This document shows positions 1 through 64,000 of a DNA stretch of 64,000 nt, piece after piece. Source of the stretch: an uncultured Gammaproteobacteria bacterium (GTDB taxonomy: Bacteria; Pseudomonadota; Gammaproteobacteria; UBA6429; Thiohalophilaceae); assembly GCA_913064945.1 (NCBI GenBank), contig CAJYAN010000002.1, positions 248,001 to 312,000 of the forward strand. The letters run 5' to 3'. The first letter of the stretch is position 1; every line of letters starts with the position of its first letter. Under the pieces are notes generated by a model, which made no database searches, had not been told where the DNA came from, and worked only from the letters and a program-made list of their open reading frames with translations. The translations under genes were made by a program, and so were the position numbers.

Positions 1-55
1 TTATGCTGGTTGCGAGCCTGATTAAACTCTACCGCATCGAAAATAGATAAAAACA

Positions 56-1060
56 TCAGGTTTTTTGGTAGCCACCTCCTGCGGCGATCTTTTTCTCCCA
101 GTTGAGGGCGGACTGGACGATTTTCTCCAGGTTGTCATACCTGGGTTTCCAGTTGAGGGTGCCATGAATCTTATCGACAATTGCGATTAATTGAGGTGGG
201 TCACCCGCACGCCGTGCTTCTTCAATAATGGTAATTGGTTTGTCGCTGACGTTGTTTACCATATCGAGAACATCACGCACACTATAACCATGCCCGTATC
301 CACAATTTAGTGTTGTTGAAACACCGCCCTTACGCAAATAATCCAGGGCACTGATATGTGCACTGGCCAGGTCTTCAACGTGAATATAGTCTCGGATCCC
401 GGTGCCATCCGGCGTCGGGTAATCTGTGCCAAAAATATAAATTTTGTCTCGTTTGCCGACGGCGGCTTCACAGGCAACCTTGATCAACAACGTGGCTTCC
501 GGTGTAGACTGGCCGATATTGCCTTCAGGATCGCAGCCCGCGACATTAAAATAGCGCAGGGCGACATAACGTAGATCACTGGCATGCGCTACGTCTCTCA
601 GCATCCATTCGGTCATTAGTTTAGATGTGCCATAGGCATTGATCGGCTGCAGTGGTGTTTCTTCTGTCACGGCGGGGGAATCGGGCTCACCATAGACCGC
701 AGCCGTAGAAGAGAAAATAAAATGTTTCACCTTGGATGCTTCGCAGCACTCAAGTAAGTTTCTCGAGCTGCAGGTATTGTTACTGTAATATTTTAGAGGG
801 TTGGAAACTGATTCTGGTACAATCGTATGTGCTGCAAAGTGCATGACGGTATCGACATTGTGTTCGGCCAAAATACGCATAATCAGGTCTTTATCAGCGG
901 TGTCTCCGACAATCAGCTCGCCATAACGTACGGCTTCTTTGTAGCCCTTTGATAAGTTGTCCAAAATAACAATGTTTTCACCAGCCTTGCCCAGTTGATT
1001 TACAACATGGCTGCCGATGTAACCCGCACCGCCGGTAACTAGAATCGAAGTCTTAGACAT
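56..1060 (-). CDS. galE: UDP-glucose 4-epimerase
   Basis: Interconverts UDP-glucose and UDP-galactose in the cytoplasm, giving precursors for surface polysaccharide. The 334-residue protein has the NAD-binding motif GGAGYIG at residues 10-16. It also has the short-chain dehydrogenase active site: FSSTAAVYG around residue 118, then Y143-G-T-S-K147. Length is normal for GalE. The ATG is at the ORF start but has no strong ribosome binding site. It lies 31 bp downstream of cysC on the same strand, so the two may be co-transcribed. A related epimerase specificity, such as UDP-GlcNAc, cannot be excluded from sequence alone. Confidence 0.9.
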   Translation of the reverse strand: MSKTSILVTGGAGYIGSHVVNQLGKAGENIVILDNLSKGYKEAVRYGELIVGDTADKDLIMRILAEHNVDTVMHFAAHTIVPESVSNPLKYYSNNTCSSRNLLECCEASKVKHFIFSSTAAVYGEPDSPAVTEETPLQPINAYGTSKLMTEWMLRDVAHASDLRYVALRYFNVAGCDPEGNIGQSTPEATLLIKVACEAAVGKRDKIYIFGTDYPTPDGTGIRDYIHVEDLASAHISALDYLRKGGVSTTLNCGYGHGYSVRDVLDMVNNVSDKPITIIEEARRAGDPPQLIAIVDKIHGTLNWKPRYDNLEKIVQSALNWEKKIAAGGGYQKT

Positions 1061-1091
1061 TATTTTGCGCCAGATTAAAAGTGAAATTGAT

Positions 1092-1712
1092 TTAATTGAT
1101 GATATTACGAATCGTGAGCAAATTAATTACCTGACTCACACAATTTTCAAGCACTTCGGTGCCGGTATTCGTGGTAAGTTCCGGGTTGCCTGGTATTTCG
1201 TACGGTGACGTAATTCCAGTGAACTCCTTTATCTCTCCTTGACGCGCTTTTTTGTACAGTCCTTTCACATCTCTTTGTTCACAGACCTCAACAGGGGAGT
1301 TGCAATAAATCTCGAGAAAATCACCCGGAGTTACCATATTCCTGACGAGTTGCCGATCCGCCATAAAAGGTGAAATAAAGGCACTAAGGACAATGACGCC
1401 AGCATCGAGAAAGAGCTTTGATACATTACCGACGCGTCGAATGTTCTCCTTTCGATCTTCTTCGGAAAAACCGAGGTCTCCACATAGCCCATGCCGCACA
1501 TTATCGCCATCCAGGACATAAGTTCTGCAGCCCATTTGATGTAATCGTTCTTCCACCGCATGCGCCAGCGTGGATTTGCCTGCGCCGGATAGTCCGGTGA
1601 ACCACAAGATACAGCTCTTGTGTTGGTTCTGCTGTTCACGGCGAAGACGATTGACCGTGGCATGGTGCCAAACGGTGTTGCTGCTCCTGGTGTTTGTATC
1701 ATCCTGATTCAT
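1092..1712 (-). CDS. cysC: Adenylyl-sulfate (APS) kinase
   Basis: Phosphorylates adenosine 5'-phosphosulfate to PAPS with ATP. The 206-residue protein has the P-loop GLSGAGKST at residues 40-48, the DGDNVRHGL substrate-binding segment near 68-76, and a serine in VIVLSAF (about 110) where the family carries its phosphoserine. Length is typical of stand-alone CysC. No sulfate adenylyltransferase gene is in the window, so whether PAPS serves assimilation or sulfation of surface sugars (galE is next door) is open. It is transcribed divergently from the DHH gene across a 74-bp gap. Confidence 0.93.
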
Positions 1713-1786
1713 TATCCAACTTTTCCTACTTATATTTATCTCATAATGATAGAATTTTTATATGATGACTACAAACAATAAATATT

Positions 1787-2749
1787 GTGACTGACTACGA
1801 TATCTTTAATGGTGATGCCGATGGTCTGTGTGCGTTGCAGCAATTACGATTGTCTGAACCACGTGAGGCACAGCTGGTCACGGGGATTAAACGGGATATT
1901 GCACTGCTGACAAAGGTGTCGGTCAAGGCTGATGATTTCTTAACCGTTCTGGATATTTCCTTTGATAAGAATCGGCATGCGGTGATGTCCATATTATCGA
2001 CCGGTGCACATATTCGTTATTTCGATCATCACTTTGCGGGCGATATTCCGAAGCTTCCTGGATTAGAAACCCATATTAATACGGCTTCGAACACCTGTAC
2101 CAGTCTCATTGTCGATGCCTACCTCAAGGGCCAGCATTGCGCCTGGGCTGTGACCGGGGCCTTCGGCGATAATATGGCGCTGAGTGCCCGCGAGCGCGCT
2201 GCTGGTATGGGGTTTTCTCAAGACGAGCTGGGCCTGTTGCAGGAGTTAGGCACATACCTGAATTACAATGGTTATGGCGCCGACCTGTCCGACCTGTTTT
2301 TTCATCCGGCTGAACTCTTCACACAACTTCACCCCTACACAAATCCGCTTGAGTTTATTGCAGACAGTGAGGCATTCAGAATTTTGCAAAACGGGTATGC
2401 GGAAGATATGGACAAGGCCAGTCGACTGAGGCCTGAAAAAGCGGATAACGCGGCGGTCATCTATATGCTGCCAGATGAAAAATGGGCCAGAAGAGTCTCC
2501 GGTGTCTACGGTAATCAACTCGCCACGGCAGCACCGGCCAGGGCACATGCCGTTCTGACGGTGCAGGCAGATGGTCAGGCCTACACCGTCAGTGTGCGGG
2601 CACCGCTGGATGATTTGCGTGATGCCGACACGTTGTGCCGACAATTTGCCACCGGCGGTGGCCGCAAAGGGGCAGCGGGTATTAATCGACTCCCTGTCGA
2701 AGACTACCCGGCCTTTGTTAATGCTTTCTGGAAAATCTTTAAACGATAG
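1787..2749 (+). CDS. DHH family phosphoesterase
   Basis: A 320-residue protein of the DHH superfamily, metal-dependent phosphoesterases that act on phosphodiester or pyrophosphate bonds. The N-terminal metal-binding motif FNGDADGLCA is at residues 7-16 and the diagnostic D80-H81-H82 follows FD-type residues. The C-terminal DHHA1-like glycine-rich segment GGGRKGAAGI lies near residue 295. The best start is a GTG, because no in-frame ATG precedes the conserved motif. There is no clear ribosome binding site. The substrate (oligonucleotide or cyclic nucleotide) cannot be told from sequence. Confidence 0.85.
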   Translation: MTDYDIFNGDADGLCALQQLRLSEPREAQLVTGIKRDIALLTKVSVKADDFLTVLDISFDKNRHAVMSILSTGAHIRYFDHHFAGDIPKLPGLETHINTASNTCTSLIVDAYLKGQHCAWAVTGAFGDNMALSARERAAGMGFSQDELGLLQELGTYLNYNGYGADLSDLFFHPAELFTQLHPYTNPLEFIADSEAFRILQNGYAEDMDKASRLRPEKADNAAVIYMLPDEKWARRVSGVYGNQLATAAPARAHAVLTVQADGQAYTVSVRAPLDDLRDADTLCRQFATGGGRKGAAGINRLPVEDYPAFVNAFWKIFKR

Positions 2750-2783
2750 AAAATTGGTTCTAGTTACCAGTAAAACGCTCTAA

Positions 2784-2840
2784 TCCCTCGTACCTGGCAC
2801 TTAGAACCCCCTCGAACCTGGCTCCTAGGACCTAGAACCT
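2784..2840. repeat. Copy of a dispersed ACCTGG/CACTTAG intergenic repeat
   Basis: This AC-rich block between convergent genes contains CCCTCG, TACCTGG, CACTTAGAAC, GAACCTGG and CCTAGGACCTAGAACC. Related blocks, partly in reverse orientation, lie at 13601-13640 and 63681-63751, each just outside a gene end. The shared core is CCCTCG near CACTTAGAAC. It looks like a degenerate repeat family with no coding capacity. Confidence 0.5.
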
Positions 2841-2846
2841 ATTTTT

Positions 2847-3359
2847 TTAAGGGAATGCCGGCACGGTCGGTTCCACATCCCGCATATCGGCTTCCGGATG
2901 ATGGGTCTTCACCATGGCATGTATTTCATCCACACGCCTGGCCGGTACATCGACAATAAACAATATCTGCCCCATGGCGATCGCCGCCTGGAAGGGTTTT
3001 AGACGGCTATTGGGGATGTTGATGGCCACCATACTGGAGGTCCAGCTGCCCAGAAAGGCACCGCCGACGGTGATTGAAATCACGGACCAGACCTCCATGC
3101 CGGGTACGATCCAGCCAGTGGCCGCTGCCAGACTACCAAGCAAGGCACCGGTGAAGCCGCCGAGAATAAATCCCAGTTGGGTACCATGGACAATATCACT
3201 TTGCTGTAACAGGCCGGCCCTGGGCATATCGCCCAGACTCGCCTCGTCATTGGCGATGATATGAATATTCCTTTCCGGGACATGGGAGAGGAGTAATTCT
3301 TCATAGGCCTTGCGCGTGGCTGATAACGTGGGGAGTAAAAAGTATAAGCGTCGTTTCAT
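2847..3359 (-). CDS. DUF1269-like membrane protein
   Basis: A 170-residue protein resembling the DUF1269 family of unknown role. The N-terminal part has a mixed alpha/beta look. Two glycine-rich hydrophobic segments (about residues 65-82 and 90-113) could form a membrane hairpin like a glycine-zipper. A soluble tail follows. The start is firm: the ATG at 3359 is preceded by a near-perfect AAGGAGGTGG ribosome binding site. It is a single gene, convergent with the DHH gene. Confidence 0.6.
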   Translation of the reverse strand: MKRRLYFLLPTLSATRKAYEELLLSHVPERNIHIIANDEASLGDMPRAGLLQQSDIVHGTQLGFILGGFTGALLGSLAAATGWIVPGMEVWSVISITVGGAFLGSWTSSMVAINIPNSRLKPFQAAIAMGQILFIVDVPARRVDEIHAMVKTHHPEADMRDVEPTVPAFP

Positions 3360-3686
3360 ATTCCACCTCCTTTGAGAGGGTGAGAAGGGAACTACTTACC
3401 CAAGTATAGAAGTTGACGATCAATTGGGGAAATAAGCAGGATTGTTGGGCTCAATGGTGGCGAAGCATAGAAGAATTCTATGGCTTTTGGGGTAGGTAAA
3501 ATATAAGTTGAGGAATATGTTGCCATTCTGTCGCATGACGTATAATTACGCGCTTATTTCCCCTGTACCGATAGGTGTAAACCGGTGGGTCGCGTGGTTC
3601 AGGTGAGCGTGTTGAATAAACGGCGTTTATGAATATGGCATAATTGCCATAATATCTGCATCTATCCCGATAAGAGGTTTTAATTA
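3360..3686. other. Intergenic region upstream of cysG
   Basis: A 327-bp gap between two divergent genes. It must hold the promoters for the DUF1269-like gene and cysG. No convincing RNA gene, riboswitch or real ORF is visible; the short open frame across it on the minus strand has no homology that I recognise. Confidence 0.4.
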
Positions 3687-5105
3687 GTGGATTTTTTACC
3701 AATTTTTTTGAACATCAAGAACAAGCCCTGCCTGGTGATCGGTGGGGGGGAAGTGGCATCACGAAAAGTAAGCTTGTTAATTCGTGCCGGGGGTGACGTT
3801 ACCGTCGTATCGCCACAGCTGGGCTCAGAGCTGCAACACCTGCTTGATGAGGGCAAAATCAACTATCAGGCTGGCGTTTATCAATCAGATTTGGTGGGTG
3901 GCCAGGCCATTATTATTGCGGCGACCAATGATGAGGAGGTCAACAGGCAGGTGTCTGCACAGGCGCAGGCGCTAGGGATCCCGGTCAATGTCGTCGATAA
4001 CCCTGATTTGTGTGGATTTATTATGCCCTCGATCATAGACCGAACCCCGGTACAGATTGCGATATCGACAGGGGGAAGCTCACCAGTGCTAGCGAGACTG
4101 CTGAGGGCGCGTCTGGAGACCTTTATCCCGTCTGCCTATGGCAGACTCGCGACTATGGTGGAAAGCTTCCGAGAGCACGTCAAAGCGCGCTTTAAAGAGA
4201 CGGGTGATATTCGTCGTTTCTGGGAAAAAGTCCTGGAAGGCCCCGTGGTGGAGTTGCTGTTTGCCGGCAAAGACAAACTGGCCGAGCAGGAGCTGGCACA
4301 AGCCGTCGAAAAGGGTGCGGCACCTGATCACCGTGGTGAGGTCTATCTGGTTGGAGCGGGTCCCGGTGACCCGGACCTGTTGACGTTTCGAGCCCTGCGT
4401 CTGATGCAACAGGCCGATGTGGTGGTCTATGACCGCCTGGTTTCTGCCGCGATACTGGACCTGGTGCGTCGTGACGCGGAGTTTATCTACGCCGGCAAGG
4501 AACGTAACAAACATGCCATACAGCAGGAAGATATCAACGCCTTGCTGGCGAGACTCGCCAAAGAGGGCAAGCGTGTCCTGCGGCTAAAAGGCGGCGACCC
4601 CTTTATTTTTGGCCGCGGTGGTGAGGAGATCGAAACCCTGATGGCAGAAGGCGTGGCCTTCCAGGTCGTTCCGGGTATTACGGCGGCCGCCGGTTGTGCC
4701 GCCTATTCCGGGATTCCGCTAACACATCGTGACTATGTACAGTCCTGTACCTTTGTTACCGGACATCTGAAAGACGGGAGCATCAATCTCAACTGGATCG
4801 CCCTGGCGCAGCCGAGCCAGACCGTCGTCTTTTACATGGGCCTGCAGGGGGTTGCGACCATTTGCAAGGAGCTCATTGCCCATGGCCGTGACCCGAAAAC
4901 ACCGGCAGCTCTGGTTGAGCAGGGGACGACCCAAAATCAACGTGTCCATGTGGGCGACCTGACTACCCTGGCCGGGTTGGTCGAGGAGCGTGATGTCAAA
5001 CCGCCTACCTTGATCATTGTTGGTGAGGTTGTGGAACTGCATAAAAAACTGGCGTGGTTCGCTCCTTCAGGTGAGGTAACAGCAGATTATCCAAATACTA
5101 AATAA
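3687..5105 (+). CDS. cysG: Siroheme synthase (trifunctional)
   Basis: Makes siroheme from uroporphyrinogen III by methylation, oxidation and iron insertion. The 472-residue length fits the fused enzyme. The N-terminal dehydrogenase/ferrochelatase has the NAD-binding GGGEVASRK at 19-27 and the general-base aspartate in NVVD104. A dimerisation region follows. The C-terminal methyltransferase starts at about 219 with [11 protein letters not shown] and has the [13 protein letters not shown] loop. The start is GTG, with an AAGAGG-type ribosome binding site about 10 bases upstream. In this organism siroheme is the DsrAB cofactor and would also be needed for any assimilatory sulfite or nitrite reductase. 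Confidence 0.95.
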
Positions 5106-5171
5106 GGTCAGTTACGCGAAAAAGCATTTGATATCGATCACGGCTTGAGTGCTGCGGTCAGGCACGGCTTA

Positions 5172-7640
5172 TTATGACTTAGGGAACTGTGTGACATTGC
5201 TTTTGCCGCCAACATTGAAGAGTGCCGCCAGCGGCTGCGGCCGTTCAATGCCATAGCCCTGTACAAAATCGACCCCGCATTCCTTTAATTTTCTGTAGAT
5301 CGCATCGTTCTCCACGGACTCAGCAATAATCTTTAGTCCCATGACATGGCCGATATGATTAACCGCCTCGATAATGGAGTAATTGACAGGGTTGTTGATT
5401 AATTCACTGACGAAGTAACCATCAATTTTAATATAGTCTACTGGCAGGCTGCTAAGATAGCCGAAGGAACTTAAACCACTGCCAAAATCATCCAGTGCAA
5501 ACAGACAGCCCATGCGTTTGATGGTTTCTATAAAGACTATGGCGCGTGACATGTTTGACATCGCGGCCGTTTCGGTAATCTCGAAAATGATAGTTTTCGG
5601 ATTTATCTTGTTGATTTTAAATTGTTCGATAAGAAAGTCCAGGAACCCTGGATCGCAAATTGACTGCGCTGAGAGATTAATATTGAACATGCACGAAGCC
5701 TCGCTCTGATGTTTCTTCAGCATGCTAAAGGTATGGCTAATCACCCAGCGATCGATATTATCCATGAGCTGATAGCGTTCAGCCGCGGGGATAAAAGTAC
5801 CAGGGGCGATAAGTTGATTATCTTCATCGTACATGCGTACCAGGATCTCGTGATGGGTTGGCAGATCATCTTCCTTATTGATGGGGCGGATTTCCTGTCG
5901 GTAGAGAATAAATTTGTTATTCTCTAACGAGTGTTTAATGGTTTGTAACCACTGCATATCGCCGGCACGCTTGATGATCTCCTCATCGTTAGGCTGATAT
6001 ACATGCACACGATTGCGGCCATTATCTTTGGCGATGTAACAGGCCGAGTCGGCCTTCATCATAAGTTCATTCAGATGAGTATCGTTGCTGGTGATTGGTA
6101 CCAGTCCAATACTGGCACCAGTGTTAAAGTTATGACCATGCCAGTTATATTCAAACGATTGCACCGTATTTTTAATCGCCTCCGCAATCTGTAGCGCCTT
6201 ATCCATGGGACAGTCCGTAAGGATGACACCAAATTCATCGCCCCCCAGACGAGCAAAAACATCGCCTTTGCGGACCTTTTCTTTAATGTGGGTCGATAAT
6301 TGACGCAACAGGTCATCACCTGCCTGATGTCCGCAGGTATCATTAATAATTTTAAACTGATCAAGATCGATGTAGCACAGGGCGTGGCTGGTTTTATCTT
6401 CCTGTGCTGAGATTAAGGTGTCGTTTAAACATGCCTCGAATTCCCGTCGATTGATCAGGCCGGTAAGGTCGTCGTGTGTTGCTTGGTAAGCGAGCTGATC
6501 AGACATATGCTGAATCTTTGAGACATCATGGAAGACCAGTACCATACCAATGACATTGTTTTTCTTATCCTTGATAGGGCTGGCAGTATCCTGAATGACA
6601 TACTCTTTACCATCATGGCGTAACAGGATTAACAAGGCATCGTGTTTTACGGTGGCTCCATGATGAATACAGGTCTCCAGTGGGTACTTGATGGGTGCAT
6701 TCGTCGTTGATGACCGGATAATAAAGACTTCATAGAGTGATTTTCCAGCGGCACTGCTGCTGGACCAGCCGGTGAGTTGTTCGGCGGCGGGATTGAGGTA
6801 AGTGATTTTGCCATCACAGTCCGTTGAAATCACGCCTTCACCGATTGACTCAAGGGTAGTTTGTGCCTTTATCTTTTCAAAGAACAGCATATCCGCATTC
6901 TGCTGTTGTTCTTTTTCCCGCATCTCATAAAGTGCATGGCTCATATCATTGATGCCTTCTTCCAGCACAGCAAGTTCGCCACCGGCATTTATATGTACGG
7001 TTTGATTGAGGGTGCCATGTTTGATAAGCCGTATGGCACCAGCGAGCTTGTAAATTGGTCCTGTAATAGTCCGTGCCAGATAAGAGGCGAGAAATGAAGT
7101 ACTCAAGATCAGAATGATAGTAATTAATATTCCATCGAAAACAATTTGCTGTTGACGTTTTTTTGCCGGGCCATCTGTCATGGTGACATTAACGTAACCG
7201 ATTAGAGAAAGGTTGCTTTTAATGTCGCCATTATTTGAAGTAACCTGATCTATGGCAAAATCATCAACCGTCACGGCGGTATGATAAATTGGACTGGTAA
7301 AAGTTAGACGCGGTTTTTTGCCGGTTGAGTTTTCTGTCAGATTGGGTTTTGAACTGGCAAGAATATTTAAATTTTTGTCAGTGATGGTGACAAATGAAAT
7401 TTCAGGGTCGGTAGATACGGCGTAGGCAATTTGATCCAGGGCATTATTATTGCCGGAAAAGATGCCATAGACACAAGCCGGGGCGAGCAGATTTGCTGTT
7501 TCCTGACCTCGTTTGTGCAGGGTTGAGGTAATGTCATTCAAATGCTCCCACAAAAAAAGCGTGGAGAGCAATACGCAGGCTATGATGAGCGGGAGAACAG
7601 AAATCATATTTGCCTTGATTTTTATGCTGAAGTTATTCAT
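5172..7640 (-). CDS. Membrane sensor with HAMP, PAS, GGDEF and EAL domains
   Basis: An 822-residue cyclic-di-GMP enzyme of the inner membrane. Order: transmembrane helix (about 13-31), periplasmic sensor region (to about 165), second helix (about 168-188), HAMP, PAS (about 258-375), GGDEF (about 390-550) and EAL (about 565-810). The cyclase motif is intact (RLGGDEFG) and has an RKGD inhibitory site five residues before it. The EAL part keeps EILVR, the FEITE metal ligand, DDFGSG and AESVEN, so phosphodiesterase activity is plausible too. It overlaps the upstream binding-protein gene by 8 bases, which implies translational coupling. Confidence 0.92.
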   Translation of the reverse strand: MNNFSIKIKANMISVLPLIIACVLLSTLFLWEHLNDITSTLHKRGQETANLLAPACVYGIFSGNNNALDQIAYAVSTDPEISFVTITDKNLNILASSKPNLTENSTGKKPRLTFTSPIYHTAVTVDDFAIDQVTSNNGDIKSNLSLIGYVNVTMTDGPAKKRQQQIVFDGILITIILILSTSFLASYLARTITGPIYKLAGAIRLIKHGTLNQTVHINAGGELAVLEEGINDMSHALYEMREKEQQQNADMLFFEKIKAQTTLESIGEGVISTDCDGKITYLNPAAEQLTGWSSSSAAGKSLYEVFIIRSSTTNAPIKYPLETCIHHGATVKHDALLILLRHDGKEYVIQDTASPIKDKKNNVIGMVLVFHDVSKIQHMSDQLAYQATHDDLTGLINRREFEACLNDTLISAQEDKTSHALCYIDLDQFKIINDTCGHQAGDDLLRQLSTHIKEKVRKGDVFARLGGDEFGVILTDCPMDKALQIAEAIKNTVQSFEYNWHGHNFNTGASIGLVPITSNDTHLNELMMKADSACYIAKDNGRNRVHVYQPNDEEIIKRAGDMQWLQTIKHSLENNKFILYRQEIRPINKEDDLPTHHEILVRMYDEDNQLIAPGTFIPAAERYQLMDNIDRWVISHTFSMLKKHQSEASCMFNINLSAQSICDPGFLDFLIEQFKINKINPKTIIFEITETAAMSNMSRAIVFIETIKRMGCLFALDDFGSGLSSFGYLSSLPVDYIKIDGYFVSELINNPVNYSIIEAVNHIGHVMGLKIIAESVENDAIYRKLKECGVDFVQGYGIERPQPLAALFNVGGKSNVTQFPKS

Positions 7641-8637
7641 GCGTTGCAGCCTTAAGCTTTTTTAGTAATGTTATTTCATCGTCAATTTTGATGCCGAGGG
7701 ATTTTGCCACCATTCTATTGACCGACACTGAAAAATAACGAGGATATTGTATGGCCGGTAATCCGGCATGTTTATTAAAAAAACCATCGATGGTCTCTGC
7801 TGCCTGGCGTGACAATTCAGGCAGGCTGGAGTAGACGGCAAAGAGTGCGCCGGCCTTTACAAAGTTATGCGAATAACCGATGACAGGTTTTCGGTAATGA
7901 TAGGCTGTGAGCAATATATTCTGTACCGTATGGCGGGTGTAGATGTCCGGATCAGGCAGAGACAGCAGTACATCCGATTTTTGTAAAACACGGCTTAGAC
8001 TATAGATTAAATTATCATTATCCGATATTTGTTGGCGCTCAATAGTAAAGTGATGTTTTGTCGCCAGACTTGTTAGTGCTGATAATCTTTCAGTAGCAGC
8101 GTGGTCGTGCAATATACCTATCGTCTCGAGTTCCGGCATGGCTAAGCGGGTAAGTGTTAAAACTCGATTAAGCGGCTGATCAATAAATATGACTCCACAG
8201 CGACTCGTCTGACAGAGGGCGGTCGATGTCATGATTTCCCTGTAGGTCTCGCTCGGCACGAGACTAAATAATACCGGGTTAGTGAACTTTTCCTGACTGA
8301 GTTTTAACGTGGCCCGGTTTCCAAGCATGAGTGTCAGCGGAAATTGTTTCATAATATCCGGCTGCCAGTCATTTAAAGCGATGACCTTAATATGAACGTT
8401 TTCAGCGCCGAGCTGTTTTAAATCGCTCTTGAGCTGTGCGATAAATTTCTGGTGTAAAGGTTGGTGTTCATTAATAACGGCGAGCAATTCATTTTCACCG
8501 GCCAGCAACAGGCGCGGAGTAATAGTTAATAGACATATTATTAAAAATGCATTGACTCGCCAGTTGCACATCAAACAATGCTGTACACCTGAGAACCGGC
8601 TGCATGCATCGTTTCTATTTGCGAATAAGCGCAACAT
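7633..8637 (-). CDS. ABC-type periplasmic substrate-binding protein
   Basis: A 334-residue protein resembling the ABC_sub_bind family (YhdP-unrelated, two-lobed periplasmic binding proteins without their own transporter). A hydrophobic signal segment runs from about residue 24 to 47. The start could therefore be the ATG at 8571 (residue 23, MCNWRV) rather than 8637; neither has a strong ribosome binding site. It sits between a TonB-dependent receptor (15 bp upstream) and a GGDEF-EAL sensor (8-bp overlap). No permease or ATPase gene is nearby, so it probably serves signalling, handing its ligand state to the sensor. Confidence 0.75.
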   Translation of the reverse strand: MLRLFANRNDACSRFSGVQHCLMCNWRVNAFLIICLLTITPRLLLAGENELLAVINEHQPLHQKFIAQLKSDLKQLGAENVHIKVIALNDWQPDIMKQFPLTLMLGNRATLKLSQEKFTNPVLFSLVPSETYREIMTSTALCQTSRCGVIFIDQPLNRVLTLTRLAMPELETIGILHDHAATERLSALTSLATKHHFTIERQQISDNDNLIYSLSRVLQKSDVLLSLPDPDIYTRHTVQNILLTAYHYRKPVIGYSHNFVKAGALFAVYSSLPELSRQAAETIDGFFNKHAGLPAIQYPRYFSVSVNRMVAKSLGIKIDDEITLLKKLKAATHE

Positions 8638-8652
8638 TTTTCAGTCTGTTGC

Positions 8653-10602
8653 TTACTTAAAGTTTGCCTGCCAGCTGATATAGGCTCGGCGTTCGGGATA
8701 GTTCATCAGGCGAGTTACGGGGACTTCGTTAAAGGTGTTTTGTATCGTCAGGGATAATTCCGAATCGATGCCGTGAAACTTTAGCTCTTTGGCCAGGCGC
8801 ATATCCATGCGTGTGTATGGTGGTAGTAAAATCGGGTCGCTCGATGTCCTGGCTAATGGCTTTGTCTCGCTACGATAGTATAGGCCAAGGCTGCCCTTAT
8901 ATTGGTGTGAAAATTTCTGTATCAGCAAAAGGTTGAAAAGATGCTGGGGGAATGAAATGTTATATTTACTGTTAACGGTGTTGGCAGTGCTGTTGATTTT
9001 TGTGTAGGAGAAGTTGGCGATTATTCTTGTGTCCTGAGTTGGCCGTAGCGTCAAACTGGTTTCGATGCCACGGATATTGGCGTGATCAAAATTGTCGAAG
9101 TAGTAGTATTGAATAGACCCTGAAGAAACATGAGAGGTGTAGTTTATCAGGTTGTCGATATCGTCATAGTATATTTTCGTGTCCAGAGATATCGTGCGCT
9201 TGTTATTGTTTGCTAGATATCCCAGTTCATATGTTGTGATACGTTCCGGTTTTAGATTGGAAACATTTTTGAAATTGCCGCCATAATACGGGGCCTGTTC
9301 GAAGAGTACTGGCGAACGAGTGGCTTTCGAAATAGTGAAGCGCAGGTTGTTATTACGATTAACCTGATGATTGACGCTGATTCGAGGTAGATAATTACTG
9401 CCAGCGGTATTGCTGTCCTCGTACATGATACCTGCGTTGATAAGTGTTTTTTGGGTGTGTTGATATTCTGTATTTAGAAAGAGGCGTTTGATGTTGTTCG
9501 TTTGGAAATCAGTTGAACCTAACCATAATAAGCTGGCAACTCTGTCGACACGTGAACTACCCCCCCAGATGACGCGTAACTTATTGTTGATTTCAATCTG
9601 ATTTTGTAGTTCTACTTCCATGCGTTCTGTCTTGTTACTATTGTTATCAGCGCCAGGGTAGTTGTCTTCATTTTGACTGAAGTTATGATAGACCTGAACT
9701 TGATATTCATTATGTTCAGATTGATTATGGTGCCAGGTAAATTGCTGAAACTGACTGGTGGTATGGCTTAAATGGTGGGGCGTATCGGCAGGGTAGAGTC
9801 CATTATCTTCTTCGCGTGGCCCGCCACTGTAACCGAGTTTGAATGATAGATTGTCGTTGTTATTAAATAGGTAATCACCTCGGGTGGTGACGACACGTAC
9901 CTGCTTGCCGTCATAACGATTCTTGAAGCCATCATCTTGTCGGTAGTTGACAGTCACTCGATAGTCCAGATTACCGATGCTACTGCCATGCCGGTAGATC
10001 GCATTTCCATAATTATTCGTGCCGCTGCTGATTTTGACATGATTGCCTCGGTCCTGTGAGGCGTGTCGGGTAATTATATTGATAACACCTAAAAATGAAT
10101 TGGAGCCATAGGTCGCGGCATTGGGGCCACGTATTACTTCAATTCGATCGATATCGTCCATCACAATGGGGAGATCCGCCCAGTTGACGCCCCCGAGTAA
10201 TGGTGAATAGACCGATCGACCATCAATCAGGACCTGTTGGTGACGGACGTAACGGTCAGATAGCATGTGATAACCCGCGGCGATAACGTGCCCACTGTCA
10301 TAACTGACCTGGAAGCCGGGTACCAGGCGTAGTAAATCCGGTATTTCCGTAAATCCAGAGGCCTCTATCATTTCACGATCGATAATCGAAGTGGCAACCG
10401 GTGCCTCATTGACAGGCTGTTGCAGACGTGTCGCAGACAGGACGACCGGAATATCGGCAAAAAAATCTGACTCACTGAGGAGTGGCAAGGAATCGCCAGC
10501 GGCGGCACTGGCTCGAGAGATGGTGAGACCAAGCCCGATGATTACAAAAATGGTTTGCCAGAAACAACGTGTCCGTATACTTACCAGGAAAGAACTACCC
10601 AT
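8653..10602 (-). CDS. TonB-dependent outer membrane receptor
   Basis: A 649-residue outer membrane gated channel. It has a signal peptide (about 1-34), then a plug domain with VVLSATRLQQPVNEAP near 53-68 and RIEVIRGPNAATYGSNS near 153-169. A long beta-barrel follows, rich in aromatic and asparagine residues. The start has a CGGAG ribosome binding site. No covalent heme or siderophore signature is evident and no cobalamin riboswitch was seen upstream, so the ligand is unknown. It heads a three-gene unit with a periplasmic binding protein and a GGDEF-EAL sensor. Confidence 0.9.
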   Translation of the reverse strand: MGSSFLVSIRTRCFWQTIFVIIGLGLTISRASAAAGDSLPLLSESDFFADIPVVLSATRLQQPVNEAPVATSIIDREMIEASGFTEIPDLLRLVPGFQVSYDSGHVIAAGYHMLSDRYVRHQQVLIDGRSVYSPLLGGVNWADLPIVMDDIDRIEVIRGPNAATYGSNSFLGVINIITRHASQDRGNHVKISSGTNNYGNAIYRHGSSIGNLDYRVTVNYRQDDGFKNRYDGKQVRVVTTRGDYLFNNNDNLSFKLGYSGGPREEDNGLYPADTPHHLSHTTSQFQQFTWHHNQSEHNEYQVQVYHNFSQNEDNYPGADNNSNKTERMEVELQNQIEINNKLRVIWGGSSRVDRVASLLWLGSTDFQTNNIKRLFLNTEYQHTQKTLINAGIMYEDSNTAGSNYLPRISVNHQVNRNNNLRFTISKATRSPVLFEQAPYYGGNFKNVSNLKPERITTYELGYLANNNKRTISLDTKIYYDDIDNLINYTSHVSSGSIQYYYFDNFDHANIRGIETSLTLRPTQDTRIIANFSYTKINSTANTVNSKYNISFPQHLFNLLLIQKFSHQYKGSLGLYYRSETKPLARTSSDPILLPPYTRMDMRLAKELKFHGIDSELSLTIQNTFNEVPVTRLMNYPERRAYISWQANFK

Positions 10603-11158
10603 ATCATTACTCCGTTATTACCCCACGCCAACAGGGCGATGGTAACCGGTCCTGTTCGATCATGAGATATCCCCCTGAAAAATCACCAAAAACTCAAATA
10701 ATCGTGATGTTACCTGATTATATGGTGAATGTTGCAGTAATTTGCCTCAGAAAATGGACTACGGTGTATACACGTCTATCAGGCGGTTCAATCCGTGCTC
10801 GATCAAACCATCGGCGGTCCGTGGCGTTAAACCGGCCAGGCGTTATTCAGCGGTAGTCGAATATGTGCGGAGCCAGCCTGACTCGCTATATTTTATAGCG
10901 ACCGGGGCGCTGAAAATGTTTAGTACTGCGGTATATTCAGGCCATCCGGCTCGCCGTGTCGAGATACAATCGACCTCGAAGATGCTCTGTACCCGCTGTT
11001 CAAGTGGTTCTTATAGCTCCAAAAATAACCCTAATATCAATAAGTTGAAATTTATAGGTCAAAAAACAAGCAACCAGTTAGGTAGCATTTGATCTTGTGA
11101 GAGGCCGTGTATCAACGAACGGGCGTGATTAAGCTGGGATGAGGATTAAAGTAGCGGC
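10603..11158. other. Long intergenic region with palindromes
   Basis: A 556-bp gap between divergent genes. It holds a 10-bp palindrome GTGTATACAC at 10764-10773 and a perfect 7-3-7 inverted repeat at 10884-10900. Two overlapping plus-strand open frames (10569-11092) lack ribosome binding sites and resemble no family, so I treat the region as non-coding regulatory sequence. Confidence 0.4.
10884..10900. promoter_or_regulatory. Perfect inverted repeat, possible operator
   Basis: CGCTATA, three bases, then TATAGCG: a perfect 7-bp inverted repeat between the TonB-receptor gene and the ABC exporter gene. Its position suits an operator for either divergent unit. A short hairpin is also possible, but there is no T-tract, so it is not a terminator. 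Confidence 0.3.
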
Positions 11159-13054
11159 ATGCGGCTAAGGTTTTGTTATTTAGATGATGGCATAATGCAT
11201 TTTTTCAGGAACAGATGTTGCCTCGCCGTGAATCACTATATTCGCTATACCACCGACCCTCATCGACAACGTAATGACCTGCGTAATTTACGTCGTATTA
11301 CCCCTTTTCTGTGGACGTTTCGTGGCAGGGTCGGGCTGGCGCTCGTGGCATTGGTGGGGTCCAAGATGGCCGTGGTGGCGGTACCATTCCTGTTAAAGCA
11401 AATTGTTGATGGGCTGAATATTAAGGCCGGCGTCGAACTGGTCTTACCGCTGACGCTGCTACTGGCATACGGCGGCCTGCGTATGGCGGCGAGCCTGTTC
11501 AATGAATTGCGTGATGCCATTTTTGCGCGGGTACGCTACGGCACAATGCGGAAGATCTCGGCACGTGTGTTTCAGCACCTGCATCAACTATCACTGAGTT
11601 TTCATCTCGACCGACGGACGGGGGGAGTTACCCGTGACCTGGAACGCGGCGCGGCGAGTGTCAGTTCCATACTGAATTATCTGGTGTTTAATATTTTACC
11701 GACAGCAGCCGAATTCATGTTAGTCGCGGCGATTTTGCTTTCGAAATATCAGGCGCGGTTCGCCATTGCCATTTTTAGTACCGTCATTATCTATGTCATC
11801 TTTACTTTTATGGTGACTGAGTGGCGTATGCATTTTCGGCATGAAATGAATGAACTGGATTCGAGCGCCAGTAGCAAGGCAGTGGATGGCCTGCTTAATT
11901 ACGAAACGGTAAAATATTTTAATAATGAAGACTATGAGTTGCGGCGTTATAACCAGGTGTTGCAGGACTGGGAAACTGCGGCGGTCAAGAGTCAGACATC
12001 CATGTCCATGCTCAATTTTGGTCAGGGCGCCATTATTGCTATTGGAGTGATGCTGATCATGGTATTTGCCGGTCAGGGCGTAGTGGCTGGTCATATGTCG
12101 ATCGGTGACCTGGTCATGGTGAACGCCCTGATGTTGCAGTTGTTTATTCCGTTGGGTTTTCTCGGCATTGTGTACCGCCAGTTAAAATATTCAATGGCCG
12201 ATATGGACCTGATGTTTAAATTATTGGACCGTGAGCCGGAGATTCAGGACAGGCTTGATGCCAAAGAACTGGTTGTGGCTAACGGTAGTATGGAACTCCA
12301 GTCAGTAAATTTTTCCTACCAGCCAGAACGACAGATTTTACACGATATCAGTTTCAAGGTTGCCGCCGGAAAAAAAGTCGCCATTGTCGGCCCCTCAGGT
12401 TCAGGAAAATCCACCATTGCGCGACTACTGTTTCGATTTTATGAAGTGAGCAACGGTAGTATCCTGATCGACGGTCAGGATGTCCGTAATGTCACTCAGC
12501 AGAGTCTGCGTCAGGCCATCGGGATTGTGCCACAGGATACGGTCCTGTTTAATGACAGTATTTATTACAATATCCACTATGCGAATCCCACCGCCAGTCG
12601 TGATGAGGTGATACTTGCCGCAAAAATGGCCCATATCCATGAGTTTATTGAAACCCTACCACAGGGCTATGAAACGGTAGTTGGAGAGCGCGGCCTCAAA
12701 CTTTCAGGTGGCGAAAAGCAGCGCGTCGCAATTGCGCGAGTCGCGCTGAAAAATCCGCGGATACTGATTTTTGATGAGGCGACATCGAGCCTGGATTCAC
12801 ATTCGGAACAGGCCATCCTGGAATCACTGCGGGCTGTGGCAGAACAACACACTACCGTAGTGATTGCTCATCGACTCTCCACGATTGTGGACGCTGATAG
12901 CATACTGGTCATGGACAAAGGTCGTATTGTTGAGCAGGGCAGTCACTCGCAATTATTATTACAACAGGGTCTCTACGCCAATCTATGGGCATTGCAGCAG
13001 GAAGAACGACAGGCACAGGATGTTGAGCCTGCCACTGTCAATGTATCAAAATAA
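11159..13054 (+). CDS. Atm1/ABCB7-type ABC exporter (fused permease-ATPase)
   Basis: A 631-residue inner membrane exporter: a six-helix transmembrane domain (about 55-345) fused to an ATPase (about 375-610). The motif NYETVKYFNNE near residue 250 is a hallmark of the Atm1/ABCB7 heavy-metal and glutathione-conjugate group. The ATPase has Walker A GPSGSGKST, signature LSGGEKQR, Walker B ILIFDEATSSLD and the switch histidine in VIAHRLS. Family members export glutathione persulfide-type or metal-thiol compounds, which fits a sulfur-metabolising cell. The first residues look unlike the family and an internal start (for example the ATG at 11195) is possible. Confidence 0.9.
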   Translation: MRLRFCYLDDGIMHFFRNRCCLAVNHYIRYTTDPHRQRNDLRNLRRITPFLWTFRGRVGLALVALVGSKMAVVAVPFLLKQIVDGLNIKAGVELVLPLTLLLAYGGLRMAASLFNELRDAIFARVRYGTMRKISARVFQHLHQLSLSFHLDRRTGGVTRDLERGAASVSSILNYLVFNILPTAAEFMLVAAILLSKYQARFAIAIFSTVIIYVIFTFMVTEWRMHFRHEMNELDSSASSKAVDGLLNYETVKYFNNEDYELRRYNQVLQDWETAAVKSQTSMSMLNFGQGAIIAIGVMLIMVFAGQGVVAGHMSIGDLVMVNALMLQLFIPLGFLGIVYRQLKYSMADMDLMFKLLDREPEIQDRLDAKELVVANGSMELQSVNFSYQPERQILHDISFKVAAGKKVAIVGPSGSGKSTIARLLFRFYEVSNGSILIDGQDVRNVTQQSLRQAIGIVPQDTVLFNDSIYYNIHYANPTASRDEVILAAKMAHIHEFIETLPQGYETVVGERGLKLSGGEKQRVAIARVALKNPRILIFDEATSSLDSHSEQAILESLRAVAEQHTTVVIAHRLSTIVDADSILVMDKGRIVEQGSHSQLLLQQGLYANLWALQQEERQAQDVEPATVNVSK

Positions 13055-13248
13055 CATGGCCGGGAATGTTGTGTTTATTTCATGAATGATGAAATGGCTT
13101 GCTTGTCATATTATGAAGTGGATTCTTTATGTATAACAATCAGTAAATATAACATTAACCTTAGCGGACGTATGGTTATTGTGCATGACATTTTTATCGT
13201 TAACAAGGTATGATCTGATCATTCAATAGACTGCGATAGAGGTTTACG

Positions 13249-13572
13249 ATGGATTTAGGTGGTTGCTCAGCAGGTGAACCCTTTGCCTTACAGGTAAAGG
13301 ACAACAGCATGGAGCCTGAGTTTAAAATGGGTAATATCATAATCATTGACCCAACCGGTCTCGCGACGCATGGGGCCTATGTTCTCGCAATGGTTGAAAA
13401 TGGTTATATTTTTAGACAACTGGTGATCGAAAATAATCAGCATTACCTACAACCCTTGCATGAAGATTATCTGCATGAGAAACGTGAGATTACATTGGAT
13501 GCCATTCACGGTGTCATTGTTCAACAGGCTGGGGCAAAAGGTAAACGCCGCGATCGCAAGCGTTACGATTAG
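13249..13572 (+). CDS. S24/LexA-like peptidase domain protein
   Basis: A 107-residue protein consisting only of a LexA-type C-terminal fold, with no helix-turn-helix. The nucleophile region KDNSMEPEF is present (S20), followed by MGNIIIIDP. At the position of the catalytic lysine the sequence reads YIFRQL, so arginine (R56) stands where LexA has lysine. The tail is very basic (residues 95-106). Self-cleavage is therefore doubtful; it may be a binding or regulatory fold. It precedes the RlmA-like gene on the same strand with a 70-bp gap. ATG start with a weak GATAGAGG-type ribosome binding site. Confidence 0.75.
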   Translation: MDLGGCSAGEPFALQVKDNSMEPEFKMGNIIIIDPTGLATHGAYVLAMVENGYIFRQLVIENNQHYLQPLHEDYLHEKREITLDAIHGVIVQQAGAKGKRRDRKRYD

Positions 13573-13600
13573 TCGGTTATGCCTGCATGGTCCAGAGCCG

Positions 13601-13640
13601 ACACCTGATCCCTTGTCGATGACCTAGTACCTGGTCGTTA
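13601..13640. repeat. Short copy of the ACCTGG/CTTAG repeat
   Basis: The stretch CACCTGATCCCTTG followed by GACCTAGTACCTGG and TCGTTAG resembles the element at 2784-2840. It lies directly before the GTG of the RlmA-like gene. The match is degenerate and the boundaries are approximate. Confidence 0.35.
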
Positions 13641-13642
13641 GA

Positions 13643-14491
13643 GTGTATTTACATCCAAATTTAGCACTTATCTGTCCACTGGATGGCAAGCCGTTGGCGA
13701 GATACGAGGATCAGCTGTCTTGCGACAATGGGCATAGTTTTGATATTGCCAGGCAAGGGTATGTCAACCTGTTGCCCGTGCAACAGAAAAAATCAAAACA
13801 GCCGGGTGATAGCAAAGAGATGATTATTGCCCGTCATCGCTTTCTTGAGGCAGGATACTACCTCCCTGTTGCGGACAAGTTAAATGAAATCGTGGCGAGT
13901 TTGACCGCAGGCGACAGCGGCATCACACTGCTCGATGCCGGTTGCGGAGAGGGCTATTACCTCGCACATTGTCTGCAATTTTTAAAATGTCTGTCCGTAA
14001 CGAGAGATGTTGTTTGTCTGGGGATGGATATTTCAAAGCCTGCAATTATCGCCGCCGCAAAGCGTAAAGATGAAATCACCTGGGTCGTAGGAACAAATAA
14101 ATCGCCGCCGGTTGAAATCCAATCTGTCGATATAATTATTTGCATGTTTGGGTTTTATGATATGGATGTTTTTGCAAAGGCATTGAAACCAGGCGGTTAT
14201 GTGATTCTGGCGGATGCGGACAATGAACATTTACTCGAATTACGACAGATAATTTATCCCTATATTAAATCTGCAAGTGCCAGGCGTGATTTTTCAGGGT
14301 TTGATTTGTTAAGTAGTCTAAGCCTGAATTACACCATACGTTTAGATCAAAGTACGTTAGCCGATCTTCTACTCATGACACCTCACCTATATCGTGCGCC
14401 AAAAGTCGGTAAAGAAGCGGTTAAGGCGCTTTCTGCATTAAATTTGACGGTCGATGTCCTGTTTAGAGTCTTTCAATGTCATAAAACATGA
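13643..14491 (+). CDS. rlmA: 23S rRNA (guanine-N1) methyltransferase, RlmA-like
   Basis: A 282-residue SAM-dependent methyltransferase expected to modify a guanine in 23S rRNA. An N-terminal zinc-ribbon region (CPLDGKPL then CDNGHSFD) leads into GYVNLLPVQQKKS and PGDS, which match the family closely. The SAM motif is LLDAGCGEGYYL near residue 94. Spacing matches E. coli RlmA ligands C5, C8, C21 and H25, but the second ligand is aspartate (D14) here. The start appears to be GTG, just after a repeat element. Other members of the family act on a neighbouring guanine. Confidence 0.85.
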   Translation: MYLHPNLALICPLDGKPLARYEDQLSCDNGHSFDIARQGYVNLLPVQQKKSKQPGDSKEMIIARHRFLEAGYYLPVADKLNEIVASLTAGDSGITLLDAGCGEGYYLAHCLQFLKCLSVTRDVVCLGMDISKPAIIAAAKRKDEITWVVGTNKSPPVEIQSVDIIICMFGFYDMDVFAKALKPGGYVILADADNEHLLELRQIIYPYIKSASARRDFSGFDLLSSLSLNYTIRLDQSTLADLLLMTPHLYRAPKVGKEAVKALSALNLTVDVLFRVFQCHKT

Positions 14492-14622
14492 GCTGTCCAA
14501 CTATTCTTCGGTGCTCAAGCCTGATACCGAGATGTTGTACTCAGGCTCTAGCAAATCTGATTGGATTAAAAATCGGTGATGGTAATTACGAACACCAGGA
14601 GATATTGGAAAACGGCTGCTGA

Positions 14623-15093
14623 TTATTTCTCTTGCCTGGGAGCCTTCTGTTCCGGTCGCAGACGCGGAGCAAAGTATGCATCTGCGCTATCTTCATCTAC
14701 CCGTTCTCCATTCGACTTGACCAGCGGTTGTTCATATTCACTCCAGCCGCGCAGCCCCGTCTTTAAAGATAATGCATTAACAAAGCCTAGTTGTTTCATG
14801 GTGTAAGCGGCAAGCACGCTGCGCTTACCGGAGCGACATATCACCACGATTTCTTTATCCCGGCCACTGGCAAGCTCAGGTACGGTTTCTTCATAGTCAT
14901 ATTCGCAGGCGCTTTCAAGTACGCCTCGTGGGACATTAATAGAACCATCAATATGCATGGCATTGTATTCATAAGGTTCTCGGATATCCAGCAGTATGGG
15001 GGTTCTTTCCTGAAGGGTTTCTTCCAGGTCCCAGGGAAATATCTCCGTTACTTCGTGTGAGCATTCGTCTACAAGGTCATTGAATTTTTTCAT
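14623..15093 (-). CDS. Rhodanese-domain sulfurtransferase
   Basis: A 156-residue single-domain rhodanese, probably cytoplasmic since no signal peptide is seen. The active-site loop is C-R-S-G-K-R in VVICRSGKRSV, ready to carry a persulfide. LLDIREPYEYN and the HIDGSINVPRG segment are typical. The C-terminal 30 residues are polar and rich in charge. A second related rhodanese lies at 53674, with the same layout of an N-terminal extension before the domain. It is downstream of a two-component pair that follows dsr, so a part in sulfur trafficking is likely but unproven. Confidence 0.85.
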   Translation of the reverse strand: MKKFNDLVDECSHEVTEIFPWDLEETLQERTPILLDIREPYEYNAMHIDGSINVPRGVLESACEYDYEETVPELASGRDKEIVVICRSGKRSVLAAYTMKQLGFVNALSLKTGLRGWSEYEQPLVKSNGERVDEDSADAYFAPRLRPEQKAPRQEK

Positions 15094-15120
15094 TTGCGTG
15101 TACTTTATTTCAGTGTTGTC

Positions 15121-15783
15121 CTATTTTGTGACATGCTTCGACATGCCATGCTCGACGGCCATGACGGCAGCCTCGACACGAGAGTGAACATCCAGTTTTC
15201 GTAAAATCGCCTTGACGTGTAGCTTTACTGTTCCATCTGAAATGCCGAGGTTACGAGCAATGGTTTTATTGCTTTGGCCCTCGGCGAGGAGACTCAGGAT
15301 CTCTGTTTCTCGAGGGGTGAGTTCATGGAAAGGGCTTTCTTTTTCGGGCTTTGGTTCCTCGCTCTTACCTTGAACGGCGCGGGCGAGGACGGGGGCTAAG
15401 TCCGGCGCGACCACCGTTTTGCCTGCGACGATATCGCGCAAAGCAATGACCAGTGCATCGGGTTCCATATCCTTTAGCAAATAGCCCTGGGCACCAGCAC
15501 GGAGTGATTCAATTAAATCACTCTCTTCAGTGCTGGTTGTTAGCATTACAATAGGCAGGTTTTCATGACTTTGTCTGAGCATTGTCAGGACACCAAGGCC
15601 GTCGATGCCAGGCATACGCATATCCAGTAATATAACATCAGGATGGAGTTCTTCGACTAACTGCAAACTATCCTGACCATTATCAACAGAGGCAACAATT
15701 TCAATCCCCCGGCTTTCGAGTAGTCCCTCGAGGCCAACGCGAAAGAGGGTGTGATCATCGATTAATAATACGCGAAGACTCAT
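15121..15783 (-). CDS. NarL/LuxR-type response regulator
   Basis: A 220-residue DNA-binding response regulator. The receiver domain has the acidic pair in LLIDDH, phospho-acceptor D54 in ILLDMRMPG and the conserved lysine in YLLKD. The C-terminal LuxR-type helix-turn-helix has LTPRETEILSLLAEGQSNK and a recognition helix in GISDGTVKLHVKAIL. It overlaps the sensor kinase gene upstream by 4 bases (ATGA type), so the two form a pair. Targets are unknown; proximity makes the dsr cluster a candidate. Confidence 0.93.
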   Translation of the reverse strand: MSLRVLLIDDHTLFRVGLEGLLESRGIEIVASVDNGQDSLQLVEELHPDVILLDMRMPGIDGLGVLTMLRQSHENLPIVMLTTSTEESDLIESLRAGAQGYLLKDMEPDALVIALRDIVAGKTVVAPDLAPVLARAVQGKSEEPKPEKESPFHELTPRETEILSLLAEGQSNKTIARNLGISDGTVKLHVKAILRKLDVHSRVEAAVMAVEHGMSKHVTK

Positions 15784-17402
15784 GGTCTAACCTGTAATGA
15801 TGGTGGTGCGACTTCGACCGACCTGGTGGAAAGATTTAGTGTTGATGAATGATTGAAGTGTAAAAACACACGGGTACCTTCACCAGTTTCACTTTCTATT
15901 TTTAATTCAGCATTGATCCGTTTGGCACGGTCTTTCATGATTTGCAGGCCATAGTGGTCTACCTTTTGATCGGAAGAAGAGGATTTAATTCCGATGCCAT
16001 CATCTTCGATAAGTATCTGACAGTTTCCCTGCGTGTTGCTACGCAACATAATGCGGACGAAGTTGGCTTGACTATGTTTACGAATATTATTGAGCGCTTC
16101 CTGAATTATTCGTAAGACCTGTACTTCTATACTGGGTGGTAATTGAAGTAGATGCCACTCTTTTTGCAGAAAAATATGTATGCCAGTCTGGTTGCGAAAA
16201 CGTTCAACAAGATGCTCAACAGCCGGGACTAGACCTCGTCTATCTACCGGCGCGCGAAAATGTGTGATTAATTCACGCAATTCGCTATAAGCCTCGTCCA
16301 GGTTATTTTCAATCTTTTCCAATTCATGCCAGATACCAGGTTCATCACCCTGGCGTAATGTTTCATCGAGTACGCGCACCTGAAAACGTAGGCTGGCTAG
16401 CGTTTGTGCAAGTGAATCATGTAGTTCATGTGCGATGCGAGTGCGTTCTTCCATGATTGAGAGTCGGTTGGCTTCATCATCAGATCGAGCCTTGTCAATT
16501 GCCATGCCGAGGTGACGTCCAATACTGGTAAGAAGATCTTTGACATCAGCCGTATCGGCAAAGTCTTCGCGATAGACAAAAAGATTATAAACACCAAGAG
16601 TGCGATCCCGATATTGCAGGGGAACAACGACCATGCCAACGTCTTCCTTGCCGAAAAAAGCACGGCCGATAATTTTGTCGCATTGAGTTAGATCTCGTTG
16701 AAATAATACACGTCCTTCTTCGTAAGCATTACCACATAGACATGCCTGCGAAGGTATGATTTTTTCACGTTCCATTAAATCGTCATCGAATCCGATGCTT
16801 GAAACCAGATGCATTTGTTCATCATCTGTCATAAGTCGCACAACAGCCGCCCTTGCGTGGACCACGTCCTTGAGTGTATGCAGGAAGCGAGTGAGCAGGT
16901 CTTCCAGATCTCGTGAGACATTTATGCTTGCGGCCACATCATAAATAATTTCCAGAGAACGGGTTTTTTGCTGTATGTAATGAGTCTGTTGTTGTACCTG
17001 ATTCTGCATATCTTCAGATAAGAGTTTTAAAGTGCCTCCCACCATATTGATATCACTACTCAGTTGAGTTAGTCCGGCTGTACTCTTGATGTCTAATTTT
17101 GCATCGTGCTGGCCGCTATTCATCTGGGAGGCCCAGTGTCTGATTTCGGTCAATGGTTGTAGGTAATCATGCTGAATACGATAAAACAGTCCGAACAATA
17201 GCACGAGGGTCGTGACGAGTAGTAGTACGCCGATAATACTACTGATAAGACTCTGGCCGATAAGAATATCCCATACGCTTACACCTCCCAGGCCAACGAT
17301 GAATAAGGCCAGACTTATAAAAAGACTACGGGGCTGAATGCGCCTTAGTAGTTGGCGCATCAGTGTAGATGGTTGCTCTTGTGAACCTGCTTGCATAGTC
17401 AT
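15780..17402 (-). CDS. NarX-like sensor histidine kinase without periplasmic domain
   Basis: About 540 residues. Two transmembrane helices lie close together near the N terminus with almost no periplasmic loop. HAMP, a coiled coil, a GAF domain and a HisKA_3-type kinase follow, with HELHDSLAQ carrying the phospho-histidine and an ATPase ending in DDGIGI and HYGLQIM. The GAF domain has three cysteines, two in ACLCGNA and one in LTQCDK, that could bind a cofactor or sense redox state. An earlier in-frame TTG at 17468 exists; I prefer the ATG at 17402. It starts 144 bp downstream of dsrR on the same strand and may be expressed with dsr. Confidence 0.88.
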   Translation of the reverse strand: MTMQAGSQEQPSTLMRQLLRRIQPRSLFISLALFIVGLGGVSVWDILIGQSLISSIIGVLLLVTTLVLLFGLFYRIQHDYLQPLTEIRHWASQMNSGQHDAKLDIKSTAGLTQLSSDINMVGGTLKLLSEDMQNQVQQQTHYIQQKTRSLEIIYDVAASINVSRDLEDLLTRFLHTLKDVVHARAAVVRLMTDDEQMHLVSSIGFDDDLMEREKIIPSQACLCGNAYEEGRVLFQRDLTQCDKIIGRAFFGKEDVGMVVVPLQYRDRTLGVYNLFVYREDFADTADVKDLLTSIGRHLGMAIDKARSDDEANRLSIMEERTRIAHELHDSLAQTLASLRFQVRVLDETLRQGDEPGIWHELEKIENNLDEAYSELRELITHFRAPVDRRGLVPAVEHLVERFRNQTGIHIFLQKEWHLLQLPPSIEVQVLRIIQEALNNIRKHSQANFVRIMLRSNTQGNCQILIEDDGIGIKSSSSDQKVDHYGLQIMKDRAKRINAELKIESETGEGTRVFLHFNHSSTLNLSTRSVEVAPPSLQVRP

Positions 17403-17545
17403 ATTTCTATTCGATGACCCCAAATATGTAGTTATCGGTAGTTCAGATAGCAATGTATTAGAAAACAATAGTTTATACTAGTGAATTTCTTTGTGCGTAA
17501 AAAACGTTACCGCTGAAGTAATGCAGGCCTATGATAAACAAGGTT

Positions 17546-17857
17546 TTATTCGGAAACCTGAAAATTAGGGTCATTCGGATTCTTAAAAATGAAATTCATT
17601 TCACCGCTATCCAGTTTGACGTAATCCAATACTGTATCTCTTAGCAGGTCGACACTCATAGTCGAAACGACAACATCGATACCTTCGGATTTCATTTTCT
17701 GGTCGCCTTCATGCTCTTCATCTGCGAAGCCCATACCATACTGTATGCTTCCATCAATTGAGCGTTTGGCGGCAATACGCAAGGGTAGGCCCTGCAAATC
17801 ACTCTGGCGGGCTGACTCTCGAATTTTTTCTGCAGCAGCAGGTGTGATAGTGATCAT
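17546..17857 (-). CDS. dsrR: DsrR, A-type scaffold-like protein without cysteines
   Basis: A 103-residue protein with the HesB/IscA fold, last gene of the dsr cluster. None of the three cysteines that bind iron-sulfur clusters in A-type carriers is present. The C-terminal CGCG is replaced by N-P-N-D-P-N. This absence is known for DsrR of sulfur oxidisers, where the protein was proposed to act in dsr gene expression after transcription rather than as a cluster carrier. It overlaps dsrN by 4 bases. Confidence 0.9.
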   Translation of the reverse strand: MITITPAAAEKIRESARQSDLQGLPLRIAAKRSIDGSIQYGMGFADEEHEGDQKMKSEGIDVVVSTMSVDLLRDTVLDYVKLDSGEMNFIFKNPNDPNFQVSE

Positions 17858-19269
17858 AATTGACTCCTTTGGTCAGTTTTCTTTGTCTTCACAAAGTGAA
17901 TGAAATCTTTTATCCATGGGTTTGCCAACGTATGACGTTGATGGGCATAACAGGCAAGTAAATTTTTATAGACATAACCATCGTATTTACCATTGATGCC
18001 GGCGCCTCGTTTGACATTAAAAGCATAGCGACTATCGTCAGGAAGCTTGCTGATGCTTGAATAATGAAATTCATGTGCTGCCAAAGTGGTTTTATCGTCT
18101 GCTTTTGTTTGTCCCCACGGGTGATTGATATTCTTTTGCAATTGAATATAACCACGGCCTTGCGGTTTTGTATGCATAATGGCATTTGCCGGAATCGTGC
18201 CAACCATCGCATAGTCTTTTTCATGCCATTGGATATTTTTACATAAATACATCAAACCACCACACTCAGCATAAACAGGTAGATTATTTTCAATGGCATC
18301 ATGAACTGCCTGTCGAAGTGCGTGATTATTATGTAAGGCAGATAAATGTGTTTCTGGAAAACCGCCCCCTATGAAAAGCGCATCTACATCAGGCAGTGTA
18401 GTATCCTGCAAGGCATTGATATGGATAAGTTTGGCACCTAACTGATGAAAATTATCCAGGTCATCAGCATAGTAAAAGCCAAAGGCGGCATCTTTAAAAA
18501 TACCGATCTTTAACGGTCCATCGTTGTCATCAAAGGCTGTTGTGTTTTTGTCTAAAGGGGTGAATGCCAATGGCGGTGCGCTATTGGCGATACTGATAAT
18601 TTTGTCGAGATCAACCTGTTGAGCGATACGTGCTTTGATGGCAGTAATTTTATTGCCCGCCAATTCAGCTTCATTACTTGGTACAAGACCAAGGTGACGT
18701 TCCGTGAGCTCCAGATCAGGATGTCGTTGCACCGCTCCGACGACAGCAATATCGGTATAGTGTTCTACGACGGTTCGCAATTTGCTTTCATGGCGCTGAC
18801 CTCCAACCTGGTTGAGGATTACGCCGGCAATATTGACCTCTGGATCGAAGGATTGATAGCCAAGCAATAAGGGAACAATACCCCGACTGGTACCGCGAGT
18901 ATCAATCACCAGGACCACGGGGCTTTTGGTCAGCTTGGCGAGTGCGGCATTGCAGTCACGACCATTAAGGTCCATGCCGTCGTATAAACCTTTATTTGCT
19001 TCGATCAGGCTAAGCTCTGATGCCTGGCTGTTACCGATGAGTGTCGAGAGTATTTCTTCATGGCTCATGGTGTAAAAATCCAGGTTATAACAGGGTCTTC
19101 CAGCAGCGCTCTGCAGCCACATAGGGTCAATGTAGTCAGGACCTTTTTTAAACGGGCTAATCGATAATCCGCGGTCTCGGAGTGCCGCCGCTAAACCCAG
19201 AGAAATAGTCGTTTTGCCAGAGGATTTATGGGCAGCCGAAATGAGTATGCGGGGAAGCGTATTTGACAT
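17854..19269 (-). CDS. dsrN: DsrN, siroheme amidase (CbiA/CobB-like)
   Basis: A 471-residue protein of the cobyrinate a,c-diamide synthase family. An N-terminal ATP-binding domain (ISAAHKSSGKTT near residue 10) is joined to a C-terminal class I glutamine amidotransferase domain with YAECGGLMYL carrying the nucleophile cysteine and an AAHEFHYS histidine. In Dsr systems DsrN amidates siroheme to the form found in DsrAB. It sits between dsrP and dsrR, in the standard order. An alternative role in cobalamin synthesis is unlikely, as no cob genes are near. Confidence 0.93.
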   Translation of the reverse strand: MSNTLPRILISAAHKSSGKTTISLGLAAALRDRGLSISPFKKGPDYIDPMWLQSAAGRPCYNLDFYTMSHEEILSTLIGNSQASELSLIEANKGLYDGMDLNGRDCNAALAKLTKSPVVLVIDTRGTSRGIVPLLLGYQSFDPEVNIAGVILNQVGGQRHESKLRTVVEHYTDIAVVGAVQRHPDLELTERHLGLVPSNEAELAGNKITAIKARIAQQVDLDKIISIANSAPPLAFTPLDKNTTAFDDNDGPLKIGIFKDAAFGFYYADDLDNFHQLGAKLIHINALQDTTLPDVDALFIGGGFPETHLSALHNNHALRQAVHDAIENNLPVYAECGGLMYLCKNIQWHEKDYAMVGTIPANAIMHTKPQGRGYIQLQKNINHPWGQTKADDKTTLAAHEFHYSSISKLPDDSRYAFNVKRGAGINGKYDGYVYKNLLACYAHQRHTLANPWIKDFIHFVKTKKTDQRSQL

Positions 19270-19353
19270 GTGTACAAAGCAGCTTAAGCAGGTAGAACTG
19301 AAAGCCCTATCGGCAGTCTTATACCGCCGGTAGGGGAAAGGAGGCGGGTGTCA

Positions 19354-20562
19354 CTAGGCCTTATGATGTGGATCAATTTCCGCATCAGAGAGATTATCGG
19401 GTATGAGTCGCAATACCTTGATGGCCAGGGCGATCATAAGTAGCGACAGTGCAAAGCCACCCAGGCCGAGGGCTAATTCGGGCAAACTTGGCGTGTAGGC
19501 CTTAATACCACCATCGAAGAAACTACTTTCGATGATTTTGCCTGGGAACATCTCCAGTGGATATGCCTGACCACCAATAATAGTGACGTACATCTGCGAT
19601 AAACCACCAGCAATGACCAGGACAGAAGCGGAAACGAGTGCCTTACGAGACTTGGCAAAAGCAGGATGAAATACCAGGATGGCGGGTATCAGCAGACCAA
19701 TAATTACCTGGCCAAGCCAGAACAGTGTTGTGTAAATGCCACCATCGACCAGGATAAAATTTTCGACGCCGTGATGCTTGGTCGCATAGAGTTTCGTCAG
19801 GTGGTAAACAGTAACAAAGTAGAAAACGGCACCGATAAAAACACCGAGCAGGGTACGCAGGCGTTCGAAAATGACATCACCCAGTTGACGATCTGTCCAT
19901 GAATAGATGGCAATTGTGACAATATTAAAGATTGCCAGGCCATAGGCAAAGGACATAATAATGAACATGGGTGCCATGATGGCGACATCGTAGGCATCAC
20001 GGGCGACAAGAAAGCCAAAGATTGCACCAGTACCCGTTGTTAGAATCAAACGCCAGAAGAATGCCGCAAAGCCTGCATAGCGACTAAACTTGTTCATTTT
20101 GCGTTCCAGCATAAACCAGACGTAGACACCGACAATCGCTAAAAAACCATTATACAGAATCATGTTCCAGGCGAAGATAGATTTAAAATTGTATTTGGTC
20201 ATAGCGACGATGAGGCGATCAGGTCGACCAAGGTCAAGTACAAGTATTGTTAGACCACCAAGTAATAGTGTCAGAGCGAGTACAGCAGACAAGGGAGCTA
20301 GTGGTTTATAAATTTTGCGGTTAAATACGGAGGATATGGAGGCAACATTGAGTGCCCCGGATGCAGATACAATTAGGAATACTGCAAATACATGTGGAAT
20401 TCCCCAGACAACCTGGTTACTCATGCCGGTTACCCAGTGACCATTGTGTTCCATGTAAAAGAACGCAGTGGCACCAGCAAGAACAAATAATCCCAAAATC
20501 GCCAGCAGTGCCAAATAGCCACTGCTATTGCCATCAATCATTTTATAGGTCAACGTTTTCAT
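19354..20562 (-). CDS. dsrP: DsrP, NrfD-like quinone-interacting membrane subunit
   Basis: A 402-residue integral membrane protein with about ten hydrophobic helices and the NrfD/PsrC fold. It is the quinone-linked subunit of the DsrMKJOP transmembrane complex that passes electrons between the periplasm, quinone pool and cytoplasmic DsrK. The gene lies 30 bp downstream of dsrO. Length and hydrophobic pattern are as expected. Confidence 0.95.
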   Translation of the reverse strand: MKTLTYKMIDGNSSGYLALLAILGLFVLAGATAFFYMEHNGHWVTGMSNQVVWGIPHVFAVFLIVSASGALNVASISSVFNRKIYKPLAPLSAVLALTLLLGGLTILVLDLGRPDRLIVAMTKYNFKSIFAWNMILYNGFLAIVGVYVWFMLERKMNKFSRYAGFAAFFWRLILTTGTGAIFGFLVARDAYDVAIMAPMFIIMSFAYGLAIFNIVTIAIYSWTDRQLGDVIFERLRTLLGVFIGAVFYFVTVYHLTKLYATKHHGVENFILVDGGIYTTLFWLGQVIIGLLIPAILVFHPAFAKSRKALVSASVLVIAGGLSQMYVTIIGGQAYPLEMFPGKIIESSFFDGGIKAYTPSLPELALGLGGFALSLLMIALAIKVLRLIPDNLSDAEIDPHHKA

Positions 20563-20592
20563 GAGGAATATCTTTTTTATCTATAGTTAGTG

Positions 20593-21348
20593 TTATATGC
20601 CTTGATAACGAACACCGGTGTTCAGTTCAAGGTCTGCACGGATTTCAGTAGCACCGTATTCTTTCAGGCGTTTTGAAATATCGCTTGATGGGTCATTCAG
20701 ATCACCAAAATACATTGCCTTATGGCCTTCAGAGTTGCAGGCTTCAACACAGGCTGGTGTGCCGTTATTATCAACACGTTGAACACACATTGTACAGCTC
20801 TCGACAGTACCCTTGCCGCGTGGTGCGTAGGGTATTTGATTATGTAATTCTTCATGTATGAACGAGCGGGCTTTGTAGGGACAGGCCATCATGCAGTAAC
20901 GACAACCAATACAAATGTGCTTATCAACCAGGACAATGCCATCAGCCCGTTTCATGGACGCCCCGGTAGGGCAGACATCAACGCATGGTGGATTTTCGCA
21001 ATGCTGACACATTAAGGGCAGCGATTGCACATGACCTGTTTGCTTATCTGTAAGTTTGACTTTACGAATCCAGTGAGCCTGCTGTGTCGGTGCAGAGTGT
21101 ACTTCATTACTGTTCTCGCCACCCCAACCATTTTCGGTTTGACAGGCAGTAACACAATCACTACAACCCGTAGCACACTTGCTGGTATCAATTAGCATTC
21201 CCCAGCGATTGCTACTGGATGCAGGCATTTCTGGTGCGCGGGCCTGTGCAACCTTATAGAGCATCACTCCAGGTGCAATCATTAATCCGGCGGCCGCAGC
21301 TTTACCAAGAAACTGACGACGTGAGATATCGGTCTCTTGATGACTCAT
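20593..21348 (-). CDS. dsrO: DsrO, periplasmic ferredoxin-like subunit
   Basis: A 251-residue iron-sulfur protein. It has a twin-arginine signal (ISRRQFLGKAAAAG, residues 9-22), so it is exported folded. Four cysteine groups follow (CATGCSDC, CQHCENPPCVDVC, CIGCRYCMMAC and CTMC with a distant CVEAC), as in proteins with four cubane clusters. It pairs with DsrP and DsrJ on the periplasmic side. The ATG overlaps the dsrJ stop by 4 bases. Confidence 0.95.
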   Translation of the reverse strand: MSHQETDISRRQFLGKAAAAGLMIAPGVMLYKVAQARAPEMPASSSNRWGMLIDTSKCATGCSDCVTACQTENGWGGENSNEVHSAPTQQAHWIRKVKLTDKQTGHVQSLPLMCQHCENPPCVDVCPTGASMKRADGIVLVDKHICIGCRYCMMACPYKARSFIHEELHNQIPYAPRGKGTVESCTMCVQRVDNNGTPACVEACNSEGHKAMYFGDLNDPSSDISKRLKEYGATEIRADLELNTGVRYQGI

Positions 21349-21845
21349 TCTTTATCCCCTTTGGCAGTAAGAATTTCCAGGGTTTTTCCTGACAAAACTT
21401 TGTCCTCAGACTTCATTCCGGGATGATGCGGTGAATCGCCTTCCGCCAAAGAATGCCGATACTGAGTATTTGCTGGTTTGTCCGCATGACACTCGAAGCA
21501 ATCAATTTTGACTGCCGCATAGTTATGACAAGTACTACAAAAGTGTTCAGGCGAACCTATCCTTGCAACTTTACCATTCTTGTCAGGGGCATTATGGCAA
21601 GCAATACACTCTTTCAAACTGTCTTTTTTGGTCCTGATACCCTCACGCACAGTCTCTTCACGATGATGGAGAAGAAACTTCATGTGATCTTTACGCATGA
21701 TTTCTGTCGGACGTACGCACTTATCACCCTTTGCTTTTGGGATTACCGGCGAGGGTACTTCAGCAAATGTTGTCAGGGGCAGCACTAACACTGCCCCTAT
21801 CAACCAGGCAATCGCTTTACGAGATAACCGTTGCGAATAGGCCAT
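21345..21845 (-). CDS. dsrJ: DsrJ, triheme cytochrome c
   Basis: A 166-residue periplasmic cytochrome with an N-terminal hydrophobic signal or anchor (about 11-28). It has exactly three heme-binding motifs, CIACH, CSTCH and CFECH. DsrJ is known for one heme with an unusual His/Cys ligand pair. It is part of the DsrMKJOP complex. It lies between dsrL (22 bp upstream) and dsrO (4-bp overlap). Confidence 0.95.
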   Translation of the reverse strand: MAYSQRLSRKAIAWLIGAVLVLPLTTFAEVPSPVIPKAKGDKCVRPTEIMRKDHMKFLLHHREETVREGIRTKKDSLKECIACHNAPDKNGKVARIGSPEHFCSTCHNYAAVKIDCFECHADKPANTQYRHSLAEGDSPHHPGMKSEDKVLSGKTLEILTAKGDKE

Positions 21846-21867
21846 TTGTTACTCCGTCATTTTATTA

Positions 21868-23823
21868 TTAATCACCCAGCGCCATGTCAATGTAGCCTGT
21901 TGGGCAGACATCAGCACAGATATGACAGCCAACACACTTGGCATAGTCTGTATCAACATAACGACCCATTGTACTTTCCGACTTCTTGACACGAAAAATG
22001 GCATCTTGAGGACAGTAAATAACACAGTTGTCACATTCGAAACACATACCACAACTCATGCAGCGTTCTGCTTCTTCAACCGCCTGTTCAGAGGAGAGGC
22101 CTTTCATACGCTCGTTGAAATGACCCAAAACTTCTTCTGAGTTAGGAACATTTTCTTCACGCTTGAGGCGAGGTGTAAAGGAAAAATGACCCAGGAACAG
22201 TTTGTCTGCAGGAATGATTTCATTGCGAGACCGATCTTCGTAGTTATGAACTGCCCACTTGTTATGATCAGTGCCACGCATCTCTTCAGTCTTGGCAGGT
22301 TCGAACGATTCCGGCTCCATGTGAGCTTCCTGAAGCTTGGCAAGCAGATTAAAGTGGTGCTTATCAACTTTTGGGCGCTTGCCCATTTCCTGGTGATTCA
22401 GGTAATGCTCGATCGATTCGACCGCAATCGAAGCCTGGCCGATAGCAGTTGTCAGCAGGTGAGGGCGGACGATATCACCGGCAACGAAGTGGCCTGGCTT
22501 ACCGGGGACCTGATAGTGCTGATCCGCATCAATAAATCCGCGCTCATTTGCAACGTCTTCGAAACCTTCAACCTTACCACCCTGGCCAATCGCCGCGACC
22601 AACAGGTCTAGCTCGATTTCGTACTCTGATCCTTCAATCGGAGTCTTGCCATCTTCTTCCAGCTTAACAACTTTCAAAGCAACTGCTCGACCTTCATCAT
22701 TACGCAGTACTTCTACCGGGCTAACACAACCAATAATAGAGACACCTTCGCGTGTCGCATCATCGATTTCATGCTTGGCGGCTGGCATATTCTCGATAGA
22801 GGAGCGAGACAGCAGCATAACCTGTGCACCCTGACGAACAGCGGATGAAGCGACGTCATGCGCGGTATGACCAAGGATGACATTTTCTGGACGGTCAGAT
22901 TCATTGATAGTAGTAATGTGACCAAGACGGCGCGCTACTGAGGCAACGTCGATTGAAGTATCACCACCACCGATGACAACGACCTTTTCTGAGACAAGCT
23001 GCAGACGACCTTCGTTAAAGGCTTCAAGAAAATCTACGCCGGTTAATGCATTTGGTGCATCGGCCGCACCAGGAATGGGTAGCTGACGACCAGACTGTGC
23101 ACCGACGGCCCATAGGATAGCATCGTAATCTTTTTCTAACTGTTCGACGGTAACATCTTTACCAACCCAGGTGTTCAGTTTGACTTCGACACCCATGTCA
23201 ATAATACGATTGATTTCACCATCAAGCACGTCACGTGGCGTACGGTAACCAGGGATACCGTATTTCATCATGCCGCCCAAAGTTTTGTGGTTATCAAAAA
23301 CGGTAGCACCATAACCTTTACGGCGTAGCTGGAATGCCGCTGCCAGGCCAGCAGGGCCACCACCGATAATGGCGACTTTTTTATCAATATTGGCACCGGT
23401 CTCAAATTTAAAACCGGCATCGAGAGCAGAGTCACCAATATACTGCTCTACGGCATTGATTCCGACGAAGTCTTCAACTTCATTACGGTTGCAACCATCC
23501 TGACAAGGAGCAGGGCAAACACGTCCCATGACTGAAGGAAAAGGGTTGGCGTTGGTTGAACGACGGAAGGCATACTCCTGCATCGTCATATCACCCGATG
23601 GCTTTTCGATACCTCGAACGATATCCAGCCAGCCACGAATGTCTTCACCTGAAGGACAGCTGCCCTGACAAGGTGGAGTACGGTGTACGTATGTAGGGCA
23701 CTTATGTGACTTATCTTCATTGAAGATCTTGTCAGTCCAACTGCTCCAGTCACTGGTCGTTTGTCCATCTTTAAAACGACGGAAAGTTAAGTTTGTCTTC
23801 ATGTCATCCTGAGAAGTAGCCAT
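21868..23823 (-). CDS. dsrL: DsrL, NAD(P)H-linked iron-sulfur flavoprotein
   Basis: A 651-residue cytoplasmic oxidoreductase related to the GltB small-subunit family. An N-terminal Fe-S region (CQGSCPSGEDI and CPAPCQDGCNR) precedes the FAD site GGGPAGLAAAFQ near 153 and an NAD(P)H site VVIGGGDTSID near 283. The C terminus has two [4Fe-4S] motifs, CMSCGMCFECDNC and CVGCHICADVCP. In sulfur oxidisers DsrL is the electron acceptor for DsrAB and reduces NAD(P)+. Its presence is a marker of the oxidative direction. Confidence 0.95.
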   Translation of the reverse strand: MATSQDDMKTNLTFRRFKDGQTTSDWSSWTDKIFNEDKSHKCPTYVHRTPPCQGSCPSGEDIRGWLDIVRGIEKPSGDMTMQEYAFRRSTNANPFPSVMGRVCPAPCQDGCNRNEVEDFVGINAVEQYIGDSALDAGFKFETGANIDKKVAIIGGGPAGLAAAFQLRRKGYGATVFDNHKTLGGMMKYGIPGYRTPRDVLDGEINRIIDMGVEVKLNTWVGKDVTVEQLEKDYDAILWAVGAQSGRQLPIPGAADAPNALTGVDFLEAFNEGRLQLVSEKVVVIGGGDTSIDVASVARRLGHITTINESDRPENVILGHTAHDVASSAVRQGAQVMLLSRSSIENMPAAKHEIDDATREGVSIIGCVSPVEVLRNDEGRAVALKVVKLEEDGKTPIEGSEYEIELDLLVAAIGQGGKVEGFEDVANERGFIDADQHYQVPGKPGHFVAGDIVRPHLLTTAIGQASIAVESIEHYLNHQEMGKRPKVDKHHFNLLAKLQEAHMEPESFEPAKTEEMRGTDHNKWAVHNYEDRSRNEIIPADKLFLGHFSFTPRLKREENVPNSEEVLGHFNERMKGLSSEQAVEEAERCMSCGMCFECDNCVIYCPQDAIFRVKKSESTMGRYVDTDYAKCVGCHICADVCPTGYIDMALGD

Positions 23824-23896
23824 GCCTATTTCTCCTACTATATTAATCGAGTCGGTTTATTACCGGCCGTACGTTCAACAAAAAAAGAAAAAAATC

Positions 23897-25438
23897 TTAT
23901 TCTTCACCATCACTGTCATCAGAATCATCATCGCCAGCAGCATCACTAAGGATTAGCGCGTCGCCAACAAGCTGATGAACACTGATAATGTCGGTCATAC
24001 CAAAACCATAATAGGGGAGTACCTTGGAAAATTGCGCTTTACAAATTGCACAAATCGCCGCTAAGTTGGTCACACCTTTTTCTTCAACAACTCTCTTATA
24101 GGCTTCCATTCGAGGTTGCGCGCCTTTGACGCGTATTTCCATTAGATCGTCAGTCAGAATGCCGCCACCACCACCGCAACAAAAAGTTGCTTCTTTGATC
24201 GTGTCTTCCGGCATATCGACGTAATTATTACAGGCTGCCTTAATAACAGCACGTGGTATATCGAATTGACCACCAGGCTTGTCACCCATACGCGATGCGC
24301 GCGCAACGTTACAGGAGTCATGAAAAGTAATCGTCATATGATCATTTTCAGACTTATCAAATTTGATTTTATCATTCTGAATAAGATCATACGTATATTC
24401 GCAGATGTGCTGCGGAATTGGATAGTTTTGGTCAAGAAAGTCCCATGGGCCTGCAAGCGTATTTAAGAAACTATACGCGACCCGCCAGGCATGGCCACAT
24501 TCACCAAAAATAATACGTTTTACGCCAAGATCCAGCGCCGCTTTACGCACACGTTGGGAGAGGGTGCGCATATTCTCATAGCTACCAATGAACATACCAA
24601 AATTGGCTGCTTCTGATGCATGTGAACTGAGTGTCCAGCTGGCTCCCGCTTCATGAAAAACTTTGGCGTAGCCAATTAGCCCATCAACATGTGGTTCAGC
24701 AAAAAAGTCTGCTGAAGGAGTGACCAGAAGAATATCTGATCCTTTCTTATCAATTGGAAATTTAACCGCAACGCCAGTGTCTTCTTCAACTTCTTCTTCG
24801 AGACCTTCAAGGGTATCGTAGAGTGCCGGTTGCGGCAGGCCGAGATTATTACCGACGGTCTGTGCCTTACCAATAATTTCGTTACAGTACTTTTGACCAA
24901 CGCCAACACTATCCATCATCTCACGGGCGGCCATGGAGATTTCTGCAGTATCGATTCCATAAGGGCAGTAGACTGAACAGCGTCGGCACTGTGAGCATTG
25001 ATGAAAGTAGCTATACCAATCATCCAGCACATCTTTATTAAGTTCGGCTGCCCCTACCATCCACGGCATGCCAAGCTTACCCCAGAACTTACCGGCGAAC
25101 GTTTTGTAACGACGGTAGACTTTGCGCATCAGATCCTGACGAGCGACGGGCATATTTTTGGGATCAGAGGTACCCAGAAAGTAATGACACTTATCGGTAC
25201 AGGCACCACACTTAACACATGAGTCCAGATAGACCTGCAGGGAACGATAGCGGCCGCGCAGGTCATCCATTTTATCCAGTAGCTTGCCTTCCCAGTTATC
25301 GACTAATTCTCCTGGAAAGCCAATCGCCGTCTGAATAGGCGCCTTAGCGACAAAAGGACTGCTATGTGCCATTACCCCTTCTTTAATCTTAGGGATAATG
25401 GGAATTTCTCTTAGTTCTGGTATTTCGTACTCAGCCAC
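23897..25438 (-). CDS. dsrK: DsrK, HdrD-like catalytic iron-sulfur protein
   Basis: A protein of about 513 residues at the cytoplasmic face of DsrMKJOP. It has two N-terminal cubane motifs (CVKCGACTDKC and CSQCRRCSVYC) and the C-terminal CCG-type motif CCGGGGG that binds the special [4Fe-4S] site handling the DsrC disulfide or trisulfide. GECGHAW is also conserved. The likely start is GTG at 25438 behind a GAGGAT ribosome binding site; an in-frame TTG at 25453 would give 518 residues. The C terminus is a run of aspartates and serines. Confidence 0.95.
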   Translation of the reverse strand: MAEYEIPELREIPIIPKIKEGVMAHSSPFVAKAPIQTAIGFPGELVDNWEGKLLDKMDDLRGRYRSLQVYLDSCVKCGACTDKCHYFLGTSDPKNMPVARQDLMRKVYRRYKTFAGKFWGKLGMPWMVGAAELNKDVLDDWYSYFHQCSQCRRCSVYCPYGIDTAEISMAAREMMDSVGVGQKYCNEIIGKAQTVGNNLGLPQPALYDTLEGLEEEVEEDTGVAVKFPIDKKGSDILLVTPSADFFAEPHVDGLIGYAKVFHEAGASWTLSSHASEAANFGMFIGSYENMRTLSQRVRKAALDLGVKRIIFGECGHAWRVAYSFLNTLAGPWDFLDQNYPIPQHICEYTYDLIQNDKIKFDKSENDHMTITFHDSCNVARASRMGDKPGGQFDIPRAVIKAACNNYVDMPEDTIKEATFCCGGGGGILTDDLMEIRVKGAQPRMEAYKRVVEEKGVTNLAAICAICKAQFSKVLPYYGFGMTDIISVHQLVGDALILSDAAGDDDSDDSDGEE

Positions 25439-25477
25439 TATCGTTATCCTCAAATGTTTTTTGATTTGAGCCTGTAA

Positions 25478-26224
25478 TTAACTCTGGTCTGCATCAAATT
25501 TCGCCGCCCATGAAGCCAGGTGGCGTTTTTCACGCGGGTTATCAACCTGGTTGCGTGACGGACTAAAGAACAGTCCTGGTGCATGCAGTAATTTGCTAAT
25601 CGGAAATATGACCATTAGCAATGCGACCAGTGACAAATGCACTAGCAGCAGGCCATCAGTCGGTAAAGGCTTGACCTCAAATCTGAGAAGACCCAAGACA
25701 AATTCTTTAAGCATAATAATGTCGGGATGTGCAACAAATGACATCAACATTCCAGTACCGGCAATAGTCAGTAATAGTAAAAGCATCAGATAGTCTGAAG
25801 GAGCGGAAATATAACGTACACGGTCCACAAAAAAACGACGACCTAATAAACCAACCAGACCGATGAACATAATAAAGCTGGCATATCTGCCAAATGACTG
25901 TACCAGGTCAAAACTGACAAGTGGCCACAGTAAAGCATCGGGAGTCATGGTGTAACGCAAATGGCGAAAGAAAGCCAAGAGTAAGCCAAAATGAAACAGC
26001 CAGCCAAATATCCAGGTCCATTTATTGGCTTTGAATAGACTTGAAAACAGCACGATTTCACGAATCATGCGTAATACAACACCTGTCTGGGTAACCGGCG
26101 CAGGCGTTGTTGGAATCTTTAAAGGCGCAGGTGTGCGCGCATATTGAATAATCTTGCGACCGACACCGATCACAAAAATCAGAGCAGCAATATAAAAAAT
26201 ACCTGCAAACAATGATGCCAACAT
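25478..26224 (-). CDS. dsrM: DsrM, membrane cytochrome b subunit
   Basis: A 248-residue NarI-type membrane protein with five to six hydrophobic helices and histidines in them (for example FHFGLLLAFFRHLR and LLVHLSLVA) suited to heme b. It anchors DsrK and exchanges electrons with the quinone pool. It lies between dsrC and dsrK in the canonical order. Confidence 0.94.
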   Translation of the reverse strand: MLASLFAGIFYIAALIFVIGVGRKIIQYARTPAPLKIPTTPAPVTQTGVVLRMIREIVLFSSLFKANKWTWIFGWLFHFGLLLAFFRHLRYTMTPDALLWPLVSFDLVQSFGRYASFIMFIGLVGLLGRRFFVDRVRYISAPSDYLMLLLLLTIAGTGMLMSFVAHPDIIMLKEFVLGLLRFEVKPLPTDGLLLVHLSLVALLMVIFPISKLLHAPGLFFSPSRNQVDNPREKRHLASWAAKFDADQS

Positions 26225-26319
26225 GCTACTAAGCCTCTACACTTGATACTTATTATCGATATAAAGTGTATCCAGAGGAGGGGACACGTCCCCTCCAATG
26301 ATACGGGAGTTTACGTTGT

Positions 26320-26655
26320 TTAAACGCAGCCAGTTGGCTTGGGCAGACCGGCGTATTTACATGCCTGCTTACCTGGACCATAGGGGAAAAGTTCATACAA
26401 GTATTTGCTGTTACCTTTATCCTTGCCCAGTTTCTTACCGATTGCTTTAGTCAGAACGCGTACTGCCGGAGCGATTTGATACTCTTCATAGTATTCGCGC
26501 AGGAAGTTAATGACTTCCCAATGACTTTCAGACAATTCTGTACCTTCATCTTTTGCCATATAAGTAGCAACTTCGGGTACCCAGTCGTTGAGGTTGGTCA
26601 AGTAACCCTCTTCATCAACTTCAAGCTCTTTACCATTTACGCTGATAGTGCTCAT
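26320..26655 (-). CDS. dsrC: DsrC, sulfur-carrier protein with both redox cysteines
   Basis: A 111-residue protein that carries sulfane sulfur between DsrEFH, DsrAB and DsrMKJOP. The C-terminal arm reads KQACKYAGLPKPTGCV, with the two strictly conserved cysteines C99 and penultimate C110, so this is a functional DsrC rather than only a TusE-like protein. A GAGGAG-type ribosome binding site precedes the ATG. Compare the cysteine-free paralogue at 32637. Confidence 0.96.
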   Translation of the reverse strand: MSTISVNGKELEVDEEGYLTNLNDWVPEVATYMAKDEGTELSESHWEVINFLREYYEEYQIAPAVRVLTKAIGKKLGKDKGNSKYLYELFPYGPGKQACKYAGLPKPTGCV

Positions 26656-26693
26656 GGTTATCTCCTCGTTCAGATAAATCCAGTTAAAAATTA

Positions 26694-27002
26694 TTAAAGC
26701 CAGCTAGCGACTTTATCATTGTTTACAGTCAGCTCTACAAAGCCACTGTAATCAACAACTTTAATTCCGTCGATTAACTTGCCTTCATCTAATCCTCTAG
26801 CCTTGATGTCGGGACCAAGAACATAGAAAGAGACATCACCCATTGCTTTTTCGATAACACCAGCCTTGGTGCCACCTTTAACGGCACTGTAGACTCCGTC
26901 TTCAATAAGCAGTACAGAGCTACCCTTGGCAGCCTTGCTTACGCAAGACTCAAGTGTGCCACGCTCATAGGCAGATTTATTTACTGTGTGTAACATTGAC
27001 AT
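26694..27002 (-). CDS. dsrH: DsrH, sulfur transferase subunit
   Basis: A 102-residue TusB-like subunit of the DsrE2F2H2 hexamer. The single conserved cysteine is C20 in ERGTLESC, at the position known from A. vinosum DsrH. It lies 14 bp downstream of dsrF and 38 bp upstream of dsrC, to which the complex passes sulfur. Confidence 0.94.
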   Translation of the reverse strand: MSMLHTVNKSAYERGTLESCVSKAAKGSSVLLIEDGVYSAVKGGTKAGVIEKAMGDVSFYVLGPDIKARGLDEGKLIDGIKVVDYSGFVELTVNNDKVASWL

Positions 27003-27016
27003 CTTCTTACCCTCGC

Positions 27017-27424
27017 TTAGAAGCTCAGAACGACGTCTTGCTCTTCAAGGATCTGAGCCAGCTCGTCTTTCGTCACAACCATAATGGAGTCTTTTTCTGC
27101 ATAGTCTTCATCTTCATCTTCCCAGACGAGATGTTGAAGATCGTCCAGACTAAGACCACGCTCTTCCAGTGATTCTTTCTCGACATAGATTTTCTTAATG
27201 TCGTAATCACCCAGGGCAGAGTAGGTTGGCGAGAAGTTTTTAATGCCAAGACCTGTGGTATCTGATCCTTTCATGAGCTGATAGACACCATCGTCAGCAA
27301 AAACCAGACTGCAGTCTTGATCAAATGCAGCGCCGATCAGTACGACTTCCAGCGATTCCCAAGCGTAAACCGTTCCATAAGGAGCTTTACGATTGAGATA
27401 ACAAAATTTCTTTACGTCACTCAT
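27017..27424 (-). CDS. dsrF: DsrF, sulfur transferase subunit
   Basis: A 135-residue TusC-like subunit of the DsrEFH complex, with the DsrE/DsrF fold. KKFCYLNRKAPYGT at the N terminus and the SLVFADDGVYQLMKG segment match the family. Its role is largely structural in the hexamer. ATG start with a ribosome binding site of AGGAG type. Confidence 0.93.
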   Translation of the reverse strand: MSDVKKFCYLNRKAPYGTVYAWESLEVVLIGAAFDQDCSLVFADDGVYQLMKGSDTTGLGIKNFSPTYSALGDYDIKKIYVEKESLEERGLSLDDLQHLVWEDEDEDYAEKDSIMVVTKDELAQILEEQDVVLSF

Positions 27425-27439
27425 CCTAGTCTCCTTAAA

Positions 27440-27832
27440 TTAGTCGCCAAAAACGACGGTACGATCAGCTTCAATACCTGCTTCAATCAACTGACCAAGA
27501 CCAGAAATACGAAAACCGTCGGCAATGTTATTACCATCCTTGCCATTACGTTCCTGTTCACCCTGGTCAACGATTCCACGACGTTGTGCGGCAGCTACGC
27601 AAACAACCAAATCCATATTGTGTTCCTTGGCCAGTGCTGACCAGGTATTGGCAATATTAATATCGTCTTGCGGTGGCGATGTATACCGTGTGCCGTTATT
27701 CACGCCATCGTGATAGAAAAATACGCGGAAGATCTCATGACCCGCTTCCAGCGCGGCCTTGACAAAGTTCAAGGCCGACACTGAAGCTTCATGGGTATAA
27801 GGACCTTCGTTTACTTGTATTGCAAACTTCAT
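27440..27832 (-). CDS. dsrE: DsrE, active sulfurtransferase subunit
   Basis: A 130-residue TusD-like protein. The persulfide-forming cysteine is C78 in DLVVCVAAAQRRG, exactly the position of the active cysteine in A. vinosum DsrE. With DsrF and DsrH it takes sulfur from upstream carriers and gives it to DsrC. Presence of dsrEFH marks sulfur oxidisers. Confidence 0.95.
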   Translation of the reverse strand: MKFAIQVNEGPYTHEASVSALNFVKAALEAGHEIFRVFFYHDGVNNGTRYTSPPQDDINIANTWSALAKEHNMDLVVCVAAAQRRGIVDQGEQERNGKDGNNIADGFRISGLGQLIEAGIEADRTVVFGD

Positions 27833-27855
27833 TAAGGCTTCCCCAAATATCCCAC

Positions 27856-28932
27856 TTAGAAGCGGATGTGAGTTGATGCGTTCAGACTGTTACGTGAACC
27901 ACGCCAGTTATCGATGTGGTACTTCGTGAACGGCAGACCGGTAACTTCGAAGAAACGAGGCCAGCCGATACGTTCGATCCAGTCGTTGATACGCTCCCAA
28001 TCCTTCGCACCCGCCTTGTATTCTTTGAGAATACGTTTAACGATGGCTGTTGCTTCAGGCCAACGTGGTGGGTTGTTAGGAATACCTGCGGCAACCAGCT
28101 TCTGGAAAGTAGGTTTGCCACGAGCATTGGAGTGATTACCACCAACCCAGATGGCCAGTTTGGAGTGCTCAGCATCATTAATCATCATTGGAGGACAAGG
28201 TGGGAAGCATGCACCACAACAGATACATTTCTTCTCATCAACTTCCAGTGAAGGCTTGCCGTTTACCATTGCAGGACGAATTGCCGCAACCGGGCAACGC
28301 GCAACAACCGTTGGACGCTCACAAACGTTAGCAACCAGGTCATGATTGATTTTAGGTGGCTTGGTGTGCTGAACGTTAATCGCGATATCACCCTGACCAC
28401 CACAGTTGATCTGACAACAGGAAGTGGTTAAGTGAACACGATTAGGCATGTTACAGTTGGTGAACTCATCAATCAGCTCATCCATCATGGCCTTAACAAC
28501 ACCTGAGGCATCAGTCCCCGGAATGTCGCAGTGCAACCAGCCCTGTGTATGTGAAATCATCGCAACAGAGTTAGCTGTACCACCGACGATGAAACCGGCT
28601 TCGCCGAGTGCATCAATCAAAGGTTGAACTTTGGCTTCATCAGAAACCATATATTCAATGTTGGAACGAATGGTAAAACGGACATAGCCGTCGCCAAACT
28701 TGTCGCCTATTTCAGTCAGCTTACGCAGACTGTAGACGTCAAGAATACGCTGGGTACCGGCTTTGACCGTCCAGATTTCATCACCGCTGTGGGCAACGTG
28801 ACGCAAAACGCCTGGACGTGGATGCTCATGGAACTTCCACTGGCCGTAGTTCTTGCGCATACCCGGATGCATGTACTGGAAGCCATCAGGGCAGCCAGAC
28901 TCAATCGGCGGACGCATATCTTCTAGTGCCAT
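27856..28932 (-). CDS. dsrB: Reverse dissimilatory sulfite reductase, beta subunit
   Basis: A 358-residue catalytic subunit. The siroheme/[4Fe-4S] cysteines lie in TTSCCQINCGG, and the inserted ferredoxin domain has CICCGACFPPCPPM. With DsrA it oxidises DsrC-bound sulfane sulfur toward sulfite in the cytoplasm. It is separated from dsrA by a 53-bp gap. Confidence 0.97.
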   Translation of the reverse strand: MALEDMRPPIESGCPDGFQYMHPGMRKNYGQWKFHEHPRPGVLRHVAHSGDEIWTVKAGTQRILDVYSLRKLTEIGDKFGDGYVRFTIRSNIEYMVSDEAKVQPLIDALGEAGFIVGGTANSVAMISHTQGWLHCDIPGTDASGVVKAMMDELIDEFTNCNMPNRVHLTTSCCQINCGGQGDIAINVQHTKPPKINHDLVANVCERPTVVARCPVAAIRPAMVNGKPSLEVDEKKCICCGACFPPCPPMMINDAEHSKLAIWVGGNHSNARGKPTFQKLVAAGIPNNPPRWPEATAIVKRILKEYKAGAKDWERINDWIERIGWPRFFEVTGLPFTKYHIDNWRGSRNSLNASTHIRF

Positions 28933-28985
28933 TTTCTTACTCCTGATTCGATTCTTAAAATGTTTAAATCCGAAAAACCAGTGAC

Positions 28986-30242
28986 TTAGCTGGCAGCCTT
29001 TTCAGCCTGACGCTCAAACCACTTTTCGGCTTCCTCGTCCCAACCATCCATACGGACGTAAGAACTTTGGCGTGGGCTACTGATCATGTTCGGATCAACT
29101 TCGACGCCGACGCCTTCAAGGAAATTCACCAGACCAATACGCTCAATCATTTCACCTGTACGCTCATGTTCGAGGGCGTTTTCAGCGAAGAAATCGATAA
29201 CTTCTGATCCGAGTTCAACCAGTTTTTCGTAATCTTCAGCAGTTTCAAGCTTCATGAACGGTACAATAACTGTACCCATCAGGTCACCAATCTTCAGAGT
29301 ACGCTTACCACCGATCAGGATAGTCACACCACGGTCATCACCAGGTGTTAGTGCCTTGGTCATAACATTCAGACAATGCATACAACGAACACAGTTGTGG
29401 TTGTCGACAGTGAGGGTATCGTCGTCATTCAAGGTGATACAGTTAGTCGGGCAACGTGAAGTGACGTTGTCGATAATGTAGTCACGACCCTTGGCTTCGA
29501 TAAAGGCCTTAACTTCAGCCTGGTCGATGACCATGTCGTCGCGCCATGTGCCGATAACCGCAAAGTCAGAGCGCTCAATGGCATTCTGGCAATCGTTTGG
29601 ACAACCTGAAACCTTGAACTTGAACTTATAGGGCAGTGCAGGGCGGTGAACATCATCAGTAAATGTGTTTACCAGGTGACGCTGAATCGCATGCTCATTC
29701 GCACAGGACTGTTCACAGCGGGCCGCACCCACACATGACATGGCGGTACGGACACATGGACCGGCACCACCTAAATCCCAACCATACTCATTGATTTCAT
29801 CAAAGAAATGCTGAGTGCCTTCAGTCGTGGTACCGATGAACATGATGTTGCCGGTCTGGCCGTGAAAAGTCACCATACCTGAACCGTATTTTTCCCAGCT
29901 ATCAGCCAGTTGGTTCAACATCGCAGTACTATAGTAGTTACCTGCTGGAGGTTGTACACGCAGAGTGTGGAATTCTTTTGATTCCGGGAAGGCATTACCT
30001 ACTTCCGAAAAGCGTGGAATAATACCACCGCCATATCCGAAGACGGAAACGGTACCACCTTTCCAGTAGCCCTTGCGTGTTTCGTAAGAATGTTCGAGCT
30101 GACCCAGAAGTGAGTTGGCCATCTCGTTGATGCGTTTTTCGGGGTGTTGATCACGCATGCGTTTGAAACCTGAAATAAAACTAGGCCATGGGCCCTCTTC
30201 CAAGACATCTAGCATCGGCGTCGGATGAATCTTTTTATCCAT
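28986..30242 (-). CDS. dsrA: Reverse dissimilatory sulfite reductase, alpha subunit
   Basis: A 418-residue siroheme subunit. Siroheme/[4Fe-4S] cysteines lie in CVGAARCEQSC and CPNDC, and the ferredoxin domain has CPTNC and CVRCMHC. I place the start at the ATG at 30242 (MDKKIHPTPM), because it has a strong AGAGGAGA ribosome binding site and gives the length known for DsrA. The open frame extends 21 codons further, but without family similarity. First gene of the cluster; its 5' region holds paired palindromic sites. Confidence 0.97.
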   Translation of the reverse strand: MDKKIHPTPMLDVLEEGPWPSFISGFKRMRDQHPEKRINEMANSLLGQLEHSYETRKGYWKGGTVSVFGYGGGIIPRFSEVGNAFPESKEFHTLRVQPPAGNYYSTAMLNQLADSWEKYGSGMVTFHGQTGNIMFIGTTTEGTQHFFDEINEYGWDLGGAGPCVRTAMSCVGAARCEQSCANEHAIQRHLVNTFTDDVHRPALPYKFKFKVSGCPNDCQNAIERSDFAVIGTWRDDMVIDQAEVKAFIEAKGRDYIIDNVTSRCPTNCITLNDDDTLTVDNHNCVRCMHCLNVMTKALTPGDDRGVTILIGGKRTLKIGDLMGTVIVPFMKLETAEDYEKLVELGSEVIDFFAENALEHERTGEMIERIGLVNFLEGVGVEVDPNMISSPRQSSYVRMDGWDEEAEKWFERQAEKAAS

Positions 30243-30466
30243 TGACGTTCTCCTCTGAGAAAGTTTCGCTGTAGTTAGCCGGCAAAAAAACATAAATCGT
30301 GCCACTGATTTTCACCCCGAAGGGTATCCAAACGGTGACTTAGTTGAAGCTGCGTGAAGTCTAGGAGGACTTTTGCAGATGTAGAACCACACTAATGGGG
30401 TGAATCTGCCATCCAAGTGTTACCCACAAAGGGATATACACCCAACTAAAACGCTATGCTCCATTT

Positions 30467-30497
30467 GTTTTAATACAGCTCAACCCTGTATTAAAAC
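30467..30497. promoter_or_regulatory. Perfect 12-bp inverted repeat, candidate operator
   Basis: GTTTTAATACAG (30467-30478), seven bases, then CTGTATTAAAAC (30486-30497): 12 of 12 bases pair. There is no T-tract after it, so it is not an intrinsic terminator. It lies about 225 bp from the dsrA start and 180 bp from the dioxygenase start. The half-site AATACAG recurs at 30638-30644. Confidence 0.6.
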
Positions 30498-30629
30498 GGT
30501 GAAAATTATCAGTAAAACAAATAGTTACAAATAATCCCCGTTTGCTGCGAACGGCATTATATATCCCTTTTCGTCTGGCGTGAATAATTTTTTCCAAAAG
30601 TGAGTTAATGAGACTATTAGGCAAAGACG

Positions 30630-30644
30630 TGTATTACAATACAG
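30630..30644. promoter_or_regulatory. Second palindrome with the same half-site
   Basis: TGTATT-AC-AATACA at 30630-30643, followed by G, repeats the half-site of the 30467-30497 element. It lies only about 35 bp before the dioxygenase start, over or just downstream of where its promoter should be, as expected of a repressor site. Confidence 0.5.
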
Positions 30645-30678
30645 GCAAATAGTAATTCTGTTTACTTTGGTGACACGA

Positions 30679-31611
30679 ATGCGTAATGCCCGTTCTCAAA
30701 ATACGGTATCAGTGAGTCCTTTTGACCTGGCGGCACGTCAGGCCTACTTGAATTGGCGTGAGGCCAAGTTGCGCCTTTTCCCTGAAAATATTGATGCCAT
30801 TAAGGTCCCTATCACTAATCCACGCCAGCTGCGGCCAGCAGAGCGTGAGCGTATCATCCATCATTGTCGATCTGTCAGCATGGCTATATATAGTATGGAC
30901 TCCAGTGGCTGTAGCAAGGCGGACCTGGTCCAGTTTAGCCGACAGCTGGGTCTCCATCGGCTGGACGGTAATCTCTGTGCCGATGAGGATAAGATTACCA
31001 CTCTACAGGTGGTGGAGGCCGGTCGTCATAGCACCTATATTCCATACACCAATAAGCGCCTGAGCTGGCATACTGACGGATACTACAATCCACCCGAGCG
31101 TCAAATTCGAGGCATGCTTTTGCACTGCGTGGAAAATGCGCTAGAAGGGGGCGACAACCAGCTTCTGGACCCTGAGTGGGCCTATATTCACTTGAGAGAT
31201 GAAAATCCTGCCTATATATCGGCATTGATGCATCCCAAAGTCATGACGATTCCCCCGAATACGGCCGAGGGCGATGAATTGAGAGGCGAGCAGACGGGAC
31301 CGGTGTTTTCCATCATGTCAGATAACCACTCACTGCATATGCGTTATTCGGCGCGGACTCGCAATATCGCCTGGCGTGAAGATAGCGTGACTCAGGAGGC
31401 TCGGGCCTGCTTAACCGAATTCCTGGCCAGTGATAGTCCGTATATTTTTCAATACCGCCTGCAGCCGGGTGAGGGGGTGATAACGAATAATGTCCTGCAT
31501 AACCGTACTAGCTTCAAGGATGAAGTCGAGGACAAACACAGGTTACTATACCGCGCTCGATATTATGACAGGATTGCAGAGACAGAATTGTCTACTTTGA
31601 TAACCGTTTAA
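30679..31611 (+). CDS. TfdA/TauD-family Fe(II)/2-oxoglutarate dioxygenase
   Basis: About 310 residues. The metal triad is visible: H-x-D in SWHTDGYYN, a distal histidine in VLHNRTSF and an arginine for 2-oxoglutarate in RLLYRARYY. The family hydroxylates taurine, butyrobetaine and similar compounds; the substrate here is unknown. I choose the ATG at 30679; upstream in-frame GTG and TTG codons exist and no start has a clear ribosome binding site. It is the first gene of the unit divergent to dsr. Confidence 0.85.
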   Translation: MRNARSQNTVSVSPFDLAARQAYLNWREAKLRLFPENIDAIKVPITNPRQLRPAERERIIHHCRSVSMAIYSMDSSGCSKADLVQFSRQLGLHRLDGNLCADEDKITTLQVVEAGRHSTYIPYTNKRLSWHTDGYYNPPERQIRGMLLHCVENALEGGDNQLLDPEWAYIHLRDENPAYISALMHPKVMTIPPNTAEGDELRGEQTGPVFSIMSDNHSLHMRYSARTRNIAWREDSVTQEARACLTEFLASDSPYIFQYRLQPGEGVITNNVLHNRTSFKDEVEDKHRLLYRARYYDRIAETELSTLITV

Positions 31612-31628
31612 CGAAATGGAAGAAAACA

Positions 31629-31814
31629 ATGCTTTGGTTGAGTGAAATCTTATTACAGGAACATGATCTCAATTCATTTGATGAATTGCAGGTAAAAGTG
31701 AAAGAGCGTGCGCGGGCAGGTGAAATGTTTTTTCGTATGGATGTTAAACCTCCCTTTGCGGATACGCCGGCTGATTGGGAAGAGCGACTGGAAGCCGTCT
31801 TTACCTCTAAATAA
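31629..31814 (+). CDS. Small acidic protein in the dsr-linked unit
   Basis: A 61-residue protein with no family that I recognise. It looks like two helices, with a charged centre (KVKERARAGEMFFRMD). A GGAAG ribosome binding site lies 7 bases before the ATG and the gene fits tightly between its neighbours (17-bp and about 23-bp gaps), so it is very likely real. No cysteine and no signal peptide. Confidence 0.65.
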   Translation: MLWLSEILLQEHDLNSFDELQVKVKERARAGEMFFRMDVKPPFADTPADWEERLEAVFTSK

Positions 31815-31837
31815 ATTAACCCCAGGTGGTGTTTAAC

Positions 31838-32527
31838 GTGTTTTGGTCAGAAAATAGCGAAAATACAGATGTTTTTGTCATTCCAGAGGATGTCATGGAC
31901 GTCGTCTTTGCACTTAAATGCAAGACGCTACCGGTGGAGCATGCCTATGCCTTATCCACCGCAATGCAGCAGGCCTTACCCTGGTTGACAGCTGAAGCGC
32001 ACGCGGGTGTGCATCTTATTCATGTTGCCGAGTCGGGTAATGGCTGGATGCGGCCGGAAGATACCGCACACGGTGTTCTCCATCTCTCGCGACGCACCAA
32101 GATGACACTGCGTCTGCCCAAAGAACGTATAGAAGAAACCAAACGTGTACTCGTCAATGAAACATTTGATATCGATGGTCATGCCTTAACGATCGGTGAA
32201 GCAACCAATAAGCCGTTTACAGCATTGCCGACCCTGTTCTCACGTTATATCGTGACGCAGGAAGCACATGACGAAATGGCATTCATGCACTGGGCCGGCG
32301 CACAGTTACAGGGTCTGGATATTCCGGTAAAAAAAATGATGGCCGGTCGTCAGCATGCTTTTAAGACCCCGGAGGGACCGATTTTTACCCGTAGCCTGAT
32401 GGTCGCGGAGCTGGAGCCGGAGCAGTCGATTCGCTTGCAGCAGAATGGTCTGGGAACGCACCGTACCATGGGGTGTGGTCTGTTTGTCCCGCAAAAGGGC
32501 ATCAAGGCCGTTAATTCCGACGAGTAA
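31838..32527 (+). CDS. Cas6/Cmx6-like RAMP-superfamily protein
   Basis: About 229 residues resembling the Cas6 protein type called Cmx6 (type I-MYXAN). The C-terminal glycine-rich RNA-binding loop GLGTHRTMGCGLF is the clearest sign. Two ferredoxin-like halves fit the rest, with basic residues and histidines in between. Cas6 enzymes cleave CRISPR precursor RNA at a hairpin base, but no cas gene or array is in the window. The GTG at 31838 has an AGGTGG ribosome binding site; an upstream GTG at 31826 would add four residues. It lies in one unit with a DsrC-like gene. Confidence 0.75.
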   Translation: MFWSENSENTDVFVIPEDVMDVVFALKCKTLPVEHAYALSTAMQQALPWLTAEAHAGVHLIHVAESGNGWMRPEDTAHGVLHLSRRTKMTLRLPKERIEETKRVLVNETFDIDGHALTIGEATNKPFTALPTLFSRYIVTQEAHDEMAFMHWAGAQLQGLDIPVKKMMAGRQHAFKTPEGPIFTRSLMVAELEPEQSIRLQQNGLGTHRTMGCGLFVPQKGIKAVNSDE

Positions 32528-32562
32528 AACAAAACTTTTCAACAAGATCATTTTCTGGTCTA

Positions 32563-32578
32563 ATTAGCGCCCGCTAAT
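32563..32578. promoter_or_regulatory. Palindrome between cas6-like and dsrC-like genes
   Basis: ATTAGCG-CC-CGCTAAT is a perfect 7-bp inverted repeat with a two-base centre, 59 bases before the dsrC-like ATG. The short centre suits a protein-binding DNA site better than an RNA hairpin. Confidence 0.4.
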
Positions 32579-32586
32579 ATTTGGAT

Positions 32587-32609
32587 CGTGATCAGTGGGG
32601 CTGATCGCG
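32587..32609 (+). other. RNA hairpin upstream of the dsrC-like gene
   Basis: CGTGATCAG, loop TGGGG, CTGATCGCG: nine pairs, one a G-U wobble, with a five-base loop. It lies between the cas6-like stop and the dsrC-like start, without a T-tract. Cas6 proteins recognise hairpins of this general size, so it could be a processing or binding site; that link is inference. Confidence 0.45.
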
Positions 32610-32636
32610 CAATAAATTATTGATGAGGATTACAAC

Positions 32637-32975
32637 ATGGCACTTGAAGTAAATGGTCAGACTGTAGCAACAACCGATAATGGCTTTCTTGAGAATTTTC
32701 TAGACTGGAATGAAGATATTGCCAAGGTACTGGCGGCAGGTGAAGGGATTGAAATGACTCAGGAGCATTGGGACGTGGTCAATTACCTGCGTGATGAGCA
32801 CATCAATAACGGCGGTAATGAGCCGAACGAACGTACCATCCTGAAAGACATGGGCAAGAAATGGGGTAAAAAGGTTTCCTCCAAGGATATGTACCTGATG
32901 TTTCCACTCATGCCCTCCAAACAGGGTCGTAAGATTGCGGGTCTGCCACAAAGTACGCGTAAAGGTGGCTACTAA
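32637..32975 (+). CDS. DsrC/TusE-family protein lacking both redox cysteines (RspA-like)
   Basis: A 112-residue DsrC homologue: VNGQTVATTDNGFLENFLDW and MTQEHWDVVNYLRDE match DsrC along its length. The C-terminal arm reads KQGRKIAGLPQSTRKGGY. Arginine (R98) replaces the first redox cysteine and the penultimate cysteine is missing; the protein has no cysteine at all. It cannot carry sulfur. Cysteine-free members have been named RspA (regulatory sulfur-related proteins) in the literature. Good AGGATT-type ribosome binding site. The true dsrC is at 26320. Confidence 0.88.
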   Translation: MALEVNGQTVATTDNGFLENFLDWNEDIAKVLAAGEGIEMTQEHWDVVNYLRDEHINNGGNEPNERTILKDMGKKWGKKVSSKDMYLMFPLMPSKQGRKIAGLPQSTRKGGY

Positions 32976-33107
32976 GCCGGTAATATAGGCCAAAGGGGGT
33001 ATAGAGGGGGCTTATAGCCCATGCTATATTTCCGCCTGATTTGTCATTGAGCGCCCTGAAATTTAGGGAAAGATTTTTTAATCAAGTACATACAAGAGGT
33101 ATTTGAT

Positions 33108-33311
33108 ATGGATAAGCAAGAAAAAATTAAGAAAATGCTGGAAATGCAAAAGATGTTTATTGCATATGAACGCGAACATGGTGTTGAAGCCGAAGATTAT
33201 TTCGTTGGCCAGGAAGGTCATGCCTTACACAACTATCGTCAGGAGTACGCGAGACTGGCAATGGAAGTGGTCGATATGGCGCACGAAGAAAAAGGTTCTC
33301 ACCGCAACTAA
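33108..33311 (+). CDS. Small charged helical protein in the dsr-linked unit
   Basis: A 67-residue protein that I do not recognise. It is mostly helical and rich in Lys, Glu and Met, with VGQEGHALHNYRQEY in the middle. The ATG has an AAGAGGT ribosome binding site 8 bases before it. A second open frame over the same bases (33103-33360) runs into the terminator and is a shadow. Last gene of the unit; a strong terminator follows within 20 bp. Confidence 0.65.
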   Translation: MDKQEKIKKMLEMQKMFIAYEREHGVEAEDYFVGQEGHALHNYRQEYARLAMEVVDMAHEEKGSHRN

Positions 33312-33327
33312 GCGATGTTTGAACGAT

Positions 33328-33360
33328 AAAAAAGGCCACGTTGAGTGGCCTTTTTTTTAA
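33328..33360 (+). terminator. Rho-independent terminator
   Basis: AAAAAAGGCCAC, loop GTTGA, GTGGCCTTTTTTTT. The perfect GC-containing stem with A and T flanks ends the five-gene unit. The A-tract on the other side lets it serve the opposite strand too, if transcripts arrive there. Confidence 0.93.
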
Positions 33361-33411
33361 TAAGCGATAAAAAACAATAAGATAGGCTTGTTAGTTAACG
33401 TGTAGTTAAAG

Positions 33412-34086
33412 TTAAATCTCCGCCCACATGCGAACCAGATTGACGTAACTGACATCGATTTTTCGGGTTTCCTCCGCGGCGGGATTTTCCCTGAGCATGG
33501 TATCTCTGGCCGTACCGAGATCGTATAAAAGTTCGCGCCTGGCGGCATCACGAATCATGCTTTGTGTCCAGGTTACCGCGACGATGCGCTCTCCCGAGGT
33601 CACCTCCGTGACATGGTGCAGACTGGCGGATGGATACACCACGGCTGAGCCAGCATCGAGTTTGGTTTTTTGTTCGCCAAAGGCGGTTCGTACTACCAGT
33701 TCGCCGCCTTCATATTCGTCGGGGGCGTTAAGAAAAATCGTGATCGAGACATCCGATCGATATTGGGCACCAGGTGGCCCCATTACGGGATCATCGACAT
33801 GGTCGCCATAGGTCATACCTTGTCGATAACGTGCATAAAAGGGCGTCGCTACCCGATGCGGAAAAGCGGCGAGCTGGAAACCGGGATGCTTCAGCAGCGA
33901 GCCCATGACGATCTGATTGAGCTGTTGGTGACGATCGGCGTCCTGTGCAAGCTCTTCATTATTTTTTACTTTTTTAGCGAGCATGCCGGCGGAGCGTTTT
34001 CCATCGACGAATTCCGCATCCTGTAATAGCTTTCGCACTTCTGAAAGCTGGTGGGGGGTGAGTACATGGGCAATGGTGATCAGCAT
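33412..34086 (-). CDS. PKHD-type Fe(II)/2-oxoglutarate hydroxylase (PiuC/YbiX-like)
   Basis: A 224-residue dioxygenase resembling PiuC/YbiX. Metal ligands are in YGDHVDDPVMG (H-x-D) and LHHVTEVTSGER (distal His), with the 2-oxoglutarate arginine in ERIVAVTW. In other bacteria the family is linked to iron uptake receptors; no such receptor is adjacent here (the TonB receptor at 8653 is far away). Single gene with its own promoter. Confidence 0.88.
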   Translation of the reverse strand: MLITIAHVLTPHQLSEVRKLLQDAEFVDGKRSAGMLAKKVKNNEELAQDADRHQQLNQIVMGSLLKHPGFQLAAFPHRVATPFYARYRQGMTYGDHVDDPVMGPPGAQYRSDVSITIFLNAPDEYEGGELVVRTAFGEQKTKLDAGSAVVYPSASLHHVTEVTSGERIVAVTWTQSMIRDAARRELLYDLGTARDTMLRENPAAEETRKIDVSYVNLVRMWAEI

Positions 34087-34170
34087 AGGAAACTGTCTCT
34101 ACATGTTAGTTATAGGTACAATGGTATAAGTGTGTACTACCAATATCCAATTTAATTTGAAGGTTGTTTC

Positions 34171-34494
34171 ATGATACTCAATGTTTTTGCCGGTGAAGAT
34201 GCCATTCCCGTGACAGTCCCTGATGAGGTACTAATTGAAGCGGAACCCTTTTTTAGCAAAATGGATAAGGACCTTGATGCGGGCTGGCAAATGAGTCGTG
34301 ACTGGATCGAAAACCTGAATACACTACAGCGTTGCCAGGTCGCCGCTGACCGGCTATTAACCGCCCTGGAGACCGAGAATCGCGCCATGGCTGCCATGAT
34401 GGCGGGTTACATTATCAATAAGATTCCCGGTATAAAAGAAATTCATATCGACACGACGGGCGATATGCAACAAACCGAAATCCTTGTAAAATAA
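34171..34494 (+). CDS. Conserved hypothetical protein, 107 residues
   Basis: I do not recognise the family. The N-terminal part is a strand-rich stretch with FAGEDAIPVTVPDE, the middle is helical and the C terminus has GYIINKIPGIKEIHID, which may form a small alpha/beta fold. Cytoplasmic, one cysteine. It lies 19 bp before the HPP gene and is probably co-transcribed with it. Confidence 0.55.
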   Translation: MILNVFAGEDAIPVTVPDEVLIEAEPFFSKMDKDLDAGWQMSRDWIENLNTLQRCQVAADRLLTALETENRAMAAMMAGYIINKIPGIKEIHIDTTGDMQQTEILVK

Positions 34495-34513
34495 ACCAAA
34501 AAGAAATCGCCGT

Positions 34514-35068
34514 ATGAATACACTACTAAAAAGTTATTTTGGAAAAATGCGTGGCGGGAAACATTGTCCGCCACGTGCACCGATTGGTGAAATGATATGG
34601 TCAACGATCGGTGGCATTCTTGGCATTGGCGCTGTTTATATTGCGAGTAACAAGCTGGATCTTGCTCTAAGTGATTACATATTTCTGATCGGATCATTTG
34701 GCGCATCTGCGGTATTACTGTATGGCATTCCTTTGAGCCCTTTTGCGCAGCCTCGAAATGTCATTGGTGGTCACGTATTCTCTGCAATTGTCGGTGTCAC
34801 ATTCTATACTTTGTTATCAGGCCATATCGGTCTGGCGGCAGCCCTGGCAGTAGGGTTTGCGATTGGTGCTATGCATCTAACACGTACGCTGCATCCACCT
34901 GGTGGTGCAACTGCACTTATTGCGGTTGTCGGCAGTCAGCATGTGCACGAATTAAGTTACTGGTATGTGCTGGCACCTGTAATGGTAGGTGCCAGCCTCA
35001 TGGTACTGGTTGCAGTGATTGTCAATAACCTGGCGAGTAGTCGACATTTTCCTGAATACTGGTGGTAA
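34514..35068 (+). CDS. HPP-family integral membrane protein
   Basis: A 184-residue inner membrane protein with four to five helices and the diagnostic LHPPGGATAL near residue 135. PRAPIGEMIW near the N terminus is also typical. HPP proteins have been tied to nitrite transport in plants and cyanobacteria; the bacterial role is not settled. Its stop lies 1 bp from the convergent GNAT gene. Confidence 0.88.
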   Translation: MNTLLKSYFGKMRGGKHCPPRAPIGEMIWSTIGGILGIGAVYIASNKLDLALSDYIFLIGSFGASAVLLYGIPLSPFAQPRNVIGGHVFSAIVGVTFYTLLSGHIGLAAALAVGFAIGAMHLTRTLHPPGGATALIAVVGSQHVHELSYWYVLAPVMVGASLMVLVAVIVNNLASSRHFPEYWW

Positions 35069-35069
35069 G

Positions 35070-35522
35070 TTAAGTCAGTAGTTCTTTATACAATTCTGTA
35101 TGCGTTATCTGTCCATACAGCGTTGGTCCTTTACCACGCTGTCGATAACCATGCTGCAGGTAAAAGGCCACGGCTGAATCACGGGCATTCAAGATTAATC
35201 GGCGATACTGTTTTTGTAACGCAGCTTCTTCCAGCGCCCGCAAGAGACGACTGCCGATCCCCTGTGATTGTTCCTCTGGGCATACTGCCATGTAGCGGAT
35301 CTGGCCGAGCCTGTGGCCCGGGGAGTGTAGTCGACCGACCCCGATTACATGGTCGTTTTCATTGATGGCCATTATATGGAAGGCGCTGGATTCAAACTCA
35401 TCCTGTTCGCTGCCTTTTGGCTGTTGCCACGGGGCACGCAGTAGCTCCCAGCGCAGCTGATAATAACGTGCAAAGTCGTTACGGCTAGTGGGCGTGCATA
35501 GTTGTACCGATGTTATCGACAT
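35070..35522 (-). CDS. GNAT-family N-acetyltransferase
   Basis: About 150 residues with the acetyl-CoA-binding motif Q-x-x-G-x-G in EEQSQGIGSRLL, preceded by the strand IRYMAVCPE. The C-terminal YLQHGYRQRGKGP is the usual domain end. I prefer the ATG at 35522 over the in-frame TTG at 35537. Substrate unknown. Confidence 0.85.
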   Translation of the reverse strand: MSITSVQLCTPTSRNDFARYYQLRWELLRAPWQQPKGSEQDEFESSAFHIMAINENDHVIGVGRLHSPGHRLGQIRYMAVCPEEQSQGIGSRLLRALEEAALQKQYRRLILNARDSAVAFYLQHGYRQRGKGPTLYGQITHTELYKELLT

Positions 35523-35537
35523 GACTCGGTTGCTCAA

Positions 35538-35849
35538 AATGGCTATTGTTGAGATTGATACGTATCGCTCTGGATGGAAGGCCTACGTATGTGCAGTCGG
35601 TTGCGTTGACGCTTGACCTGCCGGTCTCCTGACGGTGATTCATATCAATAATGTCCAGCTTGCAGGACAATTTTCGGTGATAGTATCGTCGTTGAGCCGA
35701 AACTTTTCACGGATATCTTTATGGCATTGCACGAACCGTCATGACGTAACCTGGTGTATCCCGACATCTATTAGACCGGTGCGCTGAAACGTCATCGATC
35801 GTGCGCTGGTGCCGTAACACCGCAGCGCAGCTAACACATCCGCACAGAC
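35538..35849. other. Intergenic stretch without gene
   Basis: This 312-bp gap separates two minus-strand genes. I see no credible ORF, RNA gene or strong hairpin. It should carry the promoter of the GNAT gene. Confidence 0.4.
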
Positions 35850-36449
35850 TCAGGCAAAGACGACCCAGGTGGTGGCAATGTATTTAACGCCGTCGTTGAG
35901 CGTCGCCGCGCGGTGTTCGTGGGTCCAGAAGGGAGGAAACAGGACCAGTTTGCCTTGCTGCGGAGTGATTTTTACATCCTGGTAGAGAAACTCAGTCTCT
36001 CCACCCGGGCCAGTAACGTCGTTTAAATACCAGATGGCGACCAGCTGACGCATGGCAAAATCATGACTGCCGCCATCGATGTGCCAGTGATAGTATTCTC
36101 CCGGATTATAACGCTGGATACCGTAACCCATATCCTTGAAGGGACCCTTGAAGTAGGGAAAGGTCTCACGAAACTCGATAATGGCTCGACCGAGTGATTG
36201 AAACAGGGCACGGTCAATGTCTTTCCAGTGTTCCTTACCGCTGACCACCAGGTCAGTCGTCTTTTTAATACCGCTGTCCTGATTAACTGTTTGTCCAAGA
36301 CGACCGGCATATTGTTCCTCGCTGTGTTGTTCAAAGCGACGGATCATGTCCTGACACAATGCCTCGGGTAAGGCGTTGTGTTTTTCGTAGATAAAGGTAT
36401 TCGCTTTGACTTCCCGGATACTGTTTAAGGGCGTAATGATCTTTTCCAT
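35850..36449 (-). CDS. 2OG-Fe(II) oxygenase (prolyl hydroxylase-like)
   Basis: A 199-residue dioxygenase with H-x-D in YYHWHIDGGSHD and the distal histidine in WTHEHRA, followed by AATLNDGVKYIATTW. The LVAIWYLNDV and GGETEF segments match the prolyl 4-hydroxylase superfamily. Target unknown. It is the third Fe(II)/2-oxoglutarate enzyme within about 6 kb, and the gene follows the 348-residue gene by 42 bp. Confidence 0.85.
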   Translation of the reverse strand: MEKIITPLNSIREVKANTFIYEKHNALPEALCQDMIRRFEQHSEEQYAGRLGQTVNQDSGIKKTTDLVVSGKEHWKDIDRALFQSLGRAIIEFRETFPYFKGPFKDMGYGIQRYNPGEYYHWHIDGGSHDFAMRQLVAIWYLNDVTGPGGETEFLYQDVKITPQQGKLVLFPPFWTHEHRAATLNDGVKYIATTWVVFA

Positions 36450-36491
36450 GTGAGGCGTGACATCTTATGTGGTGGGGTAATGCAAATTGTC

Positions 36492-37538
36492 TTATAGACG
36501 ACGGCACTCTATCAAGTCTTCGAGGGCTTTTATCTCAGTGGCAACGGTTGGTGGGGAGAATTGCTGACAAATTTCTTCGGTCAGGTGTTGCCAGTGCTGC
36601 TGGTCTTGGGCAATTTCATCATAAAAAAGGTCATCCTGTTGATGGACTTGCCAATGACGATAGGCCTGGAGCAGCTTCGGGTAAAGATGTTTGCGCATAT
36701 TGCTTAAATTGGCGATATAGAAGTGAATGGCAGCCTTATTCTGACGCTGCATCAGATTCGGCAGGGTAGAGAGGGCATCGGCATAGTGATCGCGAACAGC
36801 ACGCAACATCAATTCGGTTCTGGCCAGAGGGATATTGATGATCAGGTCCTCCCACTGTGGTCCAAGTAGCCTGCCTGCCATGATCTCACCAACTTCATGG
36901 TCAAGGACGGTCTGTAGCTCTGTCTCTGTCATACGTTCGAGCGCCTCGATGGCGTTATCAGCGAAACCATATTCCTGCAGGGACAACACCAGGGCTGATT
37001 TATCTTTATGCCAGCCAGCCTCTTCGCTCTTTTCCCACAAAAAGCGTTTTAGCGATTCACGACGTATGTAGATTGTTTTGTCGCTTGACATGGCCGGAGG
37101 CGCGCTCAGGTCGCGGGCATATTCCTCGGCCGAGACCAGTATCTGGTAATCTTCTACCAGCTCTCGCCGCTCCAGGCGGGCCAGGAAAAAATGGGCCTTG
37201 GCCTGATAGCCCAGACCGCCGCTATAGACCAGTTTTTCCTGATTCAGTGCGGCATTGATGTTGGCGTTGTCATAGGGGTCAAATTGTGTCTGGTTAATGG
37301 TCAGGGGTTCATAGTGATCGGCTTCCATCTCACCCCAAAGCGCCTCGCGCTCCCGTAGCCAGTTACCGACGTCTTCCTTGGAAAGAGGGGAGCCGAAGGG
37401 GTAGCGATTTTCCCAGCGATAATATTCACGCATTTTCATCAAATATATGCACAGTGTATAGTCACCCGCATGATGGGCATCCGAGATATGACAGTTTTTT
37501 TGTACTGTCGCCTGTAACTGGGCAAGTGAGTTGTTCAT
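36492..37538 (-). CDS. Conserved hypothetical protein (possibly Sfum_1244 family)
   Basis: A 348-residue cytoplasmic protein rich in aromatic and acidic residues. It has an N-terminal segment with CIYLMKMREYYRWEN and a central LDHEVGEIMAGRLLG in which the His-Glu pair could bind metal. The overall look recalls a family named after Syntrophobacter Sfum_1244; I am not certain. No signal peptide or membrane span. Probably in one transcript with the downstream oxygenase. Confidence 0.55.
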   Translation of the reverse strand: MNNSLAQLQATVQKNCHISDAHHAGDYTLCIYLMKMREYYRWENRYPFGSPLSKEDVGNWLREREALWGEMEADHYEPLTINQTQFDPYDNANINAALNQEKLVYSGGLGYQAKAHFFLARLERRELVEDYQILVSAEEYARDLSAPPAMSSDKTIYIRRESLKRFLWEKSEEAGWHKDKSALVLSLQEYGFADNAIEALERMTETELQTVLDHEVGEIMAGRLLGPQWEDLIINIPLARTELMLRAVRDHYADALSTLPNLMQRQNKAAIHFYIANLSNMRKHLYPKLLQAYRHWQVHQQDDLFYDEIAQDQQHWQHLTEEICQQFSPPTVATEIKALEDLIECRRL

Positions 37539-37723
37539 AACGACAATGATACCCGTTGTTGTTAAAGAGGTGTGGCGTGTCTGTATCCAAACACATTAAC
37601 CTAGCAAAATACTATACTAATTATGCTAGCATGAGGATAAAATTCCTGCTAGTGTGACGCCTTCTATGGCAACAATTAACTTTAATAAACTGTAGTAACT
37701 TATTGATAAGAGGCATATTTAAA

Positions 37724-38275
37724 GTGCGAGTAAAAAGTAAGTGGAGCAAAAAGGACAAGACGCATAGTGTAGAAGAAATTGGCGGTGCGCTGGCATTTAT
37801 CGCCTGGCGTATAGGACAAAATATCCTACTGTCGATGGAAAATAACGATTACCAGACGGATACCCAGTTACAACGCCTGAATATTATTGAAGAATTGTTG
37901 GCTTTTACCATCCATATTATTGACCGTATGACCATTGAGAGATTTTCTGATGAAGACCGGCAACGTTTTATGACTGAGCTGGTCATGAAGACCGCCAAAC
38001 ATATGGAAGATAACAAGCGGGATATCATTGGACCTGGTGAGTACAAGCAGTCGTATATTGATCTTGTCAATCAACGCATGAATGACTATGCCGATTTTAA
38101 TTATGATGAGGAAAGCGGCGGTCCCAGTTTTCCCATGAGGCGCTTTTTTGGCGATCGTGTCGCCGTGCAAATGGGTGAAAAAAACCGCAAATGGGTGGCA
38201 GACCAGATGATTGAAGTCGAGGCACCTGAAATTCTAGATGCGCTGAAAAAAGCCGTACCGAATCTTTTTATGTAA
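37724..38275 (+). CDS. Conserved hypothetical protein, 183 residues
   Basis: I do not recognise the family. The protein is helical, with an amphipathic middle (EELLAFTIHIIDRMTIERF). The sequence GPGEYKQSYIDLVNQRMNDYADF suggests a conserved folded domain. I place the start at GTG 37724, because ATAAGAGG lies about 11 bases before it; the open frame begins at a TTG inside that signal. It ends at a bidirectional terminator shared with the Rmf-like gene. Confidence 0.6.
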   Translation: MRVKSKWSKKDKTHSVEEIGGALAFIAWRIGQNILLSMENNDYQTDTQLQRLNIIEELLAFTIHIIDRMTIERFSDEDRQRFMTELVMKTAKHMEDNKRDIIGPGEYKQSYIDLVNQRMNDYADFNYDEESGGPSFPMRRFFGDRVAVQMGEKNRKWVADQMIEVEAPEILDALKKAVPNLFM

Positions 38276-38302
38276 TCAATTCGCTTTAATTACAGTCGCA
38301 CA

Positions 38303-38330
38303 AAAAAAACGGCCCGCAGGCCGTTTTTTT
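38303..38330. terminator. Bidirectional rho-independent terminator
   Basis: An A-tract, ACGGCC, loop CGCA, GGCCGT and a T-tract make a perfect stem flanked by A and T runs. It lies between two convergent genes (the 37724 gene and the Rmf-like gene) and should work in both directions. Confidence 0.93.
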
Positions 38331-38351
38331 ATTTTGGTCAAAACAGCGGGT

Positions 38352-38558
38352 TTACTTAACCCACGCTTTGAAGTTGTCAGCATTGCGAGCCTGACCGTCT
38401 TCGTAACCGGCGCTGTAGGCATCAGTCACGCGTTGTTCTTCACGCTCTGGGTTATGTACATAACCACCTTGCCAACCTTGGATGTATTCTGGGTCAACAC
38501 CCGCTTTTTCCATTGTATCAACTGCGTTGTAGTAGACCTTCATTTCTGCTGCATTCAT
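38352..38558 (-). CDS. Rmf-like small protein
   Basis: A 68-residue protein resembling ribosome modulation factor family members, which bind 70S ribosomes in slow growth and help form 100S dimers. The part that supports this is AYSAGYEDGQARN, similar to the repeated GYxxG pattern of Rmf, preceded by YIQGWQGGYVHNP. It is longer at the N terminus and more acidic than E. coli Rmf, so the match is tentative. The ATG has a GAGGAG ribosome binding site. Confidence 0.5.
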   Translation of the reverse strand: MNAAEMKVYYNAVDTMEKAGVDPEYIQGWQGGYVHNPEREEQRVTDAYSAGYEDGQARNADNFKAWVK

Positions 38559-39007
38559 GGTTTATCTCCTCTGTATACAGATTTAAACTTTCAAAACGTT
38601 ACCAATATTGGGTCTGCCAGTACCCCTCGGGGCGACAGGGCAGTCCCAGAATCCTGTCTATCGGTTCGTATTCATCGAGAGCATGAACCCGAGCCCGCAA
38701 AATGGCCGCAGAATATAGCAAAGAATCGGCCACAGGTCTTGCTCTGTGACGGCAAATTTCCTGGTCTGCAGTCATTGCGTTTGTCTAATTCCCTTTTTCG
38801 GGAGGTGCAGACAAATCGCTGCTTTTTCAAGCCAAGGGAGTATATATAAGGCTCTCGGCTGCCAATATATCCCCATAGAGGTGTAAGCCATGTAAAATAC
38901 GTGGCTATTTCCCTAATACCCGACTGTCTTGATTGGGATATACTACGGCCGTATTATAGCCAGCGATTTAGAATTTGCTAATACTCGAAACTAGTTTGGA
39001 GCCTAAT
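38559..39007. other. Long intergenic region
   Basis: About 449 bp between the Rmf-like gene and the Sel1 gene, which are divergent. It has AT-rich promoter-like patches (for example around 38840-38870 and 38935-38960) and a small hairpin with CCC-TTTTT-CGGG near 38795. A small RNA is possible but I cannot support one. Confidence 0.35.
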
Positions 39008-39439
39008 ATGTCAGATTTACCCGAGATGGACATGGATTTTACCAGCGGCATGGCCGCCTTTGAGGCCAAGCACTTTGGTCGTGCCATTCAATACCTGAGC
39101 CCCTTCGCGGAACAGGGTGTTGCCGAGGCTCAGCACCGCCTGGCGATTATGTTTCAGAATGGTTTGGGGGTTGCTCCGAACCCCAAAGAAGGCCTGAAGT
39201 GGATGAAGGCCGCCGCCGAGCAGGGTTACCCGATTGCCCAACATGGCCTGGGATTTATGTATCTCGAAGGTGAATGTGTAGAACAGAACAGCGTGGAGGC
39301 TGCCAGGTGGTTCAGAATGGCGGCCGAAAACGGACTGGCCGGTTCGCAAACTACGCTGGCACAGATGTATGAGACCGGTAATGGCGTGGAGAAGGACCCG
39401 GAAGAGGCCAAGAAATGGTATGCCAGGGCCGGATTTTAA
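39008..39439 (+). CDS. Sel1-like repeat protein
   Basis: About 143 residues built of three to four Sel1/TPR-like repeats (AEAQHRLAIMFQNGLGV, PIAQHGLGFMYLEGE and AGSQTTLAQMYETGNGV mark successive units). Such proteins scaffold protein contacts. No signal peptide, so cytoplasmic. The ATG at 39008 has a GGAG ribosome binding site; the longer open frame before it is spurious. It stands upstream of the moxR-vwa genes. Confidence 0.88.
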   Translation: MSDLPEMDMDFTSGMAAFEAKHFGRAIQYLSPFAEQGVAEAQHRLAIMFQNGLGVAPNPKEGLKWMKAAAEQGYPIAQHGLGFMYLEGECVEQNSVEAARWFRMAAENGLAGSQTTLAQMYETGNGVEKDPEEAKKWYARAGF

Positions 39440-39449
39440 AAACTTTTAC

Positions 39450-39464
39450 TGCAAAGACGCAAAG
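39450..39464 (+). repeat. CGCAAAG repeat, first copy
   Basis: TGCAAAGACGCAAAGG lies just after the Sel1 stop. The same core occurs as a longer inverted pair at 40605-40630 and 40705-40730. Confidence 0.55.
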
Positions 39465-39545
39465 GTCGCCAGGCGGGATGAATCACCTGTATCGGCGACG
39501 TTGTGTCGCTCGTTAAATCAAGATACTCAAGAGTAAGGAAATTGA

Positions 39546-40592
39546 ATGCGTCCCGGACATTTACAGCGAGTCCTAGATAAGGAATTTTTAAGCACCGAAG
39601 CTGGCCACCACACCCCCGTGATGCTCTGGGGGGCGCCTGGCGTCGGCAAATCACAAATGGTGGCACAGGTTGCCGCTGGCCATGGCGTTCCGCTGATCGA
39701 CATTCGGCTCTCGCAAATGGAGCCTAGCGACCTGCGCGGCATCCCGTTTAAGAACGGCGATAGTGTCGAGTGGGCTATTCCTGCCATGCTGCCCAATGCG
39801 GCGCGACATGGCCAGTCGGGGATTCTGTTTCTCGATGAAATAACCTCGGCGCCACCGAGTGTGTCGGCGGCGGCCTATCAGTTAATCCTGGACCGTCGCC
39901 TCGGCAATTACGAAGTACCGACGGGCTGGGCCATTTTTGCCGCGGGTAATCGACAGGGTGATCGTGGCGTCACCTATACCATGCCGGCACCACTGGCGAA
40001 TCGCTTCTCCCACTTTGACGTCGACATTAATGTCGACGACTGGGTAGCCTGGGCCTATAAGAACAACATCGATGATCGGATTATTGCCTTTGTGCGTTTT
40101 CGTCCCGAGTTGTTGTTTGATTTTGATCCAGCACACAATCCGGTGGCGTTTCCCTCGCCACGCTCCTGGGAGTTTGCTCACCGTGGTCTGCAAAAGTTTC
40201 ATCAGCAACCGGACCTGTTACTCGACACCCTGCAGGCCTGTGTGGGTCCCGCGGCAGGTATTGAGTTGCATGCCTTCGTTAGTAACCTGGATCAGTTGCC
40301 GGATATCGATGCGATTATTGCGGGCGAAGAAGTTGGCGTACCCACCGAGATCGATTTGCAATACGCCGTGGCCTCATCGCTGGTCGGGCGTGCCATTCGT
40401 GCCAAGGACAGTGATAACGCCGCTACGGTCATTGGAAATATTCTGAAATATGCCAGTCGTTTTCCACAACGGGAAATGGGTGTCATGCTGGTCTCGGATA
40501 TGCACCGCGCCGTCGGCGAATTGTTATTCACCGTGCCCGAATTTTCTCAGTGGTCTAATGCCATCGCGGATATAATGTTGTATGAAGGTTAA
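39546..40592 (+). CDS. MoxR-type AAA+ ATPase
   Basis: A 348-residue AAA+ ATPase. Walker A is GAPGVGKSQ (residues 29-37) and Walker B is ILFLDEITSAPPSV. Sensor-1 asparagine (FAAGNRQGD) and arginine (PAPLANRFSHF) segments follow. MoxR ATPases act as chaperones with VWA proteins to assemble or activate metalloenzymes; the VWA partner is the next gene. An AAGGAA ribosome binding site supports the start. The client enzyme is unknown; DsrS-like lies in the same strand group. Confidence 0.93.
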   Translation: MRPGHLQRVLDKEFLSTEAGHHTPVMLWGAPGVGKSQMVAQVAAGHGVPLIDIRLSQMEPSDLRGIPFKNGDSVEWAIPAMLPNAARHGQSGILFLDEITSAPPSVSAAAYQLILDRRLGNYEVPTGWAIFAAGNRQGDRGVTYTMPAPLANRFSHFDVDINVDDWVAWAYKNNIDDRIIAFVRFRPELLFDFDPAHNPVAFPSPRSWEFAHRGLQKFHQQPDLLLDTLQACVGPAAGIELHAFVSNLDQLPDIDAIIAGEEVGVPTEIDLQYAVASSLVGRAIRAKDSDNAATVIGNILKYASRFPQREMGVMLVSDMHRAVGELLFTVPEFSQWSNAIADIMLYEG

Positions 40593-40604
40593 TGAAAATT
40601 AATT

Positions 40605-40730
40605 AACGCAAAGGCACGAAGACGCAAAGGTTTTTTATAATTTTAAGCGCGAAGAAGTAAAAATGTTGATTACGCATTGTGACTTTTTAGAATTTTCTTT
40701 TATTTCTTTGCGCCATCGCGTCTTTGCGTT
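40605..40730. repeat. Inverted pair of CGCAAAG repeats
   Basis: Arms at 40605-40630 and 40705-40730 match as inverted repeats in about 21 of 26 bases, each with two CGCAAAG cores. The loop is about 74 bases and AT-rich. The element fills the gap between the moxR and vwa genes. A transcript could fold here and weaken read-through. Confidence 0.65.
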
Positions 40731-40741
40731 GAAATCTATTC

Positions 40742-42040
40742 ATGTCTGATCAAGACGCAATCGAAACCAAACTGGCCGCCGCGCGTACGCGGCTGATTAT
40801 CGACAAACCGTTTCTCGGTGCGTTAGTCCTGCGGCTGCCCCTGAAAAAGGCCGACCCCGCCTGGTGCAAGACGACAGCGACCGATGCCAAAAACTTTTTT
40901 TACAACGCCGACTACATCGACGCGCTCAATTTAAGCCAGACTGAATTTATTCTTGCCCATGAAGCGCTGCATTGCGCGCTGTCGCATTTCGCCCGCCGCG
41001 AACATCGCATTAAACACCGCTGGGATATTGCCTGCGATTATGCCATTAATCCTATTTTAAAAAAGGATGGCCTCACGCCACCGCCGGGCGCTCTGATCGA
41101 ATTCAGTTATGAAGGTATGACAGCCGAAGAGATTTATCCCTATATTAAGGATAATGACGACTCGGAGACGCTGGATCAGCATATGTATGATGACAACAGC
41201 GAAGGCAAGTCAGAGCAGAGTAAGGCCAAGCCTAACGATAATCCTGACGACCCCCAGGAGAATAAGGCCGAGAATCGACCACCGGAAGAGAGTGACGGTC
41301 AATCCGGTAATGATGAGAAACCTGATGAACGCGGCCGGGATCAGGAGTCCTCGGCGGATTCTGAAGCGAAGGATGGCGTACCACCACCGGCACCACTGAC
41401 ACCGCAGGAAAAAGAGTCGCTGAGTGTACAATGGCAACAACGCATGGCGGGTGCCGCCCAGACAGCGATGCAGGCGGGCAAACTGGGTGCCGACATGGCA
41501 CGGCTGGTAGATTTTTTACTGCAACCACAATTACCATGGCGCATGTTGCTGGCGCGTTATATGACACAGGTGGCGCGTGATGACTATAGTTATACGCGAC
41601 CCTCAACGCGCCGTGGCGACCCGGCAGTGTTTCCAAGTTTGCGTAGTGCTCAGCTGGACATCGTGGTCGCGCTGGATACCAGTGGCTCGATCAGCGAAAC
41701 AGAAATGAGTGAATTCATTTCTGAGATTGATGCCATTAAAGGTCAGATGCGCGCCCGTGTTACGTTACAGGCCTGTGATGCCGAACTGGCTAAAGACGGT
41801 CCCTGGTTGTACGAGGCCTGGGAGACTTTTGAATTGCCTAAAAAGCTGGGTGGTGGCGGAGGAACCCGTTTTGTGCCGGTGTTTGACTGGGCCGAACGAC
41901 AGGACAGGGCGCCTGACTTGCTCATTTATTTCACGGATGCTGAAGGTGAATTTCCCAAAGTGCCGCCGAACTTTCCGGTACTCTGGTTGGTGAAAGGCAA
42001 ACATCCCGTACCCTGGGGACAACGAGTTCAGTTAAACTGA
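40742..42040 (+). CDS. VWA-like domain protein with HExxH motif (DUF2201 type)
   Basis: A 432-residue protein. The N-terminal putative metallopeptidase domain has AHEALHCALSHF near residues 78-89. A long acidic, low-complexity linker (about 140-220) follows. The C-terminal VWA domain has the MIDAS motif in VVALDTSGSIS. It pairs with the upstream MoxR ATPase as in other MoxR-VWA sets. Cytoplasmic. The acidic linker is full of Asp, Glu, Asn and Pro and is likely disordered. Confidence 0.9.
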   Translation: MSDQDAIETKLAAARTRLIIDKPFLGALVLRLPLKKADPAWCKTTATDAKNFFYNADYIDALNLSQTEFILAHEALHCALSHFARREHRIKHRWDIACDYAINPILKKDGLTPPPGALIEFSYEGMTAEEIYPYIKDNDDSETLDQHMYDDNSEGKSEQSKAKPNDNPDDPQENKAENRPPEESDGQSGNDEKPDERGRDQESSADSEAKDGVPPPAPLTPQEKESLSVQWQQRMAGAAQTAMQAGKLGADMARLVDFLLQPQLPWRMLLARYMTQVARDDYSYTRPSTRRGDPAVFPSLRSAQLDIVVALDTSGSISETEMSEFISEIDAIKGQMRARVTLQACDAELAKDGPWLYEAWETFELPKKLGGGGGTRFVPVFDWAERQDRAPDLLIYFTDAEGEFPKVPPNFPVLWLVKGKHPVPWGQRVQLN

Positions 42041-42046
42041 TTTTTT

Positions 42047-42193
42047 GAACCACAGAGGTTACTGAAGTACAAGGCGTTTTAAAAGAGGCATCATGACACG
42101 GTTTTTTGTGATTTAGTCATATCGATGTCATATTGAGTAACAAGTACGGAATTGTTTTCAGTTAGTTTTTATCTTTGTACCTCTGCGGTAAAC
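42047..42193. repeat. Inverted CCACAGAGG / CCTCTGCGG repeat pair
   Basis: GAACCACAGAGGTTAC with AGTACAA (42047-42072) faces TTTGTACCTCTGCGGTAAAC (42174-42193) in inverted orientation. It fills the gap between the vwa and dsrS-like genes. It is a second repeat type, different from CGCAAAG, in the same gene string. Confidence 0.5.
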
Positions 42194-42210
42194 TTTATTT
42201 GACTATATTT

Positions 42211-43335
42211 ATGAGCCAGTTATCCAGTGAAGACAGTTTTCGCCTGAATGTTTTGTTAAATCAAAACCTGCAGGCCGTGCGAATTGATGAAGGTAAAATG
42301 GTTGTCCATGCGCTAACCGATAAAGGTGAGGCCAGGATACCACTCAATCCCAATCTGCGTGATGACGCCTATGTCCGTCACGTCAAAGAATTGTTATCGA
42401 CTCATGTCCTGGGAACAGCAGGGGGTTACCCGGTATTTCTCAAGCGCTGGACTCGGATGGGGCAGGCGCGCGATACCAGTCTGGAAGGCCTGCTTAAATT
42501 AGGTGAACCCGAGGCTGTGGTCGCGGTGGTTCACGCCCCAGGCTTGAGTGATGAGCTGGCGCGGCGCGCCTGGTGGGCAATGCCCAGTACCGATAACGCC
42601 CGTCGTATGCTGGAAAAAAAGGCCATCGTGACGGGTGAGATGGGTAAGGTGTTGGCCGAATTTTTGGTGGAGTTCTTACCCTTTGAGGAAAATCCTGCGG
42701 ATATTATTCAAAGCGTACGCTTGGTATTGCAACCGGGTTTAATCGATGACACTGTGCGACAGGAGCTGTGGAAACGCGGCCAGCGCAAAACTGTTTTTCG
42801 TGTCGGCTTTTTGCTGACTAGCCCTGATGACATTCCGGAAACGACAACCCCGCATCCGCTGCACATGCAGTATGAAGCCGTTCTGGATGATCTCGCCAGG
42901 GAAAATGTTCTCGCGGCACACCTGCTAAAATTGCTGAGTCCATCAGGGCAGCAATTTTTAAAAACCGTGCAGGAGGTTATGAAAAAACCCAGCAACCAGG
43001 ATATGGTCGTTTCACTCTTGCAGGCAGTGCAGAATTATTTTTATGCGGTACGCCCTGATGATATTGCGCGACGTGAAATACAAGCAGTTCTACAATGTGC
43101 GCAAGAACTGTGCAAGTCCAGTTCCGCTGCATCAGTACAACAGGTGGTAGATGTTGCCCCGGAGCTACAACCGCAGCTTGAGGCGATGTTGGCGATGTCA
43201 TTAATGGGTGAGCCGTTAGTCGACCCTATTTTTAAATCCACCAATATGCTGGGCAGTGTCATGCGTAAAAAGCTCGAGCCGATCAGCCTGCCGATGATTG
43301 AACTCTGCGAAACTCTCTGCAAGGTTAATCGTTAG
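42211..43335 (+). CDS. dsrS: DsrS-like protein
   Basis: About 374 residues, soluble and cytoplasmic, with no motif of known chemistry. I match it to DsrS, the last protein of the A. vinosum dsr cluster, by the segments GGYPVFLKRWTRMGQ, LGEPEAVVAVVHAPGL and DELARRAWWAM and by length. DsrS has no firm role. The ATG at 42211 begins MSQLSSEDSF; the 12 codons before it are unlikely. Here it is about 12 kb upstream of dsrA and in another operon, after moxR-vwa. Confidence 0.7.
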   Translation: MSQLSSEDSFRLNVLLNQNLQAVRIDEGKMVVHALTDKGEARIPLNPNLRDDAYVRHVKELLSTHVLGTAGGYPVFLKRWTRMGQARDTSLEGLLKLGEPEAVVAVVHAPGLSDELARRAWWAMPSTDNARRMLEKKAIVTGEMGKVLAEFLVEFLPFEENPADIIQSVRLVLQPGLIDDTVRQELWKRGQRKTVFRVGFLLTSPDDIPETTTPHPLHMQYEAVLDDLARENVLAAHLLKLLSPSGQQFLKTVQEVMKKPSNQDMVVSLLQAVQNYFYAVRPDDIARREIQAVLQCAQELCKSSSAASVQQVVDVAPELQPQLEAMLAMSLMGEPLVDPIFKSTNMLGSVMRKKLEPISLPMIELCETLCKVNR

Positions 43336-43874
43336 TGTCTGGGCTGGTTAATAAACTGGTGGTAAGTCTGTCAGTGGAAATTCCTCATGAGGCGCTTGAA
43401 AGCCAGTCACCGGTATCGGCGGTTGTTATTGCCGAACAACTGGCGGAACAAGTCATGGCCTATGAGAATGCACATCCAATGGGCTATTTTGCCGCGCTGG
43501 ATTACTACCAGCAACAAGGCGTTATCGATAGTGATTTGCTGAATGCCTTACAGGGGATAAGCTGGTTGTCATGCAGCATGGCTCAGGAAGAAGTCAAAAT
43601 ACGCCTGCGGCCGGTATTTTCGTCAATCAAGTTTGAGTCGGTGCAATCACCGTTAAACAGCTTGCCGTCAGTTCGCCCCAATAATGCTAATGCCCTGCAA
43701 AATCTTATTGAACATTACACCGCCGATAAAGTGAAGCTCACGTTTACCGCCAGCATGATTCGAAAACCTGAGCAGGAAGAAACCACCGAGGCGTACGCAA
43801 GACACGTCATTGGCAAATGGTTGCGCGATCACTTCGCCAGTTTTGAAATTAAATCTATTAAGAAAGTCGATTAA
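43335..43874 (+). CDS. Hypothetical protein after dsrS-like
   Basis: A 179-residue protein that I do not recognise. GTG start overlapping the dsrS-like stop by one base (TAGTG), so it is translationally coupled to it. Hydrophilic, with no signal peptide; it has two cysteines in ISWLSCSMA and none elsewhere that form a motif. Likely a partner of the upstream protein. Confidence 0.65.
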   Translation: MSGLVNKLVVSLSVEIPHEALESQSPVSAVVIAEQLAEQVMAYENAHPMGYFAALDYYQQQGVIDSDLLNALQGISWLSCSMAQEEVKIRLRPVFSSIKFESVQSPLNSLPSVRPNNANALQNLIEHYTADKVKLTFTASMIRKPEQEETTEAYARHVIGKWLRDHFASFEIKSIKKVD

Positions 43875-43885
43875 GAGGAGTGGTT

Positions 43886-44155
43886 ATGTCAAAAGTTGTC
43901 ATGTATTACAGTCCCTCGTGTCCCTATTGTGCAGGTGCCGAGGCACTGTTGAAGAAAAAAGGTGTGACGTTCGAGAAGCTGGACGTCGATGCCGACCCTG
44001 GTCTGTGGGATTATGTCTATGACACCCTTGATCGGGAGACGGTGCCACAGATAATTATTGGCGACCGACATGTGGGGGGCTATGACGATCTGGCCGAGCT
44101 GGATGCGATGGGTGAGTTGGATGACTTGTTAACGGCGGATGACCAGGGGTATTAG
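43886..44155 (+). CDS. grxC: Glutaredoxin (dithiol)
   Basis: An 89-residue glutaredoxin with the active site CPYC in YYSPSCPYCAGAEALL, cis-proline in TVPQIIIG and the glutathione-binding GGYDDL. It reduces disulfides and mixed glutathione disulfides. The ATG at 43886 has a perfect AAGAGGAG ribosome binding site, so the GTG six bases earlier is not the start. It lies 11 bp after the hypothetical gene and probably ends the operon. Confidence 0.93.
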   Translation: MSKVVMYYSPSCPYCAGAEALLKKKGVTFEKLDVDADPGLWDYVYDTLDRETVPQIIIGDRHVGGYDDLAELDAMGELDDLLTADDQGY

Positions 44156-44448
44156 TAACAGGTGGAGTGTAGCCGTCTCATGAGGTCATGAGCAATGTTA
44201 GCGCTATTTTCGGAGATTCATCTCTGATGACTTGACGACCGATCAGCAAGTACCCCCCTGGGAGAATTAAACCGGCATGCTGCCATGAGAGTGTTATCAT
44301 GATGCAGACAGGCAGCCAAAACCATTGTCATTCGGGACGAACAATGACCTCAGCTGAGTGTGGCAAGATTAGAGGTGAACGTTGGCTAAATTCGTCTCGC
44401 CCGGTGTAGAATGTCAAGGGATTATCTATTCAGGCAGGAGGCAACGGA

Positions 44449-44820
44449 ATGTACACCCATCCAAAAATTAATTACCTCGAATTTCCGGCGAAGAATATCG
44501 ATACGACCAAAACCTTTTTCAGCCAGGTCTTTGACTGGTCATTTGTCGATTATGGGCCAGACTACACGGCCTTTTCAAATGCGGGTATTGATGGGGGCTT
44601 CTTTAAAGCCAATGTCTCCTGTTCCACCGAGCGGGGTAGTGCCCTGGTCGTTTTTTATAGCCAGGATCTGGAACAGACACAGGCGAGGGTGGAGGCCGGA
44701 GGTGGTGCGATTATCAAGCACATCTACCCCTTTCCCGGTGGTCGGCGGTTTCATTTTGCAGACCCGAATGGTAATGAATTCGCGGTCTGGTCGGATATGA
44801 ATGTCTATCAGGAGGCGTGA
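44449..44820 (+). CDS. VOC-family (glyoxalase-like) protein
   Basis: A 123-residue protein of the vicinal oxygen chelate fold. INYLEFPAKNIDTTKTFF and FHFADPNGNEFAVW are standard for the family, and the glutamate in the latter is a metal ligand candidate. The ATG has an AGGAGG ribosome binding site. A longer open frame in another phase across it is a shadow. Substrate unknown. Confidence 0.88.
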   Translation: MYTHPKINYLEFPAKNIDTTKTFFSQVFDWSFVDYGPDYTAFSNAGIDGGFFKANVSCSTERGSALVVFYSQDLEQTQARVEAGGGAIIKHIYPFPGGRRFHFADPNGNEFAVWSDMNVYQEA

Positions 44821-44959
44821 ATTAGACCAAATGTTGTTTCAGGAATGCTTAGTGTGATGCCGGTCATGGTTTGTCGTTATAACACTCGTCCATTATTGCT
44901 CACGAAGCAAGTATCGTGACTACAATTTTTTACTCCATCATGATGAGAGAGGTAAGCCG

Positions 44960-45874
44960 TTGGCAGTGATGATATTGAAGCTTGAAGTAAAGAAAATCAG
45001 CTTACTATTCGGGATTGCATTAATTCTCATGCCACTAATGCTGCGGGCTGAGGAGAATTATAATAAAACCGATGATCAAAAAATGTCGGCACTCGATCAG
45101 CGTGTTCTGATGGAGCGTAAAACACGATATCAGGCATTTGTTATTACTCCACATAAACCAAACTACATACTACCCATTGCCTATAATACCAGACCCAATA
45201 ATCTACCCGTCGATATCGCTCGTGATGGTAAATTGGATCGTACTGAGGTCAAATTCCAGTTCAGTATGAAGTTTCCGATGGTAGAAAACCTGTTCGGTGA
45301 GGAGGGTGCGCTTTATTTTGCGTATACAAATTTGTCATTCTGGCAGGCCTATAACGCGAATGCCTCGAGCCCCTTCCGCGAGACAGTGCATGAGCCCGAA
45401 TTATTTCTGGTCTTTCCTAACGACTGGAAGATCCTGGGCATGAAAAATCGTCTGATACAATTGGGGATAGTACATCAGTCAAATGGTCGCTCGGCAGCGC
45501 TGTCACGTAGCTGGAATCGTATCTATGCCGATTTTATTTTTCAGTATAAAGATTTCTATTTAAGTCTAAAACCCTGGTATCGCCTCAAAGGTACAACTCC
45601 GGGTGTGGAGGACAACCCGGATATTGAGAAGTATCTTGGTCATGGCGAGATCAGGGCCGTCTATGTCAGCGGCGAAAATACATATAGCTTGATGGTACGC
45701 AACAACCTTTCGACGCCAAACTATGGTGCCTTAGAGCTTAACTGGAGCTTTCCTATGAGTCGGCGCGTAAAGTGGTTTTTTCAGTACTTCAATGGCTATG
45801 GTGAAAGCCTGATTGACTACAATGCCCGGGTTAATCGCTTTGGTCTGGGAATTGCCTTTACCGACTGGTTATAG
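44960..45874 (+). CDS. pldA: Outer membrane phospholipase A1
   Basis: A 304-residue outer membrane enzyme that hydrolyses phospholipids misplaced in the outer leaflet. A signal peptide covers about residues 1-30. The active site is clear: H and S in VHQSNGRS and the asparagine in SWNRIYADF. C-terminal strands alternate aromatic residues. The start is likely TTG at 44960 behind GAGAGGT; an ATG nine bases later is the alternative. Confidence 0.9.
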   Translation: MAVMILKLEVKKISLLFGIALILMPLMLRAEENYNKTDDQKMSALDQRVLMERKTRYQAFVITPHKPNYILPIAYNTRPNNLPVDIARDGKLDRTEVKFQFSMKFPMVENLFGEEGALYFAYTNLSFWQAYNANASSPFRETVHEPELFLVFPNDWKILGMKNRLIQLGIVHQSNGRSAALSRSWNRIYADFIFQYKDFYLSLKPWYRLKGTTPGVEDNPDIEKYLGHGEIRAVYVSGENTYSLMVRNNLSTPNYGALELNWSFPMSRRVKWFFQYFNGYGESLIDYNARVNRFGLGIAFTDWL

Positions 45875-46096
45875 CAGCAAGGCCCTCCTTACGATTGTTG
45901 GCAAAGCCTAGCCAGAATACTTTCGCGGCTTTGATTTTGTTGTGGCGAATCCTAAAAGTTTTTCTTGCACCTTAATATACTGACAAATAACAGGTTTCTA
46001 TAATACGTCGTTGTCATTCTGCTAATGACCTGGTTAATTATCGCTTGTTGTCTCTATTATTATGACCTAGGATAATGGATACACTTATTGAACAGG

Positions 46097-47401
46097 ATGT
46101 TTACCTTGAGCAAAGCCAATGCCGAGCGGAGGAGTGTAGGTCCACATGAGACCTTTATCAGTCAGGATCTACTGGCCGATTATACTTCTGTGCGTAACAA
46201 ATCTGAATCGCTATGCGCGTCCTTAGAGACTGATGACTTCCAGATACAGACCATGCCGGATGTGAGTCCGACTAAGTGGCATCTGGCGCATGTCACCTGG
46301 TTTTATGAAACGTTTTTGTTGCAACCTTATCTGACGGGTTATCGACCGTTTCATCCACGGTACGCACAACTGTTCAATTCGTATTATGAGACGGTCGGGA
46401 CCTTTCACCCTCGGCCGCAACGAGGACTGCTTAACCGCCCCACGGTCAAGGAGGTCTTCGCCTATCGTGCCTATGTCGATGAGCATATGCAGCAACTATT
46501 AAGCCGCGATCAACATAAAGACCGTGACGAGATAGTGTTACGTACGCGTGTTGGTATTAACCATGAACAGCAGCATCAGGAGTTAATGCTGACGGATATC
46601 AAGCATGTCTTTGCAAACAATCCGCTACAGCCGACGTATCAGCAACACAACATTCCCATGGTCGAGCAGGCAGCCATACTGCAATGGTTATCGCACCCCG
46701 GTGGTCTGTTAAGCGTGGGTAACGATGGCGGGGCATTTTGCTATGACAATGAAATGCCGCCATATCAAACGTTTGTCGCGCCGTTTAAGATCGCTTCGCG
46801 CCTGGTGACTAATAGTGAATATCTCGAATTTATCAATGATCGCGGCTATGAATCTGTCGCGCTATGGCTATCGGATGCCTGGACTAGCGTTAGGCAGCAA
46901 CAGTGGCGCGCGCCATTATATTGGCAACAGCACGATAACGAGTGGTGGCACATGACCTTAAATGGCATGCAACCGGTCGACTTGGACGCCCCGGTCTGCC
47001 ATATCAGTTTTTATGAGGCCGATGCCTATGCCCGTTGGTGCGGCAAGCGTCTGCCCAGTGAGGAGGAGTGGGAGGTCATCGCCAGAGAACAGCCTATTGA
47101 AGGAAATCTTCGTGATCGCGGTCACCTGCAACCTGTCGCCGGTAAAATATCCCCTGAGATCCAGCAATTATATGGTGACGTCTGGGAATGGACCCAGAGT
47201 CCCTATCGGTCATATCCAGGCTTCAGACCACTGGCGGGATCGCTGGGAGAATACAATGGCAAGTTTATGTGCAGCCAGTTTGTCCTGCGTGGTGGTTCCT
47301 GTGTGACACCGCTTGACCATATCCGTCCCACGTATCGCAATTTCTTTTATCCAGGTGATCGCTGGCAGTTTAGTGGTCTCCGTCTGGCGGAGGATGGCTA
47401 A
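46097..47401 (+). CDS. egtB: Ergothioneine biosynthesis sulfoxide synthase EgtB
   Basis: About 434 residues. Iron-dependent enzyme that joins trimethylhistidine (hercynine) to a thiol with O2. The DinB-like N-terminal domain gives the iron histidines in KWHLAHVTWFYE and HEQQHQELMLTD. The C-terminal FGE-sulfatase domain ends with FVLRGGSCVTP and FSGLRLA. Start is uncertain: the ATG at 46097 or the TTG at 46088. It overlaps egtD by one base (TAATG). Confidence 0.93.
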   Translation: MFTLSKANAERRSVGPHETFISQDLLADYTSVRNKSESLCASLETDDFQIQTMPDVSPTKWHLAHVTWFYETFLLQPYLTGYRPFHPRYAQLFNSYYETVGTFHPRPQRGLLNRPTVKEVFAYRAYVDEHMQQLLSRDQHKDRDEIVLRTRVGINHEQQHQELMLTDIKHVFANNPLQPTYQQHNIPMVEQAAILQWLSHPGGLLSVGNDGGAFCYDNEMPPYQTFVAPFKIASRLVTNSEYLEFINDRGYESVALWLSDAWTSVRQQQWRAPLYWQQHDNEWWHMTLNGMQPVDLDAPVCHISFYEADAYARWCGKRLPSEEEWEVIAREQPIEGNLRDRGHLQPVAGKISPEIQQLYGDVWEWTQSPYRSYPGFRPLAGSLGEYNGKFMCSQFVLRGGSCVTPLDHIRPTYRNFFYPGDRWQFSGLRLAEDG

Positions 47402-48372
47402 TGCAAACCGCATTAAAGCAAAACGTACAGTTCACTGACTATCATCCTGCACCGGCCGATTTTTTCGCCGAGGTGATGGTCGGTCTGGCGCAACAGCCCA
47501 GGGCGATTCCACCCAAGTTTTTTTATGATGCACCGGGTTCACAGTTATTCGATAGAATCTGTGAACTGGATGAATACTATCCGACGCGCACCGAGATGCA
47601 AATTCTCCGTACACATGCCGAGGAGATAGCCAGTCTTATCGGTGAAAAGAGTTTTATTATTGAACCGGGTAGTGGCAGCAGTACCAAGGTGAGGTTATTG
47701 CTGGATGATCTCAAACCGCACACCTACATGCCCATGGATATCTCCAAACAACATTTGCTTCAGGCGGCCCAGACGCTGGCCGCTGAATATCCCTGGTTAG
47801 ACATCCATGCGGCCTGCGCCGATTTTACCACGGAACTGGTCATTCCTGATTCTGCCGTGGATACCAACCGAGTCGCCTTTTTCCCCGGTTCCAGCATTGG
47901 TAACTTTGAGCCACGCGCAGCGAGGCATTTCCTACGCCATTTGGGACAGACACTGGGCAACGGCGGTGGTCTTCTGATTGGCGTTGACCTTAAAAAGCCA
48001 GCCGGGGTCCTGCATGCGGCCTATAACGATCGCCAGGGCATCACAGCGGCGTTTAACCGGAACCTGATGACACGAATTAATCATGAACTGGCGGCAGATT
48101 TCAAACTCGATTTATTTGATCACTATGCCTTTTATAACCCCCAGCAGGGCCGCGTTGAAATGCACCTGGTCAGTACACAGGCGCAAATGGTCAGTATTGG
48201 TGAAGCGGCATTTCATTTTGAGCGTGGCGAGAGCATTCATACGGAGTGCTCCTATAAATATTCGATAGCAGAATTCCAGGCACTGGCCGAGAGCGCCGGT
48301 TTTAAAGCGATAAAGGTCTGGACCGATATCGAGCAGTTATTCAGCGTTCATTATTTTGAATACCAGAGATGA
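47401..48372 (+). CDS. egtD: Histidine N-alpha-methyltransferase EgtD
   Basis: A 323-residue SAM-dependent enzyme that trimethylates histidine, the first step of ergothioneine synthesis. Family segments are PKFFYDAPGSQLFDRICEL, FIIEPGSGSSTKVRLLL and FFPGSSIGNFEP. It is coupled to egtB by a one-base overlap. No egtA, egtC or egtE is seen, so the pathway may use cysteine directly or finish with enzymes elsewhere. Confidence 0.94.
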   Translation: MQTALKQNVQFTDYHPAPADFFAEVMVGLAQQPRAIPPKFFYDAPGSQLFDRICELDEYYPTRTEMQILRTHAEEIASLIGEKSFIIEPGSGSSTKVRLLLDDLKPHTYMPMDISKQHLLQAAQTLAAEYPWLDIHAACADFTTELVIPDSAVDTNRVAFFPGSSIGNFEPRAARHFLRHLGQTLGNGGGLLIGVDLKKPAGVLHAAYNDRQGITAAFNRNLMTRINHELAADFKLDLFDHYAFYNPQQGRVEMHLVSTQAQMVSIGEAAFHFERGESIHTECSYKYSIAEFQALAESAGFKAIKVWTDIEQLFSVHYFEYQR

Positions 48373-48386
48373 TCAGTAGTAGTGCC

Positions 48387-49139
48387 TCAGCCCTGTTCGT
48401 GTAGCTTACAGGGACCACGATATTCTTCAGGGACATTTGAGGGGCACTGGCCACACATCTCATTTCCAGGCACGGCAAAGTCGATCTTGCGCGGATAGGG
48501 CAGATCCAGGCCATTCATGATAGCGACAAAATCCTCCAGGCGCTTGTTGTCGTTGAGTCGGGGATTACGCACCTTCTCCTGGGCAATGCTGGAAATAAAC
48601 CTTCCTTCATAATCATGGCCGGGGTAGACCAGGGTTTCATTGGGCAGGCTGAATAATTTCTCCTGAATGCTGTGATAGAGCGTCGCGGCATCGCCAGACT
48701 GGAAGTCAGTGCGGCCACAGGCCTCGATCAGCAGGGCGTCACCGCTAAACAGCATTTTCTGGGTACCGTTGTCTAATAAATAAGCATGATGATGGGAGGT
48801 ATGACCAGGCGTGAATAGTGGAGACAGCTCAATCGTCCCCATTTTGAATAGCTGGCCTTCGGCGATACCGATATCGGCACACTCCGGCTTTTCGATGGCG
48901 GGATACGCCACCTGGCAGCCTGTACGTTCGCGCAACACGCGCGCCCCGGTCAGGTGGTCGGCATGATGATGGGTGTCAAGGGTATACACCAGTTTCAGGT
49001 CTAATTGTTGCAACACATCAAGGTCGCGTTGCACGGTATCGAGCACAGGGTCGATTAATAGTGCCTGACGTGTCTCGGGGCAGGCCAATAAATAGGTATA
49101 CGTGCTGGAGTCGGGTTCGAACAACTGCTGGAATATCAT
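48387..49139 (-). CDS. Persulfide dioxygenase-like MBL-fold hydrolase (ETHE1 type)
   Basis: A 250-residue metallo-beta-lactamase-fold protein. Metal ligands are in THHHADHLTGA, TPGHTSHH and SGDALLIEACGRTDF; YPGHDYEGR follows. This set of motifs matches ETHE1/Blh persulfide dioxygenases, which oxidise glutathione persulfide to sulfite. A cysteine-bearing C-terminal tail (MCGQCPSN and PCKLHEQG) is extra. AAGGAGAA ribosome binding site. It fits a sulfur-oxidising cell, handling persulfide in the cytoplasm. Confidence 0.88.
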   Translation of the reverse strand: MIFQQLFEPDSSTYTYLLACPETRQALLIDPVLDTVQRDLDVLQQLDLKLVYTLDTHHHADHLTGARVLRERTGCQVAYPAIEKPECADIGIAEGQLFKMGTIELSPLFTPGHTSHHHAYLLDNGTQKMLFSGDALLIEACGRTDFQSGDAATLYHSIQEKLFSLPNETLVYPGHDYEGRFISSIAQEKVRNPRLNDNKRLEDFVAIMNGLDLPYPRKIDFAVPGNEMCGQCPSNVPEEYRGPCKLHEQG

Positions 49140-49244
49140 GAATTCTCCTTATGCAATATCATTGATTAGCGTAATGCTTCCGTGAGGCTAACGTCAGGTT
49201 GGTTAACCATGTGTCGATATCGTTGTGATCGGTACACTGTTTTA

Positions 49245-49436
49245 TCATTTATCAAGCGCACTGGCCAGTCGTTCACAGAGCGTCTTCAGTACCAGTATTC
49301 GCGCAAAATGTTTATCATTGGCAGGCTCCAGTGACCACTCGCAAAATTCAGTACTGGTACGAATGACCATTTCATTGACCGCCGCCTTATACTGGGCCCA
49401 TTTGTCGCGGTTGTGCCAATTGTTCTTGATACTCAT
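49245..49436 (-). pseudogene. Remnant of a PPK2-type polyphosphate kinase (C-terminal end)
   Basis: A 63-residue open frame that matches only the last part of polyphosphate kinase 2 / polyphosphate:AMP phosphotransferase. WHNRDKWAQYKAAVNEMV, RTSTEF and PANDKHFARILVLKTLC are typical of it. The catalytic Walker motifs are missing and the upstream bases read as AT-rich non-homologous sequence in frame. So a once larger gene lost its 5' three-quarters. It could still be expressed, but a function is doubtful. Confidence 0.7.
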
Positions 49437-49625
49437 CAGGTCGGGCCTAAGTAAGTTATTGAAAACAAAAAATAAAGGTTGATATTGGCTGGTTATTTTG
49501 TCTTAAACGGTTTATTTTAACTGCATAATCGTTGCGCTACTGGGAGAAACTGGCTTTGGCTAGAATTGTGTCTAATACGAAATCATCTGTCTTTGGACTT
49601 ACGACGAAAAGCCTGTCAATTCAAT

Positions 49626-49937
49626 ATGCCTGACCTCAAGTTTAAAATCGTAGTGTTAGCATTCTCAGCCTTGTTATTCTCTATTTTTATACTGGTTGGT
49701 ATGTATCCATATCATCCGAATGGCTATGTGGGCTGGCTGGTTTTGTATGTTGTCTCTCTGCCATTAGTGATTATTTTAGAAATACTTGGTGATAAACTAT
49801 TTAACCAAAAAATTTTAAATAATATTGGCCTTATCGTGAGGATAATCTACGGTGTGGTAGCCCTAGGAATTTTTCTGCTTTTATCAAGTTCAAGTCTGTT
49901 ATGGTTGATGCCCTATTTTGAAAAGTGGGGCTCCTGA
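49626..49937 (+). CDS. Small membrane protein
   Basis: A 103-residue protein with three hydrophobic helices (about 5-25, 34-52 and 70-95). I do not recognise the family. The ATG at 49626 (MPDLKFKI) is preferred since the 20 codons before it are not hydrophobic and look random. Single gene. Confidence 0.55.
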   Translation: MPDLKFKIVVLAFSALLFSIFILVGMYPYHPNGYVGWLVLYVVSLPLVIILEILGDKLFNQKILNNIGLIVRIIYGVVALGIFLLLSSSSLLWLMPYFEKWGS

Positions 49938-50077
49938 TAACTCGTTTATTTCGCGGGTATTTTCCACGCGCAAGTTCACCGTGCAAATAAGCGTTTGCCA
50001 TTTTTCTCGCAAGTTATTTTATTACTATTATGTTATGCCTGTATTTTGCCCCTGATAATTCTATAATTACTGATAAG

Positions 50078-50284
50078 ATGAATGAACCAATCCAGAATAT
50101 CCAGTCCCCATGCGTTCGTCGTTGCTGTCTCGATGATGATGATATTTGCCTGGGTTGTCATCGGTCCATTACAGAAATCATGGGCTGGAATGAAGCTGAT
50201 GAAGCAGAAAGACAAAGAATTCTGCAAAGGTGCCGTGTTCGACAACAACAGCGCCGGGAGCAGGGCAAAGAGTGGTACGAATGA
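50078..50284 (+). CDS. DUF1289 protein
   Basis: A 68-residue protein. SPCVRRCCLDDDDICLGCHR carries the cysteine set of this small family, followed by ITEIMGW and a basic-acidic tail. It may bind a metal. The ATG at 50078 gives the normal length; the longer frame is AT-rich before it. It overlaps the next gene by 4 bases (ATGA). Confidence 0.85.
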   Translation: MNEPIQNIQSPCVRRCCLDDDDICLGCHRSITEIMGWNEADEAERQRILQRCRVRQQQRREQGKEWYE

Positions 50285-50880
50285 TCACACTTTATACCAT
50301 GGGCAGTGATAGTCCGAACATTAGAAAAGTCACCATTATACTGAATGAGCTCGACTTACCGTTTAGCATCCAGCATGTGCAAAAGCATGCGGATAACGAA
50401 TCAGACAACGAGTTTCTCAGGGTCAACCCCAATGGCACGGTGCCGGCGATTTATGATCCTGAGACGGATACGGCGTTGTTCGAGTCGGGTGCCATCCTGT
50501 ACTACCTTGCCCACAAGTCCCGGCAGTTATTGCCAGATGAGCCGAAGCCCCGCGCCGAGGTGATGAAATGGTTGATGTTTGAGTCGGCCAACATGGGTCC
50601 GGTCATGGGTGAGCTATACTACTATATATTGGCAGGTGATGACCTGCCCGAGCACTACCTGCAGCGATATAAAGACAAGGTCGCTAACTTTTGTGCCATT
50701 ATCGAGCGGCGGCTTGAAGGTCGTGACTACCTTGGTGATGTATATTCCATTGCTGATATCGTGTTGTATCCCTGGACGATTATCCTGGAGGATATGGCGG
50801 ACATTCTACTAAGTGATTATCCTAACCTGGAAAAATGGGCGGCGAGAATTGACCAGCGGCCCTCTACCCAGAGCACGTAG
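50281..50880 (+). CDS. Glutathione S-transferase-family protein
   Basis: About 199 residues. A thioredoxin-like N-terminal domain (ITLYTMGSDSPNIRKVTIIL, PNGTVPAIYD with the cis-proline, and LFESGAILYYLA) is followed by an all-helical C-terminal domain. It resembles the YghU/YfcG-like group of glutathione transferases, some of which act on disulfides. Start at 50281, coupled to the DUF1289 gene; the earlier frame start is inside that gene. Confidence 0.85.
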   Translation: MITLYTMGSDSPNIRKVTIILNELDLPFSIQHVQKHADNESDNEFLRVNPNGTVPAIYDPETDTALFESGAILYYLAHKSRQLLPDEPKPRAEVMKWLMFESANMGPVMGELYYYILAGDDLPEHYLQRYKDKVANFCAIIERRLEGRDYLGDVYSIADIVLYPWTIILEDMADILLSDYPNLEKWAARIDQRPSTQST

Positions 50881-50938
50881 TAGTAGTGACATGACTGGTA
50901 TCACTCTATGGCCGATTAATTTTTAGCTGGAGTAAGGT

Positions 50939-51238
50939 ATGTTAGTGACATTTACCACGGAGGCCTACGCAGACATCACCATGTTTGGTGATGTGGCACT
51001 GAGTATGCTTAAGATGATGGGCCATCGTCCTATTGTCCCCGGTGCCATACTGGCCGAAGATGTACCTGAAGCCCTGTCTCGATTAAAGGCGGCCTTACCC
51101 GCAGATGAAATACCGGTGGATGAAGATGAAGATGAAGATGAAGATGAACCCGGAGTCAGCGTGTCGCACCGAGCGTTGCCACTGATTGAGCTTCTGACGG
51201 CGGCTGCAAATGCTAAGGTTAACGTGATGTGGGAATAA
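50939..51238 (+). CDS. DUF1840 protein with an acidic repeat
   Basis: A 99-residue protein. The family match is LVTFTTEAYADITMFGDVAL, then HRALPLIELL and NVMWE at the C terminus. In the middle a GATGAA hexanucleotide is repeated about five times (51119-51150) and gives an alternating Asp-Glu run. Such a run may vary in length among strains. Confidence 0.85.
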   Translation: MLVTFTTEAYADITMFGDVALSMLKMMGHRPIVPGAILAEDVPEALSRLKAALPADEIPVDEDEDEDEDEPGVSVSHRALPLIELLTAAANAKVNVMWE

Positions 51239-51311
51239 CGATGACACTGATAGAGTTAAGACGGCGAATTGCCGTGGACGTCGAACATCGAAGGTCATAA
51301 GGATAAGCGCA

Positions 51312-51698
51312 ATGAAAAGGATCTTAACAAGTCTAGCACTCATGTTTTTCACCACTTTTACCGCACAGGCACAAATGGCTGATGGCATGATGAAGAATAA
51401 TGGCCGGGGTAACCAGTCCGCCTCGGCGGTACCGCCAAACTCCGGTGAGGGGATTTTTCGCCGTAACTGTGCAAGTTGTCATTTCAATGGTGGCAATGTC
51501 ATGAACCCCAACTTACCTGTTCAGGCGTCGAGTAAGCTGTCGGACTATAAAACCTTCCTGATTTTTGTGCGGCATCCCACGGGTCCGAATGGAGAAGGCG
51601 GCGCGATGCCGGCCTTTTCAGAATCCAGACTGTCAGACCGGCAGTTGCTGGTGCTATATAAATACGTTGCGGCTCGCTATGGAGTACCTAAACCTTAG
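51312..51698 (+). CDS. Small c-type cytochrome
   Basis: A 128-residue exported monoheme cytochrome. Signal peptide about 1-20, then CASCHFNGGN as the heme motif and GGAMPAF as the likely methionine ligand. Similar in layout to small class I cytochromes c5/c6. It would shuttle electrons in the periplasm. Single gene between DUF1840 and a convergent DUF4153 gene. Confidence 0.9.
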   Translation: MKRILTSLALMFFTTFTAQAQMADGMMKNNGRGNQSASAVPPNSGEGIFRRNCASCHFNGGNVMNPNLPVQASSKLSDYKTFLIFVRHPTGPNGEGGAMPAFSESRLSDRQLLVLYKYVAARYGVPKP

Positions 51699-51717
51699 TA
51701 ATGGAGATTTGTAAAGG

Positions 51718-53433
51718 CTATTCATCGTTGGCGCTGAAGATGATATTGCCAATTTTAAAGCGCTGCCAGCGCGGAGATAGCGTTGAGAACTGTTTATTTT
51801 CCACCAGTGCTTTAAGCTTTTCGTCGGGCCAGCGTCCTTTGTTTGTCATATAAATGCTTTTCCACGACTTGCCGACCTGATACCAGAGTCTTGCATAGCC
51901 GCCATGCTGGACATGATCTTCAAGGGCGATATATTCAGCGGGTGCCGCGCCATCCAGGTCTACCTGAATCAAATAATAGTGTTTGTTGACGGCACTATAG
52001 TGTCTGGATGTATTGGCCTGTTTTAACAACAGCTGCATAAGTTCTGGCGGAATGTTCAGATTAGTCGGTGAGGTCGTCATCCTCGCGCGGAGGGCTTTCG
52101 CGGTGATATCGTGTTGTACAGTGGTTTGTCTTGTATAAACGGCATCGATACCTTTTGCCAGTTGCGGATTGGTGTCTTTAATTTTGGTCTTGAGGGATTG
52201 CAGCGCAAGGTATCCCGGTCGCGCGAGGTTTCTGGAAAAGTAATAAATATCCAGGTTGCTGAGTGTATTTTTACCGGACTCGATACGCGCCATTTGACTG
52301 CTGACCACAATTTTACGAAAGTCGAGCAATGGCGAGTTGATCAAAATGGCGCTAACCAATACCACGATACTCATGACAATATTGACCTGGCTGAGGGTAC
52401 CGATCCAGGCATCGCGTTTTTTAATGATCCCCCAGACGTAGCCAAAAATAAATAACGCCAGCAAGCTACAGACAAGGACTCCCCAGCAACGACCAAGGGA
52501 CCAGCCGTATTGGCTAATCCGTAAATAAAGACCATAGGCGGCAATCAGGACGTAGAGGGGTAGGACCGCGATACCAATATAGATAAAACGATGCAGGGCA
52601 AGAGAATAAGGAATGATATCACTCTTGTCCTGATAGACCGTATTAACGAAGAACAGGATGATCGCCAGTAACCACAGTACCATGATGGAGCCTGTGCCGG
52701 TTTTCCATAACAATTCCAGTCCGCTCGTCAGTAACGCCGCCAGGAAAAGCAGGGCGACAAAAATGACCAGTGGTAACAGGTACTTGATCAGCGCCTGCAG
52801 GAGTTTGGCAATCATGTCGATGACCGAGGTCATGTTGCGGAAGATAAAAATGGCGACACCGCCCGCGATGCTGATGGCGGGAAAATAAAACCAGGCCTGG
52901 GTAAAGGTATAGATAAAGAATTTTATCTTGATGCTCTCGAACAGACCGGCCAGTAGCATGAGTATGCCCCAGAAAATGGCACAGAATATCGTTGCCAGGC
53001 CGAGAATGAGAAAGTTGCGCCAGGAGAGTCTAAACAACGCGTTATAACTGACAGGTTCATTACTGGCGCGTTGCTGGATGTACATTAAGGCTTTAAAACA
53101 GGCAATACCAACGGTTAAGGCAAAGGGGGCCAATAGATTAAAAGAATGAATTATGGTGGCAGGTTTCTGCTGATAGCCGGTATAGGCAGCCACCAGTGCA
53201 AGGCAGAGACCAAAGAGCGCTAACCACTTGCTCAGGTCACGAAGATTATCGCTCCAGGCTGACAGCATGGCCATTACAGGTAGACTAATCACCAGACTCA
53301 TGGCGACATTCAGGCTGACCTCGTCGGTCGATGGCCAAAACTTATATTGAATGGACTTATACAGTGCGAGTAGCAGTAGTCCCTGTAGTAAAGCAATCGC
53401 TATAATCAGCTGCTTCGGGATGATTTTTTCCAT
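51718..53433 (-). CDS. DUF4153-type polytopic membrane protein
   Basis: About 571 residues with about twelve transmembrane helices in the first 380, then a soluble C-terminal part of about 190 residues. LSWRNFLILGLATIFCAIFW is family-typical. Function unknown. The start is the ATG at 53433 (MEKIIPKQ), behind GAGGGG; the frame extends to 53505 but those codons look non-coding. Confidence 0.75.
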   Translation of the reverse strand: MEKIIPKQLIIAIALLQGLLLLALYKSIQYKFWPSTDEVSLNVAMSLVISLPVMAMLSAWSDNLRDLSKWLALFGLCLALVAAYTGYQQKPATIIHSFNLLAPFALTVGIACFKALMYIQQRASNEPVSYNALFRLSWRNFLILGLATIFCAIFWGILMLLAGLFESIKIKFFIYTFTQAWFYFPAISIAGGVAIFIFRNMTSVIDMIAKLLQALIKYLLPLVIFVALLFLAALLTSGLELLWKTGTGSIMVLWLLAIILFFVNTVYQDKSDIIPYSLALHRFIYIGIAVLPLYVLIAAYGLYLRISQYGWSLGRCWGVLVCSLLALFIFGYVWGIIKKRDAWIGTLSQVNIVMSIVVLVSAILINSPLLDFRKIVVSSQMARIESGKNTLSNLDIYYFSRNLARPGYLALQSLKTKIKDTNPQLAKGIDAVYTRQTTVQHDITAKALRARMTTSPTNLNIPPELMQLLLKQANTSRHYSAVNKHYYLIQVDLDGAAPAEYIALEDHVQHGGYARLWYQVGKSWKSIYMTNKGRWPDEKLKALVENKQFSTLSPRWQRFKIGNIIFSANDE

Positions 53434-53673
53434 ACGCTCGACCCCTCTATTTATTATTTTTGTGTATCGCCGGATAGCCCTAGTGTTTGATATGCGCTGC
53501 TGCATGTCAAATGGGATATTAGGTAGATAATCTGCAGATGTGCGTGAAGACCTGTTACTTCTGAGTGTATGCTGACGGGACTTGAAATATCTCTGACATT
53601 ATGGCGCAAGGGACTGTATCTATGTCAAAATGTATCTTTCGATATCAGAATATCAAAGTCTGGAGTAGCGCTG

Positions 53674-54096
53674 ATGTATAACACCTTTAAACCCGAACAA
53701 CCCATGAGCTTGATGGATTTTGTTCGTGCCGCCAAGTCCTGCATCCAGGAAATCACTCCGAAAGCGCTGGTCGACAAGCTAAATAATAAGGAAGACCTGT
53801 TGTTGATCGACGTACGTGAGCATGGCGAGTATGAAAATGGTCACATTCAAGGGGCTCATCTGGTACCGCGCGGCATTCTTGAACCCGCCGCCGACCCGGC
53901 CTATCCCAAGCACCTGCCGGAACTGGCCGCAGCCCGTGACCGTCAGGTCGTGGTCTACTGTGCGACCAGTGGCCGTTCCGCGATGGCCTGTGCCGTATTA
54001 CAGATGATGGGCTTCAATAATGTCCTCAACCTCGATGGTGGTTATGCCCGCTGGGTTAAGGATGGCATGCCGGAAGTACATGAAGCCACATACTAG
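53674..54096 (+). CDS. Rhodanese-domain sulfurtransferase, second copy
   Basis: A 140-residue cytoplasmic rhodanese. The active loop is C-A-T-S-G-R in VVYCATSGRSAM. LLIDVREHGEYENGHI and ARWVKDGMP are standard. The N-terminal 30 residues (MSLMDFVRAAKSCIQEITP) match the layout of the copy at 14623, where ECSHEVTEI comes before the domain. I chose the ATG at 53674 (ribosome binding site TGGAG); the earlier frame start has none. Confidence 0.9.
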   Translation: MYNTFKPEQPMSLMDFVRAAKSCIQEITPKALVDKLNNKEDLLLIDVREHGEYENGHIQGAHLVPRGILEPAADPAYPKHLPELAAARDRQVVVYCATSGRSAMACAVLQMMGFNNVLNLDGGYARWVKDGMPEVHEATY

Positions 54097-54187
54097 CTAA
54101 ACACCCATTGCAAGGATCGCGGTAAATGCGATCGATTGGAATGGGCGACGGCGACCTGTCCACCGGATAACACCAATCAGGACGTTA

Positions 54188-56017
54188 TCAGGTTTCGAAA
54201 TTCCCCAGCCAGCTGTTCCTGTTCGTCAATTGCTCCTCGGTCAGCTGATCAGCAACGACGAAATAACACGTTGTCTCTGGCGGTGCCGCCAGAGTGATCC
54301 TGAACTCCATTAATTCATCACGGCGAAAGGCGTGCAGGGTGATGGTGTCCCCCGCCTGGTACATACCGAGAACCTTTTCAAAACTGCTCTTTTCGATCTT
54401 CAGGCCGTTGACGGCAATACCTATATCATCGGCCGCAACACCGGCCTTTTGCGCCGGACCGTGATCGAGGACATTGCTAAAGCGGACGCCACCTTCCGCC
54501 GCAGCGGAGTTGGTGCCAAACCACGGCGCCGGGGTCTTGCCATTATTGGCCGGTGGGGTACCACCCTTGTCAGTACTGGAGTCGGCAGCACGTTGTTTAA
54601 ACTGGATACCGAGATCGGTAAATAACTCTGCCAGAGGTAAGTCCTGGGTGCCATAGAGATAGTTGTTAAAGAAGTCGTTTAAATTTATTCCCGCGATGTC
54701 ACTGGCAATTTTTTCAATCGCTCCTTCGGGGACGCCAATATTCTTTGCACCATACTCCTGCCACAAATGATGCATAACATCATCCAGAGATTTTTCGGCG
54801 TGTGTCTGCCGCCGAATCGTGAGATCCAGGGCGCAGGCAATTAATGAACCCTTGGTGTAATAACTAACAATCGCATTGGGTGCATTTTCATCCTGTTTAT
54901 AAAATTTAGTCCAGGCATCAAAGCTGGAATCGGCGACACTCTGTTTGCGCCGGCCACTATTTCTAAACACACGTGTGCAGATTTCACCAAACATTTTTAA
55001 ATAAGTCTTGAGATCAATTGCGCCACAACGCAGCATACCGAGGTCGTCATAGTATGAGGTGATACCTTCAAAGGCCCACAGCTGACGGGTGTAGCTTTCC
55101 TTCGATAGATCATAGGGCAGAAATCCGGCGGGTTTTATACGCTTGATGTTCCAGGTATGAAAGTATTCGTGTGAACATAGACCGAGAAAAGTCAGATAAT
55201 CGTCGGAGGCCTTGCTCTTATGTTTGAGCGGCAGGCTATCACGACTACAAATTAAAGCCGTGCTACTACGATGCTCAAGACCGCCATAGCCATTACCGAC
55301 GACCATGGCGAGGAACATATAACGCTCGGTTACCGGTAACTCGCCAAAGAAATTAATATGTTGCTCACAGATAGGTTTTAAGTCTCGACACAGTCGTTCC
55401 ATGTCAGCCTGATGTCTGCCGGTGAGAACGACATCGTGCGGTATACCGCAGGCCTCAAAGGTCGCAAGACTGAAGTTACCCATTTCCACAGGGTGGTCGA
55501 CCAGTTCATCATAGTTACTGGCCTTGTAAATACCAAAACCATAGAGCTTGGCCTTGTCTCTTGGCAGGGTCGTCGCGACGCGCCATGACTTATAGTTCTC
55601 GCCTTTGGGCTTGACCAGCTCTACCGTGCAGGTCTCCTGTTCCTTACCGAGGGCGGCCAGAAACAGGCAGGTACCGTTGTAAAAACCGTGTGTGGTATCC
55701 AGATGGGCACCACGCACCGACAGGTCCCAGGCATAGACCTCGTAGTCGATCACCAGTACGCCATCACAGGGGTCGCACTGCCAGGTATCTTTGTCGAGTT
55801 TGTTAATGGCGATTGGCTGGTGGTTGCTACTGGCCTCAATGCTGACAATATTGCGGGCGAAGTCGCGGATCAAATAACTCCCCGGTATCCAGGCGGGCAT
55901 AAACAGTTTCTGGCCCTGATCGTCGGGTTGTGTCAAGTGACATTGCACATGGAAGAGGTGTTGTTCGGGTGACTTGAGCGTTACCACATAGTGAACAGCA
56001 ACAGCAGATGTGTTCAT
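54188..56017 (-). CDS. M61-family metallopeptidase with PDZ domain
   Basis: A 609-residue peptidase of the glycyl aminopeptidase family. The zinc motif is HEYFHTWNIKRI near residue 279, with the downstream glutamate in WAFEGITSYYDD. A PDZ-like domain lies near 500-570 (GVRFSNVLDHGPAQKAGV). No signal peptide. It cleaves peptides with N-terminal glycine or alanine in known members. Single gene or first of a short minus-strand group. Confidence 0.92.
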   Translation of the reverse strand: MNTSAVAVHYVVTLKSPEQHLFHVQCHLTQPDDQGQKLFMPAWIPGSYLIRDFARNIVSIEASSNHQPIAINKLDKDTWQCDPCDGVLVIDYEVYAWDLSVRGAHLDTTHGFYNGTCLFLAALGKEQETCTVELVKPKGENYKSWRVATTLPRDKAKLYGFGIYKASNYDELVDHPVEMGNFSLATFEACGIPHDVVLTGRHQADMERLCRDLKPICEQHINFFGELPVTERYMFLAMVVGNGYGGLEHRSSTALICSRDSLPLKHKSKASDDYLTFLGLCSHEYFHTWNIKRIKPAGFLPYDLSKESYTRQLWAFEGITSYYDDLGMLRCGAIDLKTYLKMFGEICTRVFRNSGRRKQSVADSSFDAWTKFYKQDENAPNAIVSYYTKGSLIACALDLTIRRQTHAEKSLDDVMHHLWQEYGAKNIGVPEGAIEKIASDIAGINLNDFFNNYLYGTQDLPLAELFTDLGIQFKQRAADSSTDKGGTPPANNGKTPAPWFGTNSAAAEGGVRFSNVLDHGPAQKAGVAADDIGIAVNGLKIEKSSFEKVLGMYQAGDTITLHAFRRDELMEFRITLAAPPETTCYFVVADQLTEEQLTNRNSWLGNFET

Positions 56018-56044
56018 GGTTTTCCTTTCCTGACTTGCAGGAAG

Positions 56045-56851
56045 TTAATGAATGAGATCGACTTTGAGAAACAGTCCGGCGGCCGCTTCGCCACGCGGGC
56101 CAGTAGAATATTGCGAGGAATTGTTGCCATTTTCAAGTTTTTGAATAATGCCGCCGAGTTCCACCCACGTTCCCAGTGGTGCGCTGACCGTGGTCTCCAG
56201 CGACTGGCTATTAATCTGACCCTGGCCTTCACGGCTCATGGCCGAATGAAACGGGCGTATCTTTAGAATGACGGTACTGTCGGCAATTTGCGGAAAGACC
56301 TGAAAGCCGGTGCTGACATGCTGATAGGTTACGCTCTCGGTGACGGTACCATCGGGATTGGTCCGGCGCTGAGTGACGGGGAATTGTTTGCCCGCCTGAA
56401 TATTGGCCCACTGACCCTGGACGACCTGGAGACGCTGGACACCGGCGACGTCCTGCCGACGGCGGGTCTGCTGTACATGGACCTGGCCACTGATATTACC
56501 GTTGGTCGCGGTCACCTTAGCATCGGTCTGCATGTCCTGTAGCACGTACTGGCGATCATAGGAGACACTGATTTGCAGACGTTTTAACGCCGTATCAAAG
56601 TCGGCCAAGATCTCTTTTAGGTCGGTAATGTTTTTGGCGGTACTGCGAATCACCAAAGTATAGCCGGTACCGGATATGACCCCGCCGGGATGCATAAAGG
56701 GTTTAAGTAAGGCGACCGCATCTTCGGCAGAGCGATATTTGAGGGGGATGACCACCATTTCCATGACGGGGCCATTCTCGTCAGCAATGGCCTGCGTCAT
56801 ATTGCCCAGCAGGGACAGGATCACGAACAGGCTGATGGCGATACTTTTCAT
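56045..56851 (-). CDS. Short secretin-like periplasmic protein
   Basis: A 268-residue protein with a signal peptide (about 1-23). An N1-type secretin domain (IPLKYRSAEDAVALLKPFM and STAKNITDLKEILADFD) is followed by a segment like the start of a secretin barrel (GKQFPVTQ and GTWVELGGIIQ). Full secretins are twice as long, so no pore is expected. It is coupled to the upstream 179-residue gene by a one-base overlap (TAATG type). Confidence 0.75.
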   Translation of the reverse strand: MKSIAISLFVILSLLGNMTQAIADENGPVMEMVVIPLKYRSAEDAVALLKPFMHPGGVISGTGYTLVIRSTAKNITDLKEILADFDTALKRLQISVSYDRQYVLQDMQTDAKVTATNGNISGQVHVQQTRRRQDVAGVQRLQVVQGQWANIQAGKQFPVTQRRTNPDGTVTESVTYQHVSTGFQVFPQIADSTVILKIRPFHSAMSREGQGQINSQSLETTVSAPLGTWVELGGIIQKLENGNNSSQYSTGPRGEAAAGLFLKVDLIH

Positions 56852-57390
56852 TAAATGTGTAGCCTTCGAAAGTCGGTAATGGCCTGGCTGTGTTCCCAGG
56901 CATCGTTAAACGAGTTGAGCCAGTCGCGGCACTGGGCCGGGTCGTAAAAGCTCACCAGGCCTTCGTAACGCTCATCGGACTCTTTATATAGGTAGCCGCG
57001 CTGATCTGCAATGACAAACATGCGGCCGGTCTGGGCATAGTGAGGCGCTGTCATGCGCATATCAATATAGCTGGTCAGGCGTCGCTGCAGTTCCAGGATG
57101 CGGTGGCCCTGATTGATCAGGATTTGAGGTTCGCGGATTAATATCCGTATTTTTGTACGGGGATTAGTGACGGCCAGTTGGCGCAGGGCATCCAGTACTG
57201 TGTCCTGGTCAAACAGCCGATGGTCCAGCATCTGTGTGAAGATATCGAGACTATGGTGAGCCTGCTGCAACAGGTGACGCACAGCGGCCAGGTTTTCAGT
57301 CAACTGTGAGACGCTATACAGCGTCCGGCATTCACCCAATATACAGTCACCTAAGTCGTCCGGCAGGGTCTGTTTTTCAATGGGGGTCAT
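56851..57390 (-). CDS. DUF7931-like / phospholipase D-like hypothetical protein
   Basis: A 179-residue protein. The middle part (ALRQLAVTNPRTKIRILIRE) and the C-terminal YEGLVSFYDPAQCRDWLNSFNDAW recall a half phospholipase D fold, but no HKD motif is present. The family label DUF7931 is tentative. It is translated together with the secretin-like protein downstream. Confidence 0.5.
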   Translation of the reverse strand: MTPIEKQTLPDDLGDCILGECRTLYSVSQLTENLAAVRHLLQQAHHSLDIFTQMLDHRLFDQDTVLDALRQLAVTNPRTKIRILIREPQILINQGHRILELQRRLTSYIDMRMTAPHYAQTGRMFVIADQRGYLYKESDERYEGLVSFYDPAQCRDWLNSFNDAWEHSQAITDFRRLHI

Positions 57391-57414
57391 ATTATCCAGT
57401 ATATGACCTGATAT

Positions 57415-57852
57415 TCACGATTTCGATGTAACAAGCCACAGTTTCATCTCCCGGTGTGGAATTCCGGCATCTTCATAGGTATCACCGCTGGCGGCAAATC
57501 CCAGGCGTTCGTAAAAGGGAATGGCGCTAACCTGTGCGGATAGCATGACCTGCGTCAACTCACGGGCCCTGGCCTCATTGATCAGATGTTTGAGTAGCAG
57601 GCTGCCAATGCCTTGCCGCCGCCACTCCCGCAGCACTGCCATGCGACCGATCCTGCCGCTCTCCAGCAGGCGTGCGGTGGCGACGGGGTGATGTTTGTTC
57701 GCGATGGCCAGCAGGTGATAGGCCTGGGCATCATGCTCATCCCATTCCAGTGCCAGCGGTACGCCTTGTTCCTGGACGAAGACCGTTTCACGGATAGTCT
57801 TTAAATCTGCAAAGTCAGCGGTGAAGTCGGCCTGGTGAATGCTAATCGTCAT
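57415..57852 (-). CDS. GNAT-family N-acetyltransferase
   Basis: About 145 residues of the ElaA/YyaT-like group. The acetyl-CoA motif is RRQGIGSLLL, with FYERLGFAASGD near the end. QEQGVPLALEWDEHD is typical for this subgroup. The ATG at 57852 overlaps the JmjC gene stop by 11 bases, so the two are coupled; the longer frame to 57903 is inside that gene. Confidence 0.88.
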   Translation of the reverse strand: MTISIHQADFTADFADLKTIRETVFVQEQGVPLALEWDEHDAQAYHLLAIANKHHPVATARLLESGRIGRMAVLREWRRQGIGSLLLKHLINEARARELTQVMLSAQVSAIPFYERLGFAASGDTYEDAGIPHREMKLWLVTSKS

Positions 57853-58981
57853 GGGCAAGCAAACCATGCTCGATAAGAAAGGCAAGGAGCTGCTGAAATT
57901 CATCGGTATCGATGATTTCCTGATATTCGACTGGCAGGAGCTGGCGCTGTTCGCACAACTGGGGAATCAGGCGGGCAACAGGCGGGCTGATATCCAGGCT
58001 TTCGCCATTGGCAAACAGGCGGACGTGATAATAACGCTCGCGGATAAAGGCGAGGCGCGCGTCTGAATCCAGGAAGATCCCCTGCTGCAGGATGTGCGCC
58101 TGCTCGTGTTCAGTTGGCTCGAACCAGTCAGGGTGCCTGGGTTCGGTGACCAGACGGCCAAAGACATCGGCGATGACCGATTGATCACTGAGTTGCGTCT
58201 TGAGATATTCACTAAACTGTTCAATATCCGTTGCCTCGATCTCGGCGCTATGCTCCGGCAGGCCACGATGTGGATCGGTAAAGTGTTGACGTAGCTGTTG
58301 TTGCTGAATCAGGGTATCAAGATAGGCCGTCAGCATCTGTTGATGGCTGGGGGCACGAAAACCGATGGACAGGGTCATGCAGTGACTCATGGCCACACCG
58401 TAGTGAGCCAGTTGTGGTGGCAGGTACAGCATATCACCGGGACTGAGCAGCCATTCCTCTTCGGCGTTAAATGCCTGCAGAATATCCAGTTCACAATCGG
58501 GATAGAGATTATTCGTTGCCGTGGCGCCTGAATCGATTTGCCAGCGGCGTTCCCCCATGCCTTGAAGAAGAAATACATCATACTGATCAATGTGTGGACC
58601 GACGCTGCCGCCTGGCGTGGCGTAACTGATCATGATGTCATCCAGACGCCACTGTGGAATAAAATCAAAGTGCTTGAGTAGCGCGGCAATTTGTTCATCG
58701 TAGCGCTGGCAGTCCTGTACCAGCAGGGTCCAGTCTTTATCGCCCAGACTGGCAAAATCGTCATCGCTAAACGGGCCATGGCGTAATTGCCAGGGACAGG
58801 CCGTATTGTCCGTCGTGCGGATGAGACGGGATTCCACTGCGTCCTCACAGGCGAGTCCCGCCAGTTCTTCGGCTGAAAGTGGTGAGACAAATCCCGGCAG
58901 GGCCTGTCGAATCAGAAAGGGCTTTTTTTGCCAGTAGCCGCGCAGAAATTGTCTGGCAGTAAGTTTACCGAATAGGGACAT
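57842..58981 (-). CDS. roxA: JmjC-type ribosomal oxygenase (RoxA/YcfD-like)
   Basis: A 379-residue cupin Fe(II)/2-oxoglutarate oxygenase. H-x-D is in GPHIDQYDVFLLQG and the distal histidine in YLPPQLAHYGVAMSHC. A C-terminal winged helix-like region follows. YcfD of E. coli (373 residues) hydroxylates an arginine of ribosomal protein L16. The N-terminal FLRGYWQKKPFLIRQA is also typical. It lies 20 bp after the GGDEF gene. Confidence 0.9.
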   Translation of the reverse strand: MSLFGKLTARQFLRGYWQKKPFLIRQALPGFVSPLSAEELAGLACEDAVESRLIRTTDNTACPWQLRHGPFSDDDFASLGDKDWTLLVQDCQRYDEQIAALLKHFDFIPQWRLDDIMISYATPGGSVGPHIDQYDVFLLQGMGERRWQIDSGATATNNLYPDCELDILQAFNAEEEWLLSPGDMLYLPPQLAHYGVAMSHCMTLSIGFRAPSHQQMLTAYLDTLIQQQQLRQHFTDPHRGLPEHSAEIEATDIEQFSEYLKTQLSDQSVIADVFGRLVTEPRHPDWFEPTEHEQAHILQQGIFLDSDARLAFIRERYYHVRLFANGESLDISPPVARLIPQLCEQRQLLPVEYQEIIDTDEFQQLLAFLIEHGLLAHDD

Positions 58982-59001
58982 AATACTGGTAAGTCGTATG
59001 T

Positions 59002-60039
59002 TTAATATTGACTAGTGGTACGGGAGAATTGTCCAGTGTGACTTTTGAAATCTTTAATGCTCCTGAGTTTACCGGATTTATGCAGAGATTCAAAACTACA
59101 GACCGCATTGCGGCCATGATTCTTGGCATAATAGAGGGCACGGTCCGCCTGGCAGATGATCTCGCTTGCATCCTTCGCAGTATCGAGTCTGGTGTAGCCA
59201 ATACTAACGGTAACTTTACCAACCTGAGGGAATTTATAACGCTCAATCCGTTTTCGAAATCGTTGCAATACAAATTCTGCCATCGATAAATTCAGGTCAC
59301 GAAAAATGACGACAAATTCTTCGCCACCGTAACGAAACATCAGATCAATGTCACGGAAACAGCGGCGCATCTCCTGGGCAAAGTACACCAGAACGTCATC
59401 ACCGATAATGTGGCCGAAGCGGTCATTAATGGACTTAAACAGATCAATATCAATCAGGGCAAAACAGGTATTTTCCAGGTTTTCTCTGGAACGACGCTTG
59501 TCTGAGGCAGCAGTTTTGTAGATGTGATTTATTTTTCGATCGAGTGCAAAGCGATTATACAATCCTGTGAGGCTGTCATGCTCATTGCGGTTGAGCAAAA
59601 AGGCATGGCTGGCATAGATTTTAATGAGTGGATCAAGAAAATTTTTATGCTGCTCACTGCAGATCGTGGAAAGCACAACGATAGCGCAGATATGGTTTTT
59701 AGCCTGAATAGGAAACAGGCTACGCGGCTTTTTGGCGAGTTCGCTGGGGAAGGTTGGATTGCCATCGGCGATGCAGAATTGCACATCTTCATCAGTCAAT
59801 TTAAGCTCTTTTTCCACATGAGTGGGATGGCTGTCGAGAACTTTATGAATGGATGGCTTGATGCCAAGTTCCGGGTCCTGACCATGCAAATGGTAGAATC
59901 GTATGCGGGTGTCCCTGATGTATTGGGTAAGGATATCGAAAAGGGTACTGTCCAGCGCCTCGATATCACGTTGTTCAGCGAGTTGCACGACAGCATCTAG
60001 AGGACAGTCCTTTTCAAACAACACCGACTCTTTTGACAT
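59002..60039 (-). CDS. Diguanylate cyclase with GAF-like N terminus
   Basis: A 345-residue soluble protein. The first 160 residues look like a GAF-type sensor. The C-terminal GGDEF domain has an intact GGEEF active site in RYGGEEFVVIF, five residues after an RDID inhibitory site, so it should make cyclic-di-GMP with product control. NEHDSLTGLYNRFALD marks the domain start. No membrane helix. Confidence 0.92.
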   Translation of the reverse strand: MSKESVLFEKDCPLDAVVQLAEQRDIEALDSTLFDILTQYIRDTRIRFYHLHGQDPELGIKPSIHKVLDSHPTHVEKELKLTDEDVQFCIADGNPTFPSELAKKPRSLFPIQAKNHICAIVVLSTICSEQHKNFLDPLIKIYASHAFLLNRNEHDSLTGLYNRFALDRKINHIYKTAASDKRRSRENLENTCFALIDIDLFKSINDRFGHIIGDDVLVYFAQEMRRCFRDIDLMFRYGGEEFVVIFRDLNLSMAEFVLQRFRKRIERYKFPQVGKVTVSIGYTRLDTAKDASEIICQADRALYYAKNHGRNAVCSFESLHKSGKLRSIKDFKSHTGQFSRTTSQY

Positions 60040-60105
60040 CCTAACTCCCTTTGGATCGTGTCTTAATGGAGATGCAAAAGCTTGTATTGCATAACCATAG
60101 AACGT

Positions 60106-61811
<1,706 letters not shown>

Positions 61812-62148
61812 ATGGAGACGAGTGTGAGCGAGGCTATCGTGGTGCAAAATATACAGCTCAGACTTTCTGGCTGGCAGCGGCAACGGGAAATACTGGATAA
61901 AAAAAGACGCACACATCCTGCTTTTGATGAGGCGTATGCAGAGCAGGATTGTCGAGTGCGTTGGGCGTATCAGAAATTACAGATGCTTCGTTCGTCTGGC
62001 ACACGGACTTATAGGGGACTGGCAGGGTGTTGGCGATGCAGATTTTATCAACTTTTCTAGATCAGAATTCATCATTCGCGGTAAACGCAAAAAGCAAATA
62101 TCGACGCATGTTTATGAAACACGCGGCAGAAAGTATAGCGGTCGTTGA
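61812..62148 (+). pseudogene. Two overlapping frames, possibly one frameshifted small gene
   Basis: The frame from ATG 61812 (METSVSEAIV, then a helical, charged stretch) loses its protein-like look after about 62000. From there the second frame (61924-62148) has a good domain end (GLIGDWQGVGDADFINF to the TGA at 62148). A single base change near 61990-62010 would join the two into a protein of about 110 residues. It precedes two small genes on the same strand. Sequencing error or true frameshift cannot be told apart. Confidence 0.3.
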
Positions 62149-62151
62149 CAG

Positions 62152-62331
62152 ATGGACGATCCCTATATCAGCTTAGAAAGCATCCTGGATGAAGTCTTTA
62201 AAGTGGAAAATGAACGAAGCAAAGTTGGTCAACAGTGGCGCTGGCTGATCGTGAAGAAAACAGCCGATACCTTAACAGTGCGTGATACTACGACTCGACA
62301 TTTGATGAAATTTGTTAAAACAGGACGATAA
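62152..62331 (+). CDS. Small hypothetical protein, 59 residues
   Basis: An open frame from ATG 62152 to TAA 62331, starting MDDPYISLESILDEVF. It is charged, with a strand-like second half (WRWLIVKKTADTLTVRD). It ends 3 bases before the DUF4124 gene, so it looks like part of the same transcript. I recognise no family. No strong ribosome binding site. Confidence 0.45.
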   Translation: MDDPYISLESILDEVFKVENERSKVGQQWRWLIVKKTADTLTVRDTTTRHLMKFVKTGR

Positions 62332-62334
62332 ACC

Positions 62335-62907
62335 ATGTGTGGCTTTTTTCTTGTTATGTCTCTACTGTTTGGTACGATACTATCCTGTCAGGCTGCCGGT
62401 ATTTATAAGTGGGTTGATGAAAAAGGCCAGGTGCACTTTTCACAAACCAAACCCAATCAACAGGAAGCCAGTCGGGTCGGAGAGACCTTGCAATCGGATC
62501 ATGAAGTCCCGGCGGTTCCGGCGATTGGTCGATGTACGACACTATCGCAGCAGCTGGTGGGTGACTGGCGTGGTAAAGACAGGCAGCAACGTATCGTCTT
62601 TCGTTTTTATGAGCGTGATGACTATAAATTTGCCGGTTCGCTGAGCAACATGGCGTATATGATTGACTACGGTCGCCAGGGATTATTGCAGGGTGGCCAC
62701 TGGAAGGTGAAGGGCAATAGCATCGTCTTCAGTATCAGGAAACGTGGTAGATCGGCGGGCAAACGTGCGGAATTTACCAGAGCGGCGCTGGGTCGGATCG
62801 ACGTTGATAATCTGGTCCTGCTGGTCGGCAATGCAACCTTTCGTCTCGCGCGCTATACAGGCAGTGGAAACCTGCCTACCTGTATGCGACGCAAACGAAA
62901 TCGCTAG
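62335..62907 (+). CDS. DUF4124-domain periplasmic protein
   Basis: A 190-residue exported protein. Signal peptide about 1-20, then GIYKWVDEKGQVHFSQTKP, the hallmark of DUF4124. The rest (about 65-190) holds a lipocalin-like strand pattern starting with LVGDWRGKDRQQ. Function unknown. It lies 3 bp after the 59-residue gene and is convergent with the DUF4202 gene. Confidence 0.85.
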   Translation: MCGFFLVMSLLFGTILSCQAAGIYKWVDEKGQVHFSQTKPNQQEASRVGETLQSDHEVPAVPAIGRCTTLSQQLVGDWRGKDRQQRIVFRFYERDDYKFAGSLSNMAYMIDYGRQGLLQGGHWKVKGNSIVFSIRKRGRSAGKRAEFTRAALGRIDVDNLVLLVGNATFRLARYTGSGNLPTCMRRKRNR

Positions 62908-62910
62908 GCG

Positions 62911-63513
62911 TTATGCCAGTGCTTTTTGAATTAAAGGAACTAACGGTTCTGGCAAGGTAATGCTACCGGAGAGGGCAAACTGCTGACCGTTGTCAGACAT
63001 CTTCTTCCACGTCTTCTGCACAATATCGATCCACTTCTCTTCGCTGTACTCGGGGTGTTTGCCAGCGAACTCCAGCATGTAGTGTTCGATAAAAGTCAGG
63101 TCGACGACGTCTTCGAGTAATTGGGTATCGGGGTTGGTCTTGATGCCTTTTTTACCGACCATTAATTTCACACGTTCCAGGTCTTCATCACTATAACCGG
63201 CCTCAGCCATGTATTCGGCAGTGGTTTCCGCATGATACTTGTACAGATCGGTACGCCATTTCAGGTAGCCAATTCGATCCATGGGATAGGCGTCACGCGG
63301 TGAGGTCCAGCGTTTGACGTGCTGACCACGGATACCGATTTGTTGGACTTCATCGGCGTCCGGTGTGTAACGTTGCAGCATGTCGGACATACGGTGCGAA
63401 TAGAGCAACTCTTTGGGCCACTCCTTGCCGTTTTCGTCTTTTACTTTATTGGGGTCTTCGCTGTTGGCAGCGTCAATCAGGCTAATTGCCTTTTTAAGCA
63501 TTTCTTGGGACAT
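62911..63513 (-). CDS. DUF4202 protein
   Basis: About 200 residues, cytoplasmic. The family match is seen in DENGKEWPKELLYSHRMS, IRGQHVKRWTSPRDAYP and YLKWRTDLYKYHAETTAEYM. The conserved histidines suggest an HD-like metal site. Function unknown. The ATG at 63513 (MSQEMLKK) is chosen because the earlier codons are outside the family. Confidence 0.88.
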   Translation of the reverse strand: MSQEMLKKAISLIDAANSEDPNKVKDENGKEWPKELLYSHRMSDMLQRYTPDADEVQQIGIRGQHVKRWTSPRDAYPMDRIGYLKWRTDLYKYHAETTAEYMAEAGYSDEDLERVKLMVGKKGIKTNPDTQLLEDVVDLTFIEHYMLEFAGKHPEYSEEKWIDIVQKTWKKMSDNGQQFALSGSITLPEPLVPLIQKALA

Positions 63514-63680
63514 ATCATTTCTCCGGTTGCTGAGACCATTGAGGGTCACAGGTAAAAAATGAATTTTCAGGACTGGCTATTAAACACAAACAGTATACGT
63601 CTTGGATATATCCGAAAAGAGATAGAAATAAAACAGGCTCTAGTTTTGCCGGCGCGAAGCGTAGGTACACTTACTGAACC

Positions 63681-63751
63681 CCGAAGGAGTTCTAAGTGCG
63701 AGGGACTAGGAACCAGGCTGGTTTTGATTTTTCTCGTTCCTGGAACCTAGT
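63681..63751. repeat. Inverted copy of the ACCTGG/CACTTAG repeat
   Basis: The block holds GTTCTAAGTGCGAGGGAC, the reverse complement of the core seen at 2784-2810. It also has an imperfect hairpin: ACTAGGAACCAGG (63705-63717) facing CCTGGAACCTAGT (63739-63751), 11 of 13 pairs. It lies between the DUF4202 gene and the acnA stop. Confidence 0.5.
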
Positions 63752-63766
63752 TCCTCGCCACTGTTT

Positions 63767-64000
63767 TTACGCCGCCAATTGACGCAAGACGTAATGCAGG
63801 ATGCCGCCATGACGGTAGTAATCGACTTCCTTCGGCGTATCAATACGTACGCGAGCGGTAAAGGTCTTGCTGCTACCATCTTCCGCTGTCGCCGTCACCG
63901 TGACTTGTTTGACCGTTGCATCGCCGAGGCCGGTGATATCAAACGTTTCCTGTCCGGTCAGATCCAGGCTGGCCGCCGTATCACCGTCGTTAAACTGCAA
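63767..64000 (-). CDS. acnA: Aconitate hydratase A, C-terminal end (partial)
   Basis: The last 77 codons of a TCA-cycle aconitase, cut by the window edge. The end [20 protein letters not shown] and HYVLRQLAA matches AcnA (E. coli ends HYVIRNMLK). The frame stays open to base 64000 with [14 protein letters not shown], which fits the region before the end of AcnA. The apparent start there is an ordinary leucine codon. Confidence 0.9.

Follow-up and report, generated by a model that had tools for sequence, protein, structure and literature searches.

A Cas6-family protein and a cysteine-free DsrC-like protein encoded head to head with the dsr genes of many sulfur-oxidizing bacteria

We analysed a 64,000-nt stretch (the window) of contig CAJYAN010000002.1 from an uncultured gammaproteobacterium, in which all five genes proposed by a first-pass annotation are present on the forward strand. 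They encode, in order, a TauD/TfdA-like 2-oxoglutarate Fe(II) dioxygenase (30679-31611; PF02668, E 1.6e-20; ATG at 30679, with an alternative longer start at TTG 30667); p61, a 61-residue protein without known family that is kept widely in the unit (31629-31814); a Cas6-family protein with a GNGW loop, H39, and a glycine-rich loop at about residues 208-218 (31826-32527; PF09559, E 3e-63); a DsrC paralogue ending in RKGGY, which contains no cysteine, as had been claimed (32637-32975; PF04358, E 7e-31); and p67, a 67-residue protein without known family (33108-33311). The unit starts opposite dsrA (28986-30305, reverse strand; TIGR02064, E 9.4e-186), the first gene of the dsr operon, which is divergent from the dioxygenase gene. 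The intergenic gaps along the unit are 17, 11, 109, and 132 bp, so the tight spacing originally described is true of the first three genes only. The terminator at the end of the unit can be read by eye in the sequence as a hairpin, GGCCAC-GTTGA-GTGGCC-T8 (33334-33358, forward strand); it is absent from the output of a terminator pattern scan, probably because its stem continues into the T tract. Because a promoter-like element precedes p67 (32990-33030, forward strand; CCAAAGGGGGTATAG at 32990-33004 and TGCTATATT at 33022-33030), a single transcript that includes p67 is doubtful.

This gene order is not unique to one genome. We examined 30 loci of relatives (obtained from 33 Cas6 matches; some end at contig ends), and found the TauD-like gene in 28, p61 in 27, the DsrC-like gene in 27, and p67 in 26. 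Among 91 Cas6 loci collected across the class, counting only those with sufficient flank, the corresponding figures are 56 of 77, 64 of 77, 63 of 84, and 39 of 82, and dsrA lies upstream on the opposite strand in 57 of 71. A collection with one genome per species contains at least 548 stretches with a gene for a relative of the window Cas6; the 80 loci that we named are the best 80 of these at least 548, are skewed to near relatives, and some share contigs with other loci. Named carriers of the unit include Thiohalobacter thiocyanaticus (L070), Thioalkalivibrio denitrificans (L072), Thiothrix fructosivorans (L085), and Thiohalocapsa halophila (L112). No fusions between families of the unit were seen among 950 matching ORFs. 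The earlier idea of a conserved dsr-linked unit of Cas6 and a cysteine-free DsrC paralogue therefore holds in both the relatives and the class-wide sample, and many sulfur-oxidizing bacteria have such a gene set head to head with their dsr genes. Judged from the sequences, the unit comprises Cas6 with p61, the cysteine-free DsrC paralogue and, regularly, the TauD-like oxygenase; p67 or a TPR-like protein completes it, these two being nearly mutually exclusive in unit loci.

Cas6 (PF09559) is found in 91 of 274 Gammaproteobacteria genomes and dsrA in 94, with both in 87, Cas6 only in 4, dsrA only in 7, and neither in 176 (Fisher 1.9e-57, kinship not corrected). Here dsrA was scored as present at a best E < 1e-30, a threshold of our own choosing that excludes sulfite reductases (dsrA matches at E <= 0.001 occur in 164 of the 274 genomes, and 87 lie above the curated cut-off). 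Ten of the 11 discordant genomes are interrupted at this locus by contig ends; in 65 of the 66 cases with both genes on one contig, they are on opposite strands and at most 6 kb apart. None of 47 dsrA genomes from other classes has PF09559, so dsr as such can do without Cas6.

The window Cas6 scores 127.2 bits against TIGR02807 (Cas6/Cmx6; cut-off 98.85), and the top structural matches of its predicted structure (pLDDT 88.2) are Cas6 proteins, the best being 8fcj_B (Z 24.2, rmsd 2.2, 199 residues aligned), a solved relative from a type I-B CAST. The likeness to CRISPR Cas6/Cmx6 therefore covers sequence family, fold, glycine-rich loop, and a candidate catalytic histidine. Around the 91 loci, over 5 kb in either direction or as far as the contig reaches, an exact-repeat search found no CRISPR-like repeats, and queries for Cas3 and Cmx8 gave no match; the array with nearby cas3/cas8 that marks type I-MYXAN was seen at none of them. 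Cas6 and Cas1 occur together in 43 of the 274 genomes (Cas6 only in 48, Cas1 only in 62, neither in 121), a tie no stronger than that of dsrA and Cas1 (44, 50, 61, and 119, respectively). In addition, the window's genome has a separate type I-F system with its own Cas6f, Cas7f, Cas5f, Cas3f, and Cas1f. Given the linkage to dsrA, the lack of repeats, Cas3, and Cmx8 nearby, the absence of a special Cas1 tie, and the separate Cas6f, the Cas6 of the unit is a reverse-dsr-linked protein outside any CRISPR context, and we rejected a role as a CRISPR accessory.

Five CRISPR-type Cas6s served for comparison (all from cyanobacterial plasmids; one, L118, without an annotated cas neighbour in its stretch), and they fall on one side of a branch with support 100/99 in a Cas6 tree in which bootstrap is unsettled, one comparison sequence forms a long branch, and 2 of the 91 Cas6s, shorter than 190 aa, were left out. 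H39, a candidate catalytic residue at the place of the catalytic first-helix histidine of other Cas6s, is kept in 88 of 89 unit Cas6s and in all five CRISPR-type sequences; asparagine replaces it in three genomes (L032 and L034, of one genus, and L180) and, by alignment, in the CAST protein 8fcj. Among the same 89 proteins the glycine loop is kept at G208 (88), G210 (86), G216 (87), and G218 (89), as are R96 (89) and R140 (86), and W74 and R90 are invariant (89 each). Compared with CRISPR Cas6/Cmx6, the unit proteins co-occur with dsr, have no repeats, Cas3, or Cmx8 nearby, stand on a separate branch, and share invariant W74 and R90, W74 lying within a GNGW loop insert that is absent from the CRISPR Cas6s compared. 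They are also mostly acidic to neutral (median pI 5.99, median net charge -5, pI >8 in 7 of 89), whereas the five CRISPR-type proteins have pI 9.3-9.6 and net charges of +6 to +9; by calculation, the positive charge of CRISPR Cas6s is mostly lost. Nineteen alignment columns have a basic residue (K, R, or H) in 80% or more of the unit proteins.

The DsrC paralogue belongs to the same sequence family as the carriers DsrC, TusE, and DsvC (PF04358; TIGR03342 also matches), and its nearest solved structure is 1yx3. RKGGY replaces TGCV at the C-terminus of all 25 aligned unit paralogues (25 of 27; L008, which is cut, and L025, which is stop-interrupted, were left out), so that the penultimate cysteine of DsrC/TusE, which PMC3397948 describes as strictly conserved among DsrC proteins, is missing. 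Since this end has no cysteine, the paralogue cannot relay sulfur in the manner of DsrC, including persulfide carrying of the DsrC type; and since both redox cysteines are gone, any response to sulfur cannot use DsrC chemistry. The unit paralogues are acidic (median pI 5.2). Cysteine-free DsrC-like proteins were reportedly named RspA by Venceslau et al. in 2014, with a proposed regulatory role, a name that did not turn up in the literature we searched; the window paralogue is likewise DsrC-like without redox cysteines, and we know of no Cas6 partner described for RspA.

The oxygenase shares PF02668 and the HxD...H iron site with TauD/TfdA dioxygenases such as TmpA and gamma-butyrobetaine dioxygenase, to which it is closest, but it scores only 59.9 bits with the TmpA model, far below the equivalog cut-off of 400. 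Its ligands H134, D136, and H277 are invariant in the 24 sequences aligned (24 of 28; four short ones were left out). It was not found within 3.5 kb of Cas6 in 21 of 77 loci. Family scans assigned no family to p61 or p67, and their best E values against solved structures are only 0.049 (p61) and 2.2 (p67). The TPR-like protein is predicted to be a helical repeat, with weak matches mostly to TPR proteins and no PDB match below E 0.001.

The divergent region between dsrA and the TauD-like gene (30358-30438) contains three conserved elements: AGTCTAGG (30358-30365), ACCACACTAATGGGGTG (30386-30402), and TTACCCACAAAGGGATATA (30420-30438). Of 55 such regions from relatives, 25 contain AGTCTAGG, compared with 0.1 in shuffled sequence, and a TGGGGTG block follows 20-24 nt farther on in 35 of the 55. 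The element upstream of p67 partly resembles these: searched with a loose pattern, 47 of 55 relatives have its operator-like half (present also in an alignment of 10), and 27 of 39 have a -10-like box at a distance of 18-21 nt (spacing without shuffle control). Against shuffles, the Cas6/DsrC-like gap folds with a median z of -0.25 and the DsrC-like/p67 gap with one of -0.89; the dsrA-TauD element has median z -1.03 on one strand and -0.87 on the other. The nearly invariant layout, which includes a -10-like box, together with strand asymmetry and ordinary folding energies, leads us to infer that the elements are promoters or operators; on the same grounds (layout, asymmetry, and folding) we rejected the conserved k-mers of the two regions, which had at first looked hairpin-like, as a Cas6 RNA target. 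Genome-wide, the operator palindrome is not enriched (14 sites, against 19 for a control pattern). We found no RNA element of conserved sequence in the conserved intergenic regions, where folding is not generally above shuffles; Rfam gave no match at gathering score in the window; three loci yielded three weak matches, all far from a gathering score.

Folding of the dsr transcript also revealed a hairpin downstream of dsrC (26277-26296, reverse strand), which is a Cas6 substrate by conjecture only. The dsrC-dsrM gap folds with z < -2 in 28 of 42 unit-bearing relatives, and the sequence of the hairpin varies between relatives. Of 46 dsr operons with the unit, 32 reach a hairpin score of at least 14 after dsrC, versus 0 of 4 other-class operons without Cas6; z falls below -2 in 2 of these 4, and the median z is -2.42 in unit-bearing operons versus -2.13 in the other-class ones, only four in number. 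The dsrA-positive, Cas6-negative genomes of the class are unusable as a control, because most stop at dsrA; a hairpin after dsrC is present in some of them too. For A. vinosum, dsrEFH and dsrC transcripts are reported above the dsrA level in PMC3397948, which fits RNA processing and also the extra dsrC promoter given in PMC3368242.

Each assignable part of the unit comes from a known family; for their combination we found no counterpart among the kinds of system in the literature searched. A dsr-linked Cas6 is not described in that literature, which was largely open-access and mostly titles and listings, nor in the accessible portions of PMC10952691, PMC5728499, PMC3575380, PMC7540712, PMC5944118, PMC8889020, PMC3397948, and PMC3368242. 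The window Cas6 matches an NCBI model named for a CRISPR protein, while the family behaves as a sulfur-oxidation gene in the gammaproteobacterial sample. This raises the questions of what a CRISPR RNA-processing fold does in energy metabolism and how the dsr operon, a pathway of key importance in sulfur cycling, is controlled; and cysteine-free DsrC proteins gain a defined neighbour and a genetic handle.

We prefer, as an unproven reading with somewhat less than an even chance, that Cas6 acts on RNA and that the DsrC paralogue couples this action to sulfur-pathway status. Cas6 would still bind, and probably cut, a cellular RNA, most likely the dsr polycistronic mRNA or another sulfur-metabolism transcript; the paralogue may resemble DsrC without carrying sulfur, dock on a DsrC partner (DsrAB, DsrEFH, or another) and, when docked, would link the RNA event to pathway state, with the TPR-like protein or p67 perhaps as adaptor. 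For an RNA role we count the co-occurrence with dsrA, the CRISPR-free context, the Cas6 fold, the conserved H39, R96, R140, W74, and R90, and the hairpin after dsrC; against it stand the loss of charge, the lack of a conserved RNA element, the variability of that hairpin, the genomes with H39 replaced by Asn, and the 47 other-class dsr genomes without Cas6. The sulfur-responsive RNA module of the first-pass annotation is borne out as a conserved, dsr-linked Cas6/DsrC-like unit; its sulfur response and RNA regulation are putative, as no RNA target was found in the intergenic regions, the charge is mostly lost, and the redox cysteines are absent, although the candidate catalytic histidine and the glycine loop are kept. 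A bolder form, in which a Cas6 endoribonuclease, domesticated by sulfur oxidizers for dedicated post-transcriptional control of reverse-dsr, would cut dsr mRNA (for example, at the hairpin after dsrC), steered by a cysteine-free DsrC decoy that senses the sulfur load of the true DsrC and its partners and with p67 or the TPR-like protein as interchangeable adaptor, we consider rather unlikely; if true, a CRISPR-type RNA module would serve metabolic control instead of defence.

The lost charge, the new invariant W74 in its GNGW loop, the DsrC fold of the neighbour, and the helical repeat predicted for the alternative partner would also suit a Cas6 fold turned into a protein-binding scaffold without RNA action, which would join the DsrC paralogue, along with p67 or the TPR-like protein, in assembling, maturing, or protecting a Dsr complex. 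This is possible, if on the unlikely side, given that H39, R96, R140, the glycine loop, and the 19 basic columns are retained. The paralogue could instead regulate the dsr promoter by binding DNA, with Cas6 as accessory, consistent with the conserved elements before the TauD-like gene and p67 and with DNA binding by A. vinosum DsrC upstream of dsr (stated in PMC5944118, citing another work); its acidity, the unenriched palindrome, and the regular Cas6 neighbour, which a regulator leaves unexplained, make this unlikely. According to PMC3397948, the DsrC-family protein TusE has a role in tRNA modification, so that the "opposite worlds" of RNA processing and sulfur relay invoked at first were overstated. 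Cas6 might accordingly hand tRNA or rRNA to the TauD-like oxygenase, whose iron ligands are invariant, with the paralogue as a TusE-like docking part; we think this quite improbable, as the oxygenase is nearest to small-molecule enzymes and did not turn up near Cas6 in 21 of 77 loci, and the paralogue has no cysteine for sulfur transfer.

Processing of crRNA for type I-MYXAN or another CRISPR system of these genomes, to which the TIGR02807 score above cut-off would point, has a negligible chance in view of the surroundings of the 91 loci, the Cas1 counts, the genome's own Cas6f, and the well-separated branch. The genes might, finally, be unrelated passengers kept together in a slowly rearranging dsr region, where YbiX-like, p107, and W37703 genes are also often nearby (26, 23, and 20 of 35 loci, respectively). 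Such passive hitch-hiking is very unlikely, because Cas6 comes and goes with dsrA even when not adjoining it (the loci L201 and L202, with Cas6 away from dsrA, come from dsrA-positive genomes), and because G513 and G540, of two other families, also have Cas6 with a DsrC paralogue adjoining dsrA.

All five genes named by the first-pass annotation were recovered by ORF and family scans in the window (C2:248001-312000; genome size 3.2 Mb), opposite dsrA: a TauD/TfdA-like oxygenase (30679-31611), p61 (31629-31814), Cas6 (31826-32527), a DsrC paralogue (32637-32975), and p67 (33108-33311). The intergenic gaps are 17, 11, 109, and 132 bp, in gene order, and the terminator after p67 is present as well; the unit is real and interesting.

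The Cas6 family PF09559 was found in 33 of 58 relatives; 30 loci from these relatives, several of which end at contig ends, contain TauD in 28, p61 in 27, a DsrC-like gene in 27, and p67 in 26. A collection of named genomes holds at least 548 relatives of this Cas6, and we retained the best 80 of them for locus counts: among those with enough flank, TauD was present in 57/67, p61 in 63/67, DsrC-like in 65/69, p67 in 45/69, and dsrA, upstream on the opposite strand, in 45/52. All five genes together with dsrA were seen in 28/45 of these best-80 loci, whose carriers include Thiohalobacter, Thioalkalivibrio, Thiothrix, Thiohalocapsa, and a Solemya symbiont. Against best-match bias, an even sample of 274 gammaproteobacterial genomes was also used, with the loci of all 91 Cas6-positive members (TauD 56/77, p61 64/77, DsrC-like 63/84, p67 39/82, dsrA 57/71); TauD, p61, and DsrC-like occur together in 40/70. 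Farther along the window (33412-38275), a YbiX-like gene, p107, and ORFs W35850, W36492, and W37703 lie near the unit in 26, 23, 19, 19, and 20 of 35 loci (20 kb each), and, likewise within 10 kb, ORFs W39546 and W40742 in only 4/35 and 3/35; the dsr neighbourhood under conservation may be larger than the unit.

The Cas6 of this unit is CRISPR-independent and bound to dsr, and one of the genes regularly found near it encodes a sulfur-carrier look-alike. In the 274 genomes, 94 have dsrA (E < 1e-30) and 105 have Cas1; Cas6 and dsrA occur together in 87, Cas6 only in 4, dsrA only in 7, and neither in 176. All four Cas6-only loci (L140, L163, L177, and L184) meet a contig end inside the TauD frame or at most ∼0.35 kb upstream, on the side where dsrA would be expected. 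Among the dsrA-only genomes, the contig ends inside dsrA or at most 0.4 kb upstream in five of seven (G106, G115, G146, G242, and G273); G159 has TauD, p61, and part of a TPR-like gene, followed by a contig end, and in G246 (86% complete) the surroundings of the dsrA copy lack the unit. Of the 91 Cas6-positive genomes, 66 carry Cas6 and dsrA on a single contig, in 65 of these at most 6 kb apart and on opposite strands. In some dsrA-positive genomes Cas6 lies away from the unit, as at loci L201 and L202, where it is beside apparent rnc, era, and recO genes (named by ORF reading). Six genomes (G118, G191, G182, G091, G231, and G253) have two dsrA copies and a single PF09559 match, so at most one dsrA copy in each adjoins a unit. 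The ties to Cas1 are equally weak for Cas6 (both 43, Cas6 only 48, Cas1 only 62, neither 121) and for dsrA (44, 50, 61, and 119), and none of the 91 Cas6 loci contains CRISPR-like exact repeats or a Cas3 or Cmx8 match. A type I-F system with a separate Cas6f is encoded elsewhere in the window's own genome; the genes of this system (Cas1f, Cas3f, Cas5f, Cas7f, and Cas6f; L218:496-1191 and L214) are accompanied by a repeat-rich stretch that resembles the array belonging to it.

In two genomes from other families (G513 and G540), dsrA is adjoined by Cas6 and by a DsrC paralogue with the tail GKGGY; a TauD-like gene lies beyond them, and neither locus gave a p61 match. The GNGW insert described below is missing from the Cas6 of G513 and seemingly from that of G540; the DsrC paralogue of G540 contains a single cysteine, outside the tail. 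Outside the class, PF09559 was found in none of 47 dsrA genomes (sample of 249); the 20 dsrA loci examined there have the order dsrABEFHCMKL (4) or dsrAB-dsrL (16).

The Cas6 was modeled with confidence (pLDDT 88.2), and a structural comparison ranks the Cas6 of a type I-B CAST first (8fcj_B; Z 24.2, rmsd 2.2, 199 aligned residues), as does a sequence profile (E 7.3e-22). H39 is found in 88 of 89 full unit sequences and in all five CRISPR-type Cas6s of cyanobacterial plasmids used for comparison, whereas the CAST protein has asparagine at the aligned position, so not every member of the family has this histidine. In the unit Cas6s, the glycine loop, R96, and R140 are likewise kept, and two features set these proteins apart: a GNGW insert, where W74 is found in 89/89, and R90, also in 89/89. 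The comparison sequences fall on one side of a branch in the Cas6 tree (support 100/99). They are basic (pI 9.3-9.6, net charge +6 to +9), whereas the unit Cas6s have a median pI of 5.99 and a net charge of −5, although pI is over 8 in 7/89 and 19 columns stay basic (K, R, or H in 80% or more); the Cas6f of the window's genome has a pI of 8.65. One comparison Cas6 (L118:3974-4765, Cas6/Cmx6 of a Gloeobacter plasmid) is another Cas6 in an unusual setting: its neighbours are a cupin and a PAPS-reductase-family protein, and the stretch contains no annotated cas gene.

The window's genome encodes six DsrC-family proteins, including the unit's paralogue. The true dsrC product ends TGCV, whereas the paralogue ends STRKGGY and has no cysteine; the RKGGY ending recurs in 25/25 aligned members. 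Among 124 distinct proteins chosen by a KGGY ending, 115 have no cysteine and nine carry one within the last 105 residues; for paralogues without cysteine, the known chemistry of sulfur transfer is excluded. Further DsrC paralogues of the window's genome (L002, L003, L005, and L006) have varied tails: KGCS, RGWSTG, TGCV, and in one case a tail that lacks cysteine. In one genome (G015; L025:992-1348, also L038) the unit's paralogue is broken by an in-frame stop, either real or an assembly error. In published work, extra DsrC-like genes are mentioned as further relay proteins, including one whose number places it near the dsr cluster of Thiodictyon syntrophicum (PMC5944118), and another four members of the DsrC family in Allochromatium vinosum were left open (PMC3368242).

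We also checked the control regions. Of 55 regions between dsrA and TauD, 25 contain the block AGTCTAGG, where shuffles predict 0.1; a TGGGGTG block lies 20-24 nt on from it in 35/55, and the palindrome TAYCCC-N4-GGGRTA is frequent. The gap between DsrC-like and p67 contains CC-N-GG-GATATRG (a loose pattern) in 47/55, with a −10-like box 18-21 nt away in 27/39, a spacing counted without a shuffle control. Both are probably promoters under regulation; if so, p67 would be tied to the dsr regulon, and the whole unit probably too. Folding energies in both regions gave no support for general RNA structure. A stable hairpin after dsrC (26277-26296 in the window) is common in unit-bearing dsr operons (z < −2 in 28/42; only four Cas6-less operons were available for comparison), and its position, not its sequence, is conserved among relatives; it is a possible Cas6 substrate, and nothing more.

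To our knowledge, and in the searches made, the gene combination fits no described kind of system, while the parts that could be assigned all come from known families. The mechanism that we tentatively prefer, while holding it somewhat doubtful, is that Cas6 would bind or cut RNA in service of dsr expression, and that the DsrC look-alike would steer this action. The main rival is a purely protein-based role, and the loss of high positive charge by most unit Cas6s is fair warning against presuming RNA work; the kept H39, R96, and R140 are to be set beside it. Of the first-pass reading, a sulfur-responsive RNA regulatory module, the unit itself has stood, and the regulatory part is a conjecture still.

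For the remaining members, the iron site of the oxygenase is retained in 24/24 aligned sequences, and its closest matches are TmpA and gamma-butyrobetaine dioxygenase. The window's p61 and p67 matched no known family, and neither has a significant relative among solved structures; five further copies gave nothing better than E 0.07 against Pfam, except the p67 of one locus (L011), with a sub-threshold match to DUF1561 (E 1.2e-4). Between p61 and Cas6, 34 of the 91 class-wide loci (L122-L212) encode a TPR-like protein of ∼235 aa, also seen at L067:9285-9989; two copies had no significant Pfam match, and its confident predicted model is all-helical, with weak matches mostly to TPR proteins. Across the 91 loci, p67 only occurs in 44, the TPR-like protein only in 33, both in 1, and neither in 13, and we infer that the two may do the same job, one possibly replacing the other. 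On the Cas6 tree these labels require 9-10 changes, only 1-2 of which are forced by well-supported branches. In other classes, 2 of the 20 dsrA loci examined, both of the dsrAB-dsrL order and without Cas6, have a distant relative of the TPR-like protein nearby (L235:3538-4209, 53 bits; L243:5071-5733, 42 bits), so this protein may belong to dsr more widely.
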